Notes under the pieces: generated by a model
What the model was told of the DNA's origin: nothing
What the model saw: the letters and a program-made list of their open reading frames with translations, nothing else
The model's database searches: none
Part shown: one piece after another, positions 1 through 64,000 of the stretch
How positions within the stretch are numbered: the stretch's first letter is position 1
Layout of the letters: every line of letters starts with the position of its first letter
Made by a program: the position numbers and the translations under genes
NCBI RefSeq assembly: GCF_017875465.1
Contig: NZ_JAGGMQ010000001.1
Location: 496,001-560,000, forward strand
DNA: 64,000 bases
DNA from: Winslowiella toletana
GTDB lineage: Bacteria > Pseudomonadota > Gammaproteobacteria > Enterobacterales > Enterobacteriaceae
Reading direction: 5' to 3'

Positions 1-1
1 A

Positions 2-713
2 AATTTAGTTGATCCCTATACATTGACTCGTTTAACACCATTCAACAATCCACAGTCAAGATTCTCGGGAGTCTATGGAAGCAAAAAAGGGGAATCTGTA
101 AGCGTTCAGGAATGCGCCAGATTGCTATTTACTGAAATGCAGGTAACCTCACTTCCCTACGCTTTCTATGGATCTTACAGACACTTAATCAACAAAATGC
201 TTACTCACCTGCAAAAATCGACCGGCAACCCTTTCAGAGATATGCAACTGGATAATGCTTATAAAAAACAGATAATTAATGATAGCTCAAAAAACAGCTC
301 GCGAGTTGCAATCATAGATGCAATTAATAAATTTATTGACTATTCAGGGAAAGGATATCCGGCGAGTAAAATTAATGCATTAACAAATGCAATCGGTGAT
401 ACTGCTTTACCAAAATTTAACTCTTTAATTCTGGATAATATTAATGGTCTAGGTATCACCATCCATGATGTTCATGCTACACAGATATATTTACAAAGTT
501 TGGAAGTAAACGAAAATCATTGGCGAGCAAAAAATAAAATACATCGGTCAGGACCATTTTGGATTAGATACTGAAGATATCAGAAAAAACAAGTTTAAGC
601 AGTTTCAGTTTTTCAGGATCTGGTTTATATTACAAATATTCAATAGGTTTGAATTTAAGCCATTTTTCACTAATATGGAAGCCACTATTGATATTGAAGG
701 CGCTAACCAATGA
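2..713 (+). pseudogene. DUF3289 family protein, 5' cut by window, frameshifted
   Basis: The reading frame is open from base 2, so the gene begins outside the window. The visible part resembles DUF3289 proteins, which are often found near type VI secretion or Rhs loci; no enzymatic role is known to me. In its first frame it would stop at 572-574 with an unrelated tail. After a run of six A (529-534) the other frame continues as W-R-A-K-I-K-Y-I-G-Q-D-H-F-G-L and runs through the conserved FFRIW and PFFTNMEATI blocks to TGA at 711-713. This stop overlaps the next start codon in an ATGA. A one-base indel in the A run, real or a sequencing error, explains the break. The gene is much richer in AT than the region beyond 1.25 kb. 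Confidence 0.72.
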
Positions 714-1162
714 ATAAATTAATTAAAGCATTACTCGCATTAGCTATTTTAGGTTTTGCTTTATATCTATACATGGATAACAGAAAAGTAAATATTGTTG
801 ACGCCCATCACAACCAATATACGGCTGAGATACTGGTTAATACCCTTCCTGTATCAGATTCGGCCAGTATTCAATGGTGGCAGAAGAACCAATCAGAGAT
901 CTACGCTAAGTATAATATTTCAACAGCAGAGAGCGGCGGACCATACTCTGTAACCATTTATAAATTTGGCGAAGGCTATAAAGAAGAAGGCAATGAGGAT
1001 AGGTTATGTTTTGATGATATACCTGCGCAAAAAAAATGCATTGATAAAAAAATTATCATGCGGGTGGTATATTTGCGAAACGGCAATACAAAATTTAGTT
1101 TTGAAAATGCTGTATATATCCTTAAAGCCGATGGTGAAATTAGCAAATCTGCTCATAACTAA
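710..1162 (+). CDS. DUF943 family membrane-anchored protein
   Basis: 150 residues. An N-terminal hydrophobic segment (about residues 4-22) would anchor it in the inner membrane with the rest in the periplasm. The soluble part has the DUF943 pattern: IQWWQKN, then KFGEGYKEE and DRLCFDDI, followed by a second Cys (KCIDKK), so a disulfide is possible. The start codon overlaps the stop of the DUF3289 frame (ATGA), which implies translational coupling. Linkage of DUF3289 with DUF943 fits an effector-immunity or chaperone-type pair, but that role is inference. Base composition is AT-rich like its partner. Confidence 0.8.
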   Translation: MNKLIKALLALAILGFALYLYMDNRKVNIVDAHHNQYTAEILVNTLPVSDSASIQWWQKNQSEIYAKYNISTAESGGPYSVTIYKFGEGYKEEGNEDRLCFDDIPAQKKCIDKKIIMRVVYLRNGNTKFSFENAVYILKADGEISKSAHN

Positions 1163-1251
1163 AACCATTTTTTGTGGCTGGTCAGCGGTGGCCCAAGGGG
1201 CGTGGGCGTGCAGGTATTTGCCGCGCCCGTAAACCAAAGCTAATAAACAAT

Positions 1252-1935
1252 TTATGGCAGATAGCGCCCGTATTCATTACACAGTAACCAGCGCGGCGCT
1301 TCGTCATCTTCCACCGGATTAAAGCGCGCTATCGGCGACAGAAAAAAGTTATCGTGTTCGTCATCGTTAATCATCGATACCTCCCCTACCAGCACATCAC
1401 CCAGCCCGGCCTCACTCCAGAAACTGTGACAGATGCCAGGCGGCAGTGTGACGCTCTCACCGGGCGATAAACGGATCTGCGTCCCGGCGGCATGGGTCTG
1501 ACGGAAACCGTCAATCACCACCGTTACCGGGGTATTCGCCAGCGCCTCGCCGTCACGGTTATACAGCTCAACAATCAGGTTGCCGCCCGCGCGATTAATA
1601 ATGTCTTCACGTTTGCGCCAGTGGAAATGCAGCGGCGTCACCTGCGCTTCACGGCAGTGCATCATCTTTTCGGCATAGCATTTGGCATAGGGTGCGCCGT
1701 CAGGCGAACCGTTACGCAGGGTAAACAGCGTCAGCCCCTGCTGCTGAAAATCGTCACTGCCGAAAGAGGTAACATCCCAGCCCAGCTTCAGATCAAACAC
1801 CTCCCGACACTCCTCACGCGCCCGTTGCCGCCACTGCGCCAGCGAGAACTCAGCCCAGCGCGGCAGATGCACATCCTGACGGGCAAAAAATTCGTGGGTT
1901 TGCTGCAAAATCGCATTGACCTCAGAGCGCTTCAT
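1252..1935 (-). CDS. D-lyxose isomerase (cupin sugar isomerase)
   Basis: 227 residues, the usual size for the D-lyxose ketol-isomerase family (EC 5.3.1.15; interconverts D-lyxose and D-xylulose, often also D-mannose and D-fructose). Predicted metal ligands of the cupin barrel are visible: H103, H105 and E110 in PLHFHWRKRED, and H170 in PPGICHSFW. Cytosolic. It is the last gene of a minus-strand operon of ATPase, permease, binding protein and isomerase, so the imported sugar is probably a pentose or hexose isomerised to a ketose. No kinase for the product is visible here. Lyxose rather than mannose specificity cannot be settled by reading alone. Confidence 0.85.
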   Translation of the reverse strand: MKRSEVNAILQQTHEFFARQDVHLPRWAEFSLAQWRQRAREECREVFDLKLGWDVTSFGSDDFQQQGLTLFTLRNGSPDGAPYAKCYAEKMMHCREAQVTPLHFHWRKREDIINRAGGNLIVELYNRDGEALANTPVTVVIDGFRQTHAAGTQIRLSPGESVTLPPGICHSFWSEAGLGDVLVGEVSMINDDEHDNFFLSPIARFNPVEDDEAPRWLLCNEYGRYLP

Positions 1936-1957
1936 CAGCTTATCTCCTGTTGAATCA

Positions 1958-1983
1958 GGCAGGCAGCGATTGCGCTGCCTGCC
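1958..1983 (-). promoter_or_regulatory. Intercistronic hairpin after the sugar-binding protein gene
   Basis: An 11-bp perfect stem (GGCAGGCAGCG / CGCTGCCTGCC) closes on the tetraloop ATTG between the binding-protein gene and the isomerase gene. There is no U tract. It is more likely a 3' mRNA stabiliser or partial attenuator, raising binding-protein output over isomerase, than a full terminator. Confidence 0.6.
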
Positions 1984-1993
1984 ACGGAGGCGC

Positions 1994-2935
1994 TTATTTC
2001 ACCGTCCAGCCTTTATATTCGCCGATATTGTTACGGTCGATGGTTTTCACCGGGATCAACACCGTCTCTTTCGGCGCAGGTTTGCCCTGCAAAATGTCAT
2101 AGCCAATCTCCACCGCCCGTGCCGCCATCACCTGCGGATCCTGCGCCGGGGTGGCGACAAACAGTGAGTTTTTACGTTTCAGCGCTTCTTCACCATCTGG
2201 CGAACCGTCAACGCCGACGATAAAGAACTCGCTGCGCTGCGCCTGTTTGGCGGCCAAATCCGCGCCGATGGCGGTCGGATCATTGATGGCAAATACCGCG
2301 TCAAGTTTTGGATGGGCCGAAAGCAACGAGGTCATCACTTCCAGCCCGCCTTCACGGCTGCCTTTGGCGTTCTGATTAGAAGAGAGCACTTTGATATCCG
2401 GATGCTTTTTAAACTCGCGCATACAGCCGGATACCCGGTCCTGAATCGAAGAGACCGGCGGACCGTTGATAATCACCACATCGCCCTTATTCTTCAGGCG
2501 TTCAGCGATATACTGGCAAGCCTGGCTACCGGCCTGGGTATTATCGGAGGTCACCGCGGCATCGGCGCCATCGGCGGTCACGTCAACCGCCACCACCACA
2601 ATCCCGGCATCACGCGCGCGCTTTACCGCAGGCGCAATCCCTTTCGAATCGGCAGCGCCAAGGATAATCATATCCACCTTCGCGGCGATAAAGTTATCAA
2701 TCTGCCCCACCTGCTGACCAAGGTCATAGCCGCTGGAGACCAGTGTGACATTTACATTGTCACCCGCCAGCTCCCGCGCCTTCATCTCAGCGCCTTTCGC
2801 TATCTGTACAAAAAACGGGTTGGCCAAATCCCCCACGGTCACGCCAATGGTTTTCAGTGGCTTTGCCTGCGCCAGTGGCGCGGCCACCAGCATGGTGGCG
2901 GTCAGCAGCCCGGTGATAATCGGATTTAAACGCAT
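1994..2935 (-). CDS. Periplasmic sugar-binding protein of ABC transporter (RbsB-like)
   Basis: 313 residues. A signal peptide (hydrophobic core about residues 8-22, cleavage after AQA) directs it to the periplasm. The mature protein begins with the family-typical KTIGVTVGDLANPFFVQ and has the two-lobe periplasmic-binding-protein-1 architecture, including GAADSKGIAPAV and GVDGSPDGEEAL. It delivers a sugar to the permease encoded just upstream. With a lyxose isomerase downstream the ligand may be lyxose, ribose or a related aldose. The protein might also be read by the divergent hybrid sensor kinase, but this is speculation. Confidence 0.88.
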   Translation of the reverse strand: MRLNPIITGLLTATMLVAAPLAQAKPLKTIGVTVGDLANPFFVQIAKGAEMKARELAGDNVNVTLVSSGYDLGQQVGQIDNFIAAKVDMIILGAADSKGIAPAVKRARDAGIVVVAVDVTADGADAAVTSDNTQAGSQACQYIAERLKNKGDVVIINGPPVSSIQDRVSGCMREFKKHPDIKVLSSNQNAKGSREGGLEVMTSLLSAHPKLDAVFAINDPTAIGADLAAKQAQRSEFFIVGVDGSPDGEEALKRKNSLFVATPAQDPQVMAARAVEIGYDILQGKPAPKETVLIPVKTIDRNNIGEYKGWTVK

Positions 2936-2999
2936 GGACCTTCTCCTGTATCGGTTGTCGCCAACAGCAGAATGGCGTGTCAGTTATGTCGGGAAATCC

Positions 3000-3989
3000 T
3001 CAGTTCGCCTGGTGATGGCGGGTGCGATATTTATCAATCAACACAGCAATAATGATCACCGCACCTTTGATCACCAGCTGCCAGAAATAGGAGACGCCCA
3101 TCAGCGTCATACCGTTGTTGAGGGTGGCGATAATCAGCGCGCCAATTAACGTTCCGGTGATGGTGCCGATACCGCCAACAAAACTGGTGCCGCCGAGGAT
3201 CACCGCCGCAATCGCATCCAGCTCATAGCCGACGCCCAGATTGCCGTTGGCGCTATACAGCCGTGAAGCGCTCATCAGCCCGGCCAGCCCGGAGAGCAGT
3301 CCGCTGGCGGCATAGACAAACAGCAGCACGGCGCCCACCTTAATCCCGGTCAGACGCGCCGCCTGAATATTGCCGCCCACCGCGTAGATATGAACGCCCA
3401 GCGTGGTGCGGCGCAGGATAAACCAGCAGATGGCGATCACCGCAAAAGCGATCACAATCAGCCAGGGGATCGGGCCGAGATAGCCATTGCCGATCCACTC
3501 AAAATTAATACTGGAGTTAATCACCGTGGTGCCATCCGCCAGCAGATAGGCAGCGCCGCGCATCGCGGTGTAGGTGCCAAGGGTGACAATAAACGGTGGT
3601 AGTCCGGCCCAGGCGACTAACACGCCGTTAAACAGTCCCATTAGCAGTCCGGAAAACAGCGCCGCCGGAATGGTCAGATTCGCCAGCGCCGGATCGAGCG
3701 ACGTGACCATCGCCACCACCGCAGTTGCGCCGAGCATTGAGCCTACCGACAAGTCGATACCGCCGGTCAGAATGATAAAGGTCATCCCCGCCGCCAGCAC
3801 AATATTGATTGAAGCCTGACGCGTAATATTCAGCAGATTCGATTCGGTAAAGAAGTTGGGCGTCGCAAAGCCAAACACCACCACGATCAGGATCAGAATC
3901 GGCAGAATACCGATGGTTTGCATCATGTCAGCCATCAGTACGCGCTTCAGCACCGGGGTTTTGCTGCGTGCAGGGACAGAGTTAGTCAT
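3000..3989 (-). CDS. Sugar ABC transporter permease (RbsC-like)
   Basis: 329 residues from the ATG at 3989, chosen because an AGGAG lies 7 bases before it; an upstream in-frame start at 4028 would overlap the ATPase gene. It is an inner-membrane protein with many hydrophobic segments. Family hallmarks are ILTGGIDLSVGSMLGA, the AVGGNIQAARLTGI loop that contacts the ATPase, and YELDAIAAVILGGTSFVGG. It forms the channel for the sugar bound by the neighbouring binding protein. It sits 10 bases after the ATPase stop, in one operon. Confidence 0.9.
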   Translation of the reverse strand: MTNSVPARSKTPVLKRVLMADMMQTIGILPILILIVVVFGFATPNFFTESNLLNITRQASINIVLAAGMTFIILTGGIDLSVGSMLGATAVVAMVTSLDPALANLTIPAALFSGLLMGLFNGVLVAWAGLPPFIVTLGTYTAMRGAAYLLADGTTVINSSINFEWIGNGYLGPIPWLIVIAFAVIAICWFILRRTTLGVHIYAVGGNIQAARLTGIKVGAVLLFVYAASGLLSGLAGLMSASRLYSANGNLGVGYELDAIAAVILGGTSFVGGIGTITGTLIGALIIATLNNGMTLMGVSYFWQLVIKGAVIIIAVLIDKYRTRHHQAN

Positions 3990-3999
3990 GGATGGCTCC

Positions 4000-5514
4000 T
4001 CAGACGTTAACCGGTTGCGGAAGATCAACGCCGGTTGCCAGCGTCATAATATTCTCCTGGGTAATGCTGTCGCGTTGCAGCTCTCCAGCGATCGCCCCTT
4101 CACGCATCACATAAACCCGGTCACTCATGCCGACCACTTCCGGCAGTTCGCTGGAAATCATCAGGATCGCCACCCCCTGCTGCGCCATGCGGTTCATCAT
4201 GCGGTAGATCTCGCTTTTGGCGCCGACATCAACGCCGCGTGTTGGCTCATCCAGCAGCAGAATGCGCGGACCAATCGCCACCCAGCGCGACACCAGCAGC
4301 TTCTGCTGATTACCGCCGGAGAGTCCGCCAGCCCGCACCTGCGCATGCGGAACGCGGATATTAAGCGAGTGGATGGCGTCACCAGAGATTTGCTGCCCTT
4401 TGCGTCGATCCAGCAGGCCGTAATGGGCATCGCGTTCAATGGTGGCCATGACGATATTTTCATGGGCGGCAAGCTCCAGAAACAGCCCCTGCTCTTTACG
4501 GTTTTCCGGCAGATAGCCGATGCCAAGGGCAATCGCTTCACGCGGCGAGGAGATATGCACCGGCTGCTGATCGACCGCCACCGTGCCGTTAGTGGCTTTG
4601 TGTACGCCGAATATCAGCTGCGCCAGCTCGGAGCGTCCGGCTCCCACCAGTCCGGCGAGGGCGACAATCTCCCCGGCGCGCACTTCAAGGCTACAGGGAT
4701 GGATTTTGCCGCCGTCAGTCAGACCATCCACCGTCAGCCGCGGCGCGCCATCGCTAATCGACGGCTCTTTGTTAAACAGATCGCTGAGCGGACGACCCAC
4801 CATCATGCGCACCAGTTCGCTGGCATTCAGATTGTCACGCGTCAGACTGCCGACATACTGACCATCGCGCAGTACGCTGACGCGATCGGAAAGCTGATAC
4901 ACCTCGGCCATACGGTGACTGATATAGATAATCGCCATCCCTTCGGCGCGCAGCCGTTTAATCAGCGCAAACAGCTGTTCGGTTTCACGCGACGACAGCG
5001 CCGCCGTCGGCTCATCCATGACTAAAATCCGGCTGTTACGGTGTAAGGCGCGGGCAATCTCCACCTGCTGCTGTTCAGCGATACTCAGCCTGAACACCCG
5101 GTCAGTTGCCGAAAAACGGGCATGCAGACGGTCAATCACCTTTTGCGCTTCCTGCGCCATCTGCCGCCGTTTCACCAGCCCGTAGCGCTGGATTTCACTG
5201 CCAAGAAAGATGTTTTCAGCCACCGTCAGATTAGGCGCCAGATTCATCTCCTGGTAGATCAGCGTAATACCGGCTTCCAGCGCATCCTTTGGCCCTTTAA
5301 TCATTTTCGGCTGACCATCAATCAGAATCTCTCCGCTGCTGGCGCTGTAAGCACCGGCCAGAATCTTCATTAAGGTGCTCTTACCGGCGCCATTCTCGCC
5401 CATTAAGGCATGCACTTCGCCCGGCCAGACCGTCAGACTGACATCTTTTAATGCCCAGAACTGACCAAAGCGGCGCGAGATATTTTTCATTTCCAGAATT
5501 GCTGTCGCTGCCAT
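4000..5514 (-). CDS. Sugar ABC transporter ATP-binding protein, duplicated (RbsA-like)
   Basis: About 504 residues, typical of RbsA/MglA proteins with two nucleotide-binding domains. The first has Walker A GENGAGKS and Walker [10 protein letters not shown]. The second has the degenerate P-loop GLVGAGRSE, the signature LSGGNQQK and the Walker [12 protein letters not shown]. Start choice: the ATG at 5514 has CAGGA 8 bases upstream; the ATG at 5523 has no clear ribosome site. First gene of the operon and cytoplasmic motor for the permease that follows. Divergent from the sensor kinase gene across 149 bases. Confidence 0.9.
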
Positions 5515-5663
5515 GCCATGCATCCTGTTCGCCGGATCATGGCAGCAGTAAAACAGGATTAAATAAATGGAAAATGTCAGCGCTCATTCATCTTTGTCAT
5601 AGTGTTAAACCCCGCCACTTTTATACTCGCCGCACAGTCTCAGCGATGTTGCGGAGCCACTCT
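5515..5663. promoter_or_regulatory. Divergent control region, sugar ABC operon / sensor kinase
   Basis: 149 bases separate the two divergent starts. For the kinase a -10-like TATACT lies at 5622-5627 and a ribosome site GGAG just upstream of the ATG. A TTGTCA (5594-5599) is too far (22 bases) to be a standard -35. I see no strong palindrome, so the operator, if any, is not identified. Confidence 0.4.
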
Positions 5664-8279
5664 ATGTCCACTGAAACGGTTTACCCCCGACGACTGGCGG
5701 GCGCACGTGGCCGTCTGCTGATATTTAATCTGCTGGTGGTGGCGGTTACGCTGATGGTCAGTGCGGTGGCGATTATTGGTTTTAACCATGCGGGCGCCAT
5801 TCAGGAACAGGCGCAGGCGCAAACCCTTGATGATATGACCGGCAGTCTGGCGCTGGCGCGCGATACGGCGAGTGTCGCCACCTCGGCGGCGCGCCTGTCG
5901 CAGGTGGTGGGCGCGCTGGAATATCAGAGTGAAGCAGCGCGATTACGGCAAACTCAGCAGGCGCTGCAACAGTCGCTGCTGCGCATCGCCGCCGCGCCGC
6001 TGGCCAGCCGCGAACCGCAGCTGGTTAGTCGTATCTCACAGCGCAGCCTGACCCTCGAACAGAGCGTCAGCAGACTGCTTACCCGCGGCCATCAGCGCCA
6101 TCTGCAACGCAATATGATGTTAAGCGGCCTGTATCAGGCCCAGCTGCAGCTGCACCATATCAACGACATTATGCGGCGAGACCGGCTCACTCAGCCGCCG
6201 CTGCCGCTACGTCAGCAGATCGATCGACTGATTACTGTCGCCACCCTGACACCGTCACCGTTACCGGCGATTCAGCAGTGGCGGCAGGTAATGCTGCAAT
6301 GGCCGCAGCACAGCAGCAATACTCTGCTGAACGATAAAATACAGCGACTGCTGGCGACCGGGCGTTCCCTGCCGCCGCTGGCGCAGCAGCTGGCCGACAG
6401 CGATCTGGCGATTGCTTACCACACCTACCAAATCAAAGCGCTGGTGGCGATGCTTAATGAGGATATCACGCTGTATGTCGGCAAAGTGGCGCAGGAAACC
6501 ACGCTGCGTACCGCCGCCACTCATCATGAACTGAATCTGATTATTCTGTTTATCACCCTGTTTGCCCTGCTGTCACTGGTGATCACCGGCTTTGCCGGAT
6601 TCTATATCTACCGAAATCTTGGCTCGAATCTGACGGCGATTGCCAGCGCCATGACCCGGCTGGCGCAGGGACAGCGCGACGTCAGCGTTCCGGCGCTGCA
6701 ACGGCGTGATGAGCTGGGCGACCTGGCGCGCGCCTTTAGCGTATTTGCGCGTAATACCGCCTCGCTGGAACACACTTCACGGCTGTTAAAAGAAAAAAGT
6801 AATCAGCTGGAGTCGACTTTTCTGGCGATGCGCGACGGTTTTGCGCTGTTCGATGGCAGCGGGCATCTGGTGGTGTGGAACTCGCAGTATCCGCTGCTGC
6901 TCGGGCTGGCGGCGCAGCAGCTGCATCGCGGGCAGCACTATCAGCAACTGCTGCGGCAACTCGCTCCGCAGTCAGCGCTTAATCTCAGCCACGACCTGCC
7001 GGAGCCGCAGGAGCTGCGGCTGCATGATGGCCGGGTGATCGAACTGCGCTTCAGCCCGGTGCCGCATCGCGGGATGGTCAATACGGTGCTGGAACGCACC
7101 GAACGCAAGGCGCTGGAGGAAGCGCTGGTGCACAGCCAGAAGATGAAAGCGGTCGGTCAGCTTACCGGCGGCCTTGCCCATGATTTTAACAATCTGCTGG
7201 CAGTGATTATTGGCAGCCTGGAATTAATCGATCGCGCCAGTGTTGATGCGCAGAGCGCTCAGCGCATCAGCCGCGCACTAAAAGCCGCCGAACGCGCCGC
7301 CCAGCTGACCCAGCGCCTGCTGGCGTTTTCGCGCAAACAGGCGCTGCATCCGCAGGCGGTGCAGGTCGCCAGTCTGGCGGAAAATCTGCAAGAGCTAATG
7401 AGTCATTCGCTATCTCCCGGCCAGACGCTGGCGATTGAGGCGCAGCAGCCGGGCTGGCTGGCATGGATTGATGCCGGTCAGCTGGAGAACGCGCTAATCA
7501 ATCTGGTGGTCAATGCCCGCGACGCGCTGGGCGAGAGTGACGGTGAGATTAAAATACGCATTTATAATCAGCGGGTTGAAATCAGCCCGCAGGAAAAAAG
7601 TGACCGCGTCACGATTGAGGTTATCGACCACGGGTGCGGTATGTCCGAGGAGGTCCGCGCACAGGTTTTTGAACCCTTTTTCACCACCAAAGCGCCTGGC
7701 AGCGGCAGCGGTCTGGGGCTGTCAATGGTATACGGTTTTGTACGTCAGTCTGGCGGCGGCATTCAGCTGGAGACTGCCCCGGGTCAGGGCACGCTGGTTC
7801 GTTTGCAGCTGCCGCGCGCACCGGCGCAACTGCAACCCGCCAGCCGCACACCAGAGCCAGAGCAGGCCGGACAGCATGACCGTCTGGTGCTGGTGCTGGA
7901 CGATGAAGCAGACGTACGCCAGACACTGTGTGACCAGCTGCATCAGCTGGGCTATCTGACGCTGGAGTGCACCACCGGCGACCAGGCGCTGACCCTGTTG
8001 CAGCGAACTGCGGATATCAGCATGCTGGTCAGCGATCTGATGTTGCCAGGCGGATTAAATGGCGCCGAAGTGATTCGCCAGGCACAGAGCGCTAATCCGG
8101 CGCTGGCTACCCTGCTGGTCAGCGGTCAGGATCTGCGGCAGCAGCAGCAAGGCGCGCTACCGCTGTGCGAACGGCTGGCGAAGCCCTACAGTCAGTCGCA
8201 GCTGGCGCAGGCGATGCGTCGGGCATGGCAGCGCAGTCTGACGGCGAGTCGCCTGCCGCTGCCAGCCGATCACCCGTAA
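5664..8279 (+). CDS. Hybrid sensor histidine kinase with C-terminal receiver
   Basis: 871 residues from the ATG at 5664 (GGAG 8 bases upstream); the frame is open further upstream but overlaps the divergent ATPase gene and lacks family similarity. Order: transmembrane helix (about 17-39), large helical periplasmic sensor, second helix (about 290-315), HAMP, a PAS-like segment (about 380-480), HisKA with the phospho-acceptor H in GGLAHDFNN (about 505), an ATPase domain with N box [12 protein letters not shown] and G boxes DHGCGMS and GSGSGLGLS, and a receiver with DDEAD and phospho-acceptor D in VSDLMLP (about 790). There is no DNA-binding domain and no response regulator next door, so the output partner is unknown. 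Divergence from the sugar operon suggests it controls or senses that uptake; TorS-type sensing through a binding protein is possible. Confidence 0.85.
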
Positions 8280-8281
8280 TT

Positions 8282-9160
8282 TTAAGGCTGATACAACGGA
8301 ATCGCTTTACCAGTAATATAGCGACGACGCAGACGGGTGGAAATCGCATCCATAATCATCACAATTACCACCATAATCAGGGTGATAAACATCACCACAT
8401 CCCAGTTCCATAGCCGCATATTCTCGGCGTATACCAGACCGATGCCTCCGGCGCCGACAAATCCCAGCACCGCTGCCGAACGGGTATTGGATTCAATTTG
8501 ATACAGGCTCAGCGCAAGAAACGTTGGAAAGGACTGGGTAAAAATACCATAGCGATGTTTCTGCAGGCTGTTAGCGCCAACCGCATTCAGACCACGACCC
8601 GGCGAGCGTTCTACCGCTTCATGCCCTTCGGCATACAGCTTGCCCAGCAGCCCAATATCCTGCATCACTATCGCCAGCACCCCGGCCAGCGGCCCCATGC
8701 CCACCGCACGGACAAAAATCAGTCCCCAGATCGCCATATCAATGCCACGCAGAATATCCAGCAAACGCCGCACCAGCAGCGCCAGCGGACGCAGACCGCG
8801 GCTGGCCATCACATTGCGCGCGGCAAGAAATGATAGCGGTAACGCCAGCACGGTGGCGGTTAAGGTGCCGACAAATACAATCGCCAGCGTAATCGCGATC
8901 TGCGACAGGTAGTAGCCAAACGGCCAGCTGGCAAAATCGTGCCAGACAAACATGCGCAAGAAATAGCGGCTAATCTGCTGGCAGCCATTCACCCACTGCG
9001 CCCACGGAATACCAAACATCTGAAAGAACCCGAGGTAGAACAGCGCCACCGCCAGGGCCAGCAGCAGAATACGCCGCAGATAGCGACGCTGCAGGTTAAA
9101 CAGCGGCGCGTGTTGCTGCCGGATTTGCGCCAGATCCCGTTCAGTATGCAATGTAATCAT
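8282..9160 (-). CDS. phnE: Phosphonate ABC transporter permease, second copy
   Basis: 292 residues, inner-membrane PhnE family. The EAA-like loop reads VGANSLQKHRYGIFTQSFP and the C-terminal part carries VLGFVGAGGIGLVYAENMRLWNWD, both typical. It overlaps the first permease gene in ATGA (9157-9160), so the two are translationally coupled and probably form a heterodimeric channel for phosphonates delivered by PhnD. It is the last gene of the phnCDEE unit and converges on the sensor kinase gene with a 2-base gap. Confidence 0.92.
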   Translation of the reverse strand: MITLHTERDLAQIRQQHAPLFNLQRRYLRRILLLALAVALFYLGFFQMFGIPWAQWVNGCQQISRYFLRMFVWHDFASWPFGYYLSQIAITLAIVFVGTLTATVLALPLSFLAARNVMASRGLRPLALLVRRLLDILRGIDMAIWGLIFVRAVGMGPLAGVLAIVMQDIGLLGKLYAEGHEAVERSPGRGLNAVGANSLQKHRYGIFTQSFPTFLALSLYQIESNTRSAAVLGFVGAGGIGLVYAENMRLWNWDVVMFITLIMVVIVMIMDAISTRLRRRYITGKAIPLYQP

Positions 9161-10023
9161 GCAGCTTGTCCCTCAACCACCCAGCGGCGTAAACGTCCGG
9201 AGAAAGTATCCAGCAATGACACCACCACAATAATCAGCAGCAGGGTCATACTCACCTGGTCATAGCGATCCAGCTTGATATTGGTCATCAGCTCCTGACC
9301 AATGCCCCCGGCCCCCACCAGCCCTAAAATGGTCGACTGGCGGAAATTCACTTCCATGCGCATAAAGCTGTAGGAGAGGAAAATCGGTTTTACCTGTGGC
9401 CAGAAGGCAAAGCGCATCCGCTGTATCTTCGTCGCGCCGCCAGCCGCAAGGCCGCGCACCGGCTTATCGGAGGCGGATTCAATCGCCTCATAGAACAGTT
9501 TGGTCAGACTGCCGATTGAGTGCAGCGCCAGCGCCAGAAATCCCGGAATAGCGCCAATACCAAACGCCATCACAAACATCACCGCCCATGCCAGTTCCGG
9601 CATGGTGCGTAAAAAAGCCACCACCGTGCGGATCGCCAGCCGCAGCGCCGCCGGGCTTTGCGTATTGCTGGCGGCAAAAAAGGCCAGTATTGTCGCTACC
9701 ATCACCGACATCAGCGTGGCGGCCAGCGCCAGTTGCAGCGTCTCCCAAATCAGCGGCAGCTGAATATGCAGACGATAGCCCCAGTAAGCGAAAGAACCTT
9801 CGGTATGACCATCAGCAAATAACAGTGACCAGTGCAGCACCGGGATCGTTTCATGCAGGTAGTCAAAGAAATGCGGCAGGGAGACCCAGACGGTATGCAG
9901 ATTGAATTCCGCTACCTGACCCGCTCCCAGATAGAGCAGCACCAGCAACAGCGACCAGAGGATTGTGTCACGCTTCTGGCGGCCTTTTATCTGCTGGTAA
10001 TAGCGTTCAAAGTCGTTATGCAT
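9157..10023 (-). CDS. phnE: Phosphonate ABC transporter permease, first copy
   Basis: 288 residues with about six hydrophobic segments. Conserved parts are the coupling loop AAGGATKIQRMRFAFWPQ and ILGLVGAGGIGQELMTNIKLDRYDQ. Works with the second PhnE, PhnC and PhnD to import phosphonates across the inner membrane. Many bacteria carry two phnE genes in tandem as here; E. coli has one. A hairpin separates it from phnD upstream. Confidence 0.93.
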   Translation of the reverse strand: MHNDFERYYQQIKGRQKRDTILWSLLLVLLYLGAGQVAEFNLHTVWVSLPHFFDYLHETIPVLHWSLLFADGHTEGSFAYWGYRLHIQLPLIWETLQLALAATLMSVMVATILAFFAASNTQSPAALRLAIRTVVAFLRTMPELAWAVMFVMAFGIGAIPGFLALALHSIGSLTKLFYEAIESASDKPVRGLAAGGATKIQRMRFAFWPQVKPIFLSYSFMRMEVNFRQSTILGLVGAGGIGQELMTNIKLDRYDQVSMTLLLIIVVVSLLDTFSGRLRRWVVEGQAA

Positions 10024-10042
10024 AAATATCCATACAGACAGA

Positions 10043-10064
10043 GGCCCGCCCTGGCAGGCGGGCC
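10043..10064 (-). promoter_or_regulatory. Intercistronic hairpin between phnD and phnE
   Basis: An 8-bp perfect stem (GGCCCGCC / GGCGGGCC) with loop CTGGCA follows the phnD stop. There is no U tract. It is positioned to protect the phnD message and lower phnE expression, as commonly found after binding-protein genes. Confidence 0.6.
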
Positions 10065-10071
10065 ACGGGGT

Positions 10072-11016
10072 TTAGCGGTCGCCTTTGGTCAGCTCACGTT
10101 TCATATCAATAATCTGCTGGTAATCCGCGACCGTCGCCGGGCCGATATGCTGCTTGCCACCCACCGCTTTCACGAAGCAGCTGTGGTTTTCTGTATCCAG
10201 CTTCTTAATCGCCGCGATCACTTTCTGCTTAAAGTCCGCCGGTAATTTATTGCTGACCAGCACCGGTCCGTTCGGGATCAACGGTGACTGCCAGATAATG
10301 CGGATCTGCTTCATCAGGTCCGGATGGTCCATACGGATCATGCGGGTGAACGCGCCGCTGGTATAGCCGGTGTTGTAGTCGCCAATCATTGAAGCCCAGG
10401 TTACGGCGCCTTCAAACTGGCCGTTTAACACGCCAAGCACGTCCTGCTCATGACCACCGGAGAAGGTGACGCTGCTAAAGGTGTTGTTGTATTTGTTATC
10501 GCTGCTGCCGCCAAACATCTGCTTAAAGGTCTGGTTCGGGATCAGGAAGCCGGAAGTGGAATCCGGATCCGCAAAACCAAAGGATTTGCCTTTCAGATCT
10601 TCCAGTTTTTGGTACGGACTGTCCGCTTTCACCACTACCACCGAGTGGTAGCCGCGCGACTGGTCGGTATCATCAACCACGATCCCCACCACATCGACCG
10701 CTTTCGGGTCCTTGATATACACCGACGCAAAAGAGGATGGCGACATACTCAGCACCATATCGATTTTACCGCCGAGCAGTCCCTGGATTACCCCTGAGTA
10801 GTCTGACGAGTTACGCAGTCTGGTATCGACGCTGAGTTCTTTATCGAAGAAATCTTTTACGCACTGGTTATCACCGATCTGCTGCGTGGCGTTCTGACCG
10901 CCCAGAATACCGAGGTTTAATTCTTTCGGTGCATCCGCTGCCACCGCGCTGAAAGTGATCGCTGCGCCGGTTAAGAGTGTTGCAAGACCCATGGTTTTTT
11001 TCATTGCTGTCGCCAT
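10072..11016 (-). CDS. phnD: Phosphonate-binding protein
   Basis: 314 residues with a signal peptide (core about residues 10-25, cleavage near AVAA). The mature protein has PhnD hallmarks: LNLGILGG at the start, FADPDSTSGFLIPNQ in the ligand-binding hinge, and KKLDTENHSCF. It captures phosphonates in the periplasm for the PhnE channel. The first ATG (11016) overlaps the phnC stop in TAATG; an ATG four codons later (11004) is a possible alternative. Lies between phnC and the two phnE genes. Confidence 0.93.
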   Translation of the reverse strand: MATAMKKTMGLATLLTGAAITFSAVAADAPKELNLGILGGQNATQQIGDNQCVKDFFDKELSVDTRLRNSSDYSGVIQGLLGGKIDMVLSMSPSSFASVYIKDPKAVDVVGIVVDDTDQSRGYHSVVVVKADSPYQKLEDLKGKSFGFADPDSTSGFLIPNQTFKQMFGGSSDNKYNNTFSSVTFSGGHEQDVLGVLNGQFEGAVTWASMIGDYNTGYTSGAFTRMIRMDHPDLMKQIRIIWQSPLIPNGPVLVSNKLPADFKQKVIAAIKKLDTENHSCFVKAVGGKQHIGPATVADYQQIIDMKRELTKGDR

Positions 11017-11849
11017 TAGTTAAGTTGACTGATTTCATCGCCATACAGCGTATGGAGAAGTGCTTCATTAAGCTGCGCGGGATGGCCATCAAACACGATG
11101 CGGCCATGTGCAATGCCAATTGCCCGCGTGCAGTACTCTTTCACCAGCTCGACCGAATGCAGGTTGACCATCACGCTGATGCCGTTATCACTGACCTGAC
11201 GCAGAACATCCATAATGCGTCGGGTGTTTTTCGGATCGAGTGACGCCACCGGCTCATCAGCCAGCAAGATTTTGGGGTTTTGCATCAGTGCGCGGCAGAT
11301 GGCCACGCGCTGCATCTGCCCGCCGGAGAGATTTTCCGCGCGCTGTAACGCCTGCGGCAGCATATTCAGCCACTGCAGTAAGGCGATGGCGCGGGCGCGG
11401 TCTTCGTCGGGGAAAATTTTGAAAAAGGATTTCAGCGTTGAGATCTGACTGAGACGCCCCAGCAGCACGTTGGTCAGCACATCAAGGCGCGGCACCAGAC
11501 AGAAGTCCTGGAAGATCATGCCGCATTCGCTACGCCACTGACGCAGCTGACGGCTGCTTAGCTTAACGATATCCTGCTGATCGCCCTGCTGGCGGTAATT
11601 GACAATCGACCCTTCGCTGGCGGGCAGCGTGCCGTTCAGCACATGCAGCAGGGTCGATTTACCCGCGCCGGAACGGCCCACCACCGCCACCAGTTCACCG
11701 GCATGCAGATCAAAATTGATATCCTGCAACACCGGTTGCCGGGCGGAATACGATTTGCCTAATCCCCGCACGGCGAGGACCTTTTGCTGCCGTACCGGCT
11801 GCAAGCGCACCTCAGTTTCAGGAGCGGATTTCAATAGTGCCTGTGCCAT
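11016..11849 (-). CDS. phnC: Phosphonate ABC transporter ATP-binding protein
   Basis: 277 residues. Walker A GRSGAGKS (58-65), signature [17 protein letters not shown], Walker [13 protein letters not shown] and the H-loop in NLHSVEL are all intact. It energises phosphonate import with PhnE. Slightly longer at the N terminus than the E. coli protein. It leads a separate transport unit: 103 bases and a candidate Pho box separate it from phnN upstream, so it may be transcribed independently of the C-P lyase genes. Confidence 0.93.
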
Positions 11850-11910
11850 ATTTTTATCCGTGTCTGGTCAGTGGGTTCATGGATTTGCACGCTTATTAAG
11901 GGCACGGGGT

Positions 11911-11928
11911 GTGAATCCCTGATGACAG
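11911..11928 (-). promoter_or_regulatory. Candidate Pho box upstream of phnC
   Basis: On the minus strand it reads CTGTCATCAGGGATTCAC. The first half is a perfect CTGTCAT and the second matches at 4 of 7 positions, with the correct 4-base spacer (11 of 14). A -10-like CTTAAT follows about 10 bases downstream, as expected for a PhoB promoter where the box replaces the -35. It would drive phnCDEE under phosphate starvation. Confidence 0.6.
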
Positions 11929-11952
11929 GCGGATGATAAAACGATGACGACG

Positions 11953-12492
11953 TTAAAAGTGCTGTGCCTCCAGCAGCGCGCGAAACTGGCGCAGGGTGTC
12001 ACTTAGCGCGCCATCATTATTCAGGCTGAGGCACGGTTCCGGCGCCCCCTGCTGCGCACGTTGCAGTCGCCGGGCAATCTCCGCTTCGCTTTCGCGCCCG
12101 CGCTGACGCAGACGTGTCGCCAGCACAGCCGGAGAGACCTGCAAACAGACGGGCAACAGCTGCCCGCCATAACGCTGACGGACGGCGCTCAGATGCAGCC
12201 GCGAGCCGTTAACCACCACATCAATACCCTGCGCCAGCCAGAGATCGATCTCGATCCCCAGCGCGTAATAGTGCTGATGCGCCTGCCAGTCGATAGCGAA
12301 CAGTCCCTTGCCGCGACGGCGCAGGAACTCTGTTTCACTGAGGGCAATATGGTTTTCGCCGCCCGCGTCAGCAGGCCGGGTGATATAACGGTGCGCCACC
12401 ATAATCCCTTCCGGCGGCTGCTCACGCAGCGCATTTAACAGGCTGTCCTTGCCGGAGCCGGAGGCGCCCATCAGCCAGATCAGCCTGGCCAT
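11953..12492 (-). CDS. phnN: Ribose 1,5-bisphosphokinase
   Basis: 179 residues, P-loop kinase of the guanylate-kinase-like fold with Walker A GASGSGKD (9-16). PhnN phosphorylates ribose 1,5-bisphosphate to PRPP, recycling the product of the C-P lyase pathway. The start codon overlaps the phnM stop in TGATG. It is the last gene of the interrupted phnFGHIJKLMN unit. Confidence 0.9.
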   Translation of the reverse strand: MARLIWLMGASGSGKDSLLNALREQPPEGIMVAHRYITRPADAGGENHIALSETEFLRRRGKGLFAIDWQAHQHYYALGIEIDLWLAQGIDVVVNGSRLHLSAVRQRYGGQLLPVCLQVSPAVLATRLRQRGRESEAEIARRLQRAQQGAPEPCLSLNNDGALSDTLRQFRALLEAQHF

Positions 12493-13628
12493 CAGTACAC
12501 CGTCCTGCCCTGCGCCCAGACATGGCGAATATGCACATGGCCATGGTCGGTATGCGCCAGCAACAAATCGGCGCGCTTGCCTTCGGCAATGACGCCACGG
12601 TCGTTAAGCTGCAAGGCGGCGGACGGATTGGCGGTAACCAGCGCCACGGCGCGCGGCAGGTCGTAGCTGTTGGTTTCATCCTGCGCCAGACGGAAGGTGG
12701 CATCCAGCAGGCTGGCCGGATAGTAGTCGGATGACAGAATATCCAGCAGGCCGCACTGCGCCAGACGGTGCGCCGCAACATTGCCGGAGTGCGAACCGCC
12801 GCGCACAATATTTGGCGCGCCCATCAGGATCTGTAACCCCAGCTCACGCGAGCGCCGGGCGGCAATTTCGCTGGTCGGGAATTCGGCAATGACGCTGCCA
12901 ATGGCATGTGACTCGTCGACGTGGGCAGCGGTGGCGTCATCATGGCTGGCCAGTGCAATACCCTGCTCGCGACACAGCGCGGAAATCGCCGCGCGATTCG
13001 GCTGCGACCAGCGCTGCGCCAGCGCGATCTGCTGCTCTTCATATGCCGCCATTTCGCTGTCGTTGAGCTGATATTTGCCCTGGAAGTAGGTGCGATAACT
13101 CTCCAGCGAGGTGTACTGACGCTGGCCCGGCGAATGGTCCATCAGCGATACCAGCGACAGTCCCGGCGTCGCTTTTAACTGCTCAAACAGCGCCAGCGTG
13201 CCGTCGAAAGGCAGTTCACAGCGCAGATGGATACGGTGCTCGGCGCGGTTCAGCCCGAGGCGCTGGCTGTGAGTAATCGCATCCAGCATTTTAGTCAGAT
13301 TATCGAGACGGTGGCCGCCGTCACGCACATCACCGACGCCAATCGCATCCAGCACGGTGGTGATGCCGCTGGTGATCATCAGCGCATCGTGGCTGCTCAT
13401 CGCCGAATGGGCGGGCCAGTCGACTTTGGGACGCGGCGTAAAGCATTTGTCGAGATTATCGGTATGCAGTTCCACCAGCCCCGGCAGTAAAAAACCGCCT
13501 TCGCCATCCAGCGCCGCAGGCAGCTGACTGACCGAGTCGCTAAAGCTGCGGATTATGCCGTCGCGCATCTCCAGCGAACCGCTGACAACCTCGTTTTCCA
13601 GCACCAGCCGGACATTATTGATGATCAT
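12492..13628 (-). CDS. phnM: Alpha-D-ribose 1-methylphosphonate 5-triphosphate diphosphatase
   Basis: 378 residues, the same length as E. coli PhnM. Amidohydrolase fold: metal ligands in [10 protein letters not shown] (H55, D57), plus LMDHSPGQ and [11 protein letters not shown]. It removes pyrophosphate from the ribose triphosphonate intermediate. Overlaps the end of phnL by 14 bases and the start of phnN. Confidence 0.93.
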
Positions 13629-14328
13629 ATGCGCGCTCCTGGGCGGCGGGTAACATCAGATGCAGACGATCGGCAACCCGTTCGCGCACCGTTTTATCAT
13701 GGAAAATACCAACGATCGCCGCACCGCGTTCGCGGGCTTCTTCGATCAGTTGCACCACTGCCGCGCTGTTGCTGCTGTCGAGCGACGCGGTAGGTTCATC
13801 CAGCAGTAAAATTGGATAGTCAGCGATAAAACCGCGCGCAATATTGACGCGCTGCTGTTCTCCGCCGGAAAAAGTAGATGGCGCCAGCGACCAGAGGCGC
13901 TGCGGCACATTCAGGCGTGACAGCAGATGACGCGCCCGCGCTTCGCAGATTGACCGTTCCACACCGCGCTCCAGCAGCGGCTGCATCACCACTTCCAGTG
14001 TAGAGATACGCGGAATCACGCGCAAAAACTGGCTGACCCAGCCGATCGTCTCGCGGCGCACCGCCAGGATCTGCCGCGCGGGCGCGCTCACCAGGTCAAT
14101 CCATTGCTGCTGATGACGCAGCCAGATATGACCGCTTTCCGGCAGGTAGTTGCCATACAGCGAACGCAGCAGCGTCGATTTGCCGCTGCCGGACTGACCG
14201 TCCAGCACCACGCATTCGCCCGCATCAACCGTAAAACTGGTCTCACGCAGTACCGGCAACACCACGCCATGCTGATTATGCAGCACAAAAGTTTTACTGA
14301 GATTCTCAACCCGAAGTTGTGTATTCAT
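13615..14328 (-). CDS. phnL: C-P lyase system ATP-binding protein PhnL
   Basis: 237 residues from the ATG at 14328 ([14 protein letters not shown]). An upstream in-frame ATG at 14364 lies inside the insertion sequence and is not native. Walker A GQSGSGKS (44-51), signature [14 protein letters not shown] and Walker [12 protein letters not shown] are present. PhnL belongs to the C-P lyase machinery. The IS ends only 9 bases before the start codon, so the original leader, including a GAGG and AGAG, has been displaced and the present ribosome site is poor. Expression may be reduced. Confidence 0.93.
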
Positions 14329-14416
14329 CACTTGTCTTGTAAGTATCCCGATAAAACGGTCCATTCACTTTTAGAGATCTTCCGACATACTGATTATGTC
14401 CTCTGAGGAGATCGCC

Positions 14417-14683
14417 ATGCGTAAAGCCCGATTCACCGAACACCAGATCATTGCCGTTCTGAAGTCTGTCGAAGCCGGACGTACCGTTAAGGACGTCTGC
14501 CGCGAAGCGGCAATATCCGAAGCCAGCTATTACAACTGGAAAGCAAAGTACGGCGGAATGGAGGCTTCAGATATCAAAAAGATGAAAGATCTTGAAGACG
14601 AGAATCGTCGCCTGAAGCAGATGTTCGCCGACCTGAGTCTGGAATGCCGGGCGCTGAAGGACGTTATCGAAAAAAAGCTCTAA
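14417..14683 (+). CDS. IS407-like transposase OrfA
   Basis: 88 residues from the ATG at 14417 (GAGGAG at 14405-14410). N-terminal helix-turn-helix (FTEHQIIAVLKSVEAG, then SEASYYNWKAKYGG) binds the element ends. The C-terminal heptad segment DLEDENRRLKQMFADLSLE is a leucine-zipper-like multimerisation region. It ends in A AAA AAG CTC TAA, a slippery site, and overlaps orfB by 40 bases. Confidence 0.93.
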   Translation: MRKARFTEHQIIAVLKSVEAGRTVKDVCREAAISEASYYNWKAKYGGMEASDIKKMKDLEDENRRLKQMFADLSLECRALKDVIEKKL

Positions 14684-15528
14684 AACCAGCGATAAAGCGG
14701 GAGCTTGTCAGCTATCTGACTGCACAATTTTCCATGAGCATCCGCCAGGCATGCAGGACAGTATCGCTGAGCAGGACGGTGTATTTTTATCAGCCCGATA
14801 CCCGGCGTGATGAACCGGTGATCCTGGCGCTGACTGAACTGGCAGAACGCTATCCGCGATACGGATTTAAGAAGCTTTTTCAGGTACTTCGCAGGCAGGG
14901 TAACGCCTGGAATCATAAGCGTGTTCACCGGATTTACTGCCTGCTGAAACTCAATTTTCGCCGCAAGGGGAAACAACGTCTTCCGGTGCGCAATCCGGCT
15001 CCTCTGGCAACGCCGGAAGCACTCAACCAGAGCTGGTCGATTGATTTTATGCACGACGCGCTGACATGTGGGCGACGTTTTCGGACTTTCAACGTCGTGG
15101 ATGATTTTAACCGTGAGGCTCTGGCCATAGAAATTGACCTGAATATCCCGGCGCAGCGGGTTGTGCGGGTGCTGGACAGGATAGTGGCAAACCGTGGATA
15201 TCCGCTGAAGATGCGGATGGATAACGGCCCGGAGCTGATATCACTGGCTCTGGCACAATGGGCTGAGGACCATGGCGTGATGCTGGAATTTATCAGGCCA
15301 GGCAAACCGACACAGAATGCCTTTATCGAACGCTTTAACCGGACGTACCGGACAGAAATCCTGGATTTTTATCTGTTCAGAACGCTGAATGAAGCACGGG
15401 AAATCACAGAGCGCTGGCTGACGGAATACAACAGCGAGCGGCCTCATGAATCCCTGAATAACCTGACGCCGGAAGAATACCGGCTGATGGCTGAAAAACC
15501 GGAACTCTCAAAAAGTGTGTGGAACTAA
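14644..15528 (+). CDS. IS407-like transposase OrfB, DDE integrase core
   Basis: In the -1 frame relative to orfA. The active product is probably the OrfAB fusion (14417-15528) made by -1 slippage; the 294-residue frame begins before the slip point. The rve integrase core shows the three catalytic acids: D in SIDFMHD, D in RMDNGPE, and E in NAFIERFN followed by YRTE. The end LTPEEYRLMAEKPE is typical for the family. No stop or truncation, so the element may still be active. Confidence 0.93.
   Translation: MPGAEGRYRKKALKPAIKRELVSYLTAQFSMSIRQACRTVSLSRTVYFYQPDTRRDEPVILALTELAERYPRYGFKKLFQVLRRQGNAWNHKRVHRIYCLLKLNFRRKGKQRLPVRNPAPLATPEALNQSWSIDFMHDALTCGRRFRTFNVVDDFNREALAIEIDLNIPAQRVVRVLDRIVANRGYPLKMRMDNGPELISLALAQWAEDHGVMLEFIRPGKPTQNAFIERFNRTYRTEILDFYLFRTLNEAREITERWLTEYNSERPHESLNNLTPEEYRLMAEKPELSKSVWN
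14671..14677 (+). promoter_or_regulatory. Programmed -1 frameshift site (A AAA AAG)
   Basis: The heptamer A AAA AAG sits in the orfA frame as GAA AAA AAG, two codons before the orfA stop. Slipping back one base gives K-K-A-L-K-P and joins OrfA to OrfB. Confidence 0.85.
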
Positions 15529-15553
15529 AACAGGTATGCTTACAGTCTCTGCC

Positions 15554-16315
15554 TCAACTCAATACCGACGACACCAGTAACTGGGTATAGGGATGGTGCG
15601 GATCGTCCAGCACCCGATCGGTCAGCCCGCTCTCCACCACCCGCCCCTGCTTCATCACCAGCAGACGGTGCGCCAGCAGACGTGCGACGCCCAGATCGTG
15701 CGTCACAATCACCACCGCCAGATTCAGTTCGCGCACCAGGGTGCGCAGCAGATCCAGCAGACGCGCCTGCACCGAGACATCCAGCCCGCCGGTCGGCTCA
15801 TCCATAAACACCACGCGCGGATGCGTCACCAGGTTGCGCGCAATCTGCAAACGCTGCTGCATGCCGCCAGAAAAGGTCGTCGGCAGATCGTCGAGGCGCT
15901 CCACCGGGATCTCCACATCCTGCAACCACTGGCTGGCGCGCTGGCGAATATCGCCGTAATGGCGCTCACCGACCGCCATCAGGCGCTCACCGATATTGCC
16001 GCCCGCCGACACCTGCGGTCGCAGGCCATCCAGCGGATGCTGATGCACCACGCCCCATTCGGTACGCAGCAAGCGACGGCGTTCACTTTCACTTAACGCA
16101 TACAGTTCATTTCCCTGATACAGAATGCTGCCCTGCTGCGGCGTCAGACGCGCGGAAATCGCCTGTAACAGGGTGGTTTTGCCGGAGCCGGACTCACCGA
16201 CAATCCCCAGCACTTCACCGGGATACAGCTCAAATGACACCTGCTCAAAGCCTTTGCCCGGCGCGTAGAGATGCGTCAGGTTATCCACTGCAAGCAGCGG
16301 TTGTTCACTGTTCAT
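15554..16315 (-). CDS. phnK: C-P lyase system ATP-binding protein PhnK
   Basis: 253 residues from the ATG at 16315; the longer upstream frame overlaps phnJ and lacks similarity. Walker A GESGSGKTT (40-48), signature TFSGGMQQRLQIARN, Walker B VVFMDEPTGGLD. PhnK docks on the PhnGHIJ core complex. The C terminus YTQLLVSSVLS is complete, so the adjacent IS has not damaged it. It starts inside the 3' end of phnJ. Confidence 0.94.
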   Translation of the reverse strand: MNSEQPLLAVDNLTHLYAPGKGFEQVSFELYPGEVLGIVGESGSGKTTLLQAISARLTPQQGSILYQGNELYALSESERRRLLRTEWGVVHQHPLDGLRPQVSAGGNIGERLMAVGERHYGDIRQRASQWLQDVEIPVERLDDLPTTFSGGMQQRLQIARNLVTHPRVVFMDEPTGGLDVSVQARLLDLLRTLVRELNLAVVIVTHDLGVARLLAHRLLVMKQGRVVESGLTDRVLDDPHHPYTQLLVSSVLS

Positions 16316-17153
16316 CGGTTGTTTCCTGCTGCTGACGGCAAAAATCGGTATCGGAACAGACAAACATGCGTGTACCGCTATCATCCATCACCACTTCATC
16401 AAGATAGCTGACATGCGAGCCACAGATCGCGCAGGGCTGATCCCACTGCTGCACGCTAAACGGATGGTCATCGAAATCGAGACTTTCCACTTTGCAGTAG
16501 GGCGGCAAGGCATAGATGCGTTTTTCGCGACCGGCACCGAACAGTTGCAGCGCCGGCATCATATGCATTTTCGGATTATCGAATTTCGGGATCGGCGACG
16601 GATCCATCACATAGCGATCGTTGACTTTTACCGGGTAGGCGTAGGTGGTGGCGATATGGCCGTAACGGGCAATATCCTCATACAGTTTCACCTGCATAAT
16701 GCCGTACTCTTCCAGCGCGTGCATTTTGCGCGTTTCGGTTTCGCGCGGTTCGATAAAACGCAGCGGCTCCGGAATCGGCACCTGATAAATCAGAATCTGA
16801 TCTTCGCTTAACGGGGTTTCCGGAATACGGTGGCGGGTCTGGATCAGGGTGGCGTCGGCGGTGCGCTCGGTGGTCGCCGCACCGCTGACGCGCTGGAAGA
16901 AGCGGCGAATCGATACCGCGTTGGTGGTATCGTCCGCGCCCTGATCAATCACTTTCAGTACATCATGCTGACCAATAATACTGGCGGTTAGCTGAATACC
17001 GCCGGTGCCCCAGCCATACGGCATCGGCATTTCGCGTCCGCCAAACGGCACCTGAAAACCGGGGATCGCCACCGCTTTCAGGATCGCGCGGCGTATCACG
17101 CGCTTGCTTTGCTCATCAAGGTAACCGGGATTATAGCCGATCAACTCACTCAT
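16305..17153 (-). CDS. phnJ: Carbon-phosphorus lyase, radical SAM subunit
   Basis: 282 residues. It cleaves the C-P bond of ribose 1-alkylphosphonate 5-phosphate with a 4Fe-4S cluster and S-adenosylmethionine. The three cluster cysteines fall at C241, C244 and C266 and the thiyl-radical cysteine at C272; the glycyl-radical position G32 is present in PGFQVPFG. These match the known E. coli positions, so the enzyme should be active. Overlaps phnK (11 bases) and phnI. Confidence 0.96.
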   Translation of the reverse strand: MSELIGYNPGYLDEQSKRVIRRAILKAVAIPGFQVPFGGREMPMPYGWGTGGIQLTASIIGQHDVLKVIDQGADDTTNAVSIRRFFQRVSGAATTERTADATLIQTRHRIPETPLSEDQILIYQVPIPEPLRFIEPRETETRKMHALEEYGIMQVKLYEDIARYGHIATTYAYPVKVNDRYVMDPSPIPKFDNPKMHMMPALQLFGAGREKRIYALPPYCKVESLDFDDHPFSVQQWDQPCAICGSHVSYLDEVVMDDSGTRMFVCSDTDFCRQQQETTDEQ

Positions 17154-18225
17154 CGTTTTTGCACTCCTGACGGGTGTTACGCAGCCGCTTCAGCAGTTCC
17201 AGTTCGGCCTGGAAATCGACGTAATGCGGTAATTTAAGGTGCGAGACAAAACCGGCGGCTTCAACGTTGTCGGCATGGGATAAGACAAACTCTTCGTCCT
17301 GCGCCGGACTGGTGATGCGCTCCTGATATTCGGCAGTCTGCAATGCACGATCCACCAGCGCCATCGCCATCGCCTTGCGCTCCGCACGACCAAATACCAG
17401 CCCGTAACCACGGGTAAAATGCGGCGGTTGATCGTCCGGCACGGTAAAGCCATTGACCATTTCACACTCGGTCAGCAGGATTTCGCCAATCTCCAGCGTA
17501 AAGCCCAGCTCTTCTGGCTCGATTTCTACCGTGATAGCGCCAGTACGAATTTCACCGGCAAACGGATGATTACGTCCGTAGCCGCGCTGCGTCGAATAGC
17601 CGAGCGCCAGCAGAAAACCTTCATCACCGCGCACCAGCTGTTGCAGCCGCGCGGATCGCGGTGACGGATAAGCAGGCGGTTCGCGGGTAATATCCAGCGG
17701 CTCGCTGCCATCATCCAGCTCCTGCGCCGCTAACCCTTCGCGGGTCATCAGCTCAAACATATGCGGACAGCGACCGTCCAGCGGCTGATCGGCACGCGGC
17801 GCGGCAGGCGCCTCGCCATTGGCCAGTAAGGTAAAATCGAGCAGACGGTGGGTGTAATCGTAAGTCGGCCCCAGCAGCTGGCCACCCGGCAGATCTTTGT
17901 AAACCGCCGAGATACGGCGTTCAAGGCGCATCTCGCCAGTGGCCAGCGGCAGGCTGTCGGCCAGTCGCGGCAGCGTGGTGCGGTAGGCGCGCAGCAGGAA
18001 AATCGCTTCCACCAGATCGCCACTGGCCTGCTTAATCGCCAGCGCCGCCAGCTGACGGTCATAAATACCGCCCTCGGTCATCACCCGATCCACCGCCAGC
18101 CCCAGCTGTTGTTCGATCTGCTGACACTCCAGCTCTGCCTGCTGTGGGTCGCCACGTCGCAGGCTCTCCTGCAACTGATGGGCATTGGCTATCGCTTTTT
18201 CGCCCCCTTTAACTGCGACGTACAT
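17146..18225 (-). CDS. phnI: C-P lyase core complex subunit PhnI
   Basis: 359 residues from the ATG at 18225, which overlaps the phnH stop in TGATG and has GGAGG 7 bases upstream; a GTG two codons earlier is less likely. With PhnG, PhnH and PhnL it installs the phosphonate on ribose from ATP. Conserved blocks include MYVAVKGGEKAI, AVYKDLPGGQLLGPTYDYTH and STQRGYGRNHPFAGEIR. Cytosolic. Confidence 0.95.
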   Translation of the reverse strand: MYVAVKGGEKAIANAHQLQESLRRGDPQQAELECQQIEQQLGLAVDRVMTEGGIYDRQLAALAIKQASGDLVEAIFLLRAYRTTLPRLADSLPLATGEMRLERRISAVYKDLPGGQLLGPTYDYTHRLLDFTLLANGEAPAAPRADQPLDGRCPHMFELMTREGLAAQELDDGSEPLDITREPPAYPSPRSARLQQLVRGDEGFLLALGYSTQRGYGRNHPFAGEIRTGAITVEIEPEELGFTLEIGEILLTECEMVNGFTVPDDQPPHFTRGYGLVFGRAERKAMAMALVDRALQTAEYQERITSPAQDEEFVLSHADNVEAAGFVSHLKLPHYVDFQAELELLKRLRNTRQECKNDE

Positions 18226-18800
18226 CAGCACACCTCCACTTGGGTGGTACGCGGCAGCGCCATCATCGCCTGGCCACAGGTAAAGATCAGGTCGATACCC
18301 TGCGGGAAACGCTGCTGGCGTTCGCGTAGCGCCTGCACTACGCGCTCCGGCAGCTGCGGCGCAATGGCACGCGTCTCCATCAGGCCGGGACCGCGCAGGC
18401 GCAGCGTCAGCCCGCCATTCAGTGACGGCACTTCAATAATTACCGTGGTGCTCTTTTCCGGCGTCATATCGTCACCGGGGGCAAAACAGTGTGGATCGAT
18501 TGCTGAGTGTGCATGCAGTAAAGCAAAAGGCGCATCGTGGCGATCGGTGACTGTCGCGCCGGTATGAAAGCGCAAATTAGAGAGCAGCACCTCATCGTGC
18601 AGCGCGTCATCCAGCCAGAGCGGGGTTTCGCGATCGACCAGCGTCAGCAATACCGAGGTTGCCGCAGGCGAAATCGCGCCCCAGCCATGCTGCATCGGCA
18701 GCGAGACCATGACGCCAGGTTCGCTCATCGCCTTCAGAATGCGGCGGAAAGCGTGCTGCGCATCGGCCACCGGATGGTTAAAACTTGCCAGTAACGTCAT
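18225..18800 (-). CDS. phnH: C-P lyase core complex subunit PhnH
   Basis: 191 residues, close to the E. coli length (194). N-terminal FNHPVADAQHAFRRILKAMSEPG and the GLTLRLRGPGL core are typical. Structural partner of PhnG, PhnI and PhnJ. Its start overlaps the phnG stop in TAATG and its stop overlaps the phnI start. Confidence 0.94.
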   Translation of the reverse strand: MTLLASFNHPVADAQHAFRRILKAMSEPGVMVSLPMQHGWGAISPAATSVLLTLVDRETPLWLDDALHDEVLLSNLRFHTGATVTDRHDAPFALLHAHSAIDPHCFAPGDDMTPEKSTTVIIEVPSLNGGLTLRLRGPGLMETRAIAPQLPERVVQALRERQQRFPQGIDLIFTCGQAMMALPRTTQVEVC

Positions 18801-19246
18801 TAATTATCTCCCCGAACCAGGGTAAAGAAATCCACGCGACTGCTGGCGATTTCACGCGAGCGCAGTTGCTGCTGCTCCGCGCGTGCCGCCGCCAGCGGCG
18901 TGATCAGATGCTGTTGCAACAATTGGTGGGTTTCCTGCTGTTGCAGTAAGCCGTCAATCAGCGCGCAGCGCTCGGCGTGCGCTTTGTCGCGTCCGGCGAT
19001 ATAGCTGTAGCCACAGGTGCCATCCGCCAGGCGGATCACCGCACGCGTCACGGTCATATCGCCGAGGATAAAGCGTTTACCGCTGCCCCCCATCCGCCCC
19101 TGCAAACGGGTTAAGCCGGTTTCGGCAGCGCGTAACAGTTCATAGTGCGGTTGCAACTTCAGCGCCTGCCAGTGCTGTTCCAGCTGCTGCGGCTGGCTGT
19201 GCGCCAGCACCGACAGCCAGTGTTGACGTGCTTTTAACGCTTCCAT
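18800..19246 (-). CDS. phnG: C-P lyase core complex subunit PhnG
   Basis: 148 residues (150 in E. coli). Contains WLSVLAHSQPQQLEQ near the N terminus and the conserved GRMGGSGKRFILGDMTVTR, followed by YIAGRDKAHAERCALIDGLLQ. Forms the PhnGHIJ complex. It starts 3 bases after phnF ends. Confidence 0.94.
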   Translation of the reverse strand: MEALKARQHWLSVLAHSQPQQLEQHWQALKLQPHYELLRAAETGLTRLQGRMGGSGKRFILGDMTVTRAVIRLADGTCGYSYIAGRDKAHAERCALIDGLLQQQETHQLLQQHLITPLAAARAEQQQLRSREIASSRVDFFTLVRGDN

Positions 19247-19249
19247 TGA

Positions 19250-19966
19250 TTAATGCTCCAGCGTCAGTTCAATCATATCGGCGCGCGTCAGGCTGACGGA
19301 GTACTCCGCCATCGCGCCACCGTCCATCACGTTTAAGGTACGTACACACAGCAGCGGCGCCTGCAGGCCAATTTCCAGCAGCTTGCTCTCTTTGGCTTGC
19401 GCCTTGCGTGCGCTAATCCGTGTCTGATGACGCGTAAGCTGATGATTAAGTTGTTGATCGATAAATTCGTGCAGGGAGCCGCTATGGAACTGTTGCAGCT
19501 GCGGCCACCATGTCAGGTGGGGAATAAAGTGGTTAATTACACAGACCGGCACGCCATTGACCCGTCGTAACGTACGCAGATAGATCACATTCGCGCCTTC
19601 CGCACAGGCCAGCGCCGCCGCGACCTCGCTGCTGGCCGGGCGCAGCACCGCCAGCAGACGTTCGCTGGTGGGATGACTGCCCTGCTCCAGCAGGTTTTGA
19701 CTGAAGCGCGCCTGCGAGTGCAGCGGATAATCGTAAGGGCGCATCAGCACCAGGATGCCAATACCGTGACGGCGTTGCAGCAGCCCTTTATTGACCAGTT
19801 CATCCACCGCACGGCGCAGTGTGTGGCGGTTGACCGCATAACGGCTGGCCAGTTGTTGTTCCGAAGGAAGGTAGTCACCGCAGCGGTAACCCTGGCGCAG
19901 CTCTTCTTCAAGTTGCGCGGCGACGGCCTGATAGACAGTGGTCGGATGTCTGGATAAGTTCATCAT
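19250..19966 (-). CDS. phnF: GntR/HutC-family regulator of the phn operon
   Basis: 238 residues from the ATG at 19966, chosen because GGAGG lies 8 bases upstream and the length then matches PhnF (241); the frame is open 66 bases further up. N-terminal winged helix-turn-helix (SEQQLASRYAVNRHTLRRAVDEL) and C-terminal UTRA ligand domain (ARFSQNLLEQGSHPTS, AEYSVSLTRADMIE). First gene of the C-P lyase operon; a predicted repressor of it. Confidence 0.94.
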   Translation of the reverse strand: MMNLSRHPTTVYQAVAAQLEEELRQGYRCGDYLPSEQQLASRYAVNRHTLRRAVDELVNKGLLQRRHGIGILVLMRPYDYPLHSQARFSQNLLEQGSHPTSERLLAVLRPASSEVAAALACAEGANVIYLRTLRRVNGVPVCVINHFIPHLTWWPQLQQFHSGSLHEFIDQQLNHQLTRHQTRISARKAQAKESKLLEIGLQAPLLCVRTLNVMDGGAMAEYSVSLTRADMIELTLEH

Positions 19967-20066
19967 AAGCGTAACCTCCGTAACACGGGGATGGCGAAAA
20001 TCGCGTTCCGTCACCGCTGTTAACTGACTCATCGGTTCTGGTGTGCAATTACCTTGCCGTTATCGT

Positions 20067-20084
20067 GTGACAGGGAGGTTAAAG
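20067..20084 (-). promoter_or_regulatory. Candidate Pho box upstream of phnF
   Basis: Minus strand CTTTAACCTCCCTGTCAC: the second half is a perfect CTGTCAC, the first matches at 4 of 7. GGTAAT about 13 bases downstream is a weak -10. The match is equal in score to the phnC box, but I found it by eye and the position is about 100 bases before phnF. Confidence 0.45.
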
Positions 20085-20129
20085 TGAGATTGCATACTGA
20101 TGAATTTGCCGTGCAGGCTGTGGTGCAGA

Positions 20130-20179
20130 TTGACTCTTACTGCCAAATGGCTAAGATAGACTATGTCAAATGGCAGTAA
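20130..20179 (+). promoter_or_regulatory. Promoter and operator of the Xre/RES module
   Basis: TTGACT (20130-20135) and TAAGAT (20152-20157), spaced 16, form a plausible promoter. It is overlaid by a 9-bp inverted repeat TTACTGCCA (20137-20145) / TGGCAGTAA (20171-20179) and a direct repeat CAAATGGC (20144-20151 and 20167-20174). Such symmetry is expected for autorepression by the Xre-type antitoxin encoded next. Confidence 0.55.
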
Positions 20180-20190
20180 TGAGGTCGACA

Positions 20191-20631
20191 ATGAAAACCT
20201 ATTCTCTCCCGCTAAAAACCGAGACGCCCGCCAGTTTATGGGTGGCGGCGAACCTGCCGGATGCCTCCGGCCCGGAGCTGCGCGGCCTGATGTCACTGGG
20301 TTTGCAGGTCGGGGTGATCGATAATATCCGCGATATCGTCGGATTTAAAAAAGAGGAGTTTCTCGCAACCCTCGGACTGAGCGCCCGCAGTATCGCGCGC
20401 CGTAAAGATCGGCTGTCGCCGATTGAGAGTGAATCGATTACCCGCTATGTCACCGCTTTCGACCTGGCGTTATCGATGTTTAACAACGATTATCAAAAAA
20501 CCATTAACTGGATGGATACGCCCGCCCGCGTACTGGGTGGTGAAACGCCAAATCAGGCGATGAAGACCGAAACCGGCGCGCGTGATGTGATGAGCCTGAT
20601 CGAAGGCATTAAACATGGCGTGGTAATGTGA
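20191..20631 (+). CDS. Xre/MbcA/ParS-type antitoxin (DUF2384)
   Basis: 146 residues from the ATG at 20191 (GAGG 6 bases upstream). The N-terminal helical Xre-like DNA-binding part is followed by the DUF2384 toxin-binding domain: SARSIARRKDRLSPIESESITRY and the C-terminal NWMDTPARVLGGETPNQAM, which is diagnostic. It neutralises the RES toxin encoded immediately downstream and probably represses the pair. Stop and next start overlap as GTGA. Confidence 0.9.
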   Translation: MKTYSLPLKTETPASLWVAANLPDASGPELRGLMSLGLQVGVIDNIRDIVGFKKEEFLATLGLSARSIARRKDRLSPIESESITRYVTAFDLALSMFNNDYQKTINWMDTPARVLGGETPNQAMKTETGARDVMSLIEGIKHGVVM

Positions 20632-21095
20632 TTCTGTATCGCTTCTGCCAGAAAAAGTGGGTAGCCACCGCATGGAGCGGCGTCGGTGCGGTCAATAACA
20701 GCCTGGCGCGCTGGAATATGCCGGGGACGCCGATGGTCTATCTGGCGTCTTCAGTATCGCTGGCGATGCTGGAAATTCTGGTGCATGTACAGGATGAATC
20801 GATTCTGGAATGGTATCAGCTGATGAGCATTGAGATCCCCGATGCGCGGATCGCCAAACTGGATCCGCACGATCTGCCCGCTAACTGGAATTCTGAGGTG
20901 CCAGGTCGCGCCACCAAACAGATTGGCAGCGGCTGGTTCAGCGGAGCATCGAGCGTGGCGCTGATGGTGCCCTCCGCGATTGTGCCAATGGAATACAATG
21001 CGCTGCTGAATAACCAGCATCCCGATTTTGCCGCCTGCCTGAAGACGGTAAAAATGCTGGATTTCGCTTTTGATCCGCGGTTGACGATGCCGTAA
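20628..21095 (+). CDS. RES-domain toxin (NAD+-degrading)
   Basis: 155 residues starting at GTG 20628, coupled to the antitoxin. The RES fold is recognised by LYRFC at the N terminus, SLARWNMPGTPMVYLASSVSLAMLEILVH with the conserved R, Y and E, and the serine in VPSAIVPMEYNALLNNQHPDF. Family members deplete NAD+ and stop growth when the antitoxin is lost. It ends just before a REP-like palindrome and converges on the SDR gene. Confidence 0.92.
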   Translation: MILYRFCQKKWVATAWSGVGAVNNSLARWNMPGTPMVYLASSVSLAMLEILVHVQDESILEWYQLMSIEIPDARIAKLDPHDLPANWNSEVPGRATKQIGSGWFSGASSVALMVPSAIVPMEYNALLNNQHPDFAACLKTVKMLDFAFDPRLTMP

Positions 21096-21101
21096 TTAAC
21101 A

Positions 21102-21163
21102 CGGGCGGCGAGAACGCCGCCCCTACATTAGTATGACCGTAGGGGCGGCGTTTTCGCCGCCCG
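21102..21163. repeat. REP-like paired palindrome, copy 1
   Basis: Two GC-rich stem-loops in opposite orientation: GGGCGGCG-AGAA-CGCCGCCC, then GGGGCGGCG-TTTT-CGCCGCCC, joined by CTACATTAGTATGACCGTA. The whole unit is also an inverted repeat. It lies between convergent genes and resembles other copies at 26.8, 33.2 and 43.9 kb. Confidence 0.85.
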
Positions 21164-21166
21164 CGA

Positions 21167-22012
21167 CTATTCCGGGAAATCCGTGCCCAGCGTCGTCTCC
21201 TTCCACTGCTCAATTTCCGCCAGACGCTGTTTTAACTTACTGGTTACCGCCTCAAAACCAAACTTGCCCATCACCAGATGGCGTGGCGGATTGTCCTGTT
21301 GCGTAATGGCAATCATCGCCTGCGCCGCACGTGCCGGATCGCCAGGCTGCTTACCGCTATACTGCGCGGTATTGTTCATCCGCGCCGCCGAGGTTTCCGC
21401 ATAATCCGCAATCTGGCTGGCGGTCTGACGCAGCGATCGTCCGGCCCAGTCGGTACGGAACGGTCCCGGCTCGACGCAGGTCACCTTAATCCCCAGCGGC
21501 GCGCCTTCAGCCGCCAGCGAATCTGACCAGCCTTCAACCGCATGCTTGCTGGCGGAGTAGTAACCGGATCCCGGAAATCCAATCAGACCGGCAACCGAGG
21601 TGATATTAATCACGTGCCCGCTGCGCGCCTTACGCATCGCCGGTAACAGCGCGCGCGTCATGGCAAACAGACCAAAGACATTGGCGTCGAACTGAGCACG
21701 GATTTCCGCCTCAACCCCCTCTTCCACCGAGCTTTGATAACCATAGCCAGCGTTATTCACCAGCACATCAACCGTGCCGAATTTCTCCAGCGTCTGTTTC
21801 ACCGCGCGGGCAATATTTTCGCTATCGGTAACATCCAGCGTCAGCGCCAGCGTGCTGGCGTCATGACCGGCCACCAGATCGCTAATCTGCTGCTGATTAC
21901 GTGCGGTCACCACCACGTTAAATCCTTGTGCAATGGCCTGCTGCGCAAGTTCACGGCCAAAGCCAGTGGAACAGCCGGTGATAAACCAGACAGGGCGTTT
22001 CTCTGCAACCAT
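21167..22012 (-). CDS. Short-chain dehydrogenase/reductase
   Basis: 281 residues, classical SDR: cofactor motif TGCSTGFGRELA near the N terminus, NNAGYG, catalytic S in ITSVAGL and YYSASK (Tyr-x-x-x-Lys), and the PG motif VEPGPFRTDW. Uses NAD(P)H on an unknown alcohol or ketone. It is the most 3' gene of the minus-strand cluster but is separated from hyuB by 143 bases with a hairpin, so it may have its own promoter. Confidence 0.88.
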   Translation of the reverse strand: MVAEKRPVWFITGCSTGFGRELAQQAIAQGFNVVVTARNQQQISDLVAGHDASTLALTLDVTDSENIARAVKQTLEKFGTVDVLVNNAGYGYQSSVEEGVEAEIRAQFDANVFGLFAMTRALLPAMRKARSGHVINITSVAGLIGFPGSGYYSASKHAVEGWSDSLAAEGAPLGIKVTCVEPGPFRTDWAGRSLRQTASQIADYAETSAARMNNTAQYSGKQPGDPARAAQAMIAITQQDNPPRHLVMGKFGFEAVTSKLKQRLAEIEQWKETTLGTDFPE

Positions 22013-22062
22013 AGTGTTATCCTCATCAGAATCAGTGGTGAATCATCGTAAACAGATAAGAG

Positions 22063-22087
22063 CCCGACCACGAATGCGGTCGGGTTT
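22063..22087. terminator. Hairpin after the hydantoinase operon
   Basis: Stem CCCGACC / GGTCGGG with an 8-base loop, followed by only a short T run (on the plus strand). Placed between hyuB and the SDR gene, probably a weak terminator. Confidence 0.45.
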
Positions 22088-22155
22088 GATGGTAAACAGC
22101 ATAGTCACTAACGAAGAGGGCTGGCGTGGCGGTTTGTGCGCAACGGTAAAAGGCG

Positions 22156-24129
22156 TCAGGTCAGCGCCGGAAAACGCTGGCGCAATTCGGCAAATAGCGT
22201 GGCCATCTGCGCAACCAGCGGCTGATCGGCATGCTGCCCGGCTTTTACCGCCGCAAACAGCTGATGCTTAAGAAAATGACGCCACACCACTGGCGACGAT
22301 GCAAGAAATGCAGTCAGCAGCTGATAGCGTTCAGGCGTCCACAGCGCTTCGAATTCACGGCGCGCCTCGCCAACATCAAAGTGTTCAGCCGGATCGCGCG
22401 CCACCATCGCCGCGCGCCGCTGCTCCGTCTGTGCATAGTCCACCTCATCGTTAACAATTACCACGCCGTAATCGCGCTGCGCCGCCTGCAGCGAAACAAA
22501 ACCGCAGCGTACATCGCGCAATACCGCCAGCGGCTGGCGCTGACTGGCTGCGCCATAGCCGCCCGCTCCCGGCCCTTTAATAGCAATCACATCGCCGGGA
22601 CCGCAATGGATCACATCGGTATTGCCATGCTCAGTAGTACCGGTCGCCGAACGGGTGCGAAACCACGAGGTGGATCCGGCACGACCACCCGCCGCGCCCG
22701 CCGAGGCAAATACCGAACGGTTGCGGTTACGCGCCGTAATGGTGGTATTGGGCGCAAAAACCTCAAACGCCATTTCCGTCGCCAGCCCACCGCGATACTT
22801 ACCGGCGCCAGCACTGTCGGCCACCAGACCGTAACGGTGGAACAGCACCGGCACTTCGGCTTCGTTAATTTCAATCGGCGTATTTTTCAGGAAAGCAGAC
22901 AGGCCGCCGGAACCATCCGGGCCATCATGCTGCGGCGTGCCACCGGCTCCGCCACCCACCGGCCCGAGTGATGCCACCACGGTGCGGCTCTGCTGGTCAA
23001 CCGTACGGATATTGATAATCGAATTGCCGCCCGGTGAGTTAGCCGGTAAGCGCTGCGGCATCGCCAGCGAGAACGCGCCGACGGTGGCAATTTGCGACAT
23101 CGCACAGGTCAGCGAGCGCATCCCGACGGCGGCGGGCGCTTCGCAGTTCATAATGGTGCCCGGCGGCAAAATCGCCCGTGTCGGGCGCAGCGTACCGGCG
23201 TTCAGCAACAGCGATCGATCCAGCGTCGACAACACGTAGGTCACCCCCACCAGCGCCAGCGGATGACGTTCACGACCACCGGTCGGCATATTGAGCGACG
23301 ACATCAGTTGCGGATCGCTGCCGGTGTAATCCAGCGCCAGCGTTTCACCGGTTACGCGCAGGGTCACCGCGATACGGCAGGGATAACCTCCTTCGCCATC
23401 TTCATCGGCATAGTCGGCATAGAAATAGTCGCCATCAGGAATGGTGGCGATAATATTGCGCGCCTGCTGTTCGGCGTAATCAAGGATGCCTTCGATACCG
23501 CTAATAAAATCATCGACGCCAAAGCGCGCAATAATCTCCTGTACCTTGCGTTCACCGATATTCACCGAAGCGATTTGCGCATTAAAATCGCCCCAGTTCT
23601 GCTCCGGCGCGCGCACATTCAGCCGCATAATGCGCGCCACCTCTTCGTTCAGCTGGCCGCCAGCGATAATTTTTAGCGGTGGAATGCGAATTCCCTCCTG
23701 CACAATATCGGTCAGCGAACGCGACAGCGACGCCGGCACCGCGCCGCCCACATCGGTGTTATGAATATGGCCGACCACAAAGCAGACGATCTCGTCCTGA
23801 TAAAATACCGGCTTCCAGATATGAATATCCGGCGAATGGGTCGCCACATTACCGGCGTAGGCGTCATTGGTAATGCAGATATCCCCCTGCTGATAACTGT
23901 CGATCAGCGCCAGCACCGGGCCATAATCGATGCCACTATACCAGGGCGCGCCAAAGCTGCGCGGCGAAGCAAACGCCAGTCCGCTGCGGCTGACAATCTG
24001 GCAAGAGAAGTCTTCGGTCTCTTTGACAAACGTAGAGTGCGCGGTGCGCATCAGGGTAAACGCCATTGCATCGGCGGCGGCCGCGCAGTAGTTGGCTAAA
24101 ATTTGCAGATTACGACCATCAATCGCCAT
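22156..24129 (-). CDS. Hydantoinase B / oxoprolinase family subunit
   Basis: 657 residues from the ATG at 24129 inside the 3' end of the A-subunit gene, with GGGAGC upstream; a longer frame to 24231 merely overlaps that gene. Family marks: RTAHSTFVKETEDFSC, DYGPVLALIDSYQQGDICITNDAYAGNVATHSPD, and the glycine-rich GPVGGGAGGTPQHDGPDGSGG. Forms an ATP-dependent amidohydrolase with the A subunit, opening a cyclic amide such as a hydantoin or 5-oxoproline, or acting as a carboxylase. The true substrate is unknown. Confidence 0.88.
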   Translation of the reverse strand: MAIDGRNLQILANYCAAAADAMAFTLMRTAHSTFVKETEDFSCQIVSRSGLAFASPRSFGAPWYSGIDYGPVLALIDSYQQGDICITNDAYAGNVATHSPDIHIWKPVFYQDEIVCFVVGHIHNTDVGGAVPASLSRSLTDIVQEGIRIPPLKIIAGGQLNEEVARIMRLNVRAPEQNWGDFNAQIASVNIGERKVQEIIARFGVDDFISGIEGILDYAEQQARNIIATIPDGDYFYADYADEDGEGGYPCRIAVTLRVTGETLALDYTGSDPQLMSSLNMPTGGRERHPLALVGVTYVLSTLDRSLLLNAGTLRPTRAILPPGTIMNCEAPAAVGMRSLTCAMSQIATVGAFSLAMPQRLPANSPGGNSIINIRTVDQQSRTVVASLGPVGGGAGGTPQHDGPDGSGGLSAFLKNTPIEINEAEVPVLFHRYGLVADSAGAGKYRGGLATEMAFEVFAPNTTITARNRNRSVFASAGAAGGRAGSTSWFRTRSATGTTEHGNTDVIHCGPGDVIAIKGPGAGGYGAASQRQPLAVLRDVRCGFVSLQAAQRDYGVVIVNDEVDYAQTEQRRAAMVARDPAEHFDVGEARREFEALWTPERYQLLTAFLASSPVVWRHFLKHQLFAAVKAGQHADQPLVAQMATLFAELRQRFPALT

Positions 24130-26179
24130 GATGCGCTCCCGGCAGCGGAGTAATAAGTAAGTTACCAAAGTCATCGACACGGACCTGCATCGCTGGCGGC
24201 ACACAGGTGGTGCAGTCATCCTGCGCCACAATCACCGGCCCGGTGAACTGATGGCCGGCGCGCAGCGTAGCGCGCTGCATCACATCCACCGCCCACCACT
24301 GACCATCGATCCACGCCTGTACCTGTTTCACCACCTCAACCGGTTTATCCGCCTGTGGCAGACGATTAAGCCGTGGTTTTGGCGTCGGCGATGACAGCAC
24401 CAGCCGCAGACTGATCATCTGCACCGGCGCGCTGGCATCGCAGTGACCAAACAGCTGGGTATGCCGCCGATCAAATGCCGCACGCATCGCCTGCACATCA
24501 CCCTGCTCCAGCCAGTTCTGCTGTAATGGCACCTCAATTTCAAACGACTGACCGCGATAGCGCATATCGGCGGAGAACTGCAAGCTGCGCGGCAGCTGTG
24601 CGCCATGTTCGCTATCCAGCCAGCCTTCCCCCTCGGCGCGCAAAGCCGCGCTATGGCTGATTAGCGGTGTGGCCATCGCCTGATCGACCTCGGCGTACAG
24701 CGTGCGAATAAAGTCATTTTTGATATCGGCCACCAGCCCGCCAAGCGCCGACAGCACCCCCGGCGTAGGCGGCACCACTACCCCCTTCATATTCAGTTCA
24801 CGTGCAAGGAAGCAGCCCATCATCGGCCCCGCGCCACCAAAGGCAAGGAACCAGAACTCGCGCGGATCGATACCAAAGCGCGACAGCAACCCGCTGGTAT
24901 CGCTGTACATACTGGAAACCGCCAGCGCGATAATGGTTTCCGCCGTCTCTTCCACCGTGATGCCCAGCGGTTGCGCCAGCTTATCCACTGCCGCGCGCGC
25001 CGCCGCCACATCCACCTGCACCGCGTTATAGCCCAGCCCGCCATGGCCGATCAGCCCACAGGCGGCAAATGCATCGGTGGCGGTTGCTTGCGTGCCGCCG
25101 CGCTGAAAGCAGACCGGCCCCGGCAGAGAACCGGCGCTGTCTGGCCCCACCTGCAATACGCCGAGAGGATCCAGCCAGGCAATCGAACCGCCCCCCTGAC
25201 CAACGGAAGTCACCGATACTGACGGAATAAAAATCGGGAAATCGCCAATAATCTCGCCGCTGCCATATTCCGGCTTACCGTTGATGATCACCGCCACATC
25301 GGCGCTGGTGCCGCCAATATCCAGACTCAGTAATTTGTCGAAACCACAGCTTTCAGCAATATAGCTGGCGCCAATCACGCCAGATGCGGTGCCGGAAAGC
25401 ACCATCTGCACGCACTCATCTTTGGCCTGCGCCACGCTCATTACGCCGCCATTGGATTTGGTGATACGCGGCGGCACCGGCACCCCCATGGTGCTTAGTG
25501 CCTGTTCAAAAGCCTGCAGATAGTGGATCACTTTCGGCTGTACATAGGCATTAATCGTGGCGGTAATGGTGCGTTCATACTCACGAATAATCGGCCAGAT
25601 ATCGGCGGAACAGCAGGTCAGCAGCTCAGGCGCCAGTTCCGCAATGATCGCTTTCACCTGCGCTTCGTTTTCGCGGTTGCGATAGCTGTGCAGCAGCGAA
25701 ACCACAATGCCCTCACAACCTGCCGCACGCGCGGCGGCAATCGCCGCCGCCACGCTCTGATGATCGACGGTTTTCAGTACCTTACCATCGCTGCCGGTGC
25801 GCTCCTGAATCGGGAATACCCGGTCACGGGAAATTAACGGATCAGGGCGACGCGAGAACAGATCGTGAATATGGGGAATTTTCAGCCGCGCCAGCTCCAG
25901 CACATCGCAGAAGCCCTCGGTGGCAAACAGCGCCAGCCTGACGCCTTTGCGCTGGATCACCGCATTAACTCCCACCGTGGTGCCATGGGTAAAGTAGTGA
26001 ATATCTTGCGGGGCGATGCCGTCACGCTGCTGCAACTGCATCAGACCGGTGGTGATTTCACTGCCGGGACTGTCGGGACGCGACAGCACTTTCAGCGTAC
26101 GGATGCTGTTATCACGCTCATCCAGCAGGGCAAAATCGGTGAACGAGCCGCCGATATCGACGCCAACACGGTAGCTCAT
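24119..26179 (-). CDS. Hydantoinase A / oxoprolinase family subunit
   Basis: 686 residues. Starts MSYRVGVDIGGSFTDFALL, the ASKHA-type phosphate loop; further marks are THGTTVGVNAVIQRKG, SLDIGGTSADVAVI and FGGAGPMMGCFLARELNMKGVVVPP. ATP-dependent ring opening with the B subunit is the usual role (N-methylhydantoin, hydantoin or 5-oxoproline). Start overlaps the acetyltransferase stop in TAATG, so acetyltransferase, A and B are one coupled operon. Confidence 0.9.
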   Translation of the reverse strand: MSYRVGVDIGGSFTDFALLDERDNSIRTLKVLSRPDSPGSEITTGLMQLQQRDGIAPQDIHYFTHGTTVGVNAVIQRKGVRLALFATEGFCDVLELARLKIPHIHDLFSRRPDPLISRDRVFPIQERTGSDGKVLKTVDHQSVAAAIAAARAAGCEGIVVSLLHSYRNRENEAQVKAIIAELAPELLTCCSADIWPIIREYERTITATINAYVQPKVIHYLQAFEQALSTMGVPVPPRITKSNGGVMSVAQAKDECVQMVLSGTASGVIGASYIAESCGFDKLLSLDIGGTSADVAVIINGKPEYGSGEIIGDFPIFIPSVSVTSVGQGGGSIAWLDPLGVLQVGPDSAGSLPGPVCFQRGGTQATATDAFAACGLIGHGGLGYNAVQVDVAAARAAVDKLAQPLGITVEETAETIIALAVSSMYSDTSGLLSRFGIDPREFWFLAFGGAGPMMGCFLARELNMKGVVVPPTPGVLSALGGLVADIKNDFIRTLYAEVDQAMATPLISHSAALRAEGEGWLDSEHGAQLPRSLQFSADMRYRGQSFEIEVPLQQNWLEQGDVQAMRAAFDRRHTQLFGHCDASAPVQMISLRLVLSSPTPKPRLNRLPQADKPVEVVKQVQAWIDGQWWAVDVMQRATLRAGHQFTGPVIVAQDDCTTCVPPAMQVRVDDFGNLLITPLPGAHHGD

Positions 26180-26646
26180 TATGGCTGCTCCTGACGGTCA
26201 GCTCTGGCGTATTCCATCAGCCGCTCAGGTTGCGCCACCGCGCGCCAGCCCGCCCGGCGATAGACTTCATGCGCATCATCAGTCGCCAGCAGCCAGCGAC
26301 GAACGGTTGGTAAATCGGGATGGGTCACCACACTCTGCGCAAACCAGCGGCCCAGACCACGCCCGCGATGCTCAGCGTCGATAATCACATCGCTCAGATA
26401 AGCAAAACGGGTGTAATCGGTAATCAGGCGGCCAAAACCGACCTGCTGCCGTTGCCAGTAAATACCGAACGGCAGCGACCCGGCAAGCGAGCGCAGCGTC
26501 ATCTCACGTGGCTGATCTTTGGCCCAGTAGCTATGTTGCGACAGCTGATGGTGAATCCAGTCGATATCGAGTTTTGCCGCATCGCTACTCAGTAAATAAT
26601 CATCGCGCTGCCATTCCGCCAGCTGCGGTGAAAAAGGTAAAAACAT
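26179..26646 (-). CDS. GNAT family N-acetyltransferase
   Basis: 155 residues from the ATG at 26646 (AGGAG 7 bases upstream). The acetyl-CoA-binding motif reads VIIDAEHRGRGLGRWFAQSVV (motif A, R/Q-x-x-G-x-G/A) and the C-terminal part LLATDDAHEVYRRAGW is typical. Substrate unknown. First gene of the transcription unit with hyuA and hyuB. It is not PhnO-like in context. Confidence 0.85.
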   Translation of the reverse strand: MFLPFSPQLAEWQRDDYLLSSDAAKLDIDWIHHQLSQHSYWAKDQPREMTLRSLAGSLPFGIYWQRQQVGFGRLITDYTRFAYLSDVIIDAEHRGRGLGRWFAQSVVTHPDLPTVRRWLLATDDAHEVYRRAGWRAVAQPERLMEYARADRQEQP

Positions 26647-26755
26647 GGTGGCTCCTGGTGACTGAAAAACAGACACTCTGAGTTTACGAAGTTAGCGGCG
26701 GGTGTTTTTGGCGAACGAGGGGCGGCAACAGCGAATTTATGGCGAAATTTGCGGC

Positions 26756-26771
26756 CAGAAAAAATTTTCTG
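26756..26771. promoter_or_regulatory. Lrp-type palindrome upstream of GNAT-hyuAB
   Basis: CAGAAAAAATTTTCTG, with 7-bp arms CAGAAAA/TTTTCTG around AA, closely fits the Lrp/AsnC consensus pattern CAG-(A/T)-rich-CTG. Sixteen bases (26759-26774) are identical to a site upstream of the aldehyde dehydrogenase operon at 42054-42069. An Lrp-family gene lies about 90 bases away. Confidence 0.55.
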
Positions 26772-26810
26772 CCGGGGGGATTTTTATTGCAAAGGTCAGA
26801 CAGCTAACAC

Positions 26811-26831
26811 GGGCGGCGGGGAGTGCCGCCC
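26811..26831. repeat. REP-like palindrome, copy 2 (single arm)
   Basis: GGGCGGC-GGGGAGT-GCCGCCC preceded by CAC, a diverged single stem-loop of the family seen at 21.1, 33.2 and 43.9 kb. It sits just after the Lrp-family stop codon. Confidence 0.65.
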
Positions 26832-26843
26832 TTGCGTAGCTCA

Positions 26844-27350
26844 CTAAAACTCCACCTGCGAATGACGTGAAATCAGTGAGCGCAGCGGCACGCTGCTTTT
26901 CATAATCGGCGACTTAATCACGATATAGCTAAAGTACTTATCGATACCGACTTTGGCATCCAGCAAGCCTTCAATCACTTCCTGATAGTGCTCAATACTG
27001 CGGGTGATAAAGCGTAACAGATAGTCATAACCGCCGGTGATCAGATGGCATTCCATCAGTTCATCCACTTCGCGAATCGCGTTCTCAAATTTCTGGAAAT
27101 CTTCGCGGCGATGGCCTGCCAGCGTCACTTCGGTAAACACCGTCACTGAATCGGTAATTTTGGTCAGATTGATATGGGCTTCATAGCCGGTAATAAAGCC
27201 CGCGGTCTCAAGACGTTTTACGCGCTGTAAGCAGGGACTGGGCGAAAGCCCAACGGCGTCGGCAAGGTTCACATTGCTGATGCGGCCATCTTTTTGCAGT
27301 TGCACCAGGATATTGATGTCGATGCGGTCCAGTTTCATTAAGCCGTTCAT
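26844..27350 (-). CDS. Lrp/AsnC family transcriptional regulator
   Basis: 168 residues from the ATG at 27350 (AGGGG 4 bases upstream). N-terminal helix-turn-helix: DRIDINILVQLQKDGRISNVNLADAVGLSPSPCLQRVKRLE. C-terminal RAM ligand-binding domain with VTLAGHRREDFQKF and ITGGYDYLLRF. Probably senses an amino acid and controls the surrounding catabolic genes. Palindromes of Lrp type occur upstream of two neighbouring transcription units. Lies 143 bases after the aminotransferase gene. Confidence 0.9.
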   Translation of the reverse strand: MNGLMKLDRIDINILVQLQKDGRISNVNLADAVGLSPSPCLQRVKRLETAGFITGYEAHINLTKITDSVTVFTEVTLAGHRREDFQKFENAIREVDELMECHLITGGYDYLLRFITRSIEHYQEVIEGLLDAKVGIDKYFSYIVIKSPIMKSSVPLRSLISRHSQVEF

Positions 27351-27417
27351 AGAACCCCTCATTGTTACCCAATTGTGCGCGCCTCGCTTGATGGTATAAC
27401 ACGCTTTCTGGTCAGCG

Positions 27418-27454
27418 CGCCAGCGCTAAGCGGAGCCAGACCCTTGCGCTGGCG
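27418..27454. promoter_or_regulatory. Hairpin between aminotransferase and Lrp genes
   Basis: Perfect 9-bp stem CGCCAGCGC / GCGCTGGCG with a 19-base loop and no U tract. It could attenuate read-through from the aminotransferase gene into the regulator gene. Confidence 0.4.
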
Positions 27455-27493
27455 GCCATGATAACTTCAACAATTTCAATGAGGAAACTATGA

Positions 27494-28810
27494 CTAGCCT
27501 AAACGACCAGTCGCACGCGCCAGCGCAATATCGAAGATATGCAACGCCTCTTCCAGCTGCGAATCACTGGTCACCAGCGGCGCAAGGAAACGCACGGTAT
27601 TACGATGCAGGCCGCATTTAATCAGCAGCAGACCTTCCTGACAGGCGCTGTCGAGGATCTTCTGCGTCAGCGCCGCATCCGGTTTTTTGCTCTCAAAATC
27701 GATAATTTCCACCGCCTGCATAAAGCCAATACCGCGCACTTCACCAATACAGGCGTATTTATCCGCCAGCTGCTGTAAACGCGCATTGAGCTGCGCACCG
27801 AGTATATTGGAACGCGCCAGCAGATTGTCATTCTCCAGCAGATCGAGCACCGCCAGCGATGCCGCACAGGCCAGCGCGTTGCCGCCATAGGTGCCGCCGA
27901 GCCCGCCAGGGGCTGGCGCATCCATAATCTCCGCACGCCCTACTACGCCTGAAATCGGCAGGCCGCCACCGAGACTTTTCGCGACGGTGACCAGGTCCGG
28001 GGTAATGGCAGAGTGCTCGAAACCAAACATTTTGCCGGTACGGCCAAAACCGGTCTGCACTTCATCACAAATCAGCAAAATGCCATGACGCTCGGTGATT
28101 TCGCGCAGCGCATGCATAAAGCTGGCGGGCGCCTGCAGAAAACCGCCGTCGCCCTGCACCGGCTCAATAATTATCGCCGCAACGCGTTCCGGCAGGATCT
28201 GCACCGCAAACAGATTATCCAGCGCCGCCAGACAATCCTCTGGTGAAATATCATGGAAAGCATTGGGGAAAGGCACGCGATAAATATCGCCAGGGAAAGG
28301 ACCAAAATTCTGTTTATAAGGCTGACTCATACCGGTCAGGGTGACACCTAATAAGGTGCGGCCATGAAACGCCCCGTCAAAGGCAATAATTCCCGGACGA
28401 CTGGTATAAGCGCGGGCGATTTTTACCGCATTTTCCACCGCTTCGGCGCCGCTGGTGAAAAATACACTTTTAAACGCCTCATCGCCGCCGATTAATTTAT
28501 TTAGCCGTTTTGCCAGCTCAATATAACCGGGATAGGCCGCCACCTGGAAACAGGGGTGGGATATCTGCTGTAACTGCTGCGTCACCGCATTAATCACCGC
28601 CGGATGGCTGTGACCGACATTCAGCACGCCGATGCCGCCAACAAAATCTAAATAGCGATTACCTTCCACGTCCCAGACTTCAGAGCCTTTCCCTTTGGCG
28701 ATCACCACCGGGTGAGCGGTGACCACACCGCGCGGCACATTCTCTTCGCGTGCATTCAGAAATAGTGCGTTATCAGAAAATGTTTGCTGCTCAGCCATTA
28801 AATTTTGCAT
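27494..28810 (-). CDS. gabT: 4-aminobutyrate aminotransferase-like (class III)
   Basis: 438 residues. PLP class III aminotransferase: GGIGVLNVGHSHP, FTSGAEAVENAVKIAR, the cofactor aspartate in ICDEVQTGFGRTG and the PLP lysine in TVAKSLGGGLP. Converts an omega-amino acid such as GABA with 2-oxoglutarate to the semialdehyde and glutamate. The GabD-like dehydrogenase at 42.3-43.7 kb is the natural partner. GAGG lies 7 bases before the start. It may accept related omega-amines. Confidence 0.85.
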   Translation of the reverse strand: MQNLMAEQQTFSDNALFLNAREENVPRGVVTAHPVVIAKGKGSEVWDVEGNRYLDFVGGIGVLNVGHSHPAVINAVTQQLQQISHPCFQVAAYPGYIELAKRLNKLIGGDEAFKSVFFTSGAEAVENAVKIARAYTSRPGIIAFDGAFHGRTLLGVTLTGMSQPYKQNFGPFPGDIYRVPFPNAFHDISPEDCLAALDNLFAVQILPERVAAIIIEPVQGDGGFLQAPASFMHALREITERHGILLICDEVQTGFGRTGKMFGFEHSAITPDLVTVAKSLGGGLPISGVVGRAEIMDAPAPGGLGGTYGGNALACAASLAVLDLLENDNLLARSNILGAQLNARLQQLADKYACIGEVRGIGFMQAVEIIDFESKKPDAALTQKILDSACQEGLLLIKCGLHRNTVRFLAPLVTSDSQLEEALHIFDIALARATGRLG

Positions 28811-28938
28811 CTCTCTACCTCATCGACGTAACGATAATATGGGTCAAGTATCGCAATAAGCCCTTTCGCTAAGCTGCCGTAATTCCCACGGCAGCAGCAT
28901 TTACTTTCGAATTCAGCGGGAATCAGTTAATTAAATTT

Positions 28939-30063
28939 TCACCCCAGCGTTTCGCGCACCACTTCGCAAAACCAGCTTACGCCGAACGGGATCACATCAT
29001 CATTAAAGTCATAGGCGGAGTGGTGCAGAGGACGGCTGTCGGCAGAGCCGAGCCACAGATAAGCGCCGGGACGCGCCTGCAACATAAATGAGAAGTCTTC
29101 CGAGGTCAGCGCGGGCTTATCGGCTTCCGTGACCTGCAGCCCGGCATGCTGCGCCGCCTGTAAGGCAATCGCCGCTTCCGCTGCGCTGTTAATGGTCGCC
29201 GGATAGTAACGGTTATACTGCACTTCCGCCTGCAAGCCGTGGGCGGCACTGACATGTTCCGCCATCTGCCGCAGACGCTGCTCAATCACATCCTGCACCT
29301 GCGGATTGAAGGTGCGCACCGTACCGGTAATCTCCGCTTGCGCCGGGATCATATTGTGCGAGAAGCCACCCTGAATGCGCGTCACCGTCAGTAATCCCGG
29401 TTCGCAGGGATCTATCGCGCGCGCCACAATGGTATTCAGCTGCACCACCAGTTCACTGGTGGCTAACAGCGTATCCGCACTGAGATGTGGCTGCGCCGCA
29501 TGACCGCCACCGCCGGTTAACCTGATATCAAAACGGTCGGCGGCGGCCATAATCGGTCCCGCACGGGTTTGCGCGCTGCCAGTCGGCAGTTCCGGCCAGT
29601 TATGCACCGCGTACACCGCATCGCAGGGGAAGCGCGTAAACAGACCGTCATCGATCATCGCTTTCGCGCCCGCCAGCCCCTCTTCGGCAGGCTGAAAAAT
29701 AAAGTGCACCGTACCGTTAAAATCAGCGGATTTTACCAGCGCTTCCGCCGCGCCAAGCAGCATCGTGGTGTGCCCGTCATGGCCGCAGGCGTGGCTGACG
29801 CCAGCATGGCAGCTTTTCCATGGCTGGCCACCGCCATCATCCATCGGCAGCGCATCCATATCGGCGCGCAGACCGATGCTGCGGCCGCTGTCGCCGCGTC
29901 GCAAGACGCCGACCACGCCAGTTTTACCGATGCCGCGATGCACCTCAATGCCCAGCGCGCTAAGGAACTGCGCCACGATCTCCGCAGTGCGATGCTCGGC
30001 AAATCCCAGCTCCGGATGGGCGTGCAGATCCCGTCGCAGCGCGACTAAATGTGACAACGCCAT
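28939..30063 (-). CDS. M20-family amidohydrolase (N-acyl amino acid deacylase)
   Basis: 374 residues, M20D type (hippurate or N-acetyl-amino acid hydrolase). N-terminal RRDLHAHPELGF, metal ligands in HACGHDGHTTMLLGAA (C93, H95), catalytic PAEEGLAGAKAMI, and the C-terminal metal-site pattern LTSEDFSFMLQ. Hydrolyses an N-acyl amino acid. With two acetyltransferases in the same cluster it could remove an acetyl group added earlier in the route. The start is only 1 base from the reductase stop. Confidence 0.88.
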   Translation of the reverse strand: MALSHLVALRRDLHAHPELGFAEHRTAEIVAQFLSALGIEVHRGIGKTGVVGVLRRGDSGRSIGLRADMDALPMDDGGGQPWKSCHAGVSHACGHDGHTTMLLGAAEALVKSADFNGTVHFIFQPAEEGLAGAKAMIDDGLFTRFPCDAVYAVHNWPELPTGSAQTRAGPIMAAADRFDIRLTGGGGHAAQPHLSADTLLATSELVVQLNTIVARAIDPCEPGLLTVTRIQGGFSHNMIPAQAEITGTVRTFNPQVQDVIEQRLRQMAEHVSAAHGLQAEVQYNRYYPATINSAAEAAIALQAAQHAGLQVTEADKPALTSEDFSFMLQARPGAYLWLGSADSRPLHHSAYDFNDDVIPFGVSWFCEVVRETLG

Positions 30064-30064
30064 A

Positions 30065-30991
30065 TTAATACCCTCTCTGTCTGTCGATCACCCCGACCAT
30101 CGCCTCACCGGCTTCAAAACGCCGGATATTGGCCAGCAGCGCTTCGATGGCGGTGTCCGCCATACTGTGACTGGCAATATGCGGGGTTAACCAGATGGCC
30201 GGATGGTTCCAGAACGGATGTCCGGCGGGCAGAGGCTCCGGATCGGTAACATCCACCACCGCCGCGCTCAGCTGCTGGCTGTCCAGCGCGCTAAGTAAGT
30301 CGTCGTGATTAAGCTGCGCGCCACGGCCGACCTGCACCAGCGCCGCACCGCGCGGCAGCTGGTTAAAGCAGTCGGCATTCAGCAGCCCTCTGGTGCTGTC
30401 GGTCAGCGGCAACAGACAGATTAAGATATCGCTGCGCGCAAGGAACGCCGCCAGCTGATCGGGGCCAGCCCAGCACTGCACGCCCTCAATATCACGCGGC
30501 GTACGGCTCCAGCCGCCACAGTCAAAACCAAATGCCTGCAACGGTTTCAGCACCGCTTCGCCCAGACTGCCCAACCCCATCACGCCGACACGACACTTCG
30601 TCGCCGAACGCATCAGATGTGGCTGCCACTGCTGCGCACGCTGCTGCTGAAAATAGCGCGGCATATCGCGATGCAGGCCGAGCACAGCAAAGGTGACGTA
30701 CTCCACCATGCCATTAATCAGGCCCGGCTCCACCATACGCACCACCGGCAAATCGGCAGGCAGGCGCGCGTAATCAAACTGGTCAGCGCCAGCGCCGACG
30801 GAGAACAGCACCTTCAGATTCGGGAACTGCTGCATAATATCCGCTGGCGGCTGCCAGGCGACCAGATAGTCGACTGTCGTCGGGTCGCCGATATCCGGCC
30901 ACAGGCGAAAACTGGCATGCGGCACCTGCTCTTTTACCAGCGCCGCCCATTTGCGCCCGCGCTCGGGTTCAGACTTATAGACAATATTCAT
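30065..30991 (-). CDS. D-2-hydroxyacid dehydrogenase, GhrA-like
   Basis: 308 residues, similar in length to glyoxylate/hydroxypyruvate reductase A. Nucleotide-binding GVMGLGSLGEAV, substrate Arg in QVGRGAQLN, the DVTDPEPLPAGHPFWNHP block and catalytic His in LTPHIASHS. Reduces a 2-oxoacid such as glyoxylate or hydroxypyruvate with NAD(P)H. Start overlaps the upstream acetyltransferase stop in TGATG. Confidence 0.88.
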   Translation of the reverse strand: MNIVYKSEPERGRKWAALVKEQVPHASFRLWPDIGDPTTVDYLVAWQPPADIMQQFPNLKVLFSVGAGADQFDYARLPADLPVVRMVEPGLINGMVEYVTFAVLGLHRDMPRYFQQQRAQQWQPHLMRSATKCRVGVMGLGSLGEAVLKPLQAFGFDCGGWSRTPRDIEGVQCWAGPDQLAAFLARSDILICLLPLTDSTRGLLNADCFNQLPRGAALVQVGRGAQLNHDDLLSALDSQQLSAAVVDVTDPEPLPAGHPFWNHPAIWLTPHIASHSMADTAIEALLANIRRFEAGEAMVGVIDRQRGY

Positions 30992-31839
30992 CAGGCCATC
31001 GCCTGGGTCATTAACCCAAACACCTGCATAGCGCCCGCTGCGGGCTGCCAGGGTGTTCCCTTAATCATGGTGGTTGGCGCATCGACTTTCGCCAGTCCCT
31101 GCGCGGTTAACCAGTCTCCCAGACCACTGGAGGCATCGGTATCTACTCGCACAAACTGGCCGCTGACTTTGCTGAGCAGCTGAGTGACCAGCAGTTTCGC
31201 CGACGCCAGATCGCGGGCAATCACCGGCCCGATCGCATAGCCATGACCAAAGCGACGCAAACAGGCGAATCCCTGCGCCTGACCACTCTGCTCCAGCAGC
31301 AGCAACGGCTGTCCGCTGGCCAGCAGGGCGGCGATAAGCTGTGGACGATGCTGACCATGCGCCTGCTGATCGAGCGCCGTCAGCAGCGCCGCATCTTCTG
31401 GCTGCGCCTGACGCAGCTGCTGATCGGCAGCGGGCGCTATCGCCGCAATATCCGCCAGTTCACGACACTGATGCTGCTCAACATTGCCGGTGGCGACAAA
31501 GCCGAGTTTTTCATATAACCCTCTGCCCGCCTCGGTGGCATGCAGCCGCACATTGCTGCCGGAAAGTTTCTCCAGCACTGCCAGCATCAGCTGTTTGCCA
31601 ATCCCGCGCCCCTGTGCGGCACCATCAACAATCACCAGCCCGAGGGTGGCGTAGTCGCTGCCCCAGCGCCAGCAGAGCGCCGTCCCGATCAGCTGACCAT
31701 GCTCTTCCGCCACTACCCCTTCGCCCAGTTGCAGCGCCTGCTGCCAGTCGGCGCGACGATGCGGCCACTTCATCTGCTGGGTCAGCGCAAAAGCGCCGTC
31801 CAGATCGCGCTCACTCATTGCGCGTAGTTGGATGCTCAT
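30991..31839 (-). CDS. Two-domain GNAT family acetyltransferase
   Basis: 282 residues. The N-terminal GNAT domain has GLVIVDGAAQGRGIGKQLMLAVLEKL and RGLYEKLGFV. The C-terminal half (GQAQGFACLRRFGHGYAIGPV and ARDLASAKLLV) is a second, degenerate GNAT-like domain. Substrate unknown; the position between an FAD oxidase and hydroxyacid reductase suggests a small amine or amino acid from the imported compound. Confidence 0.82.
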   Translation of the reverse strand: MSIQLRAMSERDLDGAFALTQQMKWPHRRADWQQALQLGEGVVAEEHGQLIGTALCWRWGSDYATLGLVIVDGAAQGRGIGKQLMLAVLEKLSGSNVRLHATEAGRGLYEKLGFVATGNVEQHQCRELADIAAIAPAADQQLRQAQPEDAALLTALDQQAHGQHRPQLIAALLASGQPLLLLEQSGQAQGFACLRRFGHGYAIGPVIARDLASAKLLVTQLLSKVSGQFVRVDTDASSGLGDWLTAQGLAKVDAPTTMIKGTPWQPAAGAMQVFGLMTQAMA

Positions 31840-31848
31840 CGCTTCTCC

Positions 31849-33180
31849 TTACATCATGCCTGGCGTATCAAGACCGGATCCATCGACCAGTCGCGAATAA
31901 CGATACGGTGTCGGGTCGACCACCGGTTGCTCATTCATAATCAGATCGGCGGCCAGTCGTCCGGCCCCCGGCCCGATACCAAAACCATGTCCGCTATATC
32001 CGGCGGAAATCACCAGTCCCGGCAGCTGCGGCACCGTGGAAATCACCGGGATCGCATCCGGCGCGCTGTCAATCATGCCACCCCACGCCTGTACCATGCG
32101 CAGATCCGCCAGCGCCGGATACTCTTTGCGCATGGCGGCAATGCCTTCCTGCACCAGCGCCAGATCGGCATGCGGATCGAGAATCCGCACTTTTTCAAAC
32201 GGTGACACCGCGTCGAACTGCCAGCGGCCCAGCGCTTCCGGCCCGCGGTAAAAAGGCGCAAGACCGAGACGGATCTTCAGATTTTTACGCCGTGCTTTAA
32301 AGGTGGGATAGAACTGACGCGCATAACGCAGCCCCTGCGCGCCCGGCTCTAAGCGGCCACGACCTGAAACCGAGACCGTATAGCTGCCATCCAGCTGCGG
32401 ACGGCAGGCAAAGCCCGGGGTATACAGCGGCATGGCAATGGCCTGCTCAATCGGTGCGGTGCGGAAGGCGGTGCCAATCACATTGCCCAGCGGCAGATCG
32501 ATGCCATGACGGCGGCAGAACATTGAGGTCCAGGCGCCACCGGCACAAATCACGCTGGCGGTTTTAATCAGTCCGCGTTCGGTCCAGACGCCGCTGACGC
32601 GGCCCGCCGCGATATCCAGCCCACGCACCGCGCACTGCTGAATCACACAAGCGCCGAGACGCTGCGCGGCAATCGCCAGACCCGGCGCGGCGAGTGACGG
32701 TTCGGCATGGCCATCCGTCGGCGACGATACGCCGCCCAGCCAGGCGGTGGTGCTGCCGGGCGTCATCGCTTTCGCCTGCTCCGCGTTAAGTATATCGCTG
32801 CGCACATCGTAGCTTTTCGCCATTTTGCCCCAGTTATCCCAGGCATCAATTTCGCTCTGATCGCGTGTGGCGTACACCAGACCGGTGCGACGGAAACCCA
32901 GCTCTTCACCGGTTTCCTGGCTCAGCTCTTCCCAGCGCCGCAGGGCATAGATAATCAGCGGTAATTCACGTTCGTCGCGGTTCTGCTGGCGGCACCAGCC
33001 CCAGTTACGGCTGGACTGTTCGCCGCCCACCAGCCCTTTCTCCAGCAAAACCACTTTTACACCCTGTTTTGCCAGTTCATAGGCCGCTGCGGCGCCAGCG
33101 ATACCACCGCCGATCACCACCACATCAGCGGATTCAGGAAAATATGCATTATCCTGTACATATCGAATCGGTGCTGGCAT
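31849..33180 (-). CDS. FAD-dependent amine/D-amino acid oxidoreductase (DadA-like)
   Basis: 443 residues from the ATG at 33180; the longer frame to 33294 runs through a REP palindrome and is rejected. FAD-binding ADVVVIGGGIAGAAAAYELAKQGVKVVLLEKG motif (read here as GGGIAGAAAA plus LLEKG), then SSRNWGWCRQQNRDE near the flavin, and the C-terminal SAGYSGHGFGIGPGAG. Oxidises a secondary amine or amino acid and feeds electrons to oxygen or the respiratory chain. It follows the ABC transporter genes in one cluster. Confidence 0.87.
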   Translation of the reverse strand: MPAPIRYVQDNAYFPESADVVVIGGGIAGAAAAYELAKQGVKVVLLEKGLVGGEQSSRNWGWCRQQNRDERELPLIIYALRRWEELSQETGEELGFRRTGLVYATRDQSEIDAWDNWGKMAKSYDVRSDILNAEQAKAMTPGSTTAWLGGVSSPTDGHAEPSLAAPGLAIAAQRLGACVIQQCAVRGLDIAAGRVSGVWTERGLIKTASVICAGGAWTSMFCRRHGIDLPLGNVIGTAFRTAPIEQAIAMPLYTPGFACRPQLDGSYTVSVSGRGRLEPGAQGLRYARQFYPTFKARRKNLKIRLGLAPFYRGPEALGRWQFDAVSPFEKVRILDPHADLALVQEGIAAMRKEYPALADLRMVQAWGGMIDSAPDAIPVISTVPQLPGLVISAGYSGHGFGIGPGAGRLAADLIMNEQPVVDPTPYRYSRLVDGSGLDTPGMM

Positions 33181-33213
33181 TGCGTGTATTACCTCATATG
33201 CAAATTTTTGGCA

Positions 33214-33279
33214 CGGGCGGCGAGAACGCCGCCCCTGCATCGGTTTATTTGTGCGTAGGGGAGCCGTTATCGGCTCCCG
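33214..33279. repeat. REP-like paired palindrome, copy 3
   Basis: First arm GGGCGGCG-AGAA-CGCCGCCC, identical to copy 1; second arm GGGAGCCG-TTAT-CGGCTCCC. It lies between the ATPase gene and the FAD oxidoreductase gene, within a likely operon, so it may act as an mRNA stabiliser. Confidence 0.82.
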
Positions 33280-33293
33280 CATCGACGCCGTCA

Positions 33294-34958
33294 TTACAGG
33301 GCGATATCGCCCTCGTCATGCTCATCCAGCCAGCCCTGACGTAGCTCCGGCACCGCCCGTTTCAGGCGTTCATAGTAGAGATCGCTGGACGGTTTGTCAT
33401 AATCGGCGCGCGCCACCTGGGCCACCATGCGGCCACTTTTCACCACAATAATTTCATCGCACACCGAACGCACCGCATGCAGATCGTGACTGATAAACAG
33501 CACCGACAGCCCCAGCTCACGGCGCAAATCGGTAATCAGATCCAGCACCGCTGCAGCCACCACCGTATCCAGCGCCGAGGTCACCTCATCGCACAGGATC
33601 AGGTCCGGTTCGGCAGCCAGCGCCCGCGCCAGGTTTACCCGCTGTTTCTGGCCGCCGGAGAGCGCCCAGGGCCGTCGCCACAACACGCTGCGCGGCAGAC
33701 GCACCAGATCCAGCAGCTCAAATAGCCGTTTTTCCAGCGCCGCACCGCGTAAACCGTGAAACAGTTTCAGTGGACGCGTCAGAATATTTTCCACGCTGTG
33801 CGCCGGATTTAGCGCGGTGTCCGCCATCTGAAACACATACTGAATTCGCCTGAGTTCATTTTCCGGCCGCTGTTGCAGCGCCCCGGCGATATAGTGACCA
33901 TTAAACAGGATATGGCCGCTGGACGGTGTATTAATCCCGGCAATGGCGTGAGCCAGCGTGGTTTTACCTGAGCCGGATTCGCCGATAATGCCAATCGCCT
34001 GACCGCGAAACAGTTTGAAGTGAATATCCTGTAAGATTTTGATTTTCGGCTGGCCATCGCTGTCCAGCGGGCCGTAACCGGCAGAGAGATCCCGCACTTC
34101 CAGCAGCGGATGAATACCCGCTTCTTCCGCATGCCAGGCGCTGTCGCGGGTTTTCTGCTGCGCGGCGTCCAGCAGCAACCGCGTATATTCCGCCTGCGGC
34201 GCCGCCAGCAATCTGTCGGTGCTGCCGTATTCGGCAATTGAACCTTTCAGCAGTACCAGAATCCGGTCTGCCATCTGCGCCACGACCGCCAGATCATGAC
34301 TGACATAGATCGCCGTGGTGCCGCGCTGACGCACCACGCGGCGAAAAGCTTTCAGCACTTCCACCTGAGTGGTGACATCCAGCGCGGTGGTTGGCTCATC
34401 AAGGATCACCACTTCCGGATCACCTATCAGCGCCATCGCCGTCATCAGACGTTGCAGCTGACCACCAGAAACCTGATGCGGATAGCGATCGCCAATGGTG
34501 TCCGGATCTGGCAGCGCCAGTTCGCGAAACAGCTCCAGCGCTTTCTTCTTCGCCGTGGCGCGGCTCATCAGGCCATGGATCACCACCGGCTCAATCACCT
34601 GGTCGAGGATTTTCATCGCCGGATTAAATGAGGCCGCCGCGCTCTGCGCAATATAGGCCACTTTATTACCGCGGAATTCGCACAGCTGCCCCGGCGTCAG
34701 CGCGGTGACTTCGGTATCGGCAATATGAATCGTGCCTGCGGCGATATGGCAGCCATGGCGCGCGTAGCCCATCAGCGCCAGCGCGATGGTAGTTTTGCCG
34801 GAACCGGATTCCCCGATTAGCGCCAGCACTTCGCCCTTCTGCACGGTAAAACGGATATCAGAAACCAGCGAAACTTCCTGGCCGTCGTCGGCTTTAGCGG
34901 TCACCCGCAGGTTTTCCACCGACACCATCGGACGTGCGCTATGTGGCGTAATATTCAT
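33294..34958 (-). CDS. Peptide/opine ABC transporter, fused double ATPase
   Basis: 554 residues with two complete OppD/OppF-type ATPase domains (compare GsiA). Each half has GESGSGKT as Walker A, a signature (VSGGQLQRLMTAMAL; LSGGQKQRVNLARAL) and Walker B (VVILDEPTTALD; LILCDEVTSALD). Powers uptake by the two permeases upstream. Start overlaps by 4 bases with the preceding permease gene. Confidence 0.92.
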   Translation of the reverse strand: MNITPHSARPMVSVENLRVTAKADDGQEVSLVSDIRFTVQKGEVLALIGESGSGKTTIALALMGYARHGCHIAAGTIHIADTEVTALTPGQLCEFRGNKVAYIAQSAAASFNPAMKILDQVIEPVVIHGLMSRATAKKKALELFRELALPDPDTIGDRYPHQVSGGQLQRLMTAMALIGDPEVVILDEPTTALDVTTQVEVLKAFRRVVRQRGTTAIYVSHDLAVVAQMADRILVLLKGSIAEYGSTDRLLAAPQAEYTRLLLDAAQQKTRDSAWHAEEAGIHPLLEVRDLSAGYGPLDSDGQPKIKILQDIHFKLFRGQAIGIIGESGSGKTTLAHAIAGINTPSSGHILFNGHYIAGALQQRPENELRRIQYVFQMADTALNPAHSVENILTRPLKLFHGLRGAALEKRLFELLDLVRLPRSVLWRRPWALSGGQKQRVNLARALAAEPDLILCDEVTSALDTVVAAAVLDLITDLRRELGLSVLFISHDLHAVRSVCDEIIVVKSGRMVAQVARADYDKPSSDLYYERLKRAVPELRQGWLDEHDEGDIAL

Positions 34959-35806
34959 GCAACCCCCTTCACCCAGTTTATCGGACGCATCGCTTGTAAG
35001 CTGTCGATAAACAGGTTCGCGCCAATGGTCAGGCTGGCGATCGCCACCGCTGGCATCAGCACCGCCGGTGAGCCATCAAACAGCCCTTGCAGGTTTTCGC
35101 GCACCAGCGTGCCCCAGTCGGCATAAGGCGGCTGAACGCCGAGGCCAAGGAAACTCAGGCCACTCAGCATCAGCACGATATAGACAAAACGCAGACCGAA
35201 GTCGGTCAGCATCGGATGCACCATATTTGGCAGAATATCGTGGATGGCGATATACCAGCGGCTTTCACCGCGCAGCCGCGACGCCTGCACATAGTCCATC
35301 GAGCGCAGGCTGGAGGCCATCGCATAGGCGATACGGTAAGCGCCCGGCCAGTAGGTAAATACTGCGGTGATAATCAGCATCGGCAGCGAAGAGCCGAATA
35401 CCGCCACAATCATCAGCGCCAGAATTTTACCCGGCAGGATCAGCATCGCATCGTTGATGCGTCCAAGAATTTCTTCCAGCCAGCGTCCGGTGACCGCCGC
35501 CAGCAACGCCAGCAGGGTGCCGACAATACTGGCCATCAGTGCGGCGCTCAGCGCCAGACCAATCGAGTAACGGGCGCCATACATAATGCGGCTGAGAATA
35601 TCGCGGCCAAGATAGTCGGTGCCAAACCAGAATTCAGCGCTAAAACCGCCAAACATCGGGCCGCCGCCAATATCTTCCAGGTTGTGCGGCGCCAGCGCGG
35701 TGCCGAATATCGCCATAAAAATCCAGAACAGCGTGATCAGCAGGCCGAGGCGGCCAGCGTTATTCAGCGACTGGATAAATCTTAAGGGCAACAGAAGCGT
35801 ATTCAT
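34955..35806 (-). CDS. Peptide/opine ABC transporter permease (DppC-like)
   Basis: 283 residues from the ATG at 35806, which overlaps the DppB-like stop in TGATG with GGAGGGG just upstream; a GTG at 35818 is less likely. Family marks: FGTDYLGRDILSRIMYGARYS near the N terminus and the coupling loop ASRLRGESRWYIAIHDILPN. Inner membrane. Confidence 0.92.
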   Translation of the reverse strand: MNTLLLPLRFIQSLNNAGRLGLLITLFWIFMAIFGTALAPHNLEDIGGGPMFGGFSAEFWFGTDYLGRDILSRIMYGARYSIGLALSAALMASIVGTLLALLAAVTGRWLEEILGRINDAMLILPGKILALMIVAVFGSSLPMLIITAVFTYWPGAYRIAYAMASSLRSMDYVQASRLRGESRWYIAIHDILPNMVHPMLTDFGLRFVYIVLMLSGLSFLGLGVQPPYADWGTLVRENLQGLFDGSPAVLMPAVAIASLTIGANLFIDSLQAMRPINWVKGVA

Positions 35807-36759
35807 CAGCCCCTCCACTTGGGATTAAATGCAATCGTCAGGATATCCGCCGCCAGCAACAGCACCAGATAGCAGACGGCAAAGAACATCACACACAGCT
35901 GCACCACCGGCAGATCGCGGTTACTGACCGCATCCACCATCTGGCTGGCCAGCCCCGGATAACTGAAAATGCTTTCAATAATAATCACGCCGCCAAACAG
36001 ATAAGAGAGGCTGAGCGAGACAGCATTGGCAATCGGTCCGACCGCGTTTGGCAGTGCGTGACGCAGCATAGCGCGCAGCGGCGAAACCCCTTTCAGCAGC
36101 GTCATCTCCAGATAAGGGCTGTCCATCTGATTGATAATCGCCGCCCGCGTCATGCGCGCCATCTGCGCCACCACCACGCAGCACAGAGTCAGCACCGGCA
36201 GCGCGTAGGTACGCAGAAAACCCAGCAGATCCTGATCCGGCGAGCCAATCGACATCGCTGGCACCCAGTGCAGCTTCACCGCAAAGATAATCACCGCAAT
36301 GGTCGCCACCAGAAACTCCGGCACCGCCACCACCGCCATGGTGCTCAGCACCAGCGCACGGTCCAGCAGCGAACCGCGTTTCATCGCGGCGGTGATGCCA
36401 ATCACCAGCGCCAGCGGGACGGACACCAGCGTGGTGGTGGCCGCCAGCTGGAAGGTGGCGGGAATGCGCTGCGCCACCAGCTGTGTCACCGGTAAATTAC
36501 TGGCGAAGGAGGTGCCAAAATCGCCCTGAAGCATACCGGCCAGCCAGCTGAAATAGCGTAACACCAGCGGCTGATCAAGCCCGAGCTGCTGACGCAGCGC
36601 GGCAATGGTTTCCGGGGTGGCCCCTTGTCCGAGGATCATCTGCGCCGCATCGCCCGGCAGCATACTGGTGATCAGAAACACCAGCGCCGAAACGATCAGC
36701 AGCGTTAATAAGCCGGAGCCGAGGCGCCGTGCAACCAGTGTGAAAATGGTCCGATTCAT
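35806..36759 (-). CDS. Peptide/opine ABC transporter permease (DppB-like)
   Basis: 317 residues. N-terminal helix then GDAAQMILGQGATPETIAALRQQLGLDQP, typical of the family, and the coupling loop LLKGVSPLRAMLRHALPNAVG. Pairs with the DppC-like permease. It follows the binding-protein gene by 20 bases. Confidence 0.92.
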   Translation of the reverse strand: MNRTIFTLVARRLGSGLLTLLIVSALVFLITSMLPGDAAQMILGQGATPETIAALRQQLGLDQPLVLRYFSWLAGMLQGDFGTSFASNLPVTQLVAQRIPATFQLAATTTLVSVPLALVIGITAAMKRGSLLDRALVLSTMAVVAVPEFLVATIAVIIFAVKLHWVPAMSIGSPDQDLLGFLRTYALPVLTLCCVVVAQMARMTRAAIINQMDSPYLEMTLLKGVSPLRAMLRHALPNAVGPIANAVSLSLSYLFGGVIIIESIFSYPGLASQMVDAVSNRDLPVVQLCVMFFAVCYLVLLLAADILTIAFNPKWRG

Positions 36760-36779
36760 CGCCGTTCTCCTTAATCAAA

Positions 36780-38384
36780 TCAGGAAGCGAGCCAGGCAAA
36801 CTCGTGGAAGCGATAGCCCATCATCATGCCTGATGGCCAGGCTTCTACCCCTTTCACTTTATTGCTGTGTCCATCCATGGTGCTGATAAACACCGGGATA
36901 ATGGTGCCGCAGTGGTCATGCACCAGCTTCTGCATATCGCCATACATCTGCTTGCGTTTGCCCTGATCCTGCTCGCCGCGCGCTGCCGTCACCAGCTGGT
37001 CAAACTGTTGATTTTTCCAGCCCGATTCATTCCACGGCGCATCGGAGCGGTAGAACTGTGAGAACAGCATATCCAGCGTCGGACGCGGGTTGACCGAACC
37101 ATAGCCAATCGGATCTTTCATCCAGTGGGTCGACCAGTAACCGTCATACGGTACGCGGCGCACATTGACGTTCAGTCCGGCGGAACGGGCAATCTGCTGA
37201 ATCAGCTGGCCGCCTTCCACTGCGCCTTCGATATTCGGCGTGGTGATAATTTCGACTTTCGCGCCCACCATATTGGCTTTCTTCAGATGGAATTTAGCCT
37301 TGTCGAGATCCAGCGGGCGCTGCGGGATATCTTTGTTAAACATCGGATGCCACGGCGGCACTGGCGTGTCGTTGCCGATATCGCCATAGCCCTGCATCAC
37401 GGTTTTTTGCATCATTTCGCGCGGCTGCATATATTTCATCGCCAGCACAAAGTCAGGATTGCTGCCCGGCTGCTGATCGGTACGCAGAATCAGGTCGCTG
37501 TACATCCCTGATTTGGTCTCCATAATGCCGAACTGCCCGCTCTGCTTCAGGCGCTTAACATCATTGGCCGACAGGGTGGAAACGATATGCAGATCGCCGG
37601 ACATCAGTGCGTTAACCCGTGCCGCTGGATCGGTGACGCCCATCAGATCGACCTCATCAAGGTGCGGCAGTCCCGGCTTCCAGTAATTTTTATTTTTGCT
37701 GCCGACGGTGCGCACGCCAGGCTGGAAAGATTTCAGCACAAACGGACCGGTGCCGATGCCTTTGCTGAAGTCTTTGGTGTTGTTCTGCACAATCAGGAAC
37801 GAACTGGTGGCGAGAATCGATGGCAGGTCAAAGTTGGCCTGCTCAAGGGTGATCTCCCGCTCGGCTGGACTTATCGCTTTAAAGGTTTTCATCTGTGAAG
37901 CGAGGGTGATCACCGTCGACGCCACCGCCGGATCTTTATGGCGGCTTAGCGAGTAAATAACGTCGTCGCTGGTCAGCGCCTTGCCGTCGTGGAAGGTGAC
38001 GCCAGGACGCAGTTTAAGATGCCAGAGAATACCGTCGCTGCTTTCAATCGACTCCGCCAGCGCCGGTTGCGCGACCAGGTTTTTGTCGAGTTCAGTCAGC
38101 CCGCTGTAGAACATAAACTGACGGCTGTAATCGCCGCTGTTGCTGCCTTTTGCCGGATCCAGAGTATCGGTTGCAGAGGAGTTGGCCACCGCCGCGCGCA
38201 GCTTACCGCCGGCAACCGGCGTTTCTGCGGCATAGCTAAATTGAGGGAAACCCACCAGGCCACTGCTCATTACGGCGCCTGCTGACAGCAGCTTCATCAT
38301 GCCGCGCCGGGAGATCGACACATCGTTAATTGCCTGCGTGATTGCAGGATTAACCGGGCTAAATTCTTTACGAAATTTACTCAT
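36780..38384 (-). CDS. Family 5 solute-binding protein, Tat-type signal
   Basis: 534 residues from the ATG at 38384 (GAGGG 7 bases upstream). The N terminus carries a twin-arginine motif ISRRGMMKLLSAGA followed by a hydrophobic stretch and a likely cleavage near SYAAE (about residue 52), so export may use the Tat path, unusual for this class. The mature part has LKLRPGVTFHDGKALTSDDVIYSL, the family 5 signature. Binds a peptide, opine or amine conjugate for the neighbouring permeases. Confidence 0.9.
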   Translation of the reverse strand: MSKFRKEFSPVNPAITQAINDVSISRRGMMKLLSAGAVMSSGLVGFPQFSYAAETPVAGGKLRAAVANSSATDTLDPAKGSNSGDYSRQFMFYSGLTELDKNLVAQPALAESIESSDGILWHLKLRPGVTFHDGKALTSDDVIYSLSRHKDPAVASTVITLASQMKTFKAISPAEREITLEQANFDLPSILATSSFLIVQNNTKDFSKGIGTGPFVLKSFQPGVRTVGSKNKNYWKPGLPHLDEVDLMGVTDPAARVNALMSGDLHIVSTLSANDVKRLKQSGQFGIMETKSGMYSDLILRTDQQPGSNPDFVLAMKYMQPREMMQKTVMQGYGDIGNDTPVPPWHPMFNKDIPQRPLDLDKAKFHLKKANMVGAKVEIITTPNIEGAVEGGQLIQQIARSAGLNVNVRRVPYDGYWSTHWMKDPIGYGSVNPRPTLDMLFSQFYRSDAPWNESGWKNQQFDQLVTAARGEQDQGKRKQMYGDMQKLVHDHCGTIIPVFISTMDGHSNKVKGVEAWPSGMMMGYRFHEFAWLAS

Positions 38385-38417
38385 CTGCACACCCTCAAAA
38401 GTAAAACGTTCAGTGAC

Positions 38418-39695
38418 TCAGGAGAGCCGATCCATAGCCTTGTAGTACAAGCCCGCCACGGGCAAAAACCAGGGTTTACCAAAGTAGCCCGGTACGGCTG
38501 GCCAGCTGGCCCGCTGCCACGGATTCTCAGGGCTTTTTTCGGCGATCAGATCCGCCATAACGCTTCCCATCCACACCGACATCTGCGTGCCGTGGCCACT
38601 GTAGCCGAGTGAATAGAACACGCCCTCGTGTTCACCGGCATGTGGCAGGCGATCGGCGGTCATATCCACCAGCCCGCCCCAGCAGTAGTCGATAACTGGC
38701 GCGGTCAGCGCCGGGAACATTTTTTTCATTCCCGCTTTCAGCACATCGCCGCTGCGTGCATCCGAGGTCGGATTGCTGATGGCGAAACGGGCGCGGCCGC
38801 CAAAGACCAGACGGTTATCCGCAGTGGTGCGAATGTAATTACCCAGGTTCAGCGAGGTGACATAGGTGCGATTCTCAGGCAACAGCTGCTGCAACAGATC
38901 GGCTTCCAGTGGCGCGGTGACCACCACAAAACTGCCAACCGGAATAATGCGGCGCTGGAACCACTCGAAGGGGCCGATATTGGAGCAGCCGGTGGCCATC
39001 AGCACTTTTTCGGCGATAATCTCGCCGCTGGCGGTGCTGACGCGATGGCGATAACCATCCAGACGGGTTAAGCCGGTGACTGCGGTCTGCGGATAGATTT
39101 TCGCGCCGCTGCGCGCGGCGGCATTAGCCAGACCGATACCGAACTTGCCCATATGCATCTGGCCGCCATGCTGTTGCAGCAGGCCGCCGTGAAACGCCGG
39201 AGAATCAATCTCGCGGCGCACCTCATCGGCGCTCAGCAGTTCGACGTCCGGATCCACATGGCGACGCATCATCTCGCAGGCCGCTTTCAGCGCTGGCAGA
39301 TGCGAGGCTTTACTCGCCAGCTTCAGCTTGCCGCAGCGGCGGAAATCGCAGTCGATCTGTTCGCTCGCCACCAGCTGCTGCACATAATCCACCGCACCGG
39401 CAAAGGCGCGGTAATAGCGGCTGGCCTGCTCAACGCCCTGGCTCTCTACCAGCGCGGAAAAGTTCTGCGCCACGCCGGTATTACAGTGCCCGCCGTTACG
39501 CCCGGAGGCCTGGCTCATCACCTCGCCAGCTTCCAGCAGCACCACATTGATGCCGCTGCGCGCCAGGTTCAGCGCCGCTGAAATACCGGTAAAACCGCCG
39601 CCAATCACCACCACATCGGCGGTGGCGGGCAAATCGCCTGCAGCTGCGCCGTCAAAAGCGGGCGCCGTTGCCTGCCAGAAGGATTCCAGTTTCAT
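38418..39695 (-). CDS. FAD-dependent amine oxidase (PuuB/DadA-like)
   Basis: 425 residues from the ATG at 39695 (GGAG 7 bases upstream). FAD motif VVVIGGGFTGISAALNLARSG, then QASGRNGGHCNTG, typical of gamma-glutamylputrescine oxidase-like enzymes, and the C-terminal YSLGYSGHGTQMSVWMG. Oxidises an amine to an aldehyde, which the dehydrogenase upstream in the operon could handle. Precise substrate unknown. Confidence 0.87.
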   Translation of the reverse strand: MKLESFWQATAPAFDGAAAGDLPATADVVVIGGGFTGISAALNLARSGINVVLLEAGEVMSQASGRNGGHCNTGVAQNFSALVESQGVEQASRYYRAFAGAVDYVQQLVASEQIDCDFRRCGKLKLASKASHLPALKAACEMMRRHVDPDVELLSADEVRREIDSPAFHGGLLQQHGGQMHMGKFGIGLANAAARSGAKIYPQTAVTGLTRLDGYRHRVSTASGEIIAEKVLMATGCSNIGPFEWFQRRIIPVGSFVVVTAPLEADLLQQLLPENRTYVTSLNLGNYIRTTADNRLVFGGRARFAISNPTSDARSGDVLKAGMKKMFPALTAPVIDYCWGGLVDMTADRLPHAGEHEGVFYSLGYSGHGTQMSVWMGSVMADLIAEKSPENPWQRASWPAVPGYFGKPWFLPVAGLYYKAMDRLS

Positions 39696-39714
39696 CGCCT
39701 GCTCCCGTGTCCGC

Positions 39715-40383
39715 TTACAGTCCGACAACCGCCGGAAGGCCGCCGATATCTTTAATTTCGCTGTAACCAAAGTACGGGTTACCGGCATCATGCCCGCGCG
39801 CCACCCAGACTTTATTTTTGATGCCGAGGTCATGGGCGGTCATCAGGTCATAGCGCAGGCTGGAAGAGACATGCAGAATCTCTTCCGGTCCGCACTCCAG
39901 CTTATTCAGCATGTATTCAAAGCCCTTCATCTGCGGCTTATACGCGCCCACTTCTTCGGCGGTGATGGTCATATGGATTGGCGCGCCAAGACGTGGCACA
40001 TGGTTTTTAATCAGTTCGTCGGTGGAGTTGGTCAGCAGCACCAGCGGAAACTCTTGCGCCACTTTTGCCAGTCCGGCAGGGACATCGGCATGTGGCCCCC
40101 AGCTGGCACAGGCGGTCATCACTGCGGCGCAGTCCTGTTCGGTACATTCGACGCGCCATTTATTGCAGGTGCGATACAGCGCATCCGCTACCACCAGCGG
40201 ATAGAGTTTAAAAGCGCCCAATACCTCATCCATGCGGTAGCGGGCGAAATCGGTGGTAAACGCCGTCATCTGCTCAGGGCTGACGCGATCGGCAAAAATT
40301 GCCGCCGCCGCACCGGACATATCAAAGTTGATCAAGGTGCCGTAGCAGTCGAAGGTGATGTATTTCGGTTTAAACACAGCCAT
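39715..40383 (-). CDS. HAD hydrolase, haloacid dehalogenase type II-like
   Basis: 222 residues. HAD motif I FDCYGTLINFD with nucleophile D11, motif II LLTNST, motif III lysine in GAYKPQMKGF, and the type-II-like SSSLRYDLMTAHDLG. Family members hydrolyse 2-haloacids or act as phosphatases. In this context a small-molecule phosphatase or housekeeping role is as likely as dehalogenation. Located between the aldehyde dehydrogenase and amine oxidase genes. Confidence 0.85.
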   Translation of the reverse strand: MAVFKPKYITFDCYGTLINFDMSGAAAAIFADRVSPEQMTAFTTDFARYRMDEVLGAFKLYPLVVADALYRTCNKWRVECTEQDCAAVMTACASWGPHADVPAGLAKVAQEFPLVLLTNSTDELIKNHVPRLGAPIHMTITAEEVGAYKPQMKGFEYMLNKLECGPEEILHVSSSLRYDLMTAHDLGIKNKVWVARGHDAGNPYFGYSEIKDIGGLPAVVGL

Positions 40384-40419
40384 TGCGCGACCTCTTCAGA
40401 TTGTTGAATTACATTGGGA

Positions 40420-41892
40420 TTAAAAATCGATCAATACGCTTTTGTAGCGCTGACAGGCTTCGAATGCCTGACGGCCTAAATCTTTGCCGATGCCGGAGCC
40501 GTGGAAGCCGCCGGTGGGAATAATAAAGTCGCCGGAGCGGCCATAACGGTTGATCCAGACGGTGCCTGCGGCGATACCGCGCATCGCGCGCAGGGCGCGA
40601 TCGAGACTACGGGTATGCACTCCGGCGCACAGGCCGTAAGTGGCGTGGGAAGCCAGCGCCAGCCCCTGCTCTTCGTCATCAAAAATCTGCACCGTCAGCA
40701 CCGGGCCAAAAATCTCCTCCTGCACCGCCGGATTATCACTGCTGACGCCAGCGATCAGCGTCGGCTGCCAGAAGTAACCGTCGCCGGTATCGGCGAAACG
40801 TTCGCCGCCCACCAGAATTTCACCGCCCTGCTGCTGCGCCGCCACAATAATCTGCTGCACTTTCGCTGCCTGGCGGGCATCGATCATTGGCGCATAGCGA
40901 CTGTTTTCATCCCAGGTGACTCCGGCACGAAAGCCCTGGCAGAGCAGCACCAGCTTTTCGATCAACGCTTGCGCAATACCGCGCTGCACCAGCAGCCGGG
41001 TGCCCGCCACGCAGGCCTGGCCGCCATTGGCGGTAAAGCCGCGCAGAATACGTCCGGCCACGTCGGCAGGATCGCCGGCATCATCAAACACTAACTGCGG
41101 ACTTTTACCGCCCAGCTCCAGCGTGACCGGCTTCATGCCGTTAAACGCCGCATCACTCATAATGCGCGCGCCGGTCTGCGTCGAGCCGGTAAAGGAGACT
41201 TTGCGCACCAGCGGATGGGCCACCAGCGCACTGCCGGTTACCGCCCCGCCGCCCTGTACAATATTCAGCACGCCAGCGGGCAGTCCGGCCTGGATCGCCA
41301 GTTCCGCCATTCGCACCGTGGAGAACGGCGTCAGTTCAGAAGGTTTCAGTACCACCGCATTACCTGCCGCCAGCGCCGGGCCGCATTTCCACGACGCCAT
41401 CGACATTGGAAAATTCCATGGCGTAATCGCGCCGATCACGCCATAAGGTTCCGGCACCAGCATGCCAAGACTGGCAGCGCGGGTAGGCAACAGATCGCCG
41501 CTATATTTGTCTGCGCATTCGGCATAGAAACGGATGGCTTCGGCGGTAAACGGAAGTTCATGATGGATCACATCATGGATTGGACGTGTTGAGCTTAAGG
41601 CTTCGAGCCGTGCCAGAGTGTCGGTATCGGCAGCAATCAGATCCGCCCAGCGGCGCAGCACCGCGCCGCGCTCTCGTGGCGGACAACTGGCCCAGCCGCT
41701 CTGTTTAACCGCGCGGTCGGCAAGGGTCACTGCTTCATCTACCAGTTGCGCATCCGCTTCGTACAGGTCGGCGACGGGCTGGCCGTCAGAAGGCCGTTTC
41801 ACCAGCAAAGCGTTACCCTGACCACGCAGATGTTTGCCATTAACATAATGACCGGCTGGCAAAGTAACTTTATCGGGATCGAAACTTAACAT
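40420..41892 (-). CDS. NAD(P)-dependent aldehyde dehydrogenase
   Basis: 490 residues, ALDH superfamily. Cofactor site ITPWNFPMSMASWKCGPALAAGN, catalytic Glu in TLELGGKSP and catalytic Cys in GGQACVAGTR. Resembles betaine/gamma-glutamyl-aminobutyraldehyde dehydrogenases. It probably oxidises the aldehyde from the PuuB-like oxidase encoded two genes downstream. First gene of the long minus-strand transport and catabolism operon, preceded by a 395-base control region. Confidence 0.88.
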   Translation of the reverse strand: MLSFDPDKVTLPAGHYVNGKHLRGQGNALLVKRPSDGQPVADLYEADAQLVDEAVTLADRAVKQSGWASCPPRERGAVLRRWADLIAADTDTLARLEALSSTRPIHDVIHHELPFTAEAIRFYAECADKYSGDLLPTRAASLGMLVPEPYGVIGAITPWNFPMSMASWKCGPALAAGNAVVLKPSELTPFSTVRMAELAIQAGLPAGVLNIVQGGGAVTGSALVAHPLVRKVSFTGSTQTGARIMSDAAFNGMKPVTLELGGKSPQLVFDDAGDPADVAGRILRGFTANGGQACVAGTRLLVQRGIAQALIEKLVLLCQGFRAGVTWDENSRYAPMIDARQAAKVQQIIVAAQQQGGEILVGGERFADTGDGYFWQPTLIAGVSSDNPAVQEEIFGPVLTVQIFDDEEQGLALASHATYGLCAGVHTRSLDRALRAMRGIAAGTVWINRYGRSGDFIIPTGGFHGSGIGKDLGRQAFEACQRYKSVLIDF

Positions 41893-41907
41893 GGATAAAC
41901 CCTTATA

Positions 41908-42026
41908 TTTAGCGGGCCTGCAGAATAAGCGCCGAGTTTTTTATTTAGCCTGCTAACCAAATAATTTTTTCATCTGACTTATTCACTGTTATTTAGCTAA
42001 TGCAGAAAGTATGCCAGCCCGCTAAA
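41908..42026. promoter_or_regulatory. Cluster of TTAGC/GCTAA operator-like motifs
   Basis: Within the leader and promoter of the aldehyde dehydrogenase operon are TTTAGCGGGC (41908-41917), the 12-bp palindrome TTAGCCTGCTAA (41945-41956), TTAGCTAA (41993-42000) and GCCCGCTAAA (42017-42026), the last being the exact inverse of the first. The spread around the proposed start site fits a repressor with several or looped sites. The regulator is not identified. Confidence 0.5.
42001..42016 (-). promoter_or_regulatory. Possible sigma-54 promoter of the catabolic operon
   Basis: Minus strand TGGCATACTTTCTGCA: GG and GC are separated by exactly 10 bases and 9 of 12 consensus positions match TGGCACG-N4-TTGCW. 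It lies 109 bases before the aldehyde dehydrogenase ATG. Half-sites of NtrC type (GCACCA at 42137-42142, TGCACCA at 42167-42173, 30 bases apart) are upstream. Confidence 0.5.
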
Positions 42027-42224
42027 AAATAAAAATGCGTAAAGAAGGCGTGAAAAAAATTTTCTGCCGTAAATAAAGGCAAATTTTTCCAGATAAACCG
42101 ATTGTGTAACCAGATGATTTACATCACATTATAAGCGCACCAGCATAGAGCAAAGCATGCTAATGCTGCACCAAAACAGCGAGCGGGAAATTTAACCAGG
42201 ATGGGGTAGCGCAGAATAAATAAA
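42027..42224. promoter_or_regulatory. Upstream control region of the catabolic operon
   Basis: No gene. It is AT-rich and holds an Lrp-type element (42054-42069, with 16 bases identical to the site at 26759-26774), a CRP-like site GATGA-TTTACA-TCACA (42113-42128; 8 of 10), and the two NtrC-type half-sites. All matches are by eye. Confidence 0.45.
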
Positions 42225-42263
42225 CAAAAAAACGCCGGCGATTTATTTATCGTCGGCGTTTTT
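42225..42263 (-). terminator. Rho-independent terminator after the GabD-like gene
   Basis: A 12-bp stem AACGCCGGCGAT / ATCGTCGGCGTT (one G-U pair) with loop TTATTT. On the minus strand it is followed by a run of seven U, so it ends the 42.3-43.7 kb gene; the plus strand also has a T run, so it may work both ways. Confidence 0.88.
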
Positions 42264-42287
42264 CAGGCAGTTATCGGTTATTTTTGC

Positions 42288-43745
42288 TTACAATCCACCG
42301 AAATGAAATGCCTTGGTTTCGAGATATTCATCAATGCCATGATGGGAACCTTCACGACCAATACCGGACAATTTAATCCCGCCGAAAGGCGCCACTTCCA
42401 GCGAAATGGATCCGGTGTTAAATCCGACCATGCCAAATTCCAGCGCTTCGCCCACTCGCCATGCGCGGCGAATATTTTCAGTAAAGAAGTAGGCACCTAA
42501 GCCAAATGGCGTGTCGTTGGCCATCGCTATCGCTTCATCTTCTTCATCAAAAATAAACAGCGGCGCTACCGGGCCAAAGGTCTCCTCAGCGGCGATCAGC
42601 ATTTCGCGCGTCACCTCGCCCAGCACCGTCGGCTGGACAAACGTGCCTTCCCCCTGACTGATCCCGCCGCTCAGCAACGTTGCTCCTTTGTTTAACGCGT
42701 CGGTAATATGCGCATTCACTTTTTCGACGGCGTTCTGGTTAATCAGCGGCCCCAGCGTGCTGCCGTCGGCAAAGCCGTCGCCGACCTGCAGTTTCGCTAC
42801 CTCCGCCAGCAGACGTTCGGTAAAACGCGGATAGATATTGCGCTGAACCAGGATGCGGTTGGCGCAGACGCAGGTTTGTCCGGCATTGCGAAATTTACTC
42901 AGCATCACGCCACTGACCGCCAGATCGAGGTCGGCATCATCAAAGATAATCAGTGGCGCGTTGCCGCCCAGTTCCAGACTGAGGCGTTTAATGCTGTCGG
43001 CGCTCTGCTGCATCAGCAGCTGACCGACGCGAGTGGAGCCGGTAAAGGAGATTTTGCGTACCGTGCGGCTGGCGGTCAGTGCACTGCCAATCTCCTGCGG
43101 TAAACCCGTTACCACCTGCAATACGCCCGGCGGAATACCGGCGCGCTGCGCCAGTTCCACCAGCGCCAGCGCTGAGAGCGGCGTCAGTTCAGATGGCTTA
43201 ACGATAATCGGGCAACCGGCGGCCAGCGCGGGTGCCACTTTGCGGGTGATCATCGCAATCGGGAAATTCCACGGTGTAATCGCCGCCGCCACGCCCACCG
43301 GCTGCTTCAGCACCAGAATGCGTCGGTCATCGCCTGGCGCTGGAATGGTTTCACCATAGATACGCCGCGCCTCTTCGGCAAACCATTTTACAAAGCTGGC
43401 GCCATACAGCACCTCGCCTCTGGCTTCCGCCAGCGGTTTGCCCTGTTCAGCGGTCATAATGATTGCCAGATCGTCGGCGTGCGCCACAATCAGCTGATGC
43501 CATTTCTCCAGCAGAGTCGCGCGCTGCGCGTTCGGCGTTTTTCCCCAGCTGATTCGTGCGGCTTCCGCACAGCTAATCGCCAGTTCCGTTTCCGCTTTAC
43601 CCAGCGCCGGAATGGTGGCGATGGTTTGCCGGGTGGACGGATTGGTGACCGCCAGTGTCTCGCCACTGTGCGCGCCCTGCCATTCACCGGCAAAGAAAGC
43701 CTGCTGACGCAACAGGCCAGCATCTTGTAAACGTTGTTCGAGCAT
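42288..43745 (-). CDS. Succinate-semialdehyde dehydrogenase-like ALDH
   Basis: 485 residues, GabD/SSDH branch of the ALDH superfamily. Cofactor site ITPWNFPIAMITRKVAPALAAGC, catalytic Glu in LELGGNAP and Cys in AGQTCVCANR. Likely oxidises the semialdehyde produced by the GabT-like enzyme 14 kb away to succinate, or a related dicarboxylate. Has its own terminator and is flanked upstream by a REP element, so it is probably a single-gene unit. Confidence 0.87.
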   Translation of the reverse strand: MLEQRLQDAGLLRQQAFFAGEWQGAHSGETLAVTNPSTRQTIATIPALGKAETELAISCAEAARISWGKTPNAQRATLLEKWHQLIVAHADDLAIIMTAEQGKPLAEARGEVLYGASFVKWFAEEARRIYGETIPAPGDDRRILVLKQPVGVAAAITPWNFPIAMITRKVAPALAAGCPIIVKPSELTPLSALALVELAQRAGIPPGVLQVVTGLPQEIGSALTASRTVRKISFTGSTRVGQLLMQQSADSIKRLSLELGGNAPLIIFDDADLDLAVSGVMLSKFRNAGQTCVCANRILVQRNIYPRFTERLLAEVAKLQVGDGFADGSTLGPLINQNAVEKVNAHITDALNKGATLLSGGISQGEGTFVQPTVLGEVTREMLIAAEETFGPVAPLFIFDEEDEAIAMANDTPFGLGAYFFTENIRRAWRVGEALEFGMVGFNTGSISLEVAPFGGIKLSGIGREGSHHGIDEYLETKAFHFGGL

Positions 43746-43872
43746 AGCATCCCCTTTTGTCTGATGACTTCACTGTAACCAACGGGGAAAATCAATGCTG
43801 CGTTATGCGGGGTCTGCTGATGCTGGCGATAAGGAATTTGCGCAGGAAACGAAATTTTATGCTGCATGCGTT

Positions 43873-43939
43873 GGGCGGCGAGAACGCCGCCCCTGCAGAT
43901 GTATGGAATCTTTTGTAGGGGAGCGGTTTGCGGTTCCCG
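43873..43939. repeat. REP-like paired palindrome, copy 4
   Basis: GGGCGGCG-AGAA-CGCCGCCC, followed after CTGCAGATGTATGGAATCTT by a diverged second arm GGGAGCGG-TTT-GCGGTTCCC. Lies between the cbl stop and the start region of the GabD-like gene. Confidence 0.82.
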
Positions 43940-43959
43940 TAATGATGAAAGCAGAAAAG

Positions 43960-44919
43960 TCAGATCTGGAAATCAATAACCGGCTGCTCTTCTTCGCCAA
44001 CCGACAGCGCCTGGCGCTTAATCTCCTCCAGCGACAGATTAGCGTTACATAGCTCCAGGAACTGCCAGACATAATTACGCTGCAGCTGACCGCGCTTTAG
44101 CCCCAGCCAGACAGTATTCGATTCAAACAGATGTTTCGCTTCCAGCCGTGTCAGAGTGGAATGCTCATCCAGTTCGCAGGCCTGATCGGCCAGCACGCCA
44201 ACCCCCAGACCCAGCTCAACATAGGTTTTCACCACATCAGAATCCTGCGCGCTGAGCACGATATCGGGTTTCACCCCGGCGGCATGAAATGCCCGGTCAA
44301 CCCGCGAACGCCCGGTGATCCCCTGACGGTAGGTGATTAAAGGATAACGACTCAGGGCGTTCAGCGTCACCGGCTGCTGCTGCTCCAGCTCATGGCCTTT
44401 CGGCACCAGCAGCGCATGATGCCAGCTAAACCACGGGAACGCCGCCAGCGCCGGGTTGTTGACTACCTGCTCACTGGCAATGCCGATATCCGCCTCGCCC
44501 GCCACCAGCATCGCCACAATCTCCTGTGGGGAACCCTGATTCAGCTCCAGACGCACATTCGGATAGAGCGCACGGAACGCTTTTATCACCCGCGGCAGGC
44601 TGTAACGCGCCTGGGTATGGGTGGTGGCAATCGTCAGCACCCCGTTCGATTCATTGGTAAACACATCCGCCAGGCGGCGCACTTTTCCGGCCTCATCGAG
44701 GATGCGTTCAGCAATCGTCAGCAGCGCTTTACCCGGCTCGGTCATGCCTAACAGCCGCTTGCCACGACGGATAAAGATTTCCACACCCAGTTCATCTTCC
44801 AGATCGCGAATGTGGCGACTGACGCCCGATTGCGAGGTGAATAGCGCATTAGCGACTTCGGTGAGGTTAAATTCGCAACGGGCGGCTTCTTTAATGATTT
44901 TAAGTTGCTGGAAATTCAC
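43960..44919 (-). CDS. cbl: LysR-type regulator Cbl
   Basis: 319 residues starting at GTG 44919 (GAGGGG upstream). CysB/Cbl subfamily: the helix-turn-helix MNFQQLKIIKEAARCEFNLTEVANALFTSQSGVSRHIRDLE region, ATTHTQARYSLPRVI and YRQGITGRSRVDRAF of the ligand-binding domain, and RGQLQRNYVW near the end are close to E. coli Cbl. Controls sulfonate/organosulfur use in relatives. It lies directly downstream of nac as in E. coli; nac-driven read-through is possible. Confidence 0.93.
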   Translation of the reverse strand: MNFQQLKIIKEAARCEFNLTEVANALFTSQSGVSRHIRDLEDELGVEIFIRRGKRLLGMTEPGKALLTIAERILDEAGKVRRLADVFTNESNGVLTIATTHTQARYSLPRVIKAFRALYPNVRLELNQGSPQEIVAMLVAGEADIGIASEQVVNNPALAAFPWFSWHHALLVPKGHELEQQQPVTLNALSRYPLITYRQGITGRSRVDRAFHAAGVKPDIVLSAQDSDVVKTYVELGLGVGVLADQACELDEHSTLTRLEAKHLFESNTVWLGLKRGQLQRNYVWQFLELCNANLSLEEIKRQALSVGEEEQPVIDFQI

Positions 44920-45067
44920 GCGCTTTTCCCCTCTGTTATCTGCTAAGTTGCCTTTATGTTAAGGAGGCAAATTGATAGCAACAAATAATAAAAAAGGGTT
45001 TGTTATGCGATTTAGTGATAAGGAGTGAGCCGCTTCCGTGCGCGCCCAGGATCTGGAGGGATTTTAA

Positions 45068-45985
45068 TTAGCTCACTAACATCAGTTCACGATCTTCAAC
45101 CAGCGGTTTATTCAGCAGCGACAGCAGAATATTTTTCACTGCCTGAGCGGAAGGTGAAAGCGGCAGACGCGCCGAAACATTCAGTGACAGCGGCAGGCTG
45201 AGTGACGGACTGTTAATCCGCGCCATCCACGCATTGGTGGCGCTAACCAGCGCACGCGCGGCGGATTCAGGCAGCACGGTGACGCCCATTCCGCTGGATA
45301 CCGCGGCAGTCAGGGTAGCGATCGATTCGATTTCACCGATAATACGCGCACTCAGGCGACGCAGTGAAAACGCTTCATCAACCCGTTTACGCACTGCGCT
45401 GTAGTCGCGTGGCAGGAACAGATTCATCAGCGCCACATCGGCGAGATCGATAGTCTGGCCCGGACAGGTGGTCGCGCCAACCAGATAGAGCTCTTCTTTC
45501 ATTAATGGCATGCTGGTGATACCGGCAGTCGGTGCACGGTCATAAAGTACCGCCATGTCAAGCTGACCATTCATCACTTTTTCGTTTAATGAAGCGCCGC
45601 TATTTTCATGCAGGTAAACCAGAACTTCCGGGAACTGCTCACGCACGGTTTGCAGTAATGGCATGGTCAGCGATGAGGCGGCAGTGCCTGGCGCCAGACC
45701 GATAGAAACCTGGCCATTAAGTGACTGGCCGGCATTAATTACTGCGGTTTGCGCCTGCTCGCACTGGCGTAAAATGGTGCGCGCATGAGCATATAAAATC
45801 TTGCCCGCTTCCGTTGGCGTCACGCCACGCTTGGTGCGGATCAGTAGCTGCTGGTCCAGTTCATTTTCCAGAGTCGCAACCTGCTGACTAAGCGCAGGCT
45901 GTGCAATATGCAACACTTCTGCTGCCTGAGTCAGGCTGCCGATATCGACGATTTTCACGAAATATTTGAGTCGTCTTAAGTTCAT
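45068..45985 (-). CDS. nac: Nitrogen assimilation control protein Nac
   Basis: 305 residues from the ATG at 45985 (GGAGG 5 bases upstream); a frame open to 46279 has no family similarity and covers the promoter. LysR type: LRRLKYFVKIVDIGSLTQAA, LHIAQPALSQQVATLENELD, and SIGLAPGTAASSLTMPLLQTV in the effector domain, near-identical to Klebsiella Nac. It couples sigma-54/NtrC nitrogen starvation signals to sigma-70 promoters. The C terminus VEDRELMLVS matches the family. Confidence 0.95.
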   Translation of the reverse strand: MNLRRLKYFVKIVDIGSLTQAAEVLHIAQPALSQQVATLENELDQQLLIRTKRGVTPTEAGKILYAHARTILRQCEQAQTAVINAGQSLNGQVSIGLAPGTAASSLTMPLLQTVREQFPEVLVYLHENSGASLNEKVMNGQLDMAVLYDRAPTAGITSMPLMKEELYLVGATTCPGQTIDLADVALMNLFLPRDYSAVRKRVDEAFSLRRLSARIIGEIESIATLTAAVSSGMGVTVLPESAARALVSATNAWMARINSPSLSLPLSLNVSARLPLSPSAQAVKNILLSLLNKPLVEDRELMLVS

Positions 45986-46062
45986 TTTGCCTCCGTAACG
46001 GATCCCCGAATGCCTGAATGCGGCTGTTAGAATTAGCTTTAACACTGGTGCAGCCATAAGAT

Positions 46063-46078
46063 TGCAATATGCAGGCCA
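46063..46078 (-). promoter_or_regulatory. Sigma-54 promoter of nac
   Basis: Minus strand TGGCCTGCATATTGCA. It matches TGGCACG-N4-TTGCW at 10 of 12 positions with the required GG-N10-GC spacing, 78 bases before the nac ATG. Known nac genes are sigma-54 dependent. Confidence 0.85.
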
Positions 46079-46207
46079 ATTATTTGTTAAGCGCATAAAG
46101 TAAAAAGCGCAGCGGGCTAACAGACGGGAAAATAAGCGTTTCTGATTACTGGCTGGCGGATAATCAGTACCAATAATAGTGATCAGGTCAGAGGAGTGCG
46201 CTATGAC

Positions 46208-46222
46208 GCACCATCGGGGTGC
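46208..46222. promoter_or_regulatory. NtrC-binding site upstream of nac
   Basis: GCACC-ATCGG-GGTGC, a perfect 5-bp inverted repeat with a 5-base spacer that fits the NtrC operator core, about 140 bases upstream of the sigma-54 promoter, the usual enhancer distance. Confidence 0.7.
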
Positions 46223-46278
46223 AGTAAATGCGTTAGTGATGTGCAGTGTAAACGGTACCAGTGGATAAAAAATCGCCA

Positions 46279-46304
46279 TAAAAAAGGCGACATCACTGTC
46301 GCCT
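46279..46304 (-). terminator. Terminator of the second sugar ABC operon
   Basis: Stem AGGCGACA / TGTCGCCT with loop GTGA on the minus strand, followed by a U run, 23 bases after the permease stop. Strong rho-independent terminator that separates this operon from nac. Confidence 0.9.
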
Positions 46305-46326
46305 GACGATATATGATCAAACTCAA

Positions 46327-47358
46327 TCAGCGTTTCTTACGGTTACGATGCATATCGATAGACACTGCCGCCACAATAATCATCCCTTTAATGATGTCCT
46401 GCACATAGGCGTCGACACCGACAAAGGTAAAACCGCTTTTAATCAGACCGAGGATCACCGCACCGATCAGCGTACCGGTAATACGACCGACACCGCCCAT
46501 CAGGCTGCTGCCACCGATAACTGCAGCCGCAATCGCATCCAGCTCGTAGGAGACGCCCATACTTGACTGGCCACTGCTGACGCGCGCCGCCAGCACCACG
46601 CCTGCCAGGCCAGAGAGCGCACCGGCGATGGTATAGACAATAATCAGATACTTATTAACGTTAATCCCGGACACTTTAGCGGAGGTCATATTGCCGCCAA
46701 TGGCGTAAACATATTTACCGTAGCGCGTATGTTTCAGCGCGATATGGAAAATTACCGCCACGACCAGAAAAATAATCACTGGCATCGCGCCCTGGCCGAT
46801 GGCGGTAAAGCCGTCAGAGAGGAAGCTGATAGGATTACCCTGCGTGTAGTACTGCGCCAGGCCGCGCGCCGAAACCATCATCCCCAGGGTGGCGATAAAC
46901 GGCGGGATACCGGTTTTGGTAATCAATACACCGTTAAAGATGCCGCACAGCAACCCGACGCCAATACCGGCGACGATTGGCACCACGGCGGGCAGATTAA
47001 CCAGTGACGGGAACATCGGCGACAGACTGTCAGAGGTTTGCGCCAGACTGGCGGCGACCACTGCACTGAGCGCAATCAGCGAGCCTGAAGAGAGGTCGAT
47101 ACCGGTGGTAATAATGACCTGCGTCACCCCCACCGCAATAATGCCAATAATCGCGACCTGCAGAACAATCAGCACCAGACGGTTTGGGTTCATCAGAAAG
47201 GATTGATCACGCACATACCAGCCGGCAATTTCAAAAATCAGCGCAATGCCGACCATTACCACAAAGATACCGGTATCTTTCGGCAATTTGCTTTTGATAT
47301 TGTCGTACAGTGAAGTGCGCTCTGCAGGTTGCTGCGAACTGACTTTTACGTTACTCAT
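46327..47358 (-). CDS. Sugar ABC transporter permease (inositol/ribose type)
   Basis: 343 residues from the ATG at 47358 (GAGGA upstream); a GTG at 47370 is less likely. Many hydrophobic segments; family marks are ITTGIDLSSGSLIALSAV, YAIGGNMTSAKVSGINVNKY and YELDAIAAAVIGGSSLMGGVG. Inner-membrane channel for the ligand of the SBP encoded at the operon start. Its closest known types include myo-inositol and ribose permeases; I cannot decide between them. Confidence 0.9.
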   Translation of the reverse strand: MSNVKVSSQQPAERTSLYDNIKSKLPKDTGIFVVMVGIALIFEIAGWYVRDQSFLMNPNRLVLIVLQVAIIGIIAVGVTQVIITTGIDLSSGSLIALSAVVAASLAQTSDSLSPMFPSLVNLPAVVPIVAGIGVGLLCGIFNGVLITKTGIPPFIATLGMMVSARGLAQYYTQGNPISFLSDGFTAIGQGAMPVIIFLVVAVIFHIALKHTRYGKYVYAIGGNMTSAKVSGINVNKYLIIVYTIAGALSGLAGVVLAARVSSGQSSMGVSYELDAIAAAVIGGSSLMGGVGRITGTLIGAVILGLIKSGFTFVGVDAYVQDIIKGMIIVAAVSIDMHRNRKKR

Positions 47359-47373
47359 AATTTTCCTCACGCC

Positions 47374-48858
47374 TTACTCAGATGCCAGCGACATTATGGT
47401 TTCCTGATCGGCGTCTTCTTTATCGAGAATGCCGGTAATACGACCTTCATGCATCACCATTACCCGGTCGCTCATGCCAAGGATTTCCGGCAGTTCAGAC
47501 GACACCATAATGATGGCGACACCGCGGTTCGCCAGTTCACTGATCAGACGATAGATTTCTGCTTTCGCACCGACATCAATGCCGCGCGTTGGCTCGTCAA
47601 GGATCAGGATTTTTGGTTGCGCCAGCAGCCAGCGTGCAATCAGCACTTTCTGTTGATTACCGCCGCTGAGGTTGTTGATAATTTGATCCATGGTGGGGGT
47701 TTTAATATTGAGCCGGCGGATCTGCTCCATGCAATCTTTCGCCATCTGCATATGGCTGACAAACCCCGCCTTGCCGATATATTCCGGCATATTGACGATG
47801 CTCATATTTTCCATCACCGACAGCACCAGAAACAGGCCCGACTTTTTGCGGTCTTCGGTCAGAAACGCCAGCCCTTTTTCAATCGCCACCGACGGTGACT
47901 CGATACGTGTTGGCACGCCATCAATCAGCACTTCGCCACTGTCATACGACGCCATACCAAACAGACTTTCCATCACTTCGCTGCGTCCGGCGCCAACCAG
48001 CCCGGCGACGCCAAGGATTTCGCCACGGCGCACGCTGAAACTGATATCGTGAAATTTATCCTTCAGCGTCAGGTTACGCACCGTCAGCACTTCGGCGCCG
48101 ATATCATTATTAAATTTCGGGAACAGCTGGGTTAATTCACGGCCTACCATCTGGGTAATCAGCGACTGACGCGTATAGCTGGAAGTCTGATCGCTCGCCA
48201 CCCACGCGCCATCACGGAACACGCTGACTTCATCGGTAATGGCAAAGATCTCATCCATTTTATGGCTGATATAGATGATGGCTTTGCCCTGCGTCCGCAG
48301 GTCACGAATAATGGTAAACAGATGCGCCACTTCCCCTTCGGTCAGCGCGGAGGTTGGTTCATCCATAATGACAATGTCAGCATTCCAAGACACCGCTTTA
48401 GCGATTTCCACCATCTGCTGAGCGGCAATACTCAGTTCGCCCACCATCTGATGGGCTTTAAGGCGAATATTCAGTTTGCTGAGTAGCTCAGTGGTCATTT
48501 TATTGAGCCTGGCATGGTCGACAAAACCGTACTTCATCGGTTCACGGCCTAACCAGATGTTCTCGGCTACCGTCATATGCGGCACCAGATTAAGCTCCTG
48601 ATGGATCATCGAGATGCCAGAACGTAGTGCGTCCATGGTGTCATCAAACTGCACCGGCTCGCCTTTAATGCGGATGATGCCGTCATCGGGACGGTATATC
48701 CCGATGAGGCATTTCATTAAAGTCGACTTACCCGCGCCATTCTCCCCCATCAGAGCATGAACCGTTCCTGGCTTAACGCGTAACGACACCTTATTCAGGG
48801 CTTTTACACCAGGGAAAAACTTGCTGATGCCTTCGGCTTCAAGCGCATAAGCGGTCAT
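47374..48858 (-). CDS. Sugar ABC transporter double ATPase (RbsA/MglA type)
   Basis: 494 residues with two ATPase domains: GENGAGKS plus VIMDEPTSAL in the first, degenerate GLVGAGRSE plus LSGGNQQK and LILDEPTRGID in the second. GGAGG precedes the start. Middle gene of the binding protein, ATPase, permease operon. Confidence 0.92.
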   Translation of the reverse strand: MTAYALEAEGISKFFPGVKALNKVSLRVKPGTVHALMGENGAGKSTLMKCLIGIYRPDDGIIRIKGEPVQFDDTMDALRSGISMIHQELNLVPHMTVAENIWLGREPMKYGFVDHARLNKMTTELLSKLNIRLKAHQMVGELSIAAQQMVEIAKAVSWNADIVIMDEPTSALTEGEVAHLFTIIRDLRTQGKAIIYISHKMDEIFAITDEVSVFRDGAWVASDQTSSYTRQSLITQMVGRELTQLFPKFNNDIGAEVLTVRNLTLKDKFHDISFSVRRGEILGVAGLVGAGRSEVMESLFGMASYDSGEVLIDGVPTRIESPSVAIEKGLAFLTEDRKKSGLFLVLSVMENMSIVNMPEYIGKAGFVSHMQMAKDCMEQIRRLNIKTPTMDQIINNLSGGNQQKVLIARWLLAQPKILILDEPTRGIDVGAKAEIYRLISELANRGVAIIMVSSELPEILGMSDRVMVMHEGRITGILDKEDADQETIMSLASE

Positions 48859-48890
48859 ACATCACCTCCGTACAGCTGGGTCAGGAACGA

Positions 48891-49814
48891 TTATTTAAGG
48901 TTCTTGGTGGTGAATTCGACGTAGTTGTCTTTGGTGATCAGCTGATAAGGGATCATCACGTTTTTCTGCACTTTCTCGCCTTTTACCAGCTTGATTGCCG
49001 TTTGTACGGAGCCTTCACCCTGTCCTTTCGCATCCTGGAAGACGGTGGCGACCATTTTGCCGTTCTTGATCATCTGCAATGCGTCCGGCGTGCCATCAAC
49101 ACCGGCAATCAGCACATTGTCGGCATTTTTACCCAGCGCCTGCAGCGCACCAATCGCCATTTCATCGTTGTTAGAGGCAATGGCGTTGATCTGATCCCCG
49201 GCAGTCAGCCAGTTACTGACCACATCTACCGCGTCATTACGCTGGAATTTTGCGGTCTGCTTCTGCACGATTTTGATATCAGGGAATTTTGCCGCGACGG
49301 CTTCCACACCTTTGGTACGGTCGCGGGTCGCTTCGTTCGCCAGATCACCCAGCAGAATCGCCACGTTGCCTTTGCCGTTTAACGCTTTCGCCAGCGCTTC
49401 CATCTGCAAGCGACCAGCCAGTTCGGAGTCGGAGCCGACATACGCCATTTTATCGGTCAGCGGCGCCTGCGGACGGCGGTTAACAAACACCAGCGGGATA
49501 CCCGCTTTGGTGGCCTGATCCATAATCGGTTTCACCGCATTGGTATCTACCGGGTTGACGATAATCGCGTCCACGCCCTGACCAATAAAGTTTTGCACCT
49601 GTTGCAATTGTTGAGCAACGTCGCCTTTGGCGTCTTCAACCTGCCCTTTTACACCATCTTTCTGCATCTCTTTCTGAATCGCAGTGCGCACGATAGTCAG
49701 AAAGTTGTCATCAAATAGCGCCATGGATACACCAACCTGAATATCTTTGGCAAAGGCGGCTGCTGGCAACATGCAGGCTAACATCGACGTTACGATCGCT
49801 TTTTTGAAGTTCAT
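48891..49814 (-). CDS. Periplasmic sugar-binding protein (inositol/ribose type)
   Basis: 307 residues. Signal peptide with cleavage after AFA. The mature part starts KDIQVGVSMALFDDNFLTIVR and includes NRRPQAPLTDKMAYVGSDS, IASNNDEMAIGALQALG and GVDGTPDALQ, resembling IbpA-type myo-inositol and ribose-binding proteins. First gene of the operon, suggesting it is expressed most. Confidence 0.9.
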   Translation of the reverse strand: MNFKKAIVTSMLACMLPAAAFAKDIQVGVSMALFDDNFLTIVRTAIQKEMQKDGVKGQVEDAKGDVAQQLQQVQNFIGQGVDAIIVNPVDTNAVKPIMDQATKAGIPLVFVNRRPQAPLTDKMAYVGSDSELAGRLQMEALAKALNGKGNVAILLGDLANEATRDRTKGVEAVAAKFPDIKIVQKQTAKFQRNDAVDVVSNWLTAGDQINAIASNNDEMAIGALQALGKNADNVLIAGVDGTPDALQMIKNGKMVATVFQDAKGQGEGSVQTAIKLVKGEKVQKNVMIPYQLITKDNYVEFTTKNLK

Positions 49815-50274
49815 GGGTAACCCTTATAATCGTTAACATGCGAAGGCTGGGCTGGACGACGAATGAAAAATATCTTTTACATTCACACAACGTCACCGTC
49901 GACTTTATGAGTAGGGAGAGGTCAGACTCTATGATTCTGCTGCTAAAATTACTGCTTACTTCTTTCGTTCAACTGATTGTTAATTAAAATTTTAATTTCA
50001 AAACTTTATTTCACTTTGCTGACAAAAGTGACCTGCGTGACTATTTTAGTTCATTTATTTCATAATTAACTAGTTTGAAACTTTCATAATAAAAGCACTG
50101 AAACACGCGTTTTAAAATCGACAAATAACAAAAATTTGACACACATCTAACATCTGCACTGAAATCGCTTTAAAGTGGGATCCAGTCAGCAGATTAGATT
50201 TCAGCCATATCAGACGGAAAAACAGCAATTCGCTGTTTTTGCCAGCAAACGCACTGAAAAGGTGAATTCCGCCT
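49815..50274. promoter_or_regulatory. AT-rich region between sugar ABC operon and tRNA-Asn
   Basis: About 460 bases with no gene I can support. It holds a perfect 16-bp palindrome AATTAAAATTTTAATT (49983-49998) and a smaller GAAACTTTC (50077-50085). The promoter of the minus-strand sugar operon must lie here, but I could not fix its -35 and -10. Confidence 0.4.
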
Positions 50275-50303
50275 TTGACATTCACCAGCGGCATCGCTAA
50301 TAT
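50275..50303 (+). promoter_or_regulatory. Promoter of tRNA-Asn
   Basis: TTGACA (50275-50280), a 17-base spacer and TAATAT (50298-50303), followed by the GC-rich discriminator TCGCCCC, typical of growth-rate-controlled stable RNA promoters. Confidence 0.88.
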
Positions 50304-50321
50304 TCGCCCCGTTCCAACGAT

Positions 50322-50397
50322 TCCTCTGTAGTTCAGTCGGTAGAACGGCGGACTGTTAATCCGTATGTCACTGGTTCGAGTCCAGTCAGAGGAGCCA
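50322..50397 (+). tRNA. tRNA-Asn (anticodon GTT)
   Basis: 76 bases. Acceptor stem TCCTCTG pairs with CAGAGGA, followed by G and encoded CCA. The anticodon loop CTGTTAA carries GTT, and the T loop is GGTTCGAGTCC. nac and cbl also neighbour tRNA-Asn genes in E. coli. Confidence 0.97.
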
Positions 50398-50404
50398 TAC
50401 ATAG

Positions 50405-50439
50405 AAAAGCCCGCTCAGGGAAACCTGAGCGGGCTTTTT
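50405..50439 (+). terminator. Terminator of tRNA-Asn
   Basis: AAAAGCCCGCTCAGG-GAAA-CCTGAGCGGGCTTTTT: long perfect stem, GAAA tetraloop and T run, 7 bases after the CCA end. Confidence 0.95.
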
Positions 50440-50512
50440 GCTGTCTGTTCGTTCATCACTATCTCGCCAACAACCGGATGCAGGCACTCTGCTTCATCCA
50501 GCCATTTACCTC

Positions 50513-50539
50513 TGAAGTTTTTTCAGCAAATGCCGATAA
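50513..50539 (+). promoter_or_regulatory. FliA (sigma-28) promoter of the yjfB-type gene
   Basis: TGAAGTTT (7 of 8 to TAAAGTTT), an 11-base spacer and a perfect GCCGATAA. It lies 66 bases before the start codon of a predicted motility protein, which supports class-3 flagellar control. Confidence 0.88.
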
Positions 50540-50605
50540 CCCTGCAAGGCTTTGTAACGAAGCCGTTATCAGTTCCTTTTTTGTAGTATCGAACAGGAGA
50601 GCAAA

Positions 50606-50794
50606 ATGGATGTATCGCAAATTGCTTCACTGGCTACCAGTCTTGATAGCCTGGATTTGAATAGTAAGGTGAGCACCCTCGTACTGAAGAAGACACTGGA
50701 TAACCAACAGGTTGCGGCAAACGGGATCCTCGAATCGATCCAACAGTTGCCAGCTAACCCGGCGATCGGAAGAAATATCAATACTACCGCCTGA
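50606..50794 (+). CDS. YjfB-family putative motility protein
   Basis: 62 residues, starting at the ATG at 50606 with AGGAG upstream. MDVSQIASLATSLDS, VLVLKKTLDNQQVAANGILESI-like spacing and the NPAIGRNINTTA end match the small YjfB motility family, of unknown mechanism. The flagellar sigma promoter just upstream supports the assignment. Stands alone, ahead of a hairpin. Confidence 0.85.
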   Translation: MDVSQIASLATSLDSLDLNSKVSTLVLKKTLDNQQVAANGILESIQQLPANPAIGRNINTTA

Positions 50795-50852
50795 GCCGCC
50801 GTTTATTGACTCACTCATGTCATCGTCTGCGGCCTTCAGCACTTCCTTCTGC

Positions 50853-50871
50853 GGGGAGCGAGATGCTCCCC
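50853..50871 (+). terminator. Hairpin downstream of the yjfB-type gene
   Basis: GGGGAGC-GAGAT-GCTCCCC followed by GGTTTATCT, a terminator with a weak U tract, 59 bases after the stop. Confidence 0.55.
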
Positions 50872-51025
50872 GGTTTATCTGCGATTCGATAGTCAGTTGT
50901 GCAGCCCGCTAACCTGAGAAGGGGCGGTTTGCTATAGCACATCCCGCCATGCCACAGCCCAAAATACATCTAAGCTTCGCTCTGAAACGCGTTTCCCTCT
51001 TTTATCTACCTTCAGGAGCAGAGCG

Positions 51026-51907
51026 ATGAAATATAGACCCCTTTTTGCATGGCTGTTATCCATCTTGCTGTTTGCCGGTGCGGCTTGTCCCCTCACCGTC
51101 ACGGCCACTGAACAGAGTGTCAGCTGGGGCCAGCGCTGGCAGCATCTGCCGCCAACGCCTGCGCCGGTCCGTGGCCTGAAAACCGGCTACGCCAAAGTGA
51201 ACGGCATAGATCTCTATTACGGTGTGATCGGCAAGGGTTCGCCGGTAATCTTTATTCACGGCGGGCTGGCGAATTCTGATTACTGGGGCAAGCAGGTGCC
51301 GGTGATTGCCCGCAACCACCAGGTGATCGTGCTGGACAGCCGAGGCCACGGTCGCAGTACGCGCAGCAGCCAGCCTTACGGCTACGATTTGATGACCGAT
51401 GATGTCGTGGCGTTGATGGATCATCTGCATCTGCAAAAGGCAGATATTGTTGGCTGGAGTGACGGCGCGATTATCGGTATCGATCTGGCGCTGCGCCATG
51501 CCGGACGCATCAATAAAGTCTTTGCTTTCGCGCCCAATACCACCACGGCGGGCGTACGCGCCGACGTCGCTGAAAATCCGCTGTTTGCCTCCTATATTGC
51601 CCGCGCGGGTGAGGAGTATCAGCGGTTATCCAAAACCCCGGATCAGTACAACAGCTTTGTTGAACAGATTGGCCATATGTGGGAAACACAGCCCAACTGG
51701 AGCGACAGCCAACTGCAAAGCATTCGTACGCCGATTCTGGTGGCCGATGGCGATCATGATGAAGGGATCCTGCGTCCGCATCTGGAGCATATTGCCGCCA
51801 CCATCCCGCAGGCCGGTCTGCTGATTATTCCCAATACCAGCCATTTTGCCTTTATGCAGGCGCCAGATGAGTTTAACGATGCGCTGGTCAATTTTCTTGA
51901 TCGGTAA
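51026..51907 (+). CDS. Exported alpha/beta hydrolase
   Basis: 293 residues. Signal peptide (core about residues 8-22). Alpha/beta-hydrolase fold: oxyanion region IFIHGGLANSDYW, nucleophile S145 in GWSDG, acid D in VADGDHDEG, and His in NTSHFAFM. It probably acts in the periplasm on an ester or lactone; the substrate is unknown. Single-gene unit ending in a terminator. Confidence 0.9.
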   Translation: MKYRPLFAWLLSILLFAGAACPLTVTATEQSVSWGQRWQHLPPTPAPVRGLKTGYAKVNGIDLYYGVIGKGSPVIFIHGGLANSDYWGKQVPVIARNHQVIVLDSRGHGRSTRSSQPYGYDLMTDDVVALMDHLHLQKADIVGWSDGAIIGIDLALRHAGRINKVFAFAPNTTTAGVRADVAENPLFASYIARAGEEYQRLSKTPDQYNSFVEQIGHMWETQPNWSDSQLQSIRTPILVADGDHDEGILRPHLEHIAATIPQAGLLIIPNTSHFAFMQAPDEFNDALVNFLDR

Positions 51908-51914
51908 ATTAACT

Positions 51915-51939
51915 GCCCGCGTTGGTCAGCGGGCGTTTT
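51915..51939 (+). terminator. Terminator of the hydrolase gene
   Basis: GCCCGC / GCGGGC with an 8-base loop, then GTTTT, directly after the stop codon. Confidence 0.8.
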
Positions 51940-52080
51940 ACTTTTCATCACTGTAGCAACCACTCTGCGAGCCCCCTCGACTTTTTAAACTTTCCTGCGC
52001 TGCAACATGTTCAGCGCATAGCCTCCCCTGCTCTGCTGCCGCTAAAATCCTCCGCAAGAAATCGCTGCTGGCATCTTGCA

Positions 52081-52100
52081 TGTACGCCAATACTCGTACA
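52081..52100. promoter_or_regulatory. Operator-like inverted repeat upstream of the MqsR-like gene
   Basis: TGTACG-CCAATACT-CGTACA, perfect 6-bp arms, ending 16 bases before the start codon. A TTGCAT at 52076-52081 and CAAAAT at 52099-52104 could be -35/-10 but would leave a very short leader. It is a candidate site for autorepression. Confidence 0.45.
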
Positions 52101-52116
52101 AAATAATGGAGGCATT

Positions 52117-52413
52117 ATGGGATTCAGGGACGTAAAACGGGAAGCGATACGCTGTCTGCTGGATGGCGCTTATGACCATGAGAACCGTATCAATATCAGT
52201 GTCAAAAATATGTTTGCTACCGGCCAGATTGATCAGGCCGGAGTTATTGAGTTAATCAGGAAAACCAGCGGAGAGGACTATCTCTGCACGCCACACCACC
52301 AGAATGCGGATATTGATGTTCATATCCTCAGACCGTGGAAATCGGGTTGCTACTGGTATGTAAAATTCTACTTTATCGAACCTGATCTTATCTTTATTAG
52401 CGTCCACCGCTAA
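52117..52413 (+). CDS. Small MqsR/RelE-fold-like protein, putative toxin
   Basis: 98 residues from the ATG at 52117 (GGAGG upstream); the longer frame from 51922 has no similarity. The order of helices then beta strands with VIELIRKTSGEDYLCTPHH, IDVHILRP and YWYVKFYFIEPDLIFISVH recalls MqsR (mRNA interferase) and related RelE-fold toxins, but identity is low. It is followed after 18 bases by a zinc-finger partner. Function as a ribonuclease is inferred from this arrangement, not shown. Confidence 0.5.
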   Translation: MGFRDVKREAIRCLLDGAYDHENRINISVKNMFATGQIDQAGVIELIRKTSGEDYLCTPHHQNADIDVHILRPWKSGCYWYVKFYFIEPDLIFISVHR

Positions 52414-52431
52414 TCAGCAAAGGAGTGTTCC

Positions 52432-53031
52432 GTGAGAATTGTAAAAGAAGGCGATACACGCAAAGTGCTCTGCCATCAGTGTGGCCAATCAACGGCAACT
52501 TATCGCTTACGCGATGTCAACTTCAGCGATGGCAGCGGCATGGTAAAAAATATTCTTGCTGGCGTCTGTGATCAGTGTGACGAGGTGGTCAGCATACCGG
52601 CGCAATGTACGCCGCAGATTAAAACCGCGTTTGAACAGCGAAAACTGCCGCTGGAAGTCAGAGTGCCAGCGCACTATCTCGACATTCTGAATGTGGCGAC
52701 GCAGAAGATTGATGCATCGCTAAATGAGGATTTTAATAAGGCGCTGATTCTTTACTACCTTCATGCCCTGACCACCGGCCACTACCCGCAGACACAGCTG
52801 AAAATGCTGTTAAGCAGCGACCTTGCGGATGCCAAATCATCAAAACGTATTTCGATGAAAGTCAGTCAGCGGCAGCTGGAAGAGTTAAATGCAATTATGC
52901 AGCAGCAAAGCATGAAGAAGAATTCTGATGTGGTAAAAGCGGTGATTCTGAAGATCCATGAAGACATTATTCAGGAGAAAAATCTGGCTGTACTGCCCGA
53001 ACTGCGCGGTGTCGCCGCCGCGTTTGGCTGA
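52432..53031 (+). CDS. MqsA-like zinc-finger protein with two RHH-like repeats, putative antitoxin
   Basis: 199 residues starting at GTG 52432 (AGGAG 6 bases upstream). The N terminus has a YgiT/MqsA-type zinc finger: C14-x2-C17 and C46-x2-C49. Instead of the Xre-like helix-turn-helix of MqsA, the rest holds two segments with ribbon-helix-helix periodicity: about 73-113 (LEVRVPAHYLDILNV then NEDFNKALILYYL) and about 138-180 (KRISMKVSQRQLEEL then NSDVVKAVILKIHED). Two such units in one chain could act as a built-in dimer on DNA. No gene follows on this strand; a hairpin marks the end. Confidence 0.5.
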   Translation: MRIVKEGDTRKVLCHQCGQSTATYRLRDVNFSDGSGMVKNILAGVCDQCDEVVSIPAQCTPQIKTAFEQRKLPLEVRVPAHYLDILNVATQKIDASLNEDFNKALILYYLHALTTGHYPQTQLKMLLSSDLADAKSSKRISMKVSQRQLEELNAIMQQQSMKKNSDVVKAVILKIHEDIIQEKNLAVLPELRGVAAAFG

Positions 53032-53035
53032 CATC

Positions 53036-53066
53036 GACAGGTATGCGCTTAACGCCCATACCTGTC
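53036..53066. terminator. Hairpin between converging genes
   Basis: Perfect 10-bp stem GACAGGTATG / CATACCTGTC between the zinc-finger gene and the IclR gene. It has no U tract, so a bidirectional but weak terminator is likely. Confidence 0.5.
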
Positions 53067-53076
53067 AGGAGTAACC

Positions 53077-53802
53077 CTATGCGCCGCTCGCCGCACCAAG
53101 CACATGCGACAAGCCTTGCGCCGCCTCCAGCAACAGTTGCTGCGTGGCAGCCTCTTCCGGGTTAAAACGGCTGGTAGGACCGGAAATACTCAGCGCGCCA
53201 GCCAGCTGGTTGTTATGTTTAAACACTGGCACCGTTATCGACGCGGTCAGCAGGCTGTTGGTTTCCAGCCGGTTGAGACCCGCGCCGCTTGAGGTAAACA
53301 CACCATCCTGATAACGCCAGCGCGCAGGCATTCCCTGTTCAAACTGGCGCAGTACGCTGGCAGCGGAGGTATCGTCCATTGCCAGTAAGGTCCCGACCGG
53401 TACACTGGATTTAATATGTTGCGGCGAGTCTTTGCGCAACAGGCACATACGAAAATCACCATCACGCACATAAAAAGTGCTGCTCTCCAGCGTCGCGGCG
53501 GTCAGTTTTTCCAGTACCGGCATCACATGGCGGTGCAAATCAAAGGTGCGCTCGTAGACACACCCCAGCTGAAACGCGCGGGAGCCTAATTCATAGCATC
53601 CGTCCGCGCGCTTAAACACATAGCGCTCGGCTTCCAGCGTCAGCATATAGCGCAGAATCACGCTCTTAAACAGACCGGTTGCCGCTTCGAGTTCACCCAG
53701 CGTAATCCCGCCCGGATGTGGAATAAAAGCATCAAGGATCGCCAGCGTGCGCTTAACCGCTTTGACCGAACGATCGACATCAGTACTCTTTTGTCTCGAC
53801 AT
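53077..53802 (-). CDS. IclR family transcriptional regulator
   Basis: 241 residues. Winged helix-turn-helix with AVKRTLAILDAFIPHPGGITLGELEAATG and KSVILRYMLTLEAERYV, then the IclR effector domain ending ITVPVFKHNNQLAGALSISGPTSRF. Located at the 3' end of the amino acid transport and hydroxyacid operon, which it probably regulates. A palindrome near the operon start (60600-60614) is a candidate target. Confidence 0.9.
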   Translation of the reverse strand: MSRQKSTDVDRSVKAVKRTLAILDAFIPHPGGITLGELEAATGLFKSVILRYMLTLEAERYVFKRADGCYELGSRAFQLGCVYERTFDLHRHVMPVLEKLTAATLESSTFYVRDGDFRMCLLRKDSPQHIKSSVPVGTLLAMDDTSAASVLRQFEQGMPARWRYQDGVFTSSGAGLNRLETNSLLTASITVPVFKHNNQLAGALSISGPTSRFNPEEAATQQLLLEAAQGLSHVLGAASGA

Positions 53803-53862
53803 AACTTCCCATTCAGTAAGCCAACATGACGATTACAGATACGCAGTAATGTACAAAAATTA

Positions 53863-54801
53863 CTATGCCCTGCCAATCAATGGACTACCGGCGAAGTAAC
53901 GGATTACGTTATCCAGCATCCGCTGCTGCTGCGCCTGTTGCGCCGACCAGGTATTAGCGGCGATATGCGGCGTCAGAATCGCATTTGGCGCGGCGCGCAA
54001 GCGGGCGGAGACCTCAGGCTCAAATTCGTAGACATCCAGTGCGGCGCCAGCCAGCTGTCCGGACTCCAGCGCATCACAGAGCGCATTTTCATCGACCAGC
54101 ATACCGCGGGCGATATTAATCAGATGGCCGTCAGCGCCCAGTAAGCGCAACACTGCACCATCGATAATATGGTAGTTTTGCGGCGTACCTCGTGCGGCCA
54201 CCACCAGCACATCGGCCCACTCCGCTAACTGTTCGAGGCTCTCGAGGTAAAGGTAGTCACCGGGCTTGCGCGCGCGGCTGTGATAACCTACCGCCATATT
54301 AAATGCCTGCGCCAGACGCGCAATCTGCAGGCCGATTTCACCCAGACCGTAGATGCCGATCTTTCGGCCCTGTAAGCCAGCCACCAGCGGATAGCGCTCC
54401 ACACTGTTGCCCTTCCATTCACCGCTACGTAAAAAGCGGTCGCCGGACAGAATATGGCGGCAGCTGGCGAGGATCTGGCCGAGAGCGAATTCGGCGACGC
54501 TGCTGGCGTTAGAGCCGGAGGCATTGGTCAGCGCGATGCCTTTTTGCTTTAAATAGTCGCTGTCGACAAACTCCATGCCGGAGCCATAACAGATCACCAG
54601 CTTTAAGTTTGGCAATGCATCAATCAGCGCGCGTCCGGTCTGAATGCTGCTCATGGTTAACAGCACTTCCGCGCTTTCCGCGCCTGCGGGCAGATCGCTG
54701 CCGTCCAGCGCACTGACTGGTCCCATCAGATTGCAATGCATGTTTAACTTTTCCACCAGTCCGGCGGGCAGCATGCGTACCATTAATACGTTCTTTTCCA
54801 T
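53863..54801 (-). CDS. D-2-hydroxyacid dehydrogenase
   Basis: 312 residues. NAD-binding GIYGLGEIGLQIARLA, substrate Arg in INIARGMLVDENAL, DVYEFEPE and catalytic His in LTPHIAANTW. Reduces a 2-oxoacid to a D-2-hydroxyacid or the reverse. Sits directly after a transporter gene and two genes after an aminotransferase that would supply 2-oxoacids, so the two enzymes likely act in sequence. Confidence 0.9.
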   Translation of the reverse strand: MEKNVLMVRMLPAGLVEKLNMHCNLMGPVSALDGSDLPAGAESAEVLLTMSSIQTGRALIDALPNLKLVICYGSGMEFVDSDYLKQKGIALTNASGSNASSVAEFALGQILASCRHILSGDRFLRSGEWKGNSVERYPLVAGLQGRKIGIYGLGEIGLQIARLAQAFNMAVGYHSRARKPGDYLYLESLEQLAEWADVLVVAARGTPQNYHIIDGAVLRLLGADGHLINIARGMLVDENALCDALESGQLAGAALDVYEFEPEVSARLRAAPNAILTPHIAANTWSAQQAQQQRMLDNVIRYFAGSPLIGRA

Positions 54802-54812
54802 TATTGTCTCAT

Positions 54813-56033
54813 CTATTCAGTTGTCGCCGGATTGTGTTGTTTCCACTTCAGCATGCCCCACTGGCCGCCGAGTAATGCCGCCAGCATCAGCGACATCAGC
54901 AGGAAGGTCAGCATGATGTTGCCCAGCGATGCCAGCATGCCAACCAGCAGATTGCCGATCGGCATGGTGCCCTGAAATGACATGCCATACAGGCCCACCA
55001 CGCCGCCGCGCAGCTCTGGCGGACTGTGGTGTTGCAGGGTGGAGTTGATCATGGTGGAGAAAAAAGTCAGTGACAGCCCCAACCACAGAAAGCAGAAGCA
55101 GGTCAGTAACGGCGCCGAAGAACTGGCGATACCGCCCAGCGCCAGCACCGCGGACCAGGGCGCAACCTGCAGCCACTGCACCAGACGCTGATGGGAGATA
55201 CGCGCCGAGATCAGCAGCGCCGCCAGCAGCGAACCAACACCGGCGCTGCTAAAGAACCAGCCGGTAAAGCGCGCGGTATCATGGAAACTTTGCGCCGCCA
55301 GCACCGGAATCAGTGACTGATAGGAACCGGCAAAGATGCCCATAAACGCCAGCATCGGTAAAAAGCGCATCGCGAAGTCATCATTTTTCACATAGCGCAG
55401 CGCATTGCGCATGCCACCGGCGCGGCGGCCGCCCGTTTCGCTTGCCACCACCTGCATGCTGCGCACCGCAAACCACATGGTGATCAGGCCGCAGAGGGAG
55501 ATAACGAACCCTGCCGCCGCGCCGTAGTGATTAAAACTCCAGGCCGCAATCGCCGGGCCAAACATCCGCCCGATATTAAACACCATGGTGTTCATGGCGA
55601 CGGCGTTATACATCAGCGACTTATCCTGCAGGCTGCTGGTCAGCAACAGATGTCGCGTCGGCAGTTCCATCGACGAGACACAGCCCGCCACCGCAGCGAT
55701 CAGCAAAATAAACGGCGGCGAGATAAAACCAAACAGCACGCTGGCCAGCAGCAGGCTGCTGATGGTCATCGACAGGCAGAGGATTTTCATCATGATGCCT
55801 TTCACCCGTGCAGGGGTAAGGCGGCTGCCAAACAGCAGCGGCACAATCAGCGCCGGGCAGTAGAGCAGAAAATTAAGCACGCCGAGTAACCATGGCGAAT
55901 GGCTCATCTGCCACAGCAATAAATTCAGGGTGACGTTTTGCGTCCATAAACCAACAATGGATGCCGCCTGTCCCATCAAATACCTGCGCGTCATCCGTTC
56001 TTTAAAGACAGGAAAAGTACCAGCCAGAATCAT
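54813..56033 (-). CDS. MFS transporter (EntS/MFS_3-like)
   Basis: 406 residues from the ATG at 56033 (AGGA upstream). About 12 hydrophobic segments; QAASIVGLWTQNVTLNLL at the start and GPAIAAWSFNHYGAAAGF in the middle are typical of the MFS_3 exporter branch. As this branch mostly exports, it may release the product of the operon rather than import a nutrient. It is preceded by an intercistronic hairpin. Confidence 0.87.
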   Translation of the reverse strand: MILAGTFPVFKERMTRRYLMGQAASIVGLWTQNVTLNLLLWQMSHSPWLLGVLNFLLYCPALIVPLLFGSRLTPARVKGIMMKILCLSMTISSLLLASVLFGFISPPFILLIAAVAGCVSSMELPTRHLLLTSSLQDKSLMYNAVAMNTMVFNIGRMFGPAIAAWSFNHYGAAAGFVISLCGLITMWFAVRSMQVVASETGGRRAGGMRNALRYVKNDDFAMRFLPMLAFMGIFAGSYQSLIPVLAAQSFHDTARFTGWFFSSAGVGSLLAALLISARISHQRLVQWLQVAPWSAVLALGGIASSSAPLLTCFCFLWLGLSLTFFSTMINSTLQHHSPPELRGGVVGLYGMSFQGTMPIGNLLVGMLASLGNIMLTFLLMSLMLAALLGGQWGMLKWKQHNPATTE

Positions 56034-56088
56034 GCGACATCCTTGACGGTGGCGGGATAAATCCACCACCGATAAAAATCGTCAGGTG

Positions 56089-56110
56089 CCGGGTGAGTAA
56101 TCTCACCCGG
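56089..56110 (-). promoter_or_regulatory. Intercistronic hairpin between aminotransferase and MFS genes
   Basis: CCGGGTGAG / CTCACCCGG, a 9-bp perfect stem with a 4-base loop, without a U tract. Probably a message stabiliser or attenuator inside the operon. Confidence 0.6.
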
Positions 56111-56124
56111 TGTTGAGCAAAACG

Positions 56125-58066
<1,942 letters not shown>

Positions 58067-58075
58067 CTCAGCTCC

Positions 58076-58777
58076 CTACAGCTTAATCTGGCGCTTACGT
58101 TGAATAACGTTTTCCAGTTTTCCGACTAACTGCGTCAGTGAAAAACAGACGATAAAATAGATAACCGCTAAAACGCCAAAGACCTGTAGCGGTTTGGTCA
58201 GTTCGAGGGTATTAATCTGATAAGCCGAGTAGGTTAATTCGGCGACGCCAATCACATAACCCAGCGAGGTGTTTTTAATCAGATTAATAAACTGATTAAG
58301 GATACTGGGGATCATAGTAAATAACGCCTGCGGTAAAATGATCTCCAGCATGGTGCGTGAATAACTGATCCCCAATGTGCGTGCCGCTTCAATCTGACCG
58401 CGTGGCACTGACAATATACCGGCGCGGACAATTTCACCGAGAAACGCCATCTCATAAATAATTAACGCTACAATCAGCGTTTTCACCCCGGAGATGGAGT
58501 GGCCCGAAATTAGTGGCACCGCAAAATATGACCAGAACACCAGCATCAGTACTGGCAAACCGCGGATCACACTGGTAAACAGGGTGACCGGCAGATAAAT
58601 AATTTTAAATTTGCTGGTACGCGCAATACCAATGAATATCGCCAGCGGAAAAGCACAGACTAACCCCGCAGCCGCAATAAACAGCGTTAATGCCAGCCCG
58701 CCTAACGGACCATTGGGATAACTGCCGCTCAGCAGTAAATCATGATAGTTGATAACAATATCGAGCATATCGTTCAT
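58076..58777 (-). CDS. Polar amino acid ABC transporter permease 2
   Basis: 233 residues from the ATG at 58777, one base after the first permease's stop (TAAGATG). Coupling loop EAARTLGISYSRTMLEIILPQA is diagnostic of the HisM/GlnP family. Inner membrane. Confidence 0.92.
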   Translation of the reverse strand: MNDMLDIVINYHDLLLSGSYPNGPLGGLALTLFIAAAGLVCAFPLAIFIGIARTSKFKIIYLPVTLFTSVIRGLPVLMLVFWSYFAVPLISGHSISGVKTLIVALIIYEMAFLGEIVRAGILSVPRGQIEAARTLGISYSRTMLEIILPQALFTMIPSILNQFINLIKNTSLGYVIGVAELTYSAYQINTLELTKPLQVFGVLAVIYFIVCFSLTQLVGKLENVIQRKRQIKL

Positions 58778-58778
58778 C

Positions 58779-59477
58779 TTATCGACTCCCGGCGCGGAAA
58801 ATATAGCGGTCATAAGCAGAGCCGACGCTGGTAATCAGCAGTGAACCGATCAGATAGATCACCGAGACAATGGCGAAAGCCTCAAAGGTGCGAAAGGTTT
58901 CATTCTCAATTTGCTTCGCCGCATACGTCAGTTCCGCCACGCTGATGGCCATCGCCAGGCTGGTGGACTTATACAGCGACAGCGACTGCCCCAGCAGCGG
59001 CGGAATCGACACCCGAATCGATTGCGGCAGAATAACGTCACGCATCGCCTGGGCAAAGCTTAGCCCCAGCGCGCGACAGGCTTCCATCTGCCCGCCGGCG
59101 ATCGAGCGTAATCCGCTGCGAATATCCTCCGACATAAACGCGGCGGTATTTAGCGTCAGGGCAACATAAGCAAAAAAGAACTCACTGCCATGCTGATTCA
59201 CCCATTCCGATAATGCATAAGGCAGCACGGCCGACAGGCCAAAATACCACAACAGTAACTGCACCAGCGCCGGTACATTACGGTGATATTCGACATAACA
59301 CACCACAAACCAGCGCAATGGCGCGATGCCGGAAATACGCATGGATGCCAGCAGCAGGGCTAAAATAAAACCAGAAACCAGACACAGAAAAAACAGTGTC
59401 AATGTGGTTTCCAGCCCGGTAATTATCCACTGCAAATATTGCCCTTGCAGTAATGTTATTGGGTCAAAACTTATCAT
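58779..59477 (-). CDS. Polar amino acid ABC transporter permease 1
   Basis: 232 residues from the ATG at 59477; the upstream extension to 59543 is not conserved. GLETTLTLFFLCLVSGFILALLL-type first helix, EACRALGLSFAQAMRDVILPQ coupling loop. Heterodimer partner of permease 2. Confidence 0.92.
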   Translation of the reverse strand: MISFDPITLLQGQYLQWIITGLETTLTLFFLCLVSGFILALLLASMRISGIAPLRWFVVCYVEYHRNVPALVQLLLWYFGLSAVLPYALSEWVNQHGSEFFFAYVALTLNTAAFMSEDIRSGLRSIAGGQMEACRALGLSFAQAMRDVILPQSIRVSIPPLLGQSLSLYKSTSLAMAISVAELTYAAKQIENETFRTFEAFAIVSVIYLIGSLLITSVGSAYDRYIFRAGSR

Positions 59478-59651
59478 CAGACTCGACTCCCTGGAGCAGG
59501 CATAGCTAAAAAACCATGATGCAGTCATGTTTTTATTGCGCACCGGGTAGAAAATAAAAGCACTCTTACAGATTTAATTAATTTTTGATGACCGGCAACG
59601 ATGACGCCGCGACAGTGGCGACCACGGCGCATAGCCTGGTATCATTAATAA

Positions 59652-60506
59652 TTACTGCACACTGCTTCTGACCTGTTCAATCGGCTCTAACTTATGTTCA
59701 CGTTTAATTTTATATACCGTTTCTGAACCCATCCATTTATTCCAGATGGCTTCCAGCTGACCATCCTGCTCCATTTTTTCCAGCGCGCCATTGACTGCCG
59801 CCAGCAGCTCAGGCTCATTTTTTTTAATCCCCAGCGCATTAGGCTCCCAGCTGATAGCCTGGTCAATAAATGCGTATTTGCCTTTTCCGGCTTGCAGATA
59901 ACGCATCCCGGATGTCTGGGCAAAGGCCTGACCGCTAATTTTACGCTGTTCCAGCGCCAGAAAACCGGAAGGAGAATCGTGATAAGTCACCACGCCAATT
60001 TTCGGGAAGGATTTCCGTAACCAGTATTCCGAGGTGGAGCCCGAGGTCATGCCCACGCGTTTACCATCGAGATCGGCCAGCGTTTTATACCCTGCCGCCA
60101 CCGGCGCCAGCACTTTTAACGGCACCTGGAAGTGTGAAGAGGAGAAATCGATCTGCTTTTCACGCTCGGCGGTATAACCCAGCGCCGCAGAGAGCACATC
60201 GACACGGCCAATCTGTAACTCCGGAATGCGTGCTTCCACCGACAGGCTTTTTTGTACCATCTTCACCCCCAGCTGGTCGGCCAGCCCCTGACAGATATCA
60301 ACATCAAAGCCGACAATCTTGCGGGTTTTCGCATCGGTAAAGCCCAGCGGTTCGGTGGTGGCGAGCGTGCCGCACACCAGTTCACCGCGCGCTTTAATAT
60401 CCGCCAGTTGATTAGCGGATGCAGCGCCACTGAATGCGAGCAGCGCCAGCAGGGTGGTGCCAATCAGTTTTCGTTGCAGAGCAGGGTTGGTTACATTTCT
60501 GGCCAC
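59652..60506 (-). CDS. Polar amino acid-binding protein (family 3)
   Basis: 284 residues from the GTG at 60506, chosen because GGAGG lies 7 bases upstream; an ATG at 60533 has no ribosome site. Signal peptide ends near AASA. The mature part has GELVCGTLATTEPLGF, KTRKIVGFDVDICQGLADQLG and LDGKRVGMTSGSTSEYWLRK, as in glutamate/aspartate- or histidine-binding proteins. First gene of the operon. Confidence 0.92.
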   Translation of the reverse strand: MARNVTNPALQRKLIGTTLLALLAFSGAASANQLADIKARGELVCGTLATTEPLGFTDAKTRKIVGFDVDICQGLADQLGVKMVQKSLSVEARIPELQIGRVDVLSAALGYTAEREKQIDFSSSHFQVPLKVLAPVAAGYKTLADLDGKRVGMTSGSTSEYWLRKSFPKIGVVTYHDSPSGFLALEQRKISGQAFAQTSGMRYLQAGKGKYAFIDQAISWEPNALGIKKNEPELLAAVNGALEKMEQDGQLEAIWNKWMGSETVYKIKREHKLEPIEQVRSSVQ

Positions 60507-60599
60507 AGGTAATCCTCCAGGATTAAAAAACAATTGAGAAAGTCGTTCCTGTCAGTCCGGACAACTTCGTTAACACCCAGTCAGTCACATGTGCATTTT

Positions 60600-60614
60600 C
60601 ATAATGACATTATG
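60600..60614. promoter_or_regulatory. Palindrome at the start of the amino acid operon leader
   Basis: CATAATG-A-CATTATG, a perfect 7-bp inverted repeat. It would lie about 10-25 bases downstream of a start site fired from the sigma-54-like promoter, a fitting place for repression, perhaps by the IclR protein of the operon. Confidence 0.5.
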
Positions 60615-60635
60615 ATTTATGCATATTCTCTCTGA

Positions 60636-60651
60636 AGCATAAACGGTGCCA
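60636..60651 (-). promoter_or_regulatory. Sigma-54-like promoter of the amino acid ABC operon
   Basis: Minus strand TGGCACCGTTTATGCT matches TGGCACG-N4-TTGCW at 10 of 12 positions with the required GG-N10-GC spacing, 130 bases before the binding-protein start. Comparable promoters drive glnHPQ and argT-hisJ in enterics. A TGCACT half-site near 60792 is only weak evidence for NtrC. Confidence 0.75.
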
Positions 60652-60902
60652 ACTTCTCTCAACCGATGCAGACGGCAAAAAAAAATGCGTATATTCAATC
60701 AGGTAAATTTTTTATCATTCTGGTTATAAGTAAATACTCTGACCCGTGAGCGGTGTATGGCGTCACGGCAAAAGCAATTACAGAACAATCTGATGCACTG
60801 TTTCAGGGAAAGATGATCCATCGTGGGGAGAGTCCGGCATATCTCCGGGAAGTGTCGTAACGCGTAGTTTAGTGACTATGTCGTCTCCCGGTTGTGTCCG
60901 CC

Positions 60903-60934
60903 GGGCAGGAAAGATACTCTTAGCTCCCCTGCCC
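60903..60934 (+). promoter_or_regulatory. Stem-loop in the leader of the TetR-type gene
   Basis: GGGCAGG / CCTGCCC with an 18-base loop, ending 29 bases before the start codon. Could be a leader structure or an operator for autoregulation. Confidence 0.35.
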
Positions 60935-60962
60935 TGATTAATCTCCGGATGCCCTGACCGCT

Positions 60963-61598
60963 ATGTCTGTTGTCGCCAAAAGAAAGAACGATCCTGAAGG
61001 ACTGAAGAAACGCATTATTGCCGGCGCGCTTAAGGCTTTTGCGGAGTTTGGGATGCAGGGCGCGCGGCTGGAACAGATTGCGGAACATGCTGAAACCACC
61101 AAACGTATGGTGGTTTATCACTTTGGCAGCAAAGAAAAACTGTATATCACGGTGCTGGAATTGGTTTATCAGCAGATTCGCCAGCATGAAACCGGCCTGA
61201 ATCTGTCAGCACTGCCGCCGCAAGAAGCGATGATTAAACTGGTGGAAGAGAGCTTTGACTATCACGCCACCCACCCCGACTTTATCCGTCTGGTGTGCAG
61301 CGAAAACCTGCTGCGCGGCCGTTATATCAGCCAGTCGCCACATATCCAGACACTGAATAAAAGTGCGCTGGATGTACTGGATGAAATTTTAGCCCGCGGG
61401 CGCGCCGCAGGCCTGTTCAGCGATGAGGTGGAAACCATTGATGTCCACCGGCTGCTCAGCAGCATCTGTGTCCACTATGTCTCGAACCGTTACACTTTCA
61501 GCACCCTGTTTACCCGCAATATCAGCGACGAAGAGAATGCGGCCCGCAATCGCCGGTTAGCGGTTACCGCCACGCTGCGCTATATCCGCCGCGATTGA
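60963..61598 (+). CDS. TetR family transcriptional regulator
   Basis: 211 residues. Helix-turn-helix IIAGALKAFAEFGMQGARLEQIAEHAETTKRMVVYHFGSKEKLY region, typical of the TetR family; the C-terminal ligand domain resembles the RutR/NicS branch (HPDFIRLVCSENLLRGRYI). No obvious divergent partner; it likely controls itself or the two genes downstream. Confidence 0.9.
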   Translation: MSVVAKRKNDPEGLKKRIIAGALKAFAEFGMQGARLEQIAEHAETTKRMVVYHFGSKEKLYITVLELVYQQIRQHETGLNLSALPPQEAMIKLVEESFDYHATHPDFIRLVCSENLLRGRYISQSPHIQTLNKSALDVLDEILARGRAAGLFSDEVETIDVHRLLSSICVHYVSNRYTFSTLFTRNISDEENAARNRRLAVTATLRYIRRD

Positions 61599-61670
61599 TC
61601 CCACCCCTTTATTTCCCCACCGCCTCTGTAACCTCTTACCTGATGGAAATGCAAATAGTCTACGCTTAAA

Positions 61671-61700
61671 CCAAACGGTGGCTTCAGAGCCACCTTTTGG
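61671..61700 (+). terminator. Terminator after the TetR gene
   Basis: CCAAACGGTGGC-TTCAGA-GCCACCTTTTGG: inner 6-bp GC stem plus outer CCAAA/TTTGG pairing, with a T run in the 3' arm. Confidence 0.6.
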
Positions 61701-61748
61701 TTAATGCTCGTCAGGGCAATTCACAGACCTTAACAAAGGAACGCTGTA

Positions 61749-63131
61749 GTGAAAGCAGAGGACGAACAATTTCCGCTAAGACACACCCAGTCTGTGCAGG
61801 GTGATACGCAACTATGGAACTGGGCGCAAAATGCCCAACTGGGTGCCCAGCAACAGCTGTATATGCCAGCCAGTGAAGCCGAACTGCAACAGCGTATTGC
61901 CAGCCACAGTGGCAAAATACGGGTGATTGGCAGCCGCCTGGCGCCTGGCCGGATGCTGAAGATTAGCGATGATGGCGATCTGTTGCTGGATCTCAGTCAG
62001 TTAACCGGCCTGATGGCGCAGACCGATAACAGCGTCACCTTTGCTGCGGCGACGCCGTTACATGAGGTGTATCAGACACTGACCAGAATGGGCCGGATGC
62101 TGGCCTCTTCGCCCGGGGTTATCGATATTCAGACCCTGGCGGGCGCAATGGCTACCGGTACGCATGGTCAGGGACTGCAACAAAGCTCACTGGCTGATGA
62201 AGCGTTATCGATTCGTATGGTGCTGGCCGACGGCACTGTCACTGAGTTTGATCGCCAGCACCCGTGGTTTGGCGCGGCTCAGGTGGCGCTGGGCGCTCTC
62301 GGCGTGGTCACTGCAGTCACGCTAAAAACCATTCCGTCGCGCATTTATACCTGCTTTAAACATGCCGTTAGCGCCAGCTCACTGGAAGCCGATCTGTATG
62401 GCTGGAACAATAACTATGCCTTAAGCAAAGCCTGGTGGTTTGTCGATGACGATCAGATGCATGTCTGGCGCGCGCGTGAAGCGACCCGCGAAGAACAGCA
62501 GGCGTATCAGCTTAACCTGGGCGAACTGGTTAAACAGCCGGACAGCGACAGCTCACTGAATAACACCATTGAGCAGACGCTGGAACATATGCATAACGAC
62601 ACCCAGATTCGCGGCGATGGCGGTAAACAGTTTAAAACCGTTACGCGCTTTAAAGACTTCTCGGATGTCACCGGCGATATCTATCAGGTGTTCTGCCGCG
62701 GTATCGCCGTGCCGCAAATCAATGTTGAAATCGGTATTCCGCTGGCGCGCGCCGCCGAAGTGATTAGCAAAATCAAACGCTGGTACGCGCAAAATCATCC
62801 ACATATGCACTACCCGATTATCCTGCGCTGCACCGGCCCTTCTACTGCCTGGCTGAGTCCGGCTTATCAGCAAGCCACCTGCTTCTTTGGGTTTGTGGTC
62901 TATTACGCCGATGACGGCACGCTGTCAGCGGAAGGCTGCCATTTCCTTAGTGAAGTGGAAAAACTGCTGGCGGCCGAAGGCGGTCGTCCGCACTGGGGAA
63001 AATATTATCATCAGCCGCTCTACCAGTGGCCGCAGGTCTATCCGCAGTGGGATGCCTTTCGCGATGTGCGTCGACAGCTCGATCCAACGGGCAAATTCAG
63101 CAACCACTATCTTAGCCAGCTTTTTGACTGA
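61749..63131 (+). CDS. FAD-linked sugar-1,4-lactone oxidase-like protein
   Basis: 460 residues starting at GTG 61749 (AAGGA upstream). The FAD-binding PCMH part covers about 40-215 (IRVIGSRLAPGRML, GTHGQGLQQSSLADEALSI). The C-terminal ALO domain has the diagnostic RPHWGKYYHQ and DPTGKFSNHYL. Relatives are D-arabinono- and L-gulono-lactone oxidases that make ascorbate-like products. There is no signal peptide. It is 24 bases ahead of the glycosyltransferase gene, likely one operon. Confidence 0.85.
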   Translation: MKAEDEQFPLRHTQSVQGDTQLWNWAQNAQLGAQQQLYMPASEAELQQRIASHSGKIRVIGSRLAPGRMLKISDDGDLLLDLSQLTGLMAQTDNSVTFAAATPLHEVYQTLTRMGRMLASSPGVIDIQTLAGAMATGTHGQGLQQSSLADEALSIRMVLADGTVTEFDRQHPWFGAAQVALGALGVVTAVTLKTIPSRIYTCFKHAVSASSLEADLYGWNNNYALSKAWWFVDDDQMHVWRAREATREEQQAYQLNLGELVKQPDSDSSLNNTIEQTLEHMHNDTQIRGDGGKQFKTVTRFKDFSDVTGDIYQVFCRGIAVPQINVEIGIPLARAAEVISKIKRWYAQNHPHMHYPIILRCTGPSTAWLSPAYQQATCFFGFVVYYADDGTLSAEGCHFLSEVEKLLAAEGGRPHWGKYYHQPLYQWPQVYPQWDAFRDVRRQLDPTGKFSNHYLSQLFD

Positions 63132-63155
63132 CTTTTCTTACCAGGGGGACACTCT

Positions 63156-63995
63156 ATGTCAGCATGGATCACGTTACTGACTCAGCCCGAATATCTGACT
63201 GGCGTGCAGACCCTGCACCAGTCTCTGCGCCAGAGCAAAACCGCTTATCCGCTGGTGGTGATGGTGACGGAAAATATCGCTCCGGCGATTTGCGCACAAC
63301 TTAAAGCCGACGGCTGCGAGGTGATTGCCGTCGCGCCACTTAATCCGCATCCCGATCTGACGCACCACTATGCTTCCGCGCAGTTCGCCGAAGTGTGGAC
63401 CAAGCTGCGCGCCTGGCAGTTAACCGATTATCAGCGGCTGGTATTTCTCGATGCGGATATGCTGGTGGTGCAGAATATGGATGAGCTGATGACGCTCGAA
63501 CTGCCGGAAAACGGCATCGCCGCCTGTCACGCCTGCCGCTGCAATCCGAACAGCATCGCCAGCTACCCAAAAAGCTGGGTGCCGGAAAATTGTTTCTACA
63601 CCTGGCAGGATCGCCAGCAACCCGCGCCCGCACAGCTTGATGCCTATTTTAACGCCGGTTTTCTGGTGCTGACGCCAGACGCGGAGGTGTTCAGTGCGCT
63701 GGAAAGCCGTATCGCCGCGATTGACGATCTGTCCCGTTATCAGTTTTCTGAACAGGATCTGTTAAATGAGCACTTTCACGGACGCTGGAAAGGTTTACCT
63801 TATATCTATAATGCGCTGAAGACGCTGTCAGTGCAGCATGCGGCCACATGGGATATGGCCCAGGTGAAGAATATCCACTACATCCTCGCCAAACCCTGGC
63901 AGCGCGACTGGCAGCAACCGGCAGCGCAACGTGATCGCTACTATGATCTTGACGTTTTATGGCAGCAGATCGCCAGTCAGGTCGACCACAAATAA
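63156..63995 (+). CDS. Glycosyltransferase, family 8-like
   Basis: 279 residues with GGG-type ribosome site upstream. GT-A fold related to glycogenin/galactinol synthase: metal-binding DADMLVVQNMDEL, substrate-loop FNAGFLVLTPD and EQDLLNEHF. Transfers a sugar from a nucleotide donor; the acceptor is unknown. Follows the lactone oxidase gene, suggesting a shared sugar-derived product. Complete; the window ends 5 bases later. Confidence 0.85.
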   Translation: MSAWITLLTQPEYLTGVQTLHQSLRQSKTAYPLVVMVTENIAPAICAQLKADGCEVIAVAPLNPHPDLTHHYASAQFAEVWTKLRAWQLTDYQRLVFLDADMLVVQNMDELMTLELPENGIAACHACRCNPNSIASYPKSWVPENCFYTWQDRQQPAPAQLDAYFNAGFLVLTPDAEVFSALESRIAAIDDLSRYQFSEQDLLNEHFHGRWKGLPYIYNALKTLSVQHAATWDMAQVKNIHYILAKPWQRDWQQPAAQRDRYYDLDVLWQQIASQVDHK

Positions 63996-64000
63996 GGAAC

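Follow-up and report, generated by a model that had tools for sequence, protein, structure and literature searches.

The MqsRA system of E. coli (MqsR, PF15723; MqsA, PF15731) encodes its toxin first, downstream of a palindrome, and follows it with an antitoxin that exceeds the toxin in size, starts with a CxxC...CxxC zinc domain and ends in an HTH-Xre domain. The catalytic residues of MqsR are given as Lys56 and Tyr81 (PMC9636575), and the toxin is described as pulling the antitoxin off DNA, the binding sites being overlapping (PMC4803016). Other partners are described as well: a protein with a zinc domain, a helix-turn-helix (HTH) and a Panacea domain is a known MqsR partner, and the zinc domain of such a PanA-type antitoxin is reported to neutralise an MqsR-type toxin on its own (PMC10440598), while a YgiU(MqsR)-like protein can be paired with a non-YgiT partner, an HTH-GepA fusion (Makarova 2009, PMC2701414). 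A single-chain ribbon-helix-helix (RHH) protein, TraY of the F plasmid, acts in the relaxosome (PMC12117103).

The gene pair analysed here lies in the window, by which we mean the whole stretch of 64,000 nucleotides, and consists of ORF1 (52117..52413, + strand, 98 residues, ATG start), a putative MqsR-fold toxin, and ORF2 (52432..53031, + strand, 199 residues, GTG start), a putative antitoxin and autorepressor. The genes are separated by 18 nt and each is preceded on the same strand by a ribosome-binding site identified by eye (TGGAGG at 52107..52112 and AAGGAG at 52420..52425). An alpha/beta hydrolase gene lies upstream, and an IclR-type regulator and a 2-hydroxyacid dehydrogenase are encoded downstream on the opposite strand. 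Neither window protein had a match above the cut-off in Pfam or NCBIfam, or one better than E 0.02 in PADLOC or PHROGs, and PDB sequence searches with single sequences and profiles returned nothing relevant to either. Among open-licence articles, our literature search recognised no MqsA-type finger joined to an RHH and paired with an MqsR-fold toxin. The first-pass annotation had proposed a variant toxin-antitoxin family, which is supported by the conserved operon, both predicted folds, the operator and the one-sided decay of ORF1. We consider it probable (roughly 80%) that the pair represents a family of type II toxin-antitoxin systems that is a sister of MqsRA and in which the HTH of the antitoxin was replaced by a single-chain RHH repressor.

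Compared with the described systems, the pair shares with MqsRA the gene order, the upstream palindrome, a predicted MqsR fold with Tyr81 and a lysine two residues further on, and a larger second protein starting with the zinc domain. It differs in the C-terminal part of ORF2, where two predicted RHH repeats are found instead of HTH-Xre, and in the residues of ORF1, which has four near-invariant histidines but no counterpart of Lys56. PanA-type antitoxins likewise reuse the MqsA zinc domain as partner of an MqsR-type toxin; however, their additional domain stands behind the HTH, whereas in ORF2 the HTH is absent and the RHH pair takes its place. YgiU/GepA also joins a YgiU(MqsR)-like protein to a non-YgiT partner, which there is an HTH-GepA fusion and here an RHH protein, and TraY resembles ORF2 in having a full RHH dimer fold within one chain. 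To our knowledge, neither a zinc domain nor a toxin partner is part of the TraY system. Because Lys56 and the HTH are missing and the Pfam cut-off is not reached, the pair is placed as a sister of MqsRA and not as a member. A canonical MqsR-MqsA pair is also present in the same genome (L067:1483-2182, contig C1 near 2081129), and thus, taking the modelled fold of ORF1, two MqsR-fold systems coexist in this genome.

Structure prediction of each protein alone, suggested in the first-pass annotation, gave confident AlphaFold2 models for both. In ORF2, the cysteines are located exactly where that annotation had put them, as C14-x2-C17 and C46-x2-C49, within residues 12-71 (52465..52644, + strand). 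Cys14, Cys46 and Cys49 are invariant across the 72-row alignment and position 17 is a cysteine in 62 of the 72 rows. The assignment of this region to the MqsA-type finger was borne out by a match to the MqsA zinc domain that is weak, with all four cysteines in register. Further along the chain, the model contains two strand-helix-helix units, E72-78/H80-93/H101-115 and E138-144/H146-158/H164-180, which nearly coincide with the segments 73-113 and 138-180 that had been read from the sequence. They define a first RHH repeat (residues 72-115, 52645..52776, + strand) and a second one (residues 138-180, 52843..52971, + strand) with the near-invariant strand K/R-R-x-S-x-K/R. Foldseek alone matches the RHH part weakly (E 0.059); a second structure aligner matches residues 70-193 best to F-relaxosome chains that we take to be TraY. 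In addition, a gapless alignment of the two segments spans 34 residues and scores 43, a value reached by none of 500 shuffles (mean 20.7, sd 4.3). The proposed exchange of the HTH for a single-chain RHH pseudo-dimer is supported by the predicted model, the second aligner and the internal repeat. In the analysis as a whole, hhalign probabilities are low. No HTH match was obtained for the window ORF2 in Pfam or NCBIfam; TIGR03830, the finger-HTH model of MqsA, is weakly matched by 13 of the 72 alignment rows (best E 0.014), the matched region not being given. Among viral models, the top structural match to ORF2 is an unnamed phage protein of 167 residues (A0A6J5L2R7, BFVD; E 1.1e-5). Frames with the ORF2-type zinc domain only were seen in L058 and L136, a 132-residue protein in L059 carries this domain with a different C-terminus, and in a 316-residue relative (P0080) the ORF2-like sequence follows an N-terminal extension unlike ORF1, as judged by eye.

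ORF1 and ORF2 are real, conserved and mostly adjacent genes. A search of 5.8 billion proteins matched ORF1 to 11 entries and ORF2 to 77, counts that include the proteins of the window itself, and a 41-row ORF1 profile gave 625 matches at E up to 10, of which the best 120 are listed. Scanning genome contigs with an ORF2 profile identified 44 loci, 40 of which have sequence related to ORF1 ahead of ORF2, L037 being counted with a remnant only; none was found in L021, L022, L032 and L047. ORF1 precedes ORF2 in the window and in the 32 intact loci measured, as had been claimed for the toxin-first order, and the gap is at most 20 nt in 30 of the 32. The two proteins diverge in step (r 0.91 for pairwise identities, 496 pairs), a pattern that shared descent alone could also produce. 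The search for co-occurring homologues that had also been suggested gave shared, adjacent pairs when the two proteins were searched independently: among 169 Pseudomonas genomes, two separate searches found ORF1 in seven and ORF2 in eight, all seven ORF1-bearing genomes carry an adjacent ORF2 (P about 1e-11), and the eighth ORF2 comprises residues 1-77 only. Likewise, the seven plasmid records with ORF1 all fall within the 13 with ORF2.

The inverted repeat TGTACG-N8-CGTACA that had been noted just upstream is found at 52081..52100 (no strand assigned) and is the candidate operator; its core, TACG-N8-CGTA, is kept ahead of related pairs. In 43 of 44 loci the core lies no more than 120 nt upstream of ORF1, counts that are not independent because many of these loci are close relatives; the flanks, with two core sites in 443 kb, predict about 0.02 such loci. 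The single miss, L024, differs by one changed base in the core, and 8 nt is the sole spacer length enriched between the TACG and CGTA half-sites. The core itself is not rare, with 37 sites in the 5.3-Mb genome. This set of 44 comprises the window and 43 of the 53 loci collected at that stage, without the window's own copy (L001) and nine loci lacking a clear ORF1 start. Among those nine, the core was found upstream of ORF2 as an exact copy in L003, L032 and L037 and with one mismatch in L022 and L036, and was not found upstream of ORF2 in L016 (where the contig ends), L021, L047 and L051. Since the site can stay before ORF2 where ORF1 was lost (L032 and L022) or persists as a remnant (L037), the operator is tied to ORF2. 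In L032 (2720-3409), an orphan ORF2 with the retained operator, an aspartate replaces the second cysteine. The core is also present in nine checked loci that ORF1 searches located in other genomes (L115, L116, L122-L128). By inspection, a possible promoter, TTGCAT-N17-CAAAAT (52076..52104, + strand), has the operator core as its 17-nt spacer, and in L010, L011, L013 and L018 the core forms, by eye, the spacer of TTGACT-N17-CATAAT or CAAAAT. This arrangement suggests that repression may work by blocking polymerase; the overlap of promoter and operator rests on inspection, since a strict scan of 51850-53150 found no sigma-70 match, the TTGCAT-N17-CAAAAT of the window included.

The distribution of the pair is sporadic: among 394 genomes from the order, seven have ORF2, which is partial in three of these, and ORF1 was found in three of the 398 genomes that sample the phylum. 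Copies are carried by conjugative plasmids. In the viral contigs L049 and L050 the pair adjoins a reading frame that looks integrase-like by eye, and in the viral contig L053 a copy lies near a tRNA-Thr; these neighbours hint at carriage by integrating elements. It is thus possible, if rather unlikely, that the pair is primarily a cassette for defence against phages or for plasmid stabilisation, in which the toxin-antitoxin mechanism would serve defence or addiction, a reading compatible with our preferred one. The plasmid copies and the integrase-like and tRNA neighbours favour such a role; however, the best PADLOC match has E 0.056 for ORF1 and there is none for ORF2, and no match to the pair was found in 50,697 phage records. 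As for the chromosomal surroundings, the closest relative (L005:1749-4497) shares the hydrolase, but 2.7 kb with an MFS-like and a LysR-like gene (by eye) separate it from the pair, and the downstream side is different too. In two genomes of the same genus (G409 and G400), the upstream hydrolase has orthologues with different surroundings, and no empty site was found in this comparison. An island at tRNA-Asn (50322-50397) was considered, because 49 bases that begin at its 3' end (50394-50442) are similar to a segment immediately preceding the pair in L005. The idea was rejected, since by eye this similar sequence forms a hairpin terminator.

Returning to the toxin-antitoxin reading, the two genes differ in their decay. 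In the 44 scanned loci, 29 copies of ORF1 are intact, 10 carry stops, frameshifts or losses, one is truncated where its contig ends and four loci have no detected ORF1, whereas ORF2 is free of internal stops in all of 48 loci, with its start missing in one (Fisher P 0.0010), a comparison that favours intact ORF2 because the loci, many of them close kin, were found through ORF2. The difference holds without L038 (P 0.0023), which was counted as a broken ORF1 and in which a downstream start is possible. The plasmid loci L002, L003 and L004, in which the full ORF1 frame was not found, were left out of this count; the ORF1 of L002 has no stop or frameshift, so a non-standard start is possible there. 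Among ten genomes found through ORF1, three have a broken ORF1 (G126, G1093 and G1042) and none has an internal stop in ORF2, although this sample is not fresh, as G1042 and G1093 are the genomes of L025 and L033, already counted. A one-sided decay of this kind would be expected for a toxin, or for another costly gene that its neighbour restrains.

The proposed MqsR/RelE-like layout of ORF1 agrees with its predicted fold, for which the ribonuclease toxin MqsR is the best solved-structure match. At the sequence level, five of the 130 ORF1 alignment rows match Pfam MqsR_toxin weakly (best E 0.0046) and below its cut-off, the window ORF1 is absent from these matches even at E 5, single-sequence BLAST shows no relatedness to MqsR (E 2.5), and an NCBIfam scan of the alignment rows returned nothing but scattered unrelated names. 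The equivalent of MqsR Tyr81 is kept in all 130 rows. The column aligned to the essential Lys56 (ORF1 residue 56) is mostly S, E or Q, and the adjoining column 57 has a lysine in seven of the 130 rows. Lys83 is invariant and His60, His61, His69 and His97 are near-invariant, which suggests that Tyr81, Lys83 and the four histidines may form an active site. By analogy with MqsR, the role of ORF1 would be that of a ribonuclease toxin, its toxicity and RNA cleavage being what we infer from this likeness. Given that inference and the lack of conservation of Lys56, and considering that a palindrome and an RHH alone suit any autoregulated operon, the pair might instead be a non-toxic regulator pair, with ORF2 as an RHH/zinc repressor and ORF1 as a co-regulator modulating it, for example a metal- or RNA-sensing protein of MqsR-like fold; however, the sporadic, mobile-like distribution, the one-sided loss of ORF1 and the conserved tyrosine, lysine and histidines speak against it and make it improbable. 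Convergence of ORF1 and MqsR on a small alpha/beta sheet, which would place ORF1 in another RelE-like family such as BrnT, is very improbable, since MqsR is clearly first in both structural comparisons and the partner bears the MqsA-type finger with its four cysteines in register.

For the toxin-antitoxin family, we propose a mechanism in which, by analogy with MqsRA, the zinc domain of ORF2 would bind and mask ORF1 and keep RNA away from it, while the RHH module would repress the operon. The two RHH repeats of each chain would fold as a pseudo-dimer on one GTAC half-site, which is itself palindromic and would suit one pseudo-symmetric single-chain RHH per half, and two ORF2 chains would fill TGTACG-N8-CGTACA and block the overlapping promoter. 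Loss of ORF2 would then free ORF1, RNA would be cut and growth would stop. As the DNA-binding half has been exchanged, the rule of an antitoxin displaced from DNA by its toxin may not hold here. More tentatively, and at somewhat less than even odds, the pair may combine a repressor that needs no dimerisation, with single-chain RHH modules on near-palindromic half-sites, and a toxin chemistry moved from the Lys/Tyr of MqsR to a histidine-based ribonuclease site.

If this is true, toxin binding by the zinc domain would be uncoupled from DNA binding by the RHH module, and the rule of conditional repression would be unlike that of MqsRA. The family would identify the MqsA zinc domain as a toxin-binding module that is portable, being coupled here to a different class of DNA-binding fold, and would demonstrate that a single genome can hold two MqsR-fold systems. 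The conserved operator and the two confident models make neutralisation, single-chain RHH recognition and the change in catalytic residues directly testable. Finally, it would give a name to many proteins that are now mostly hypothetical, among them the 77 ORF2 matches and those of the ORF1 profile (625 at E up to 10, the best 120 listed).
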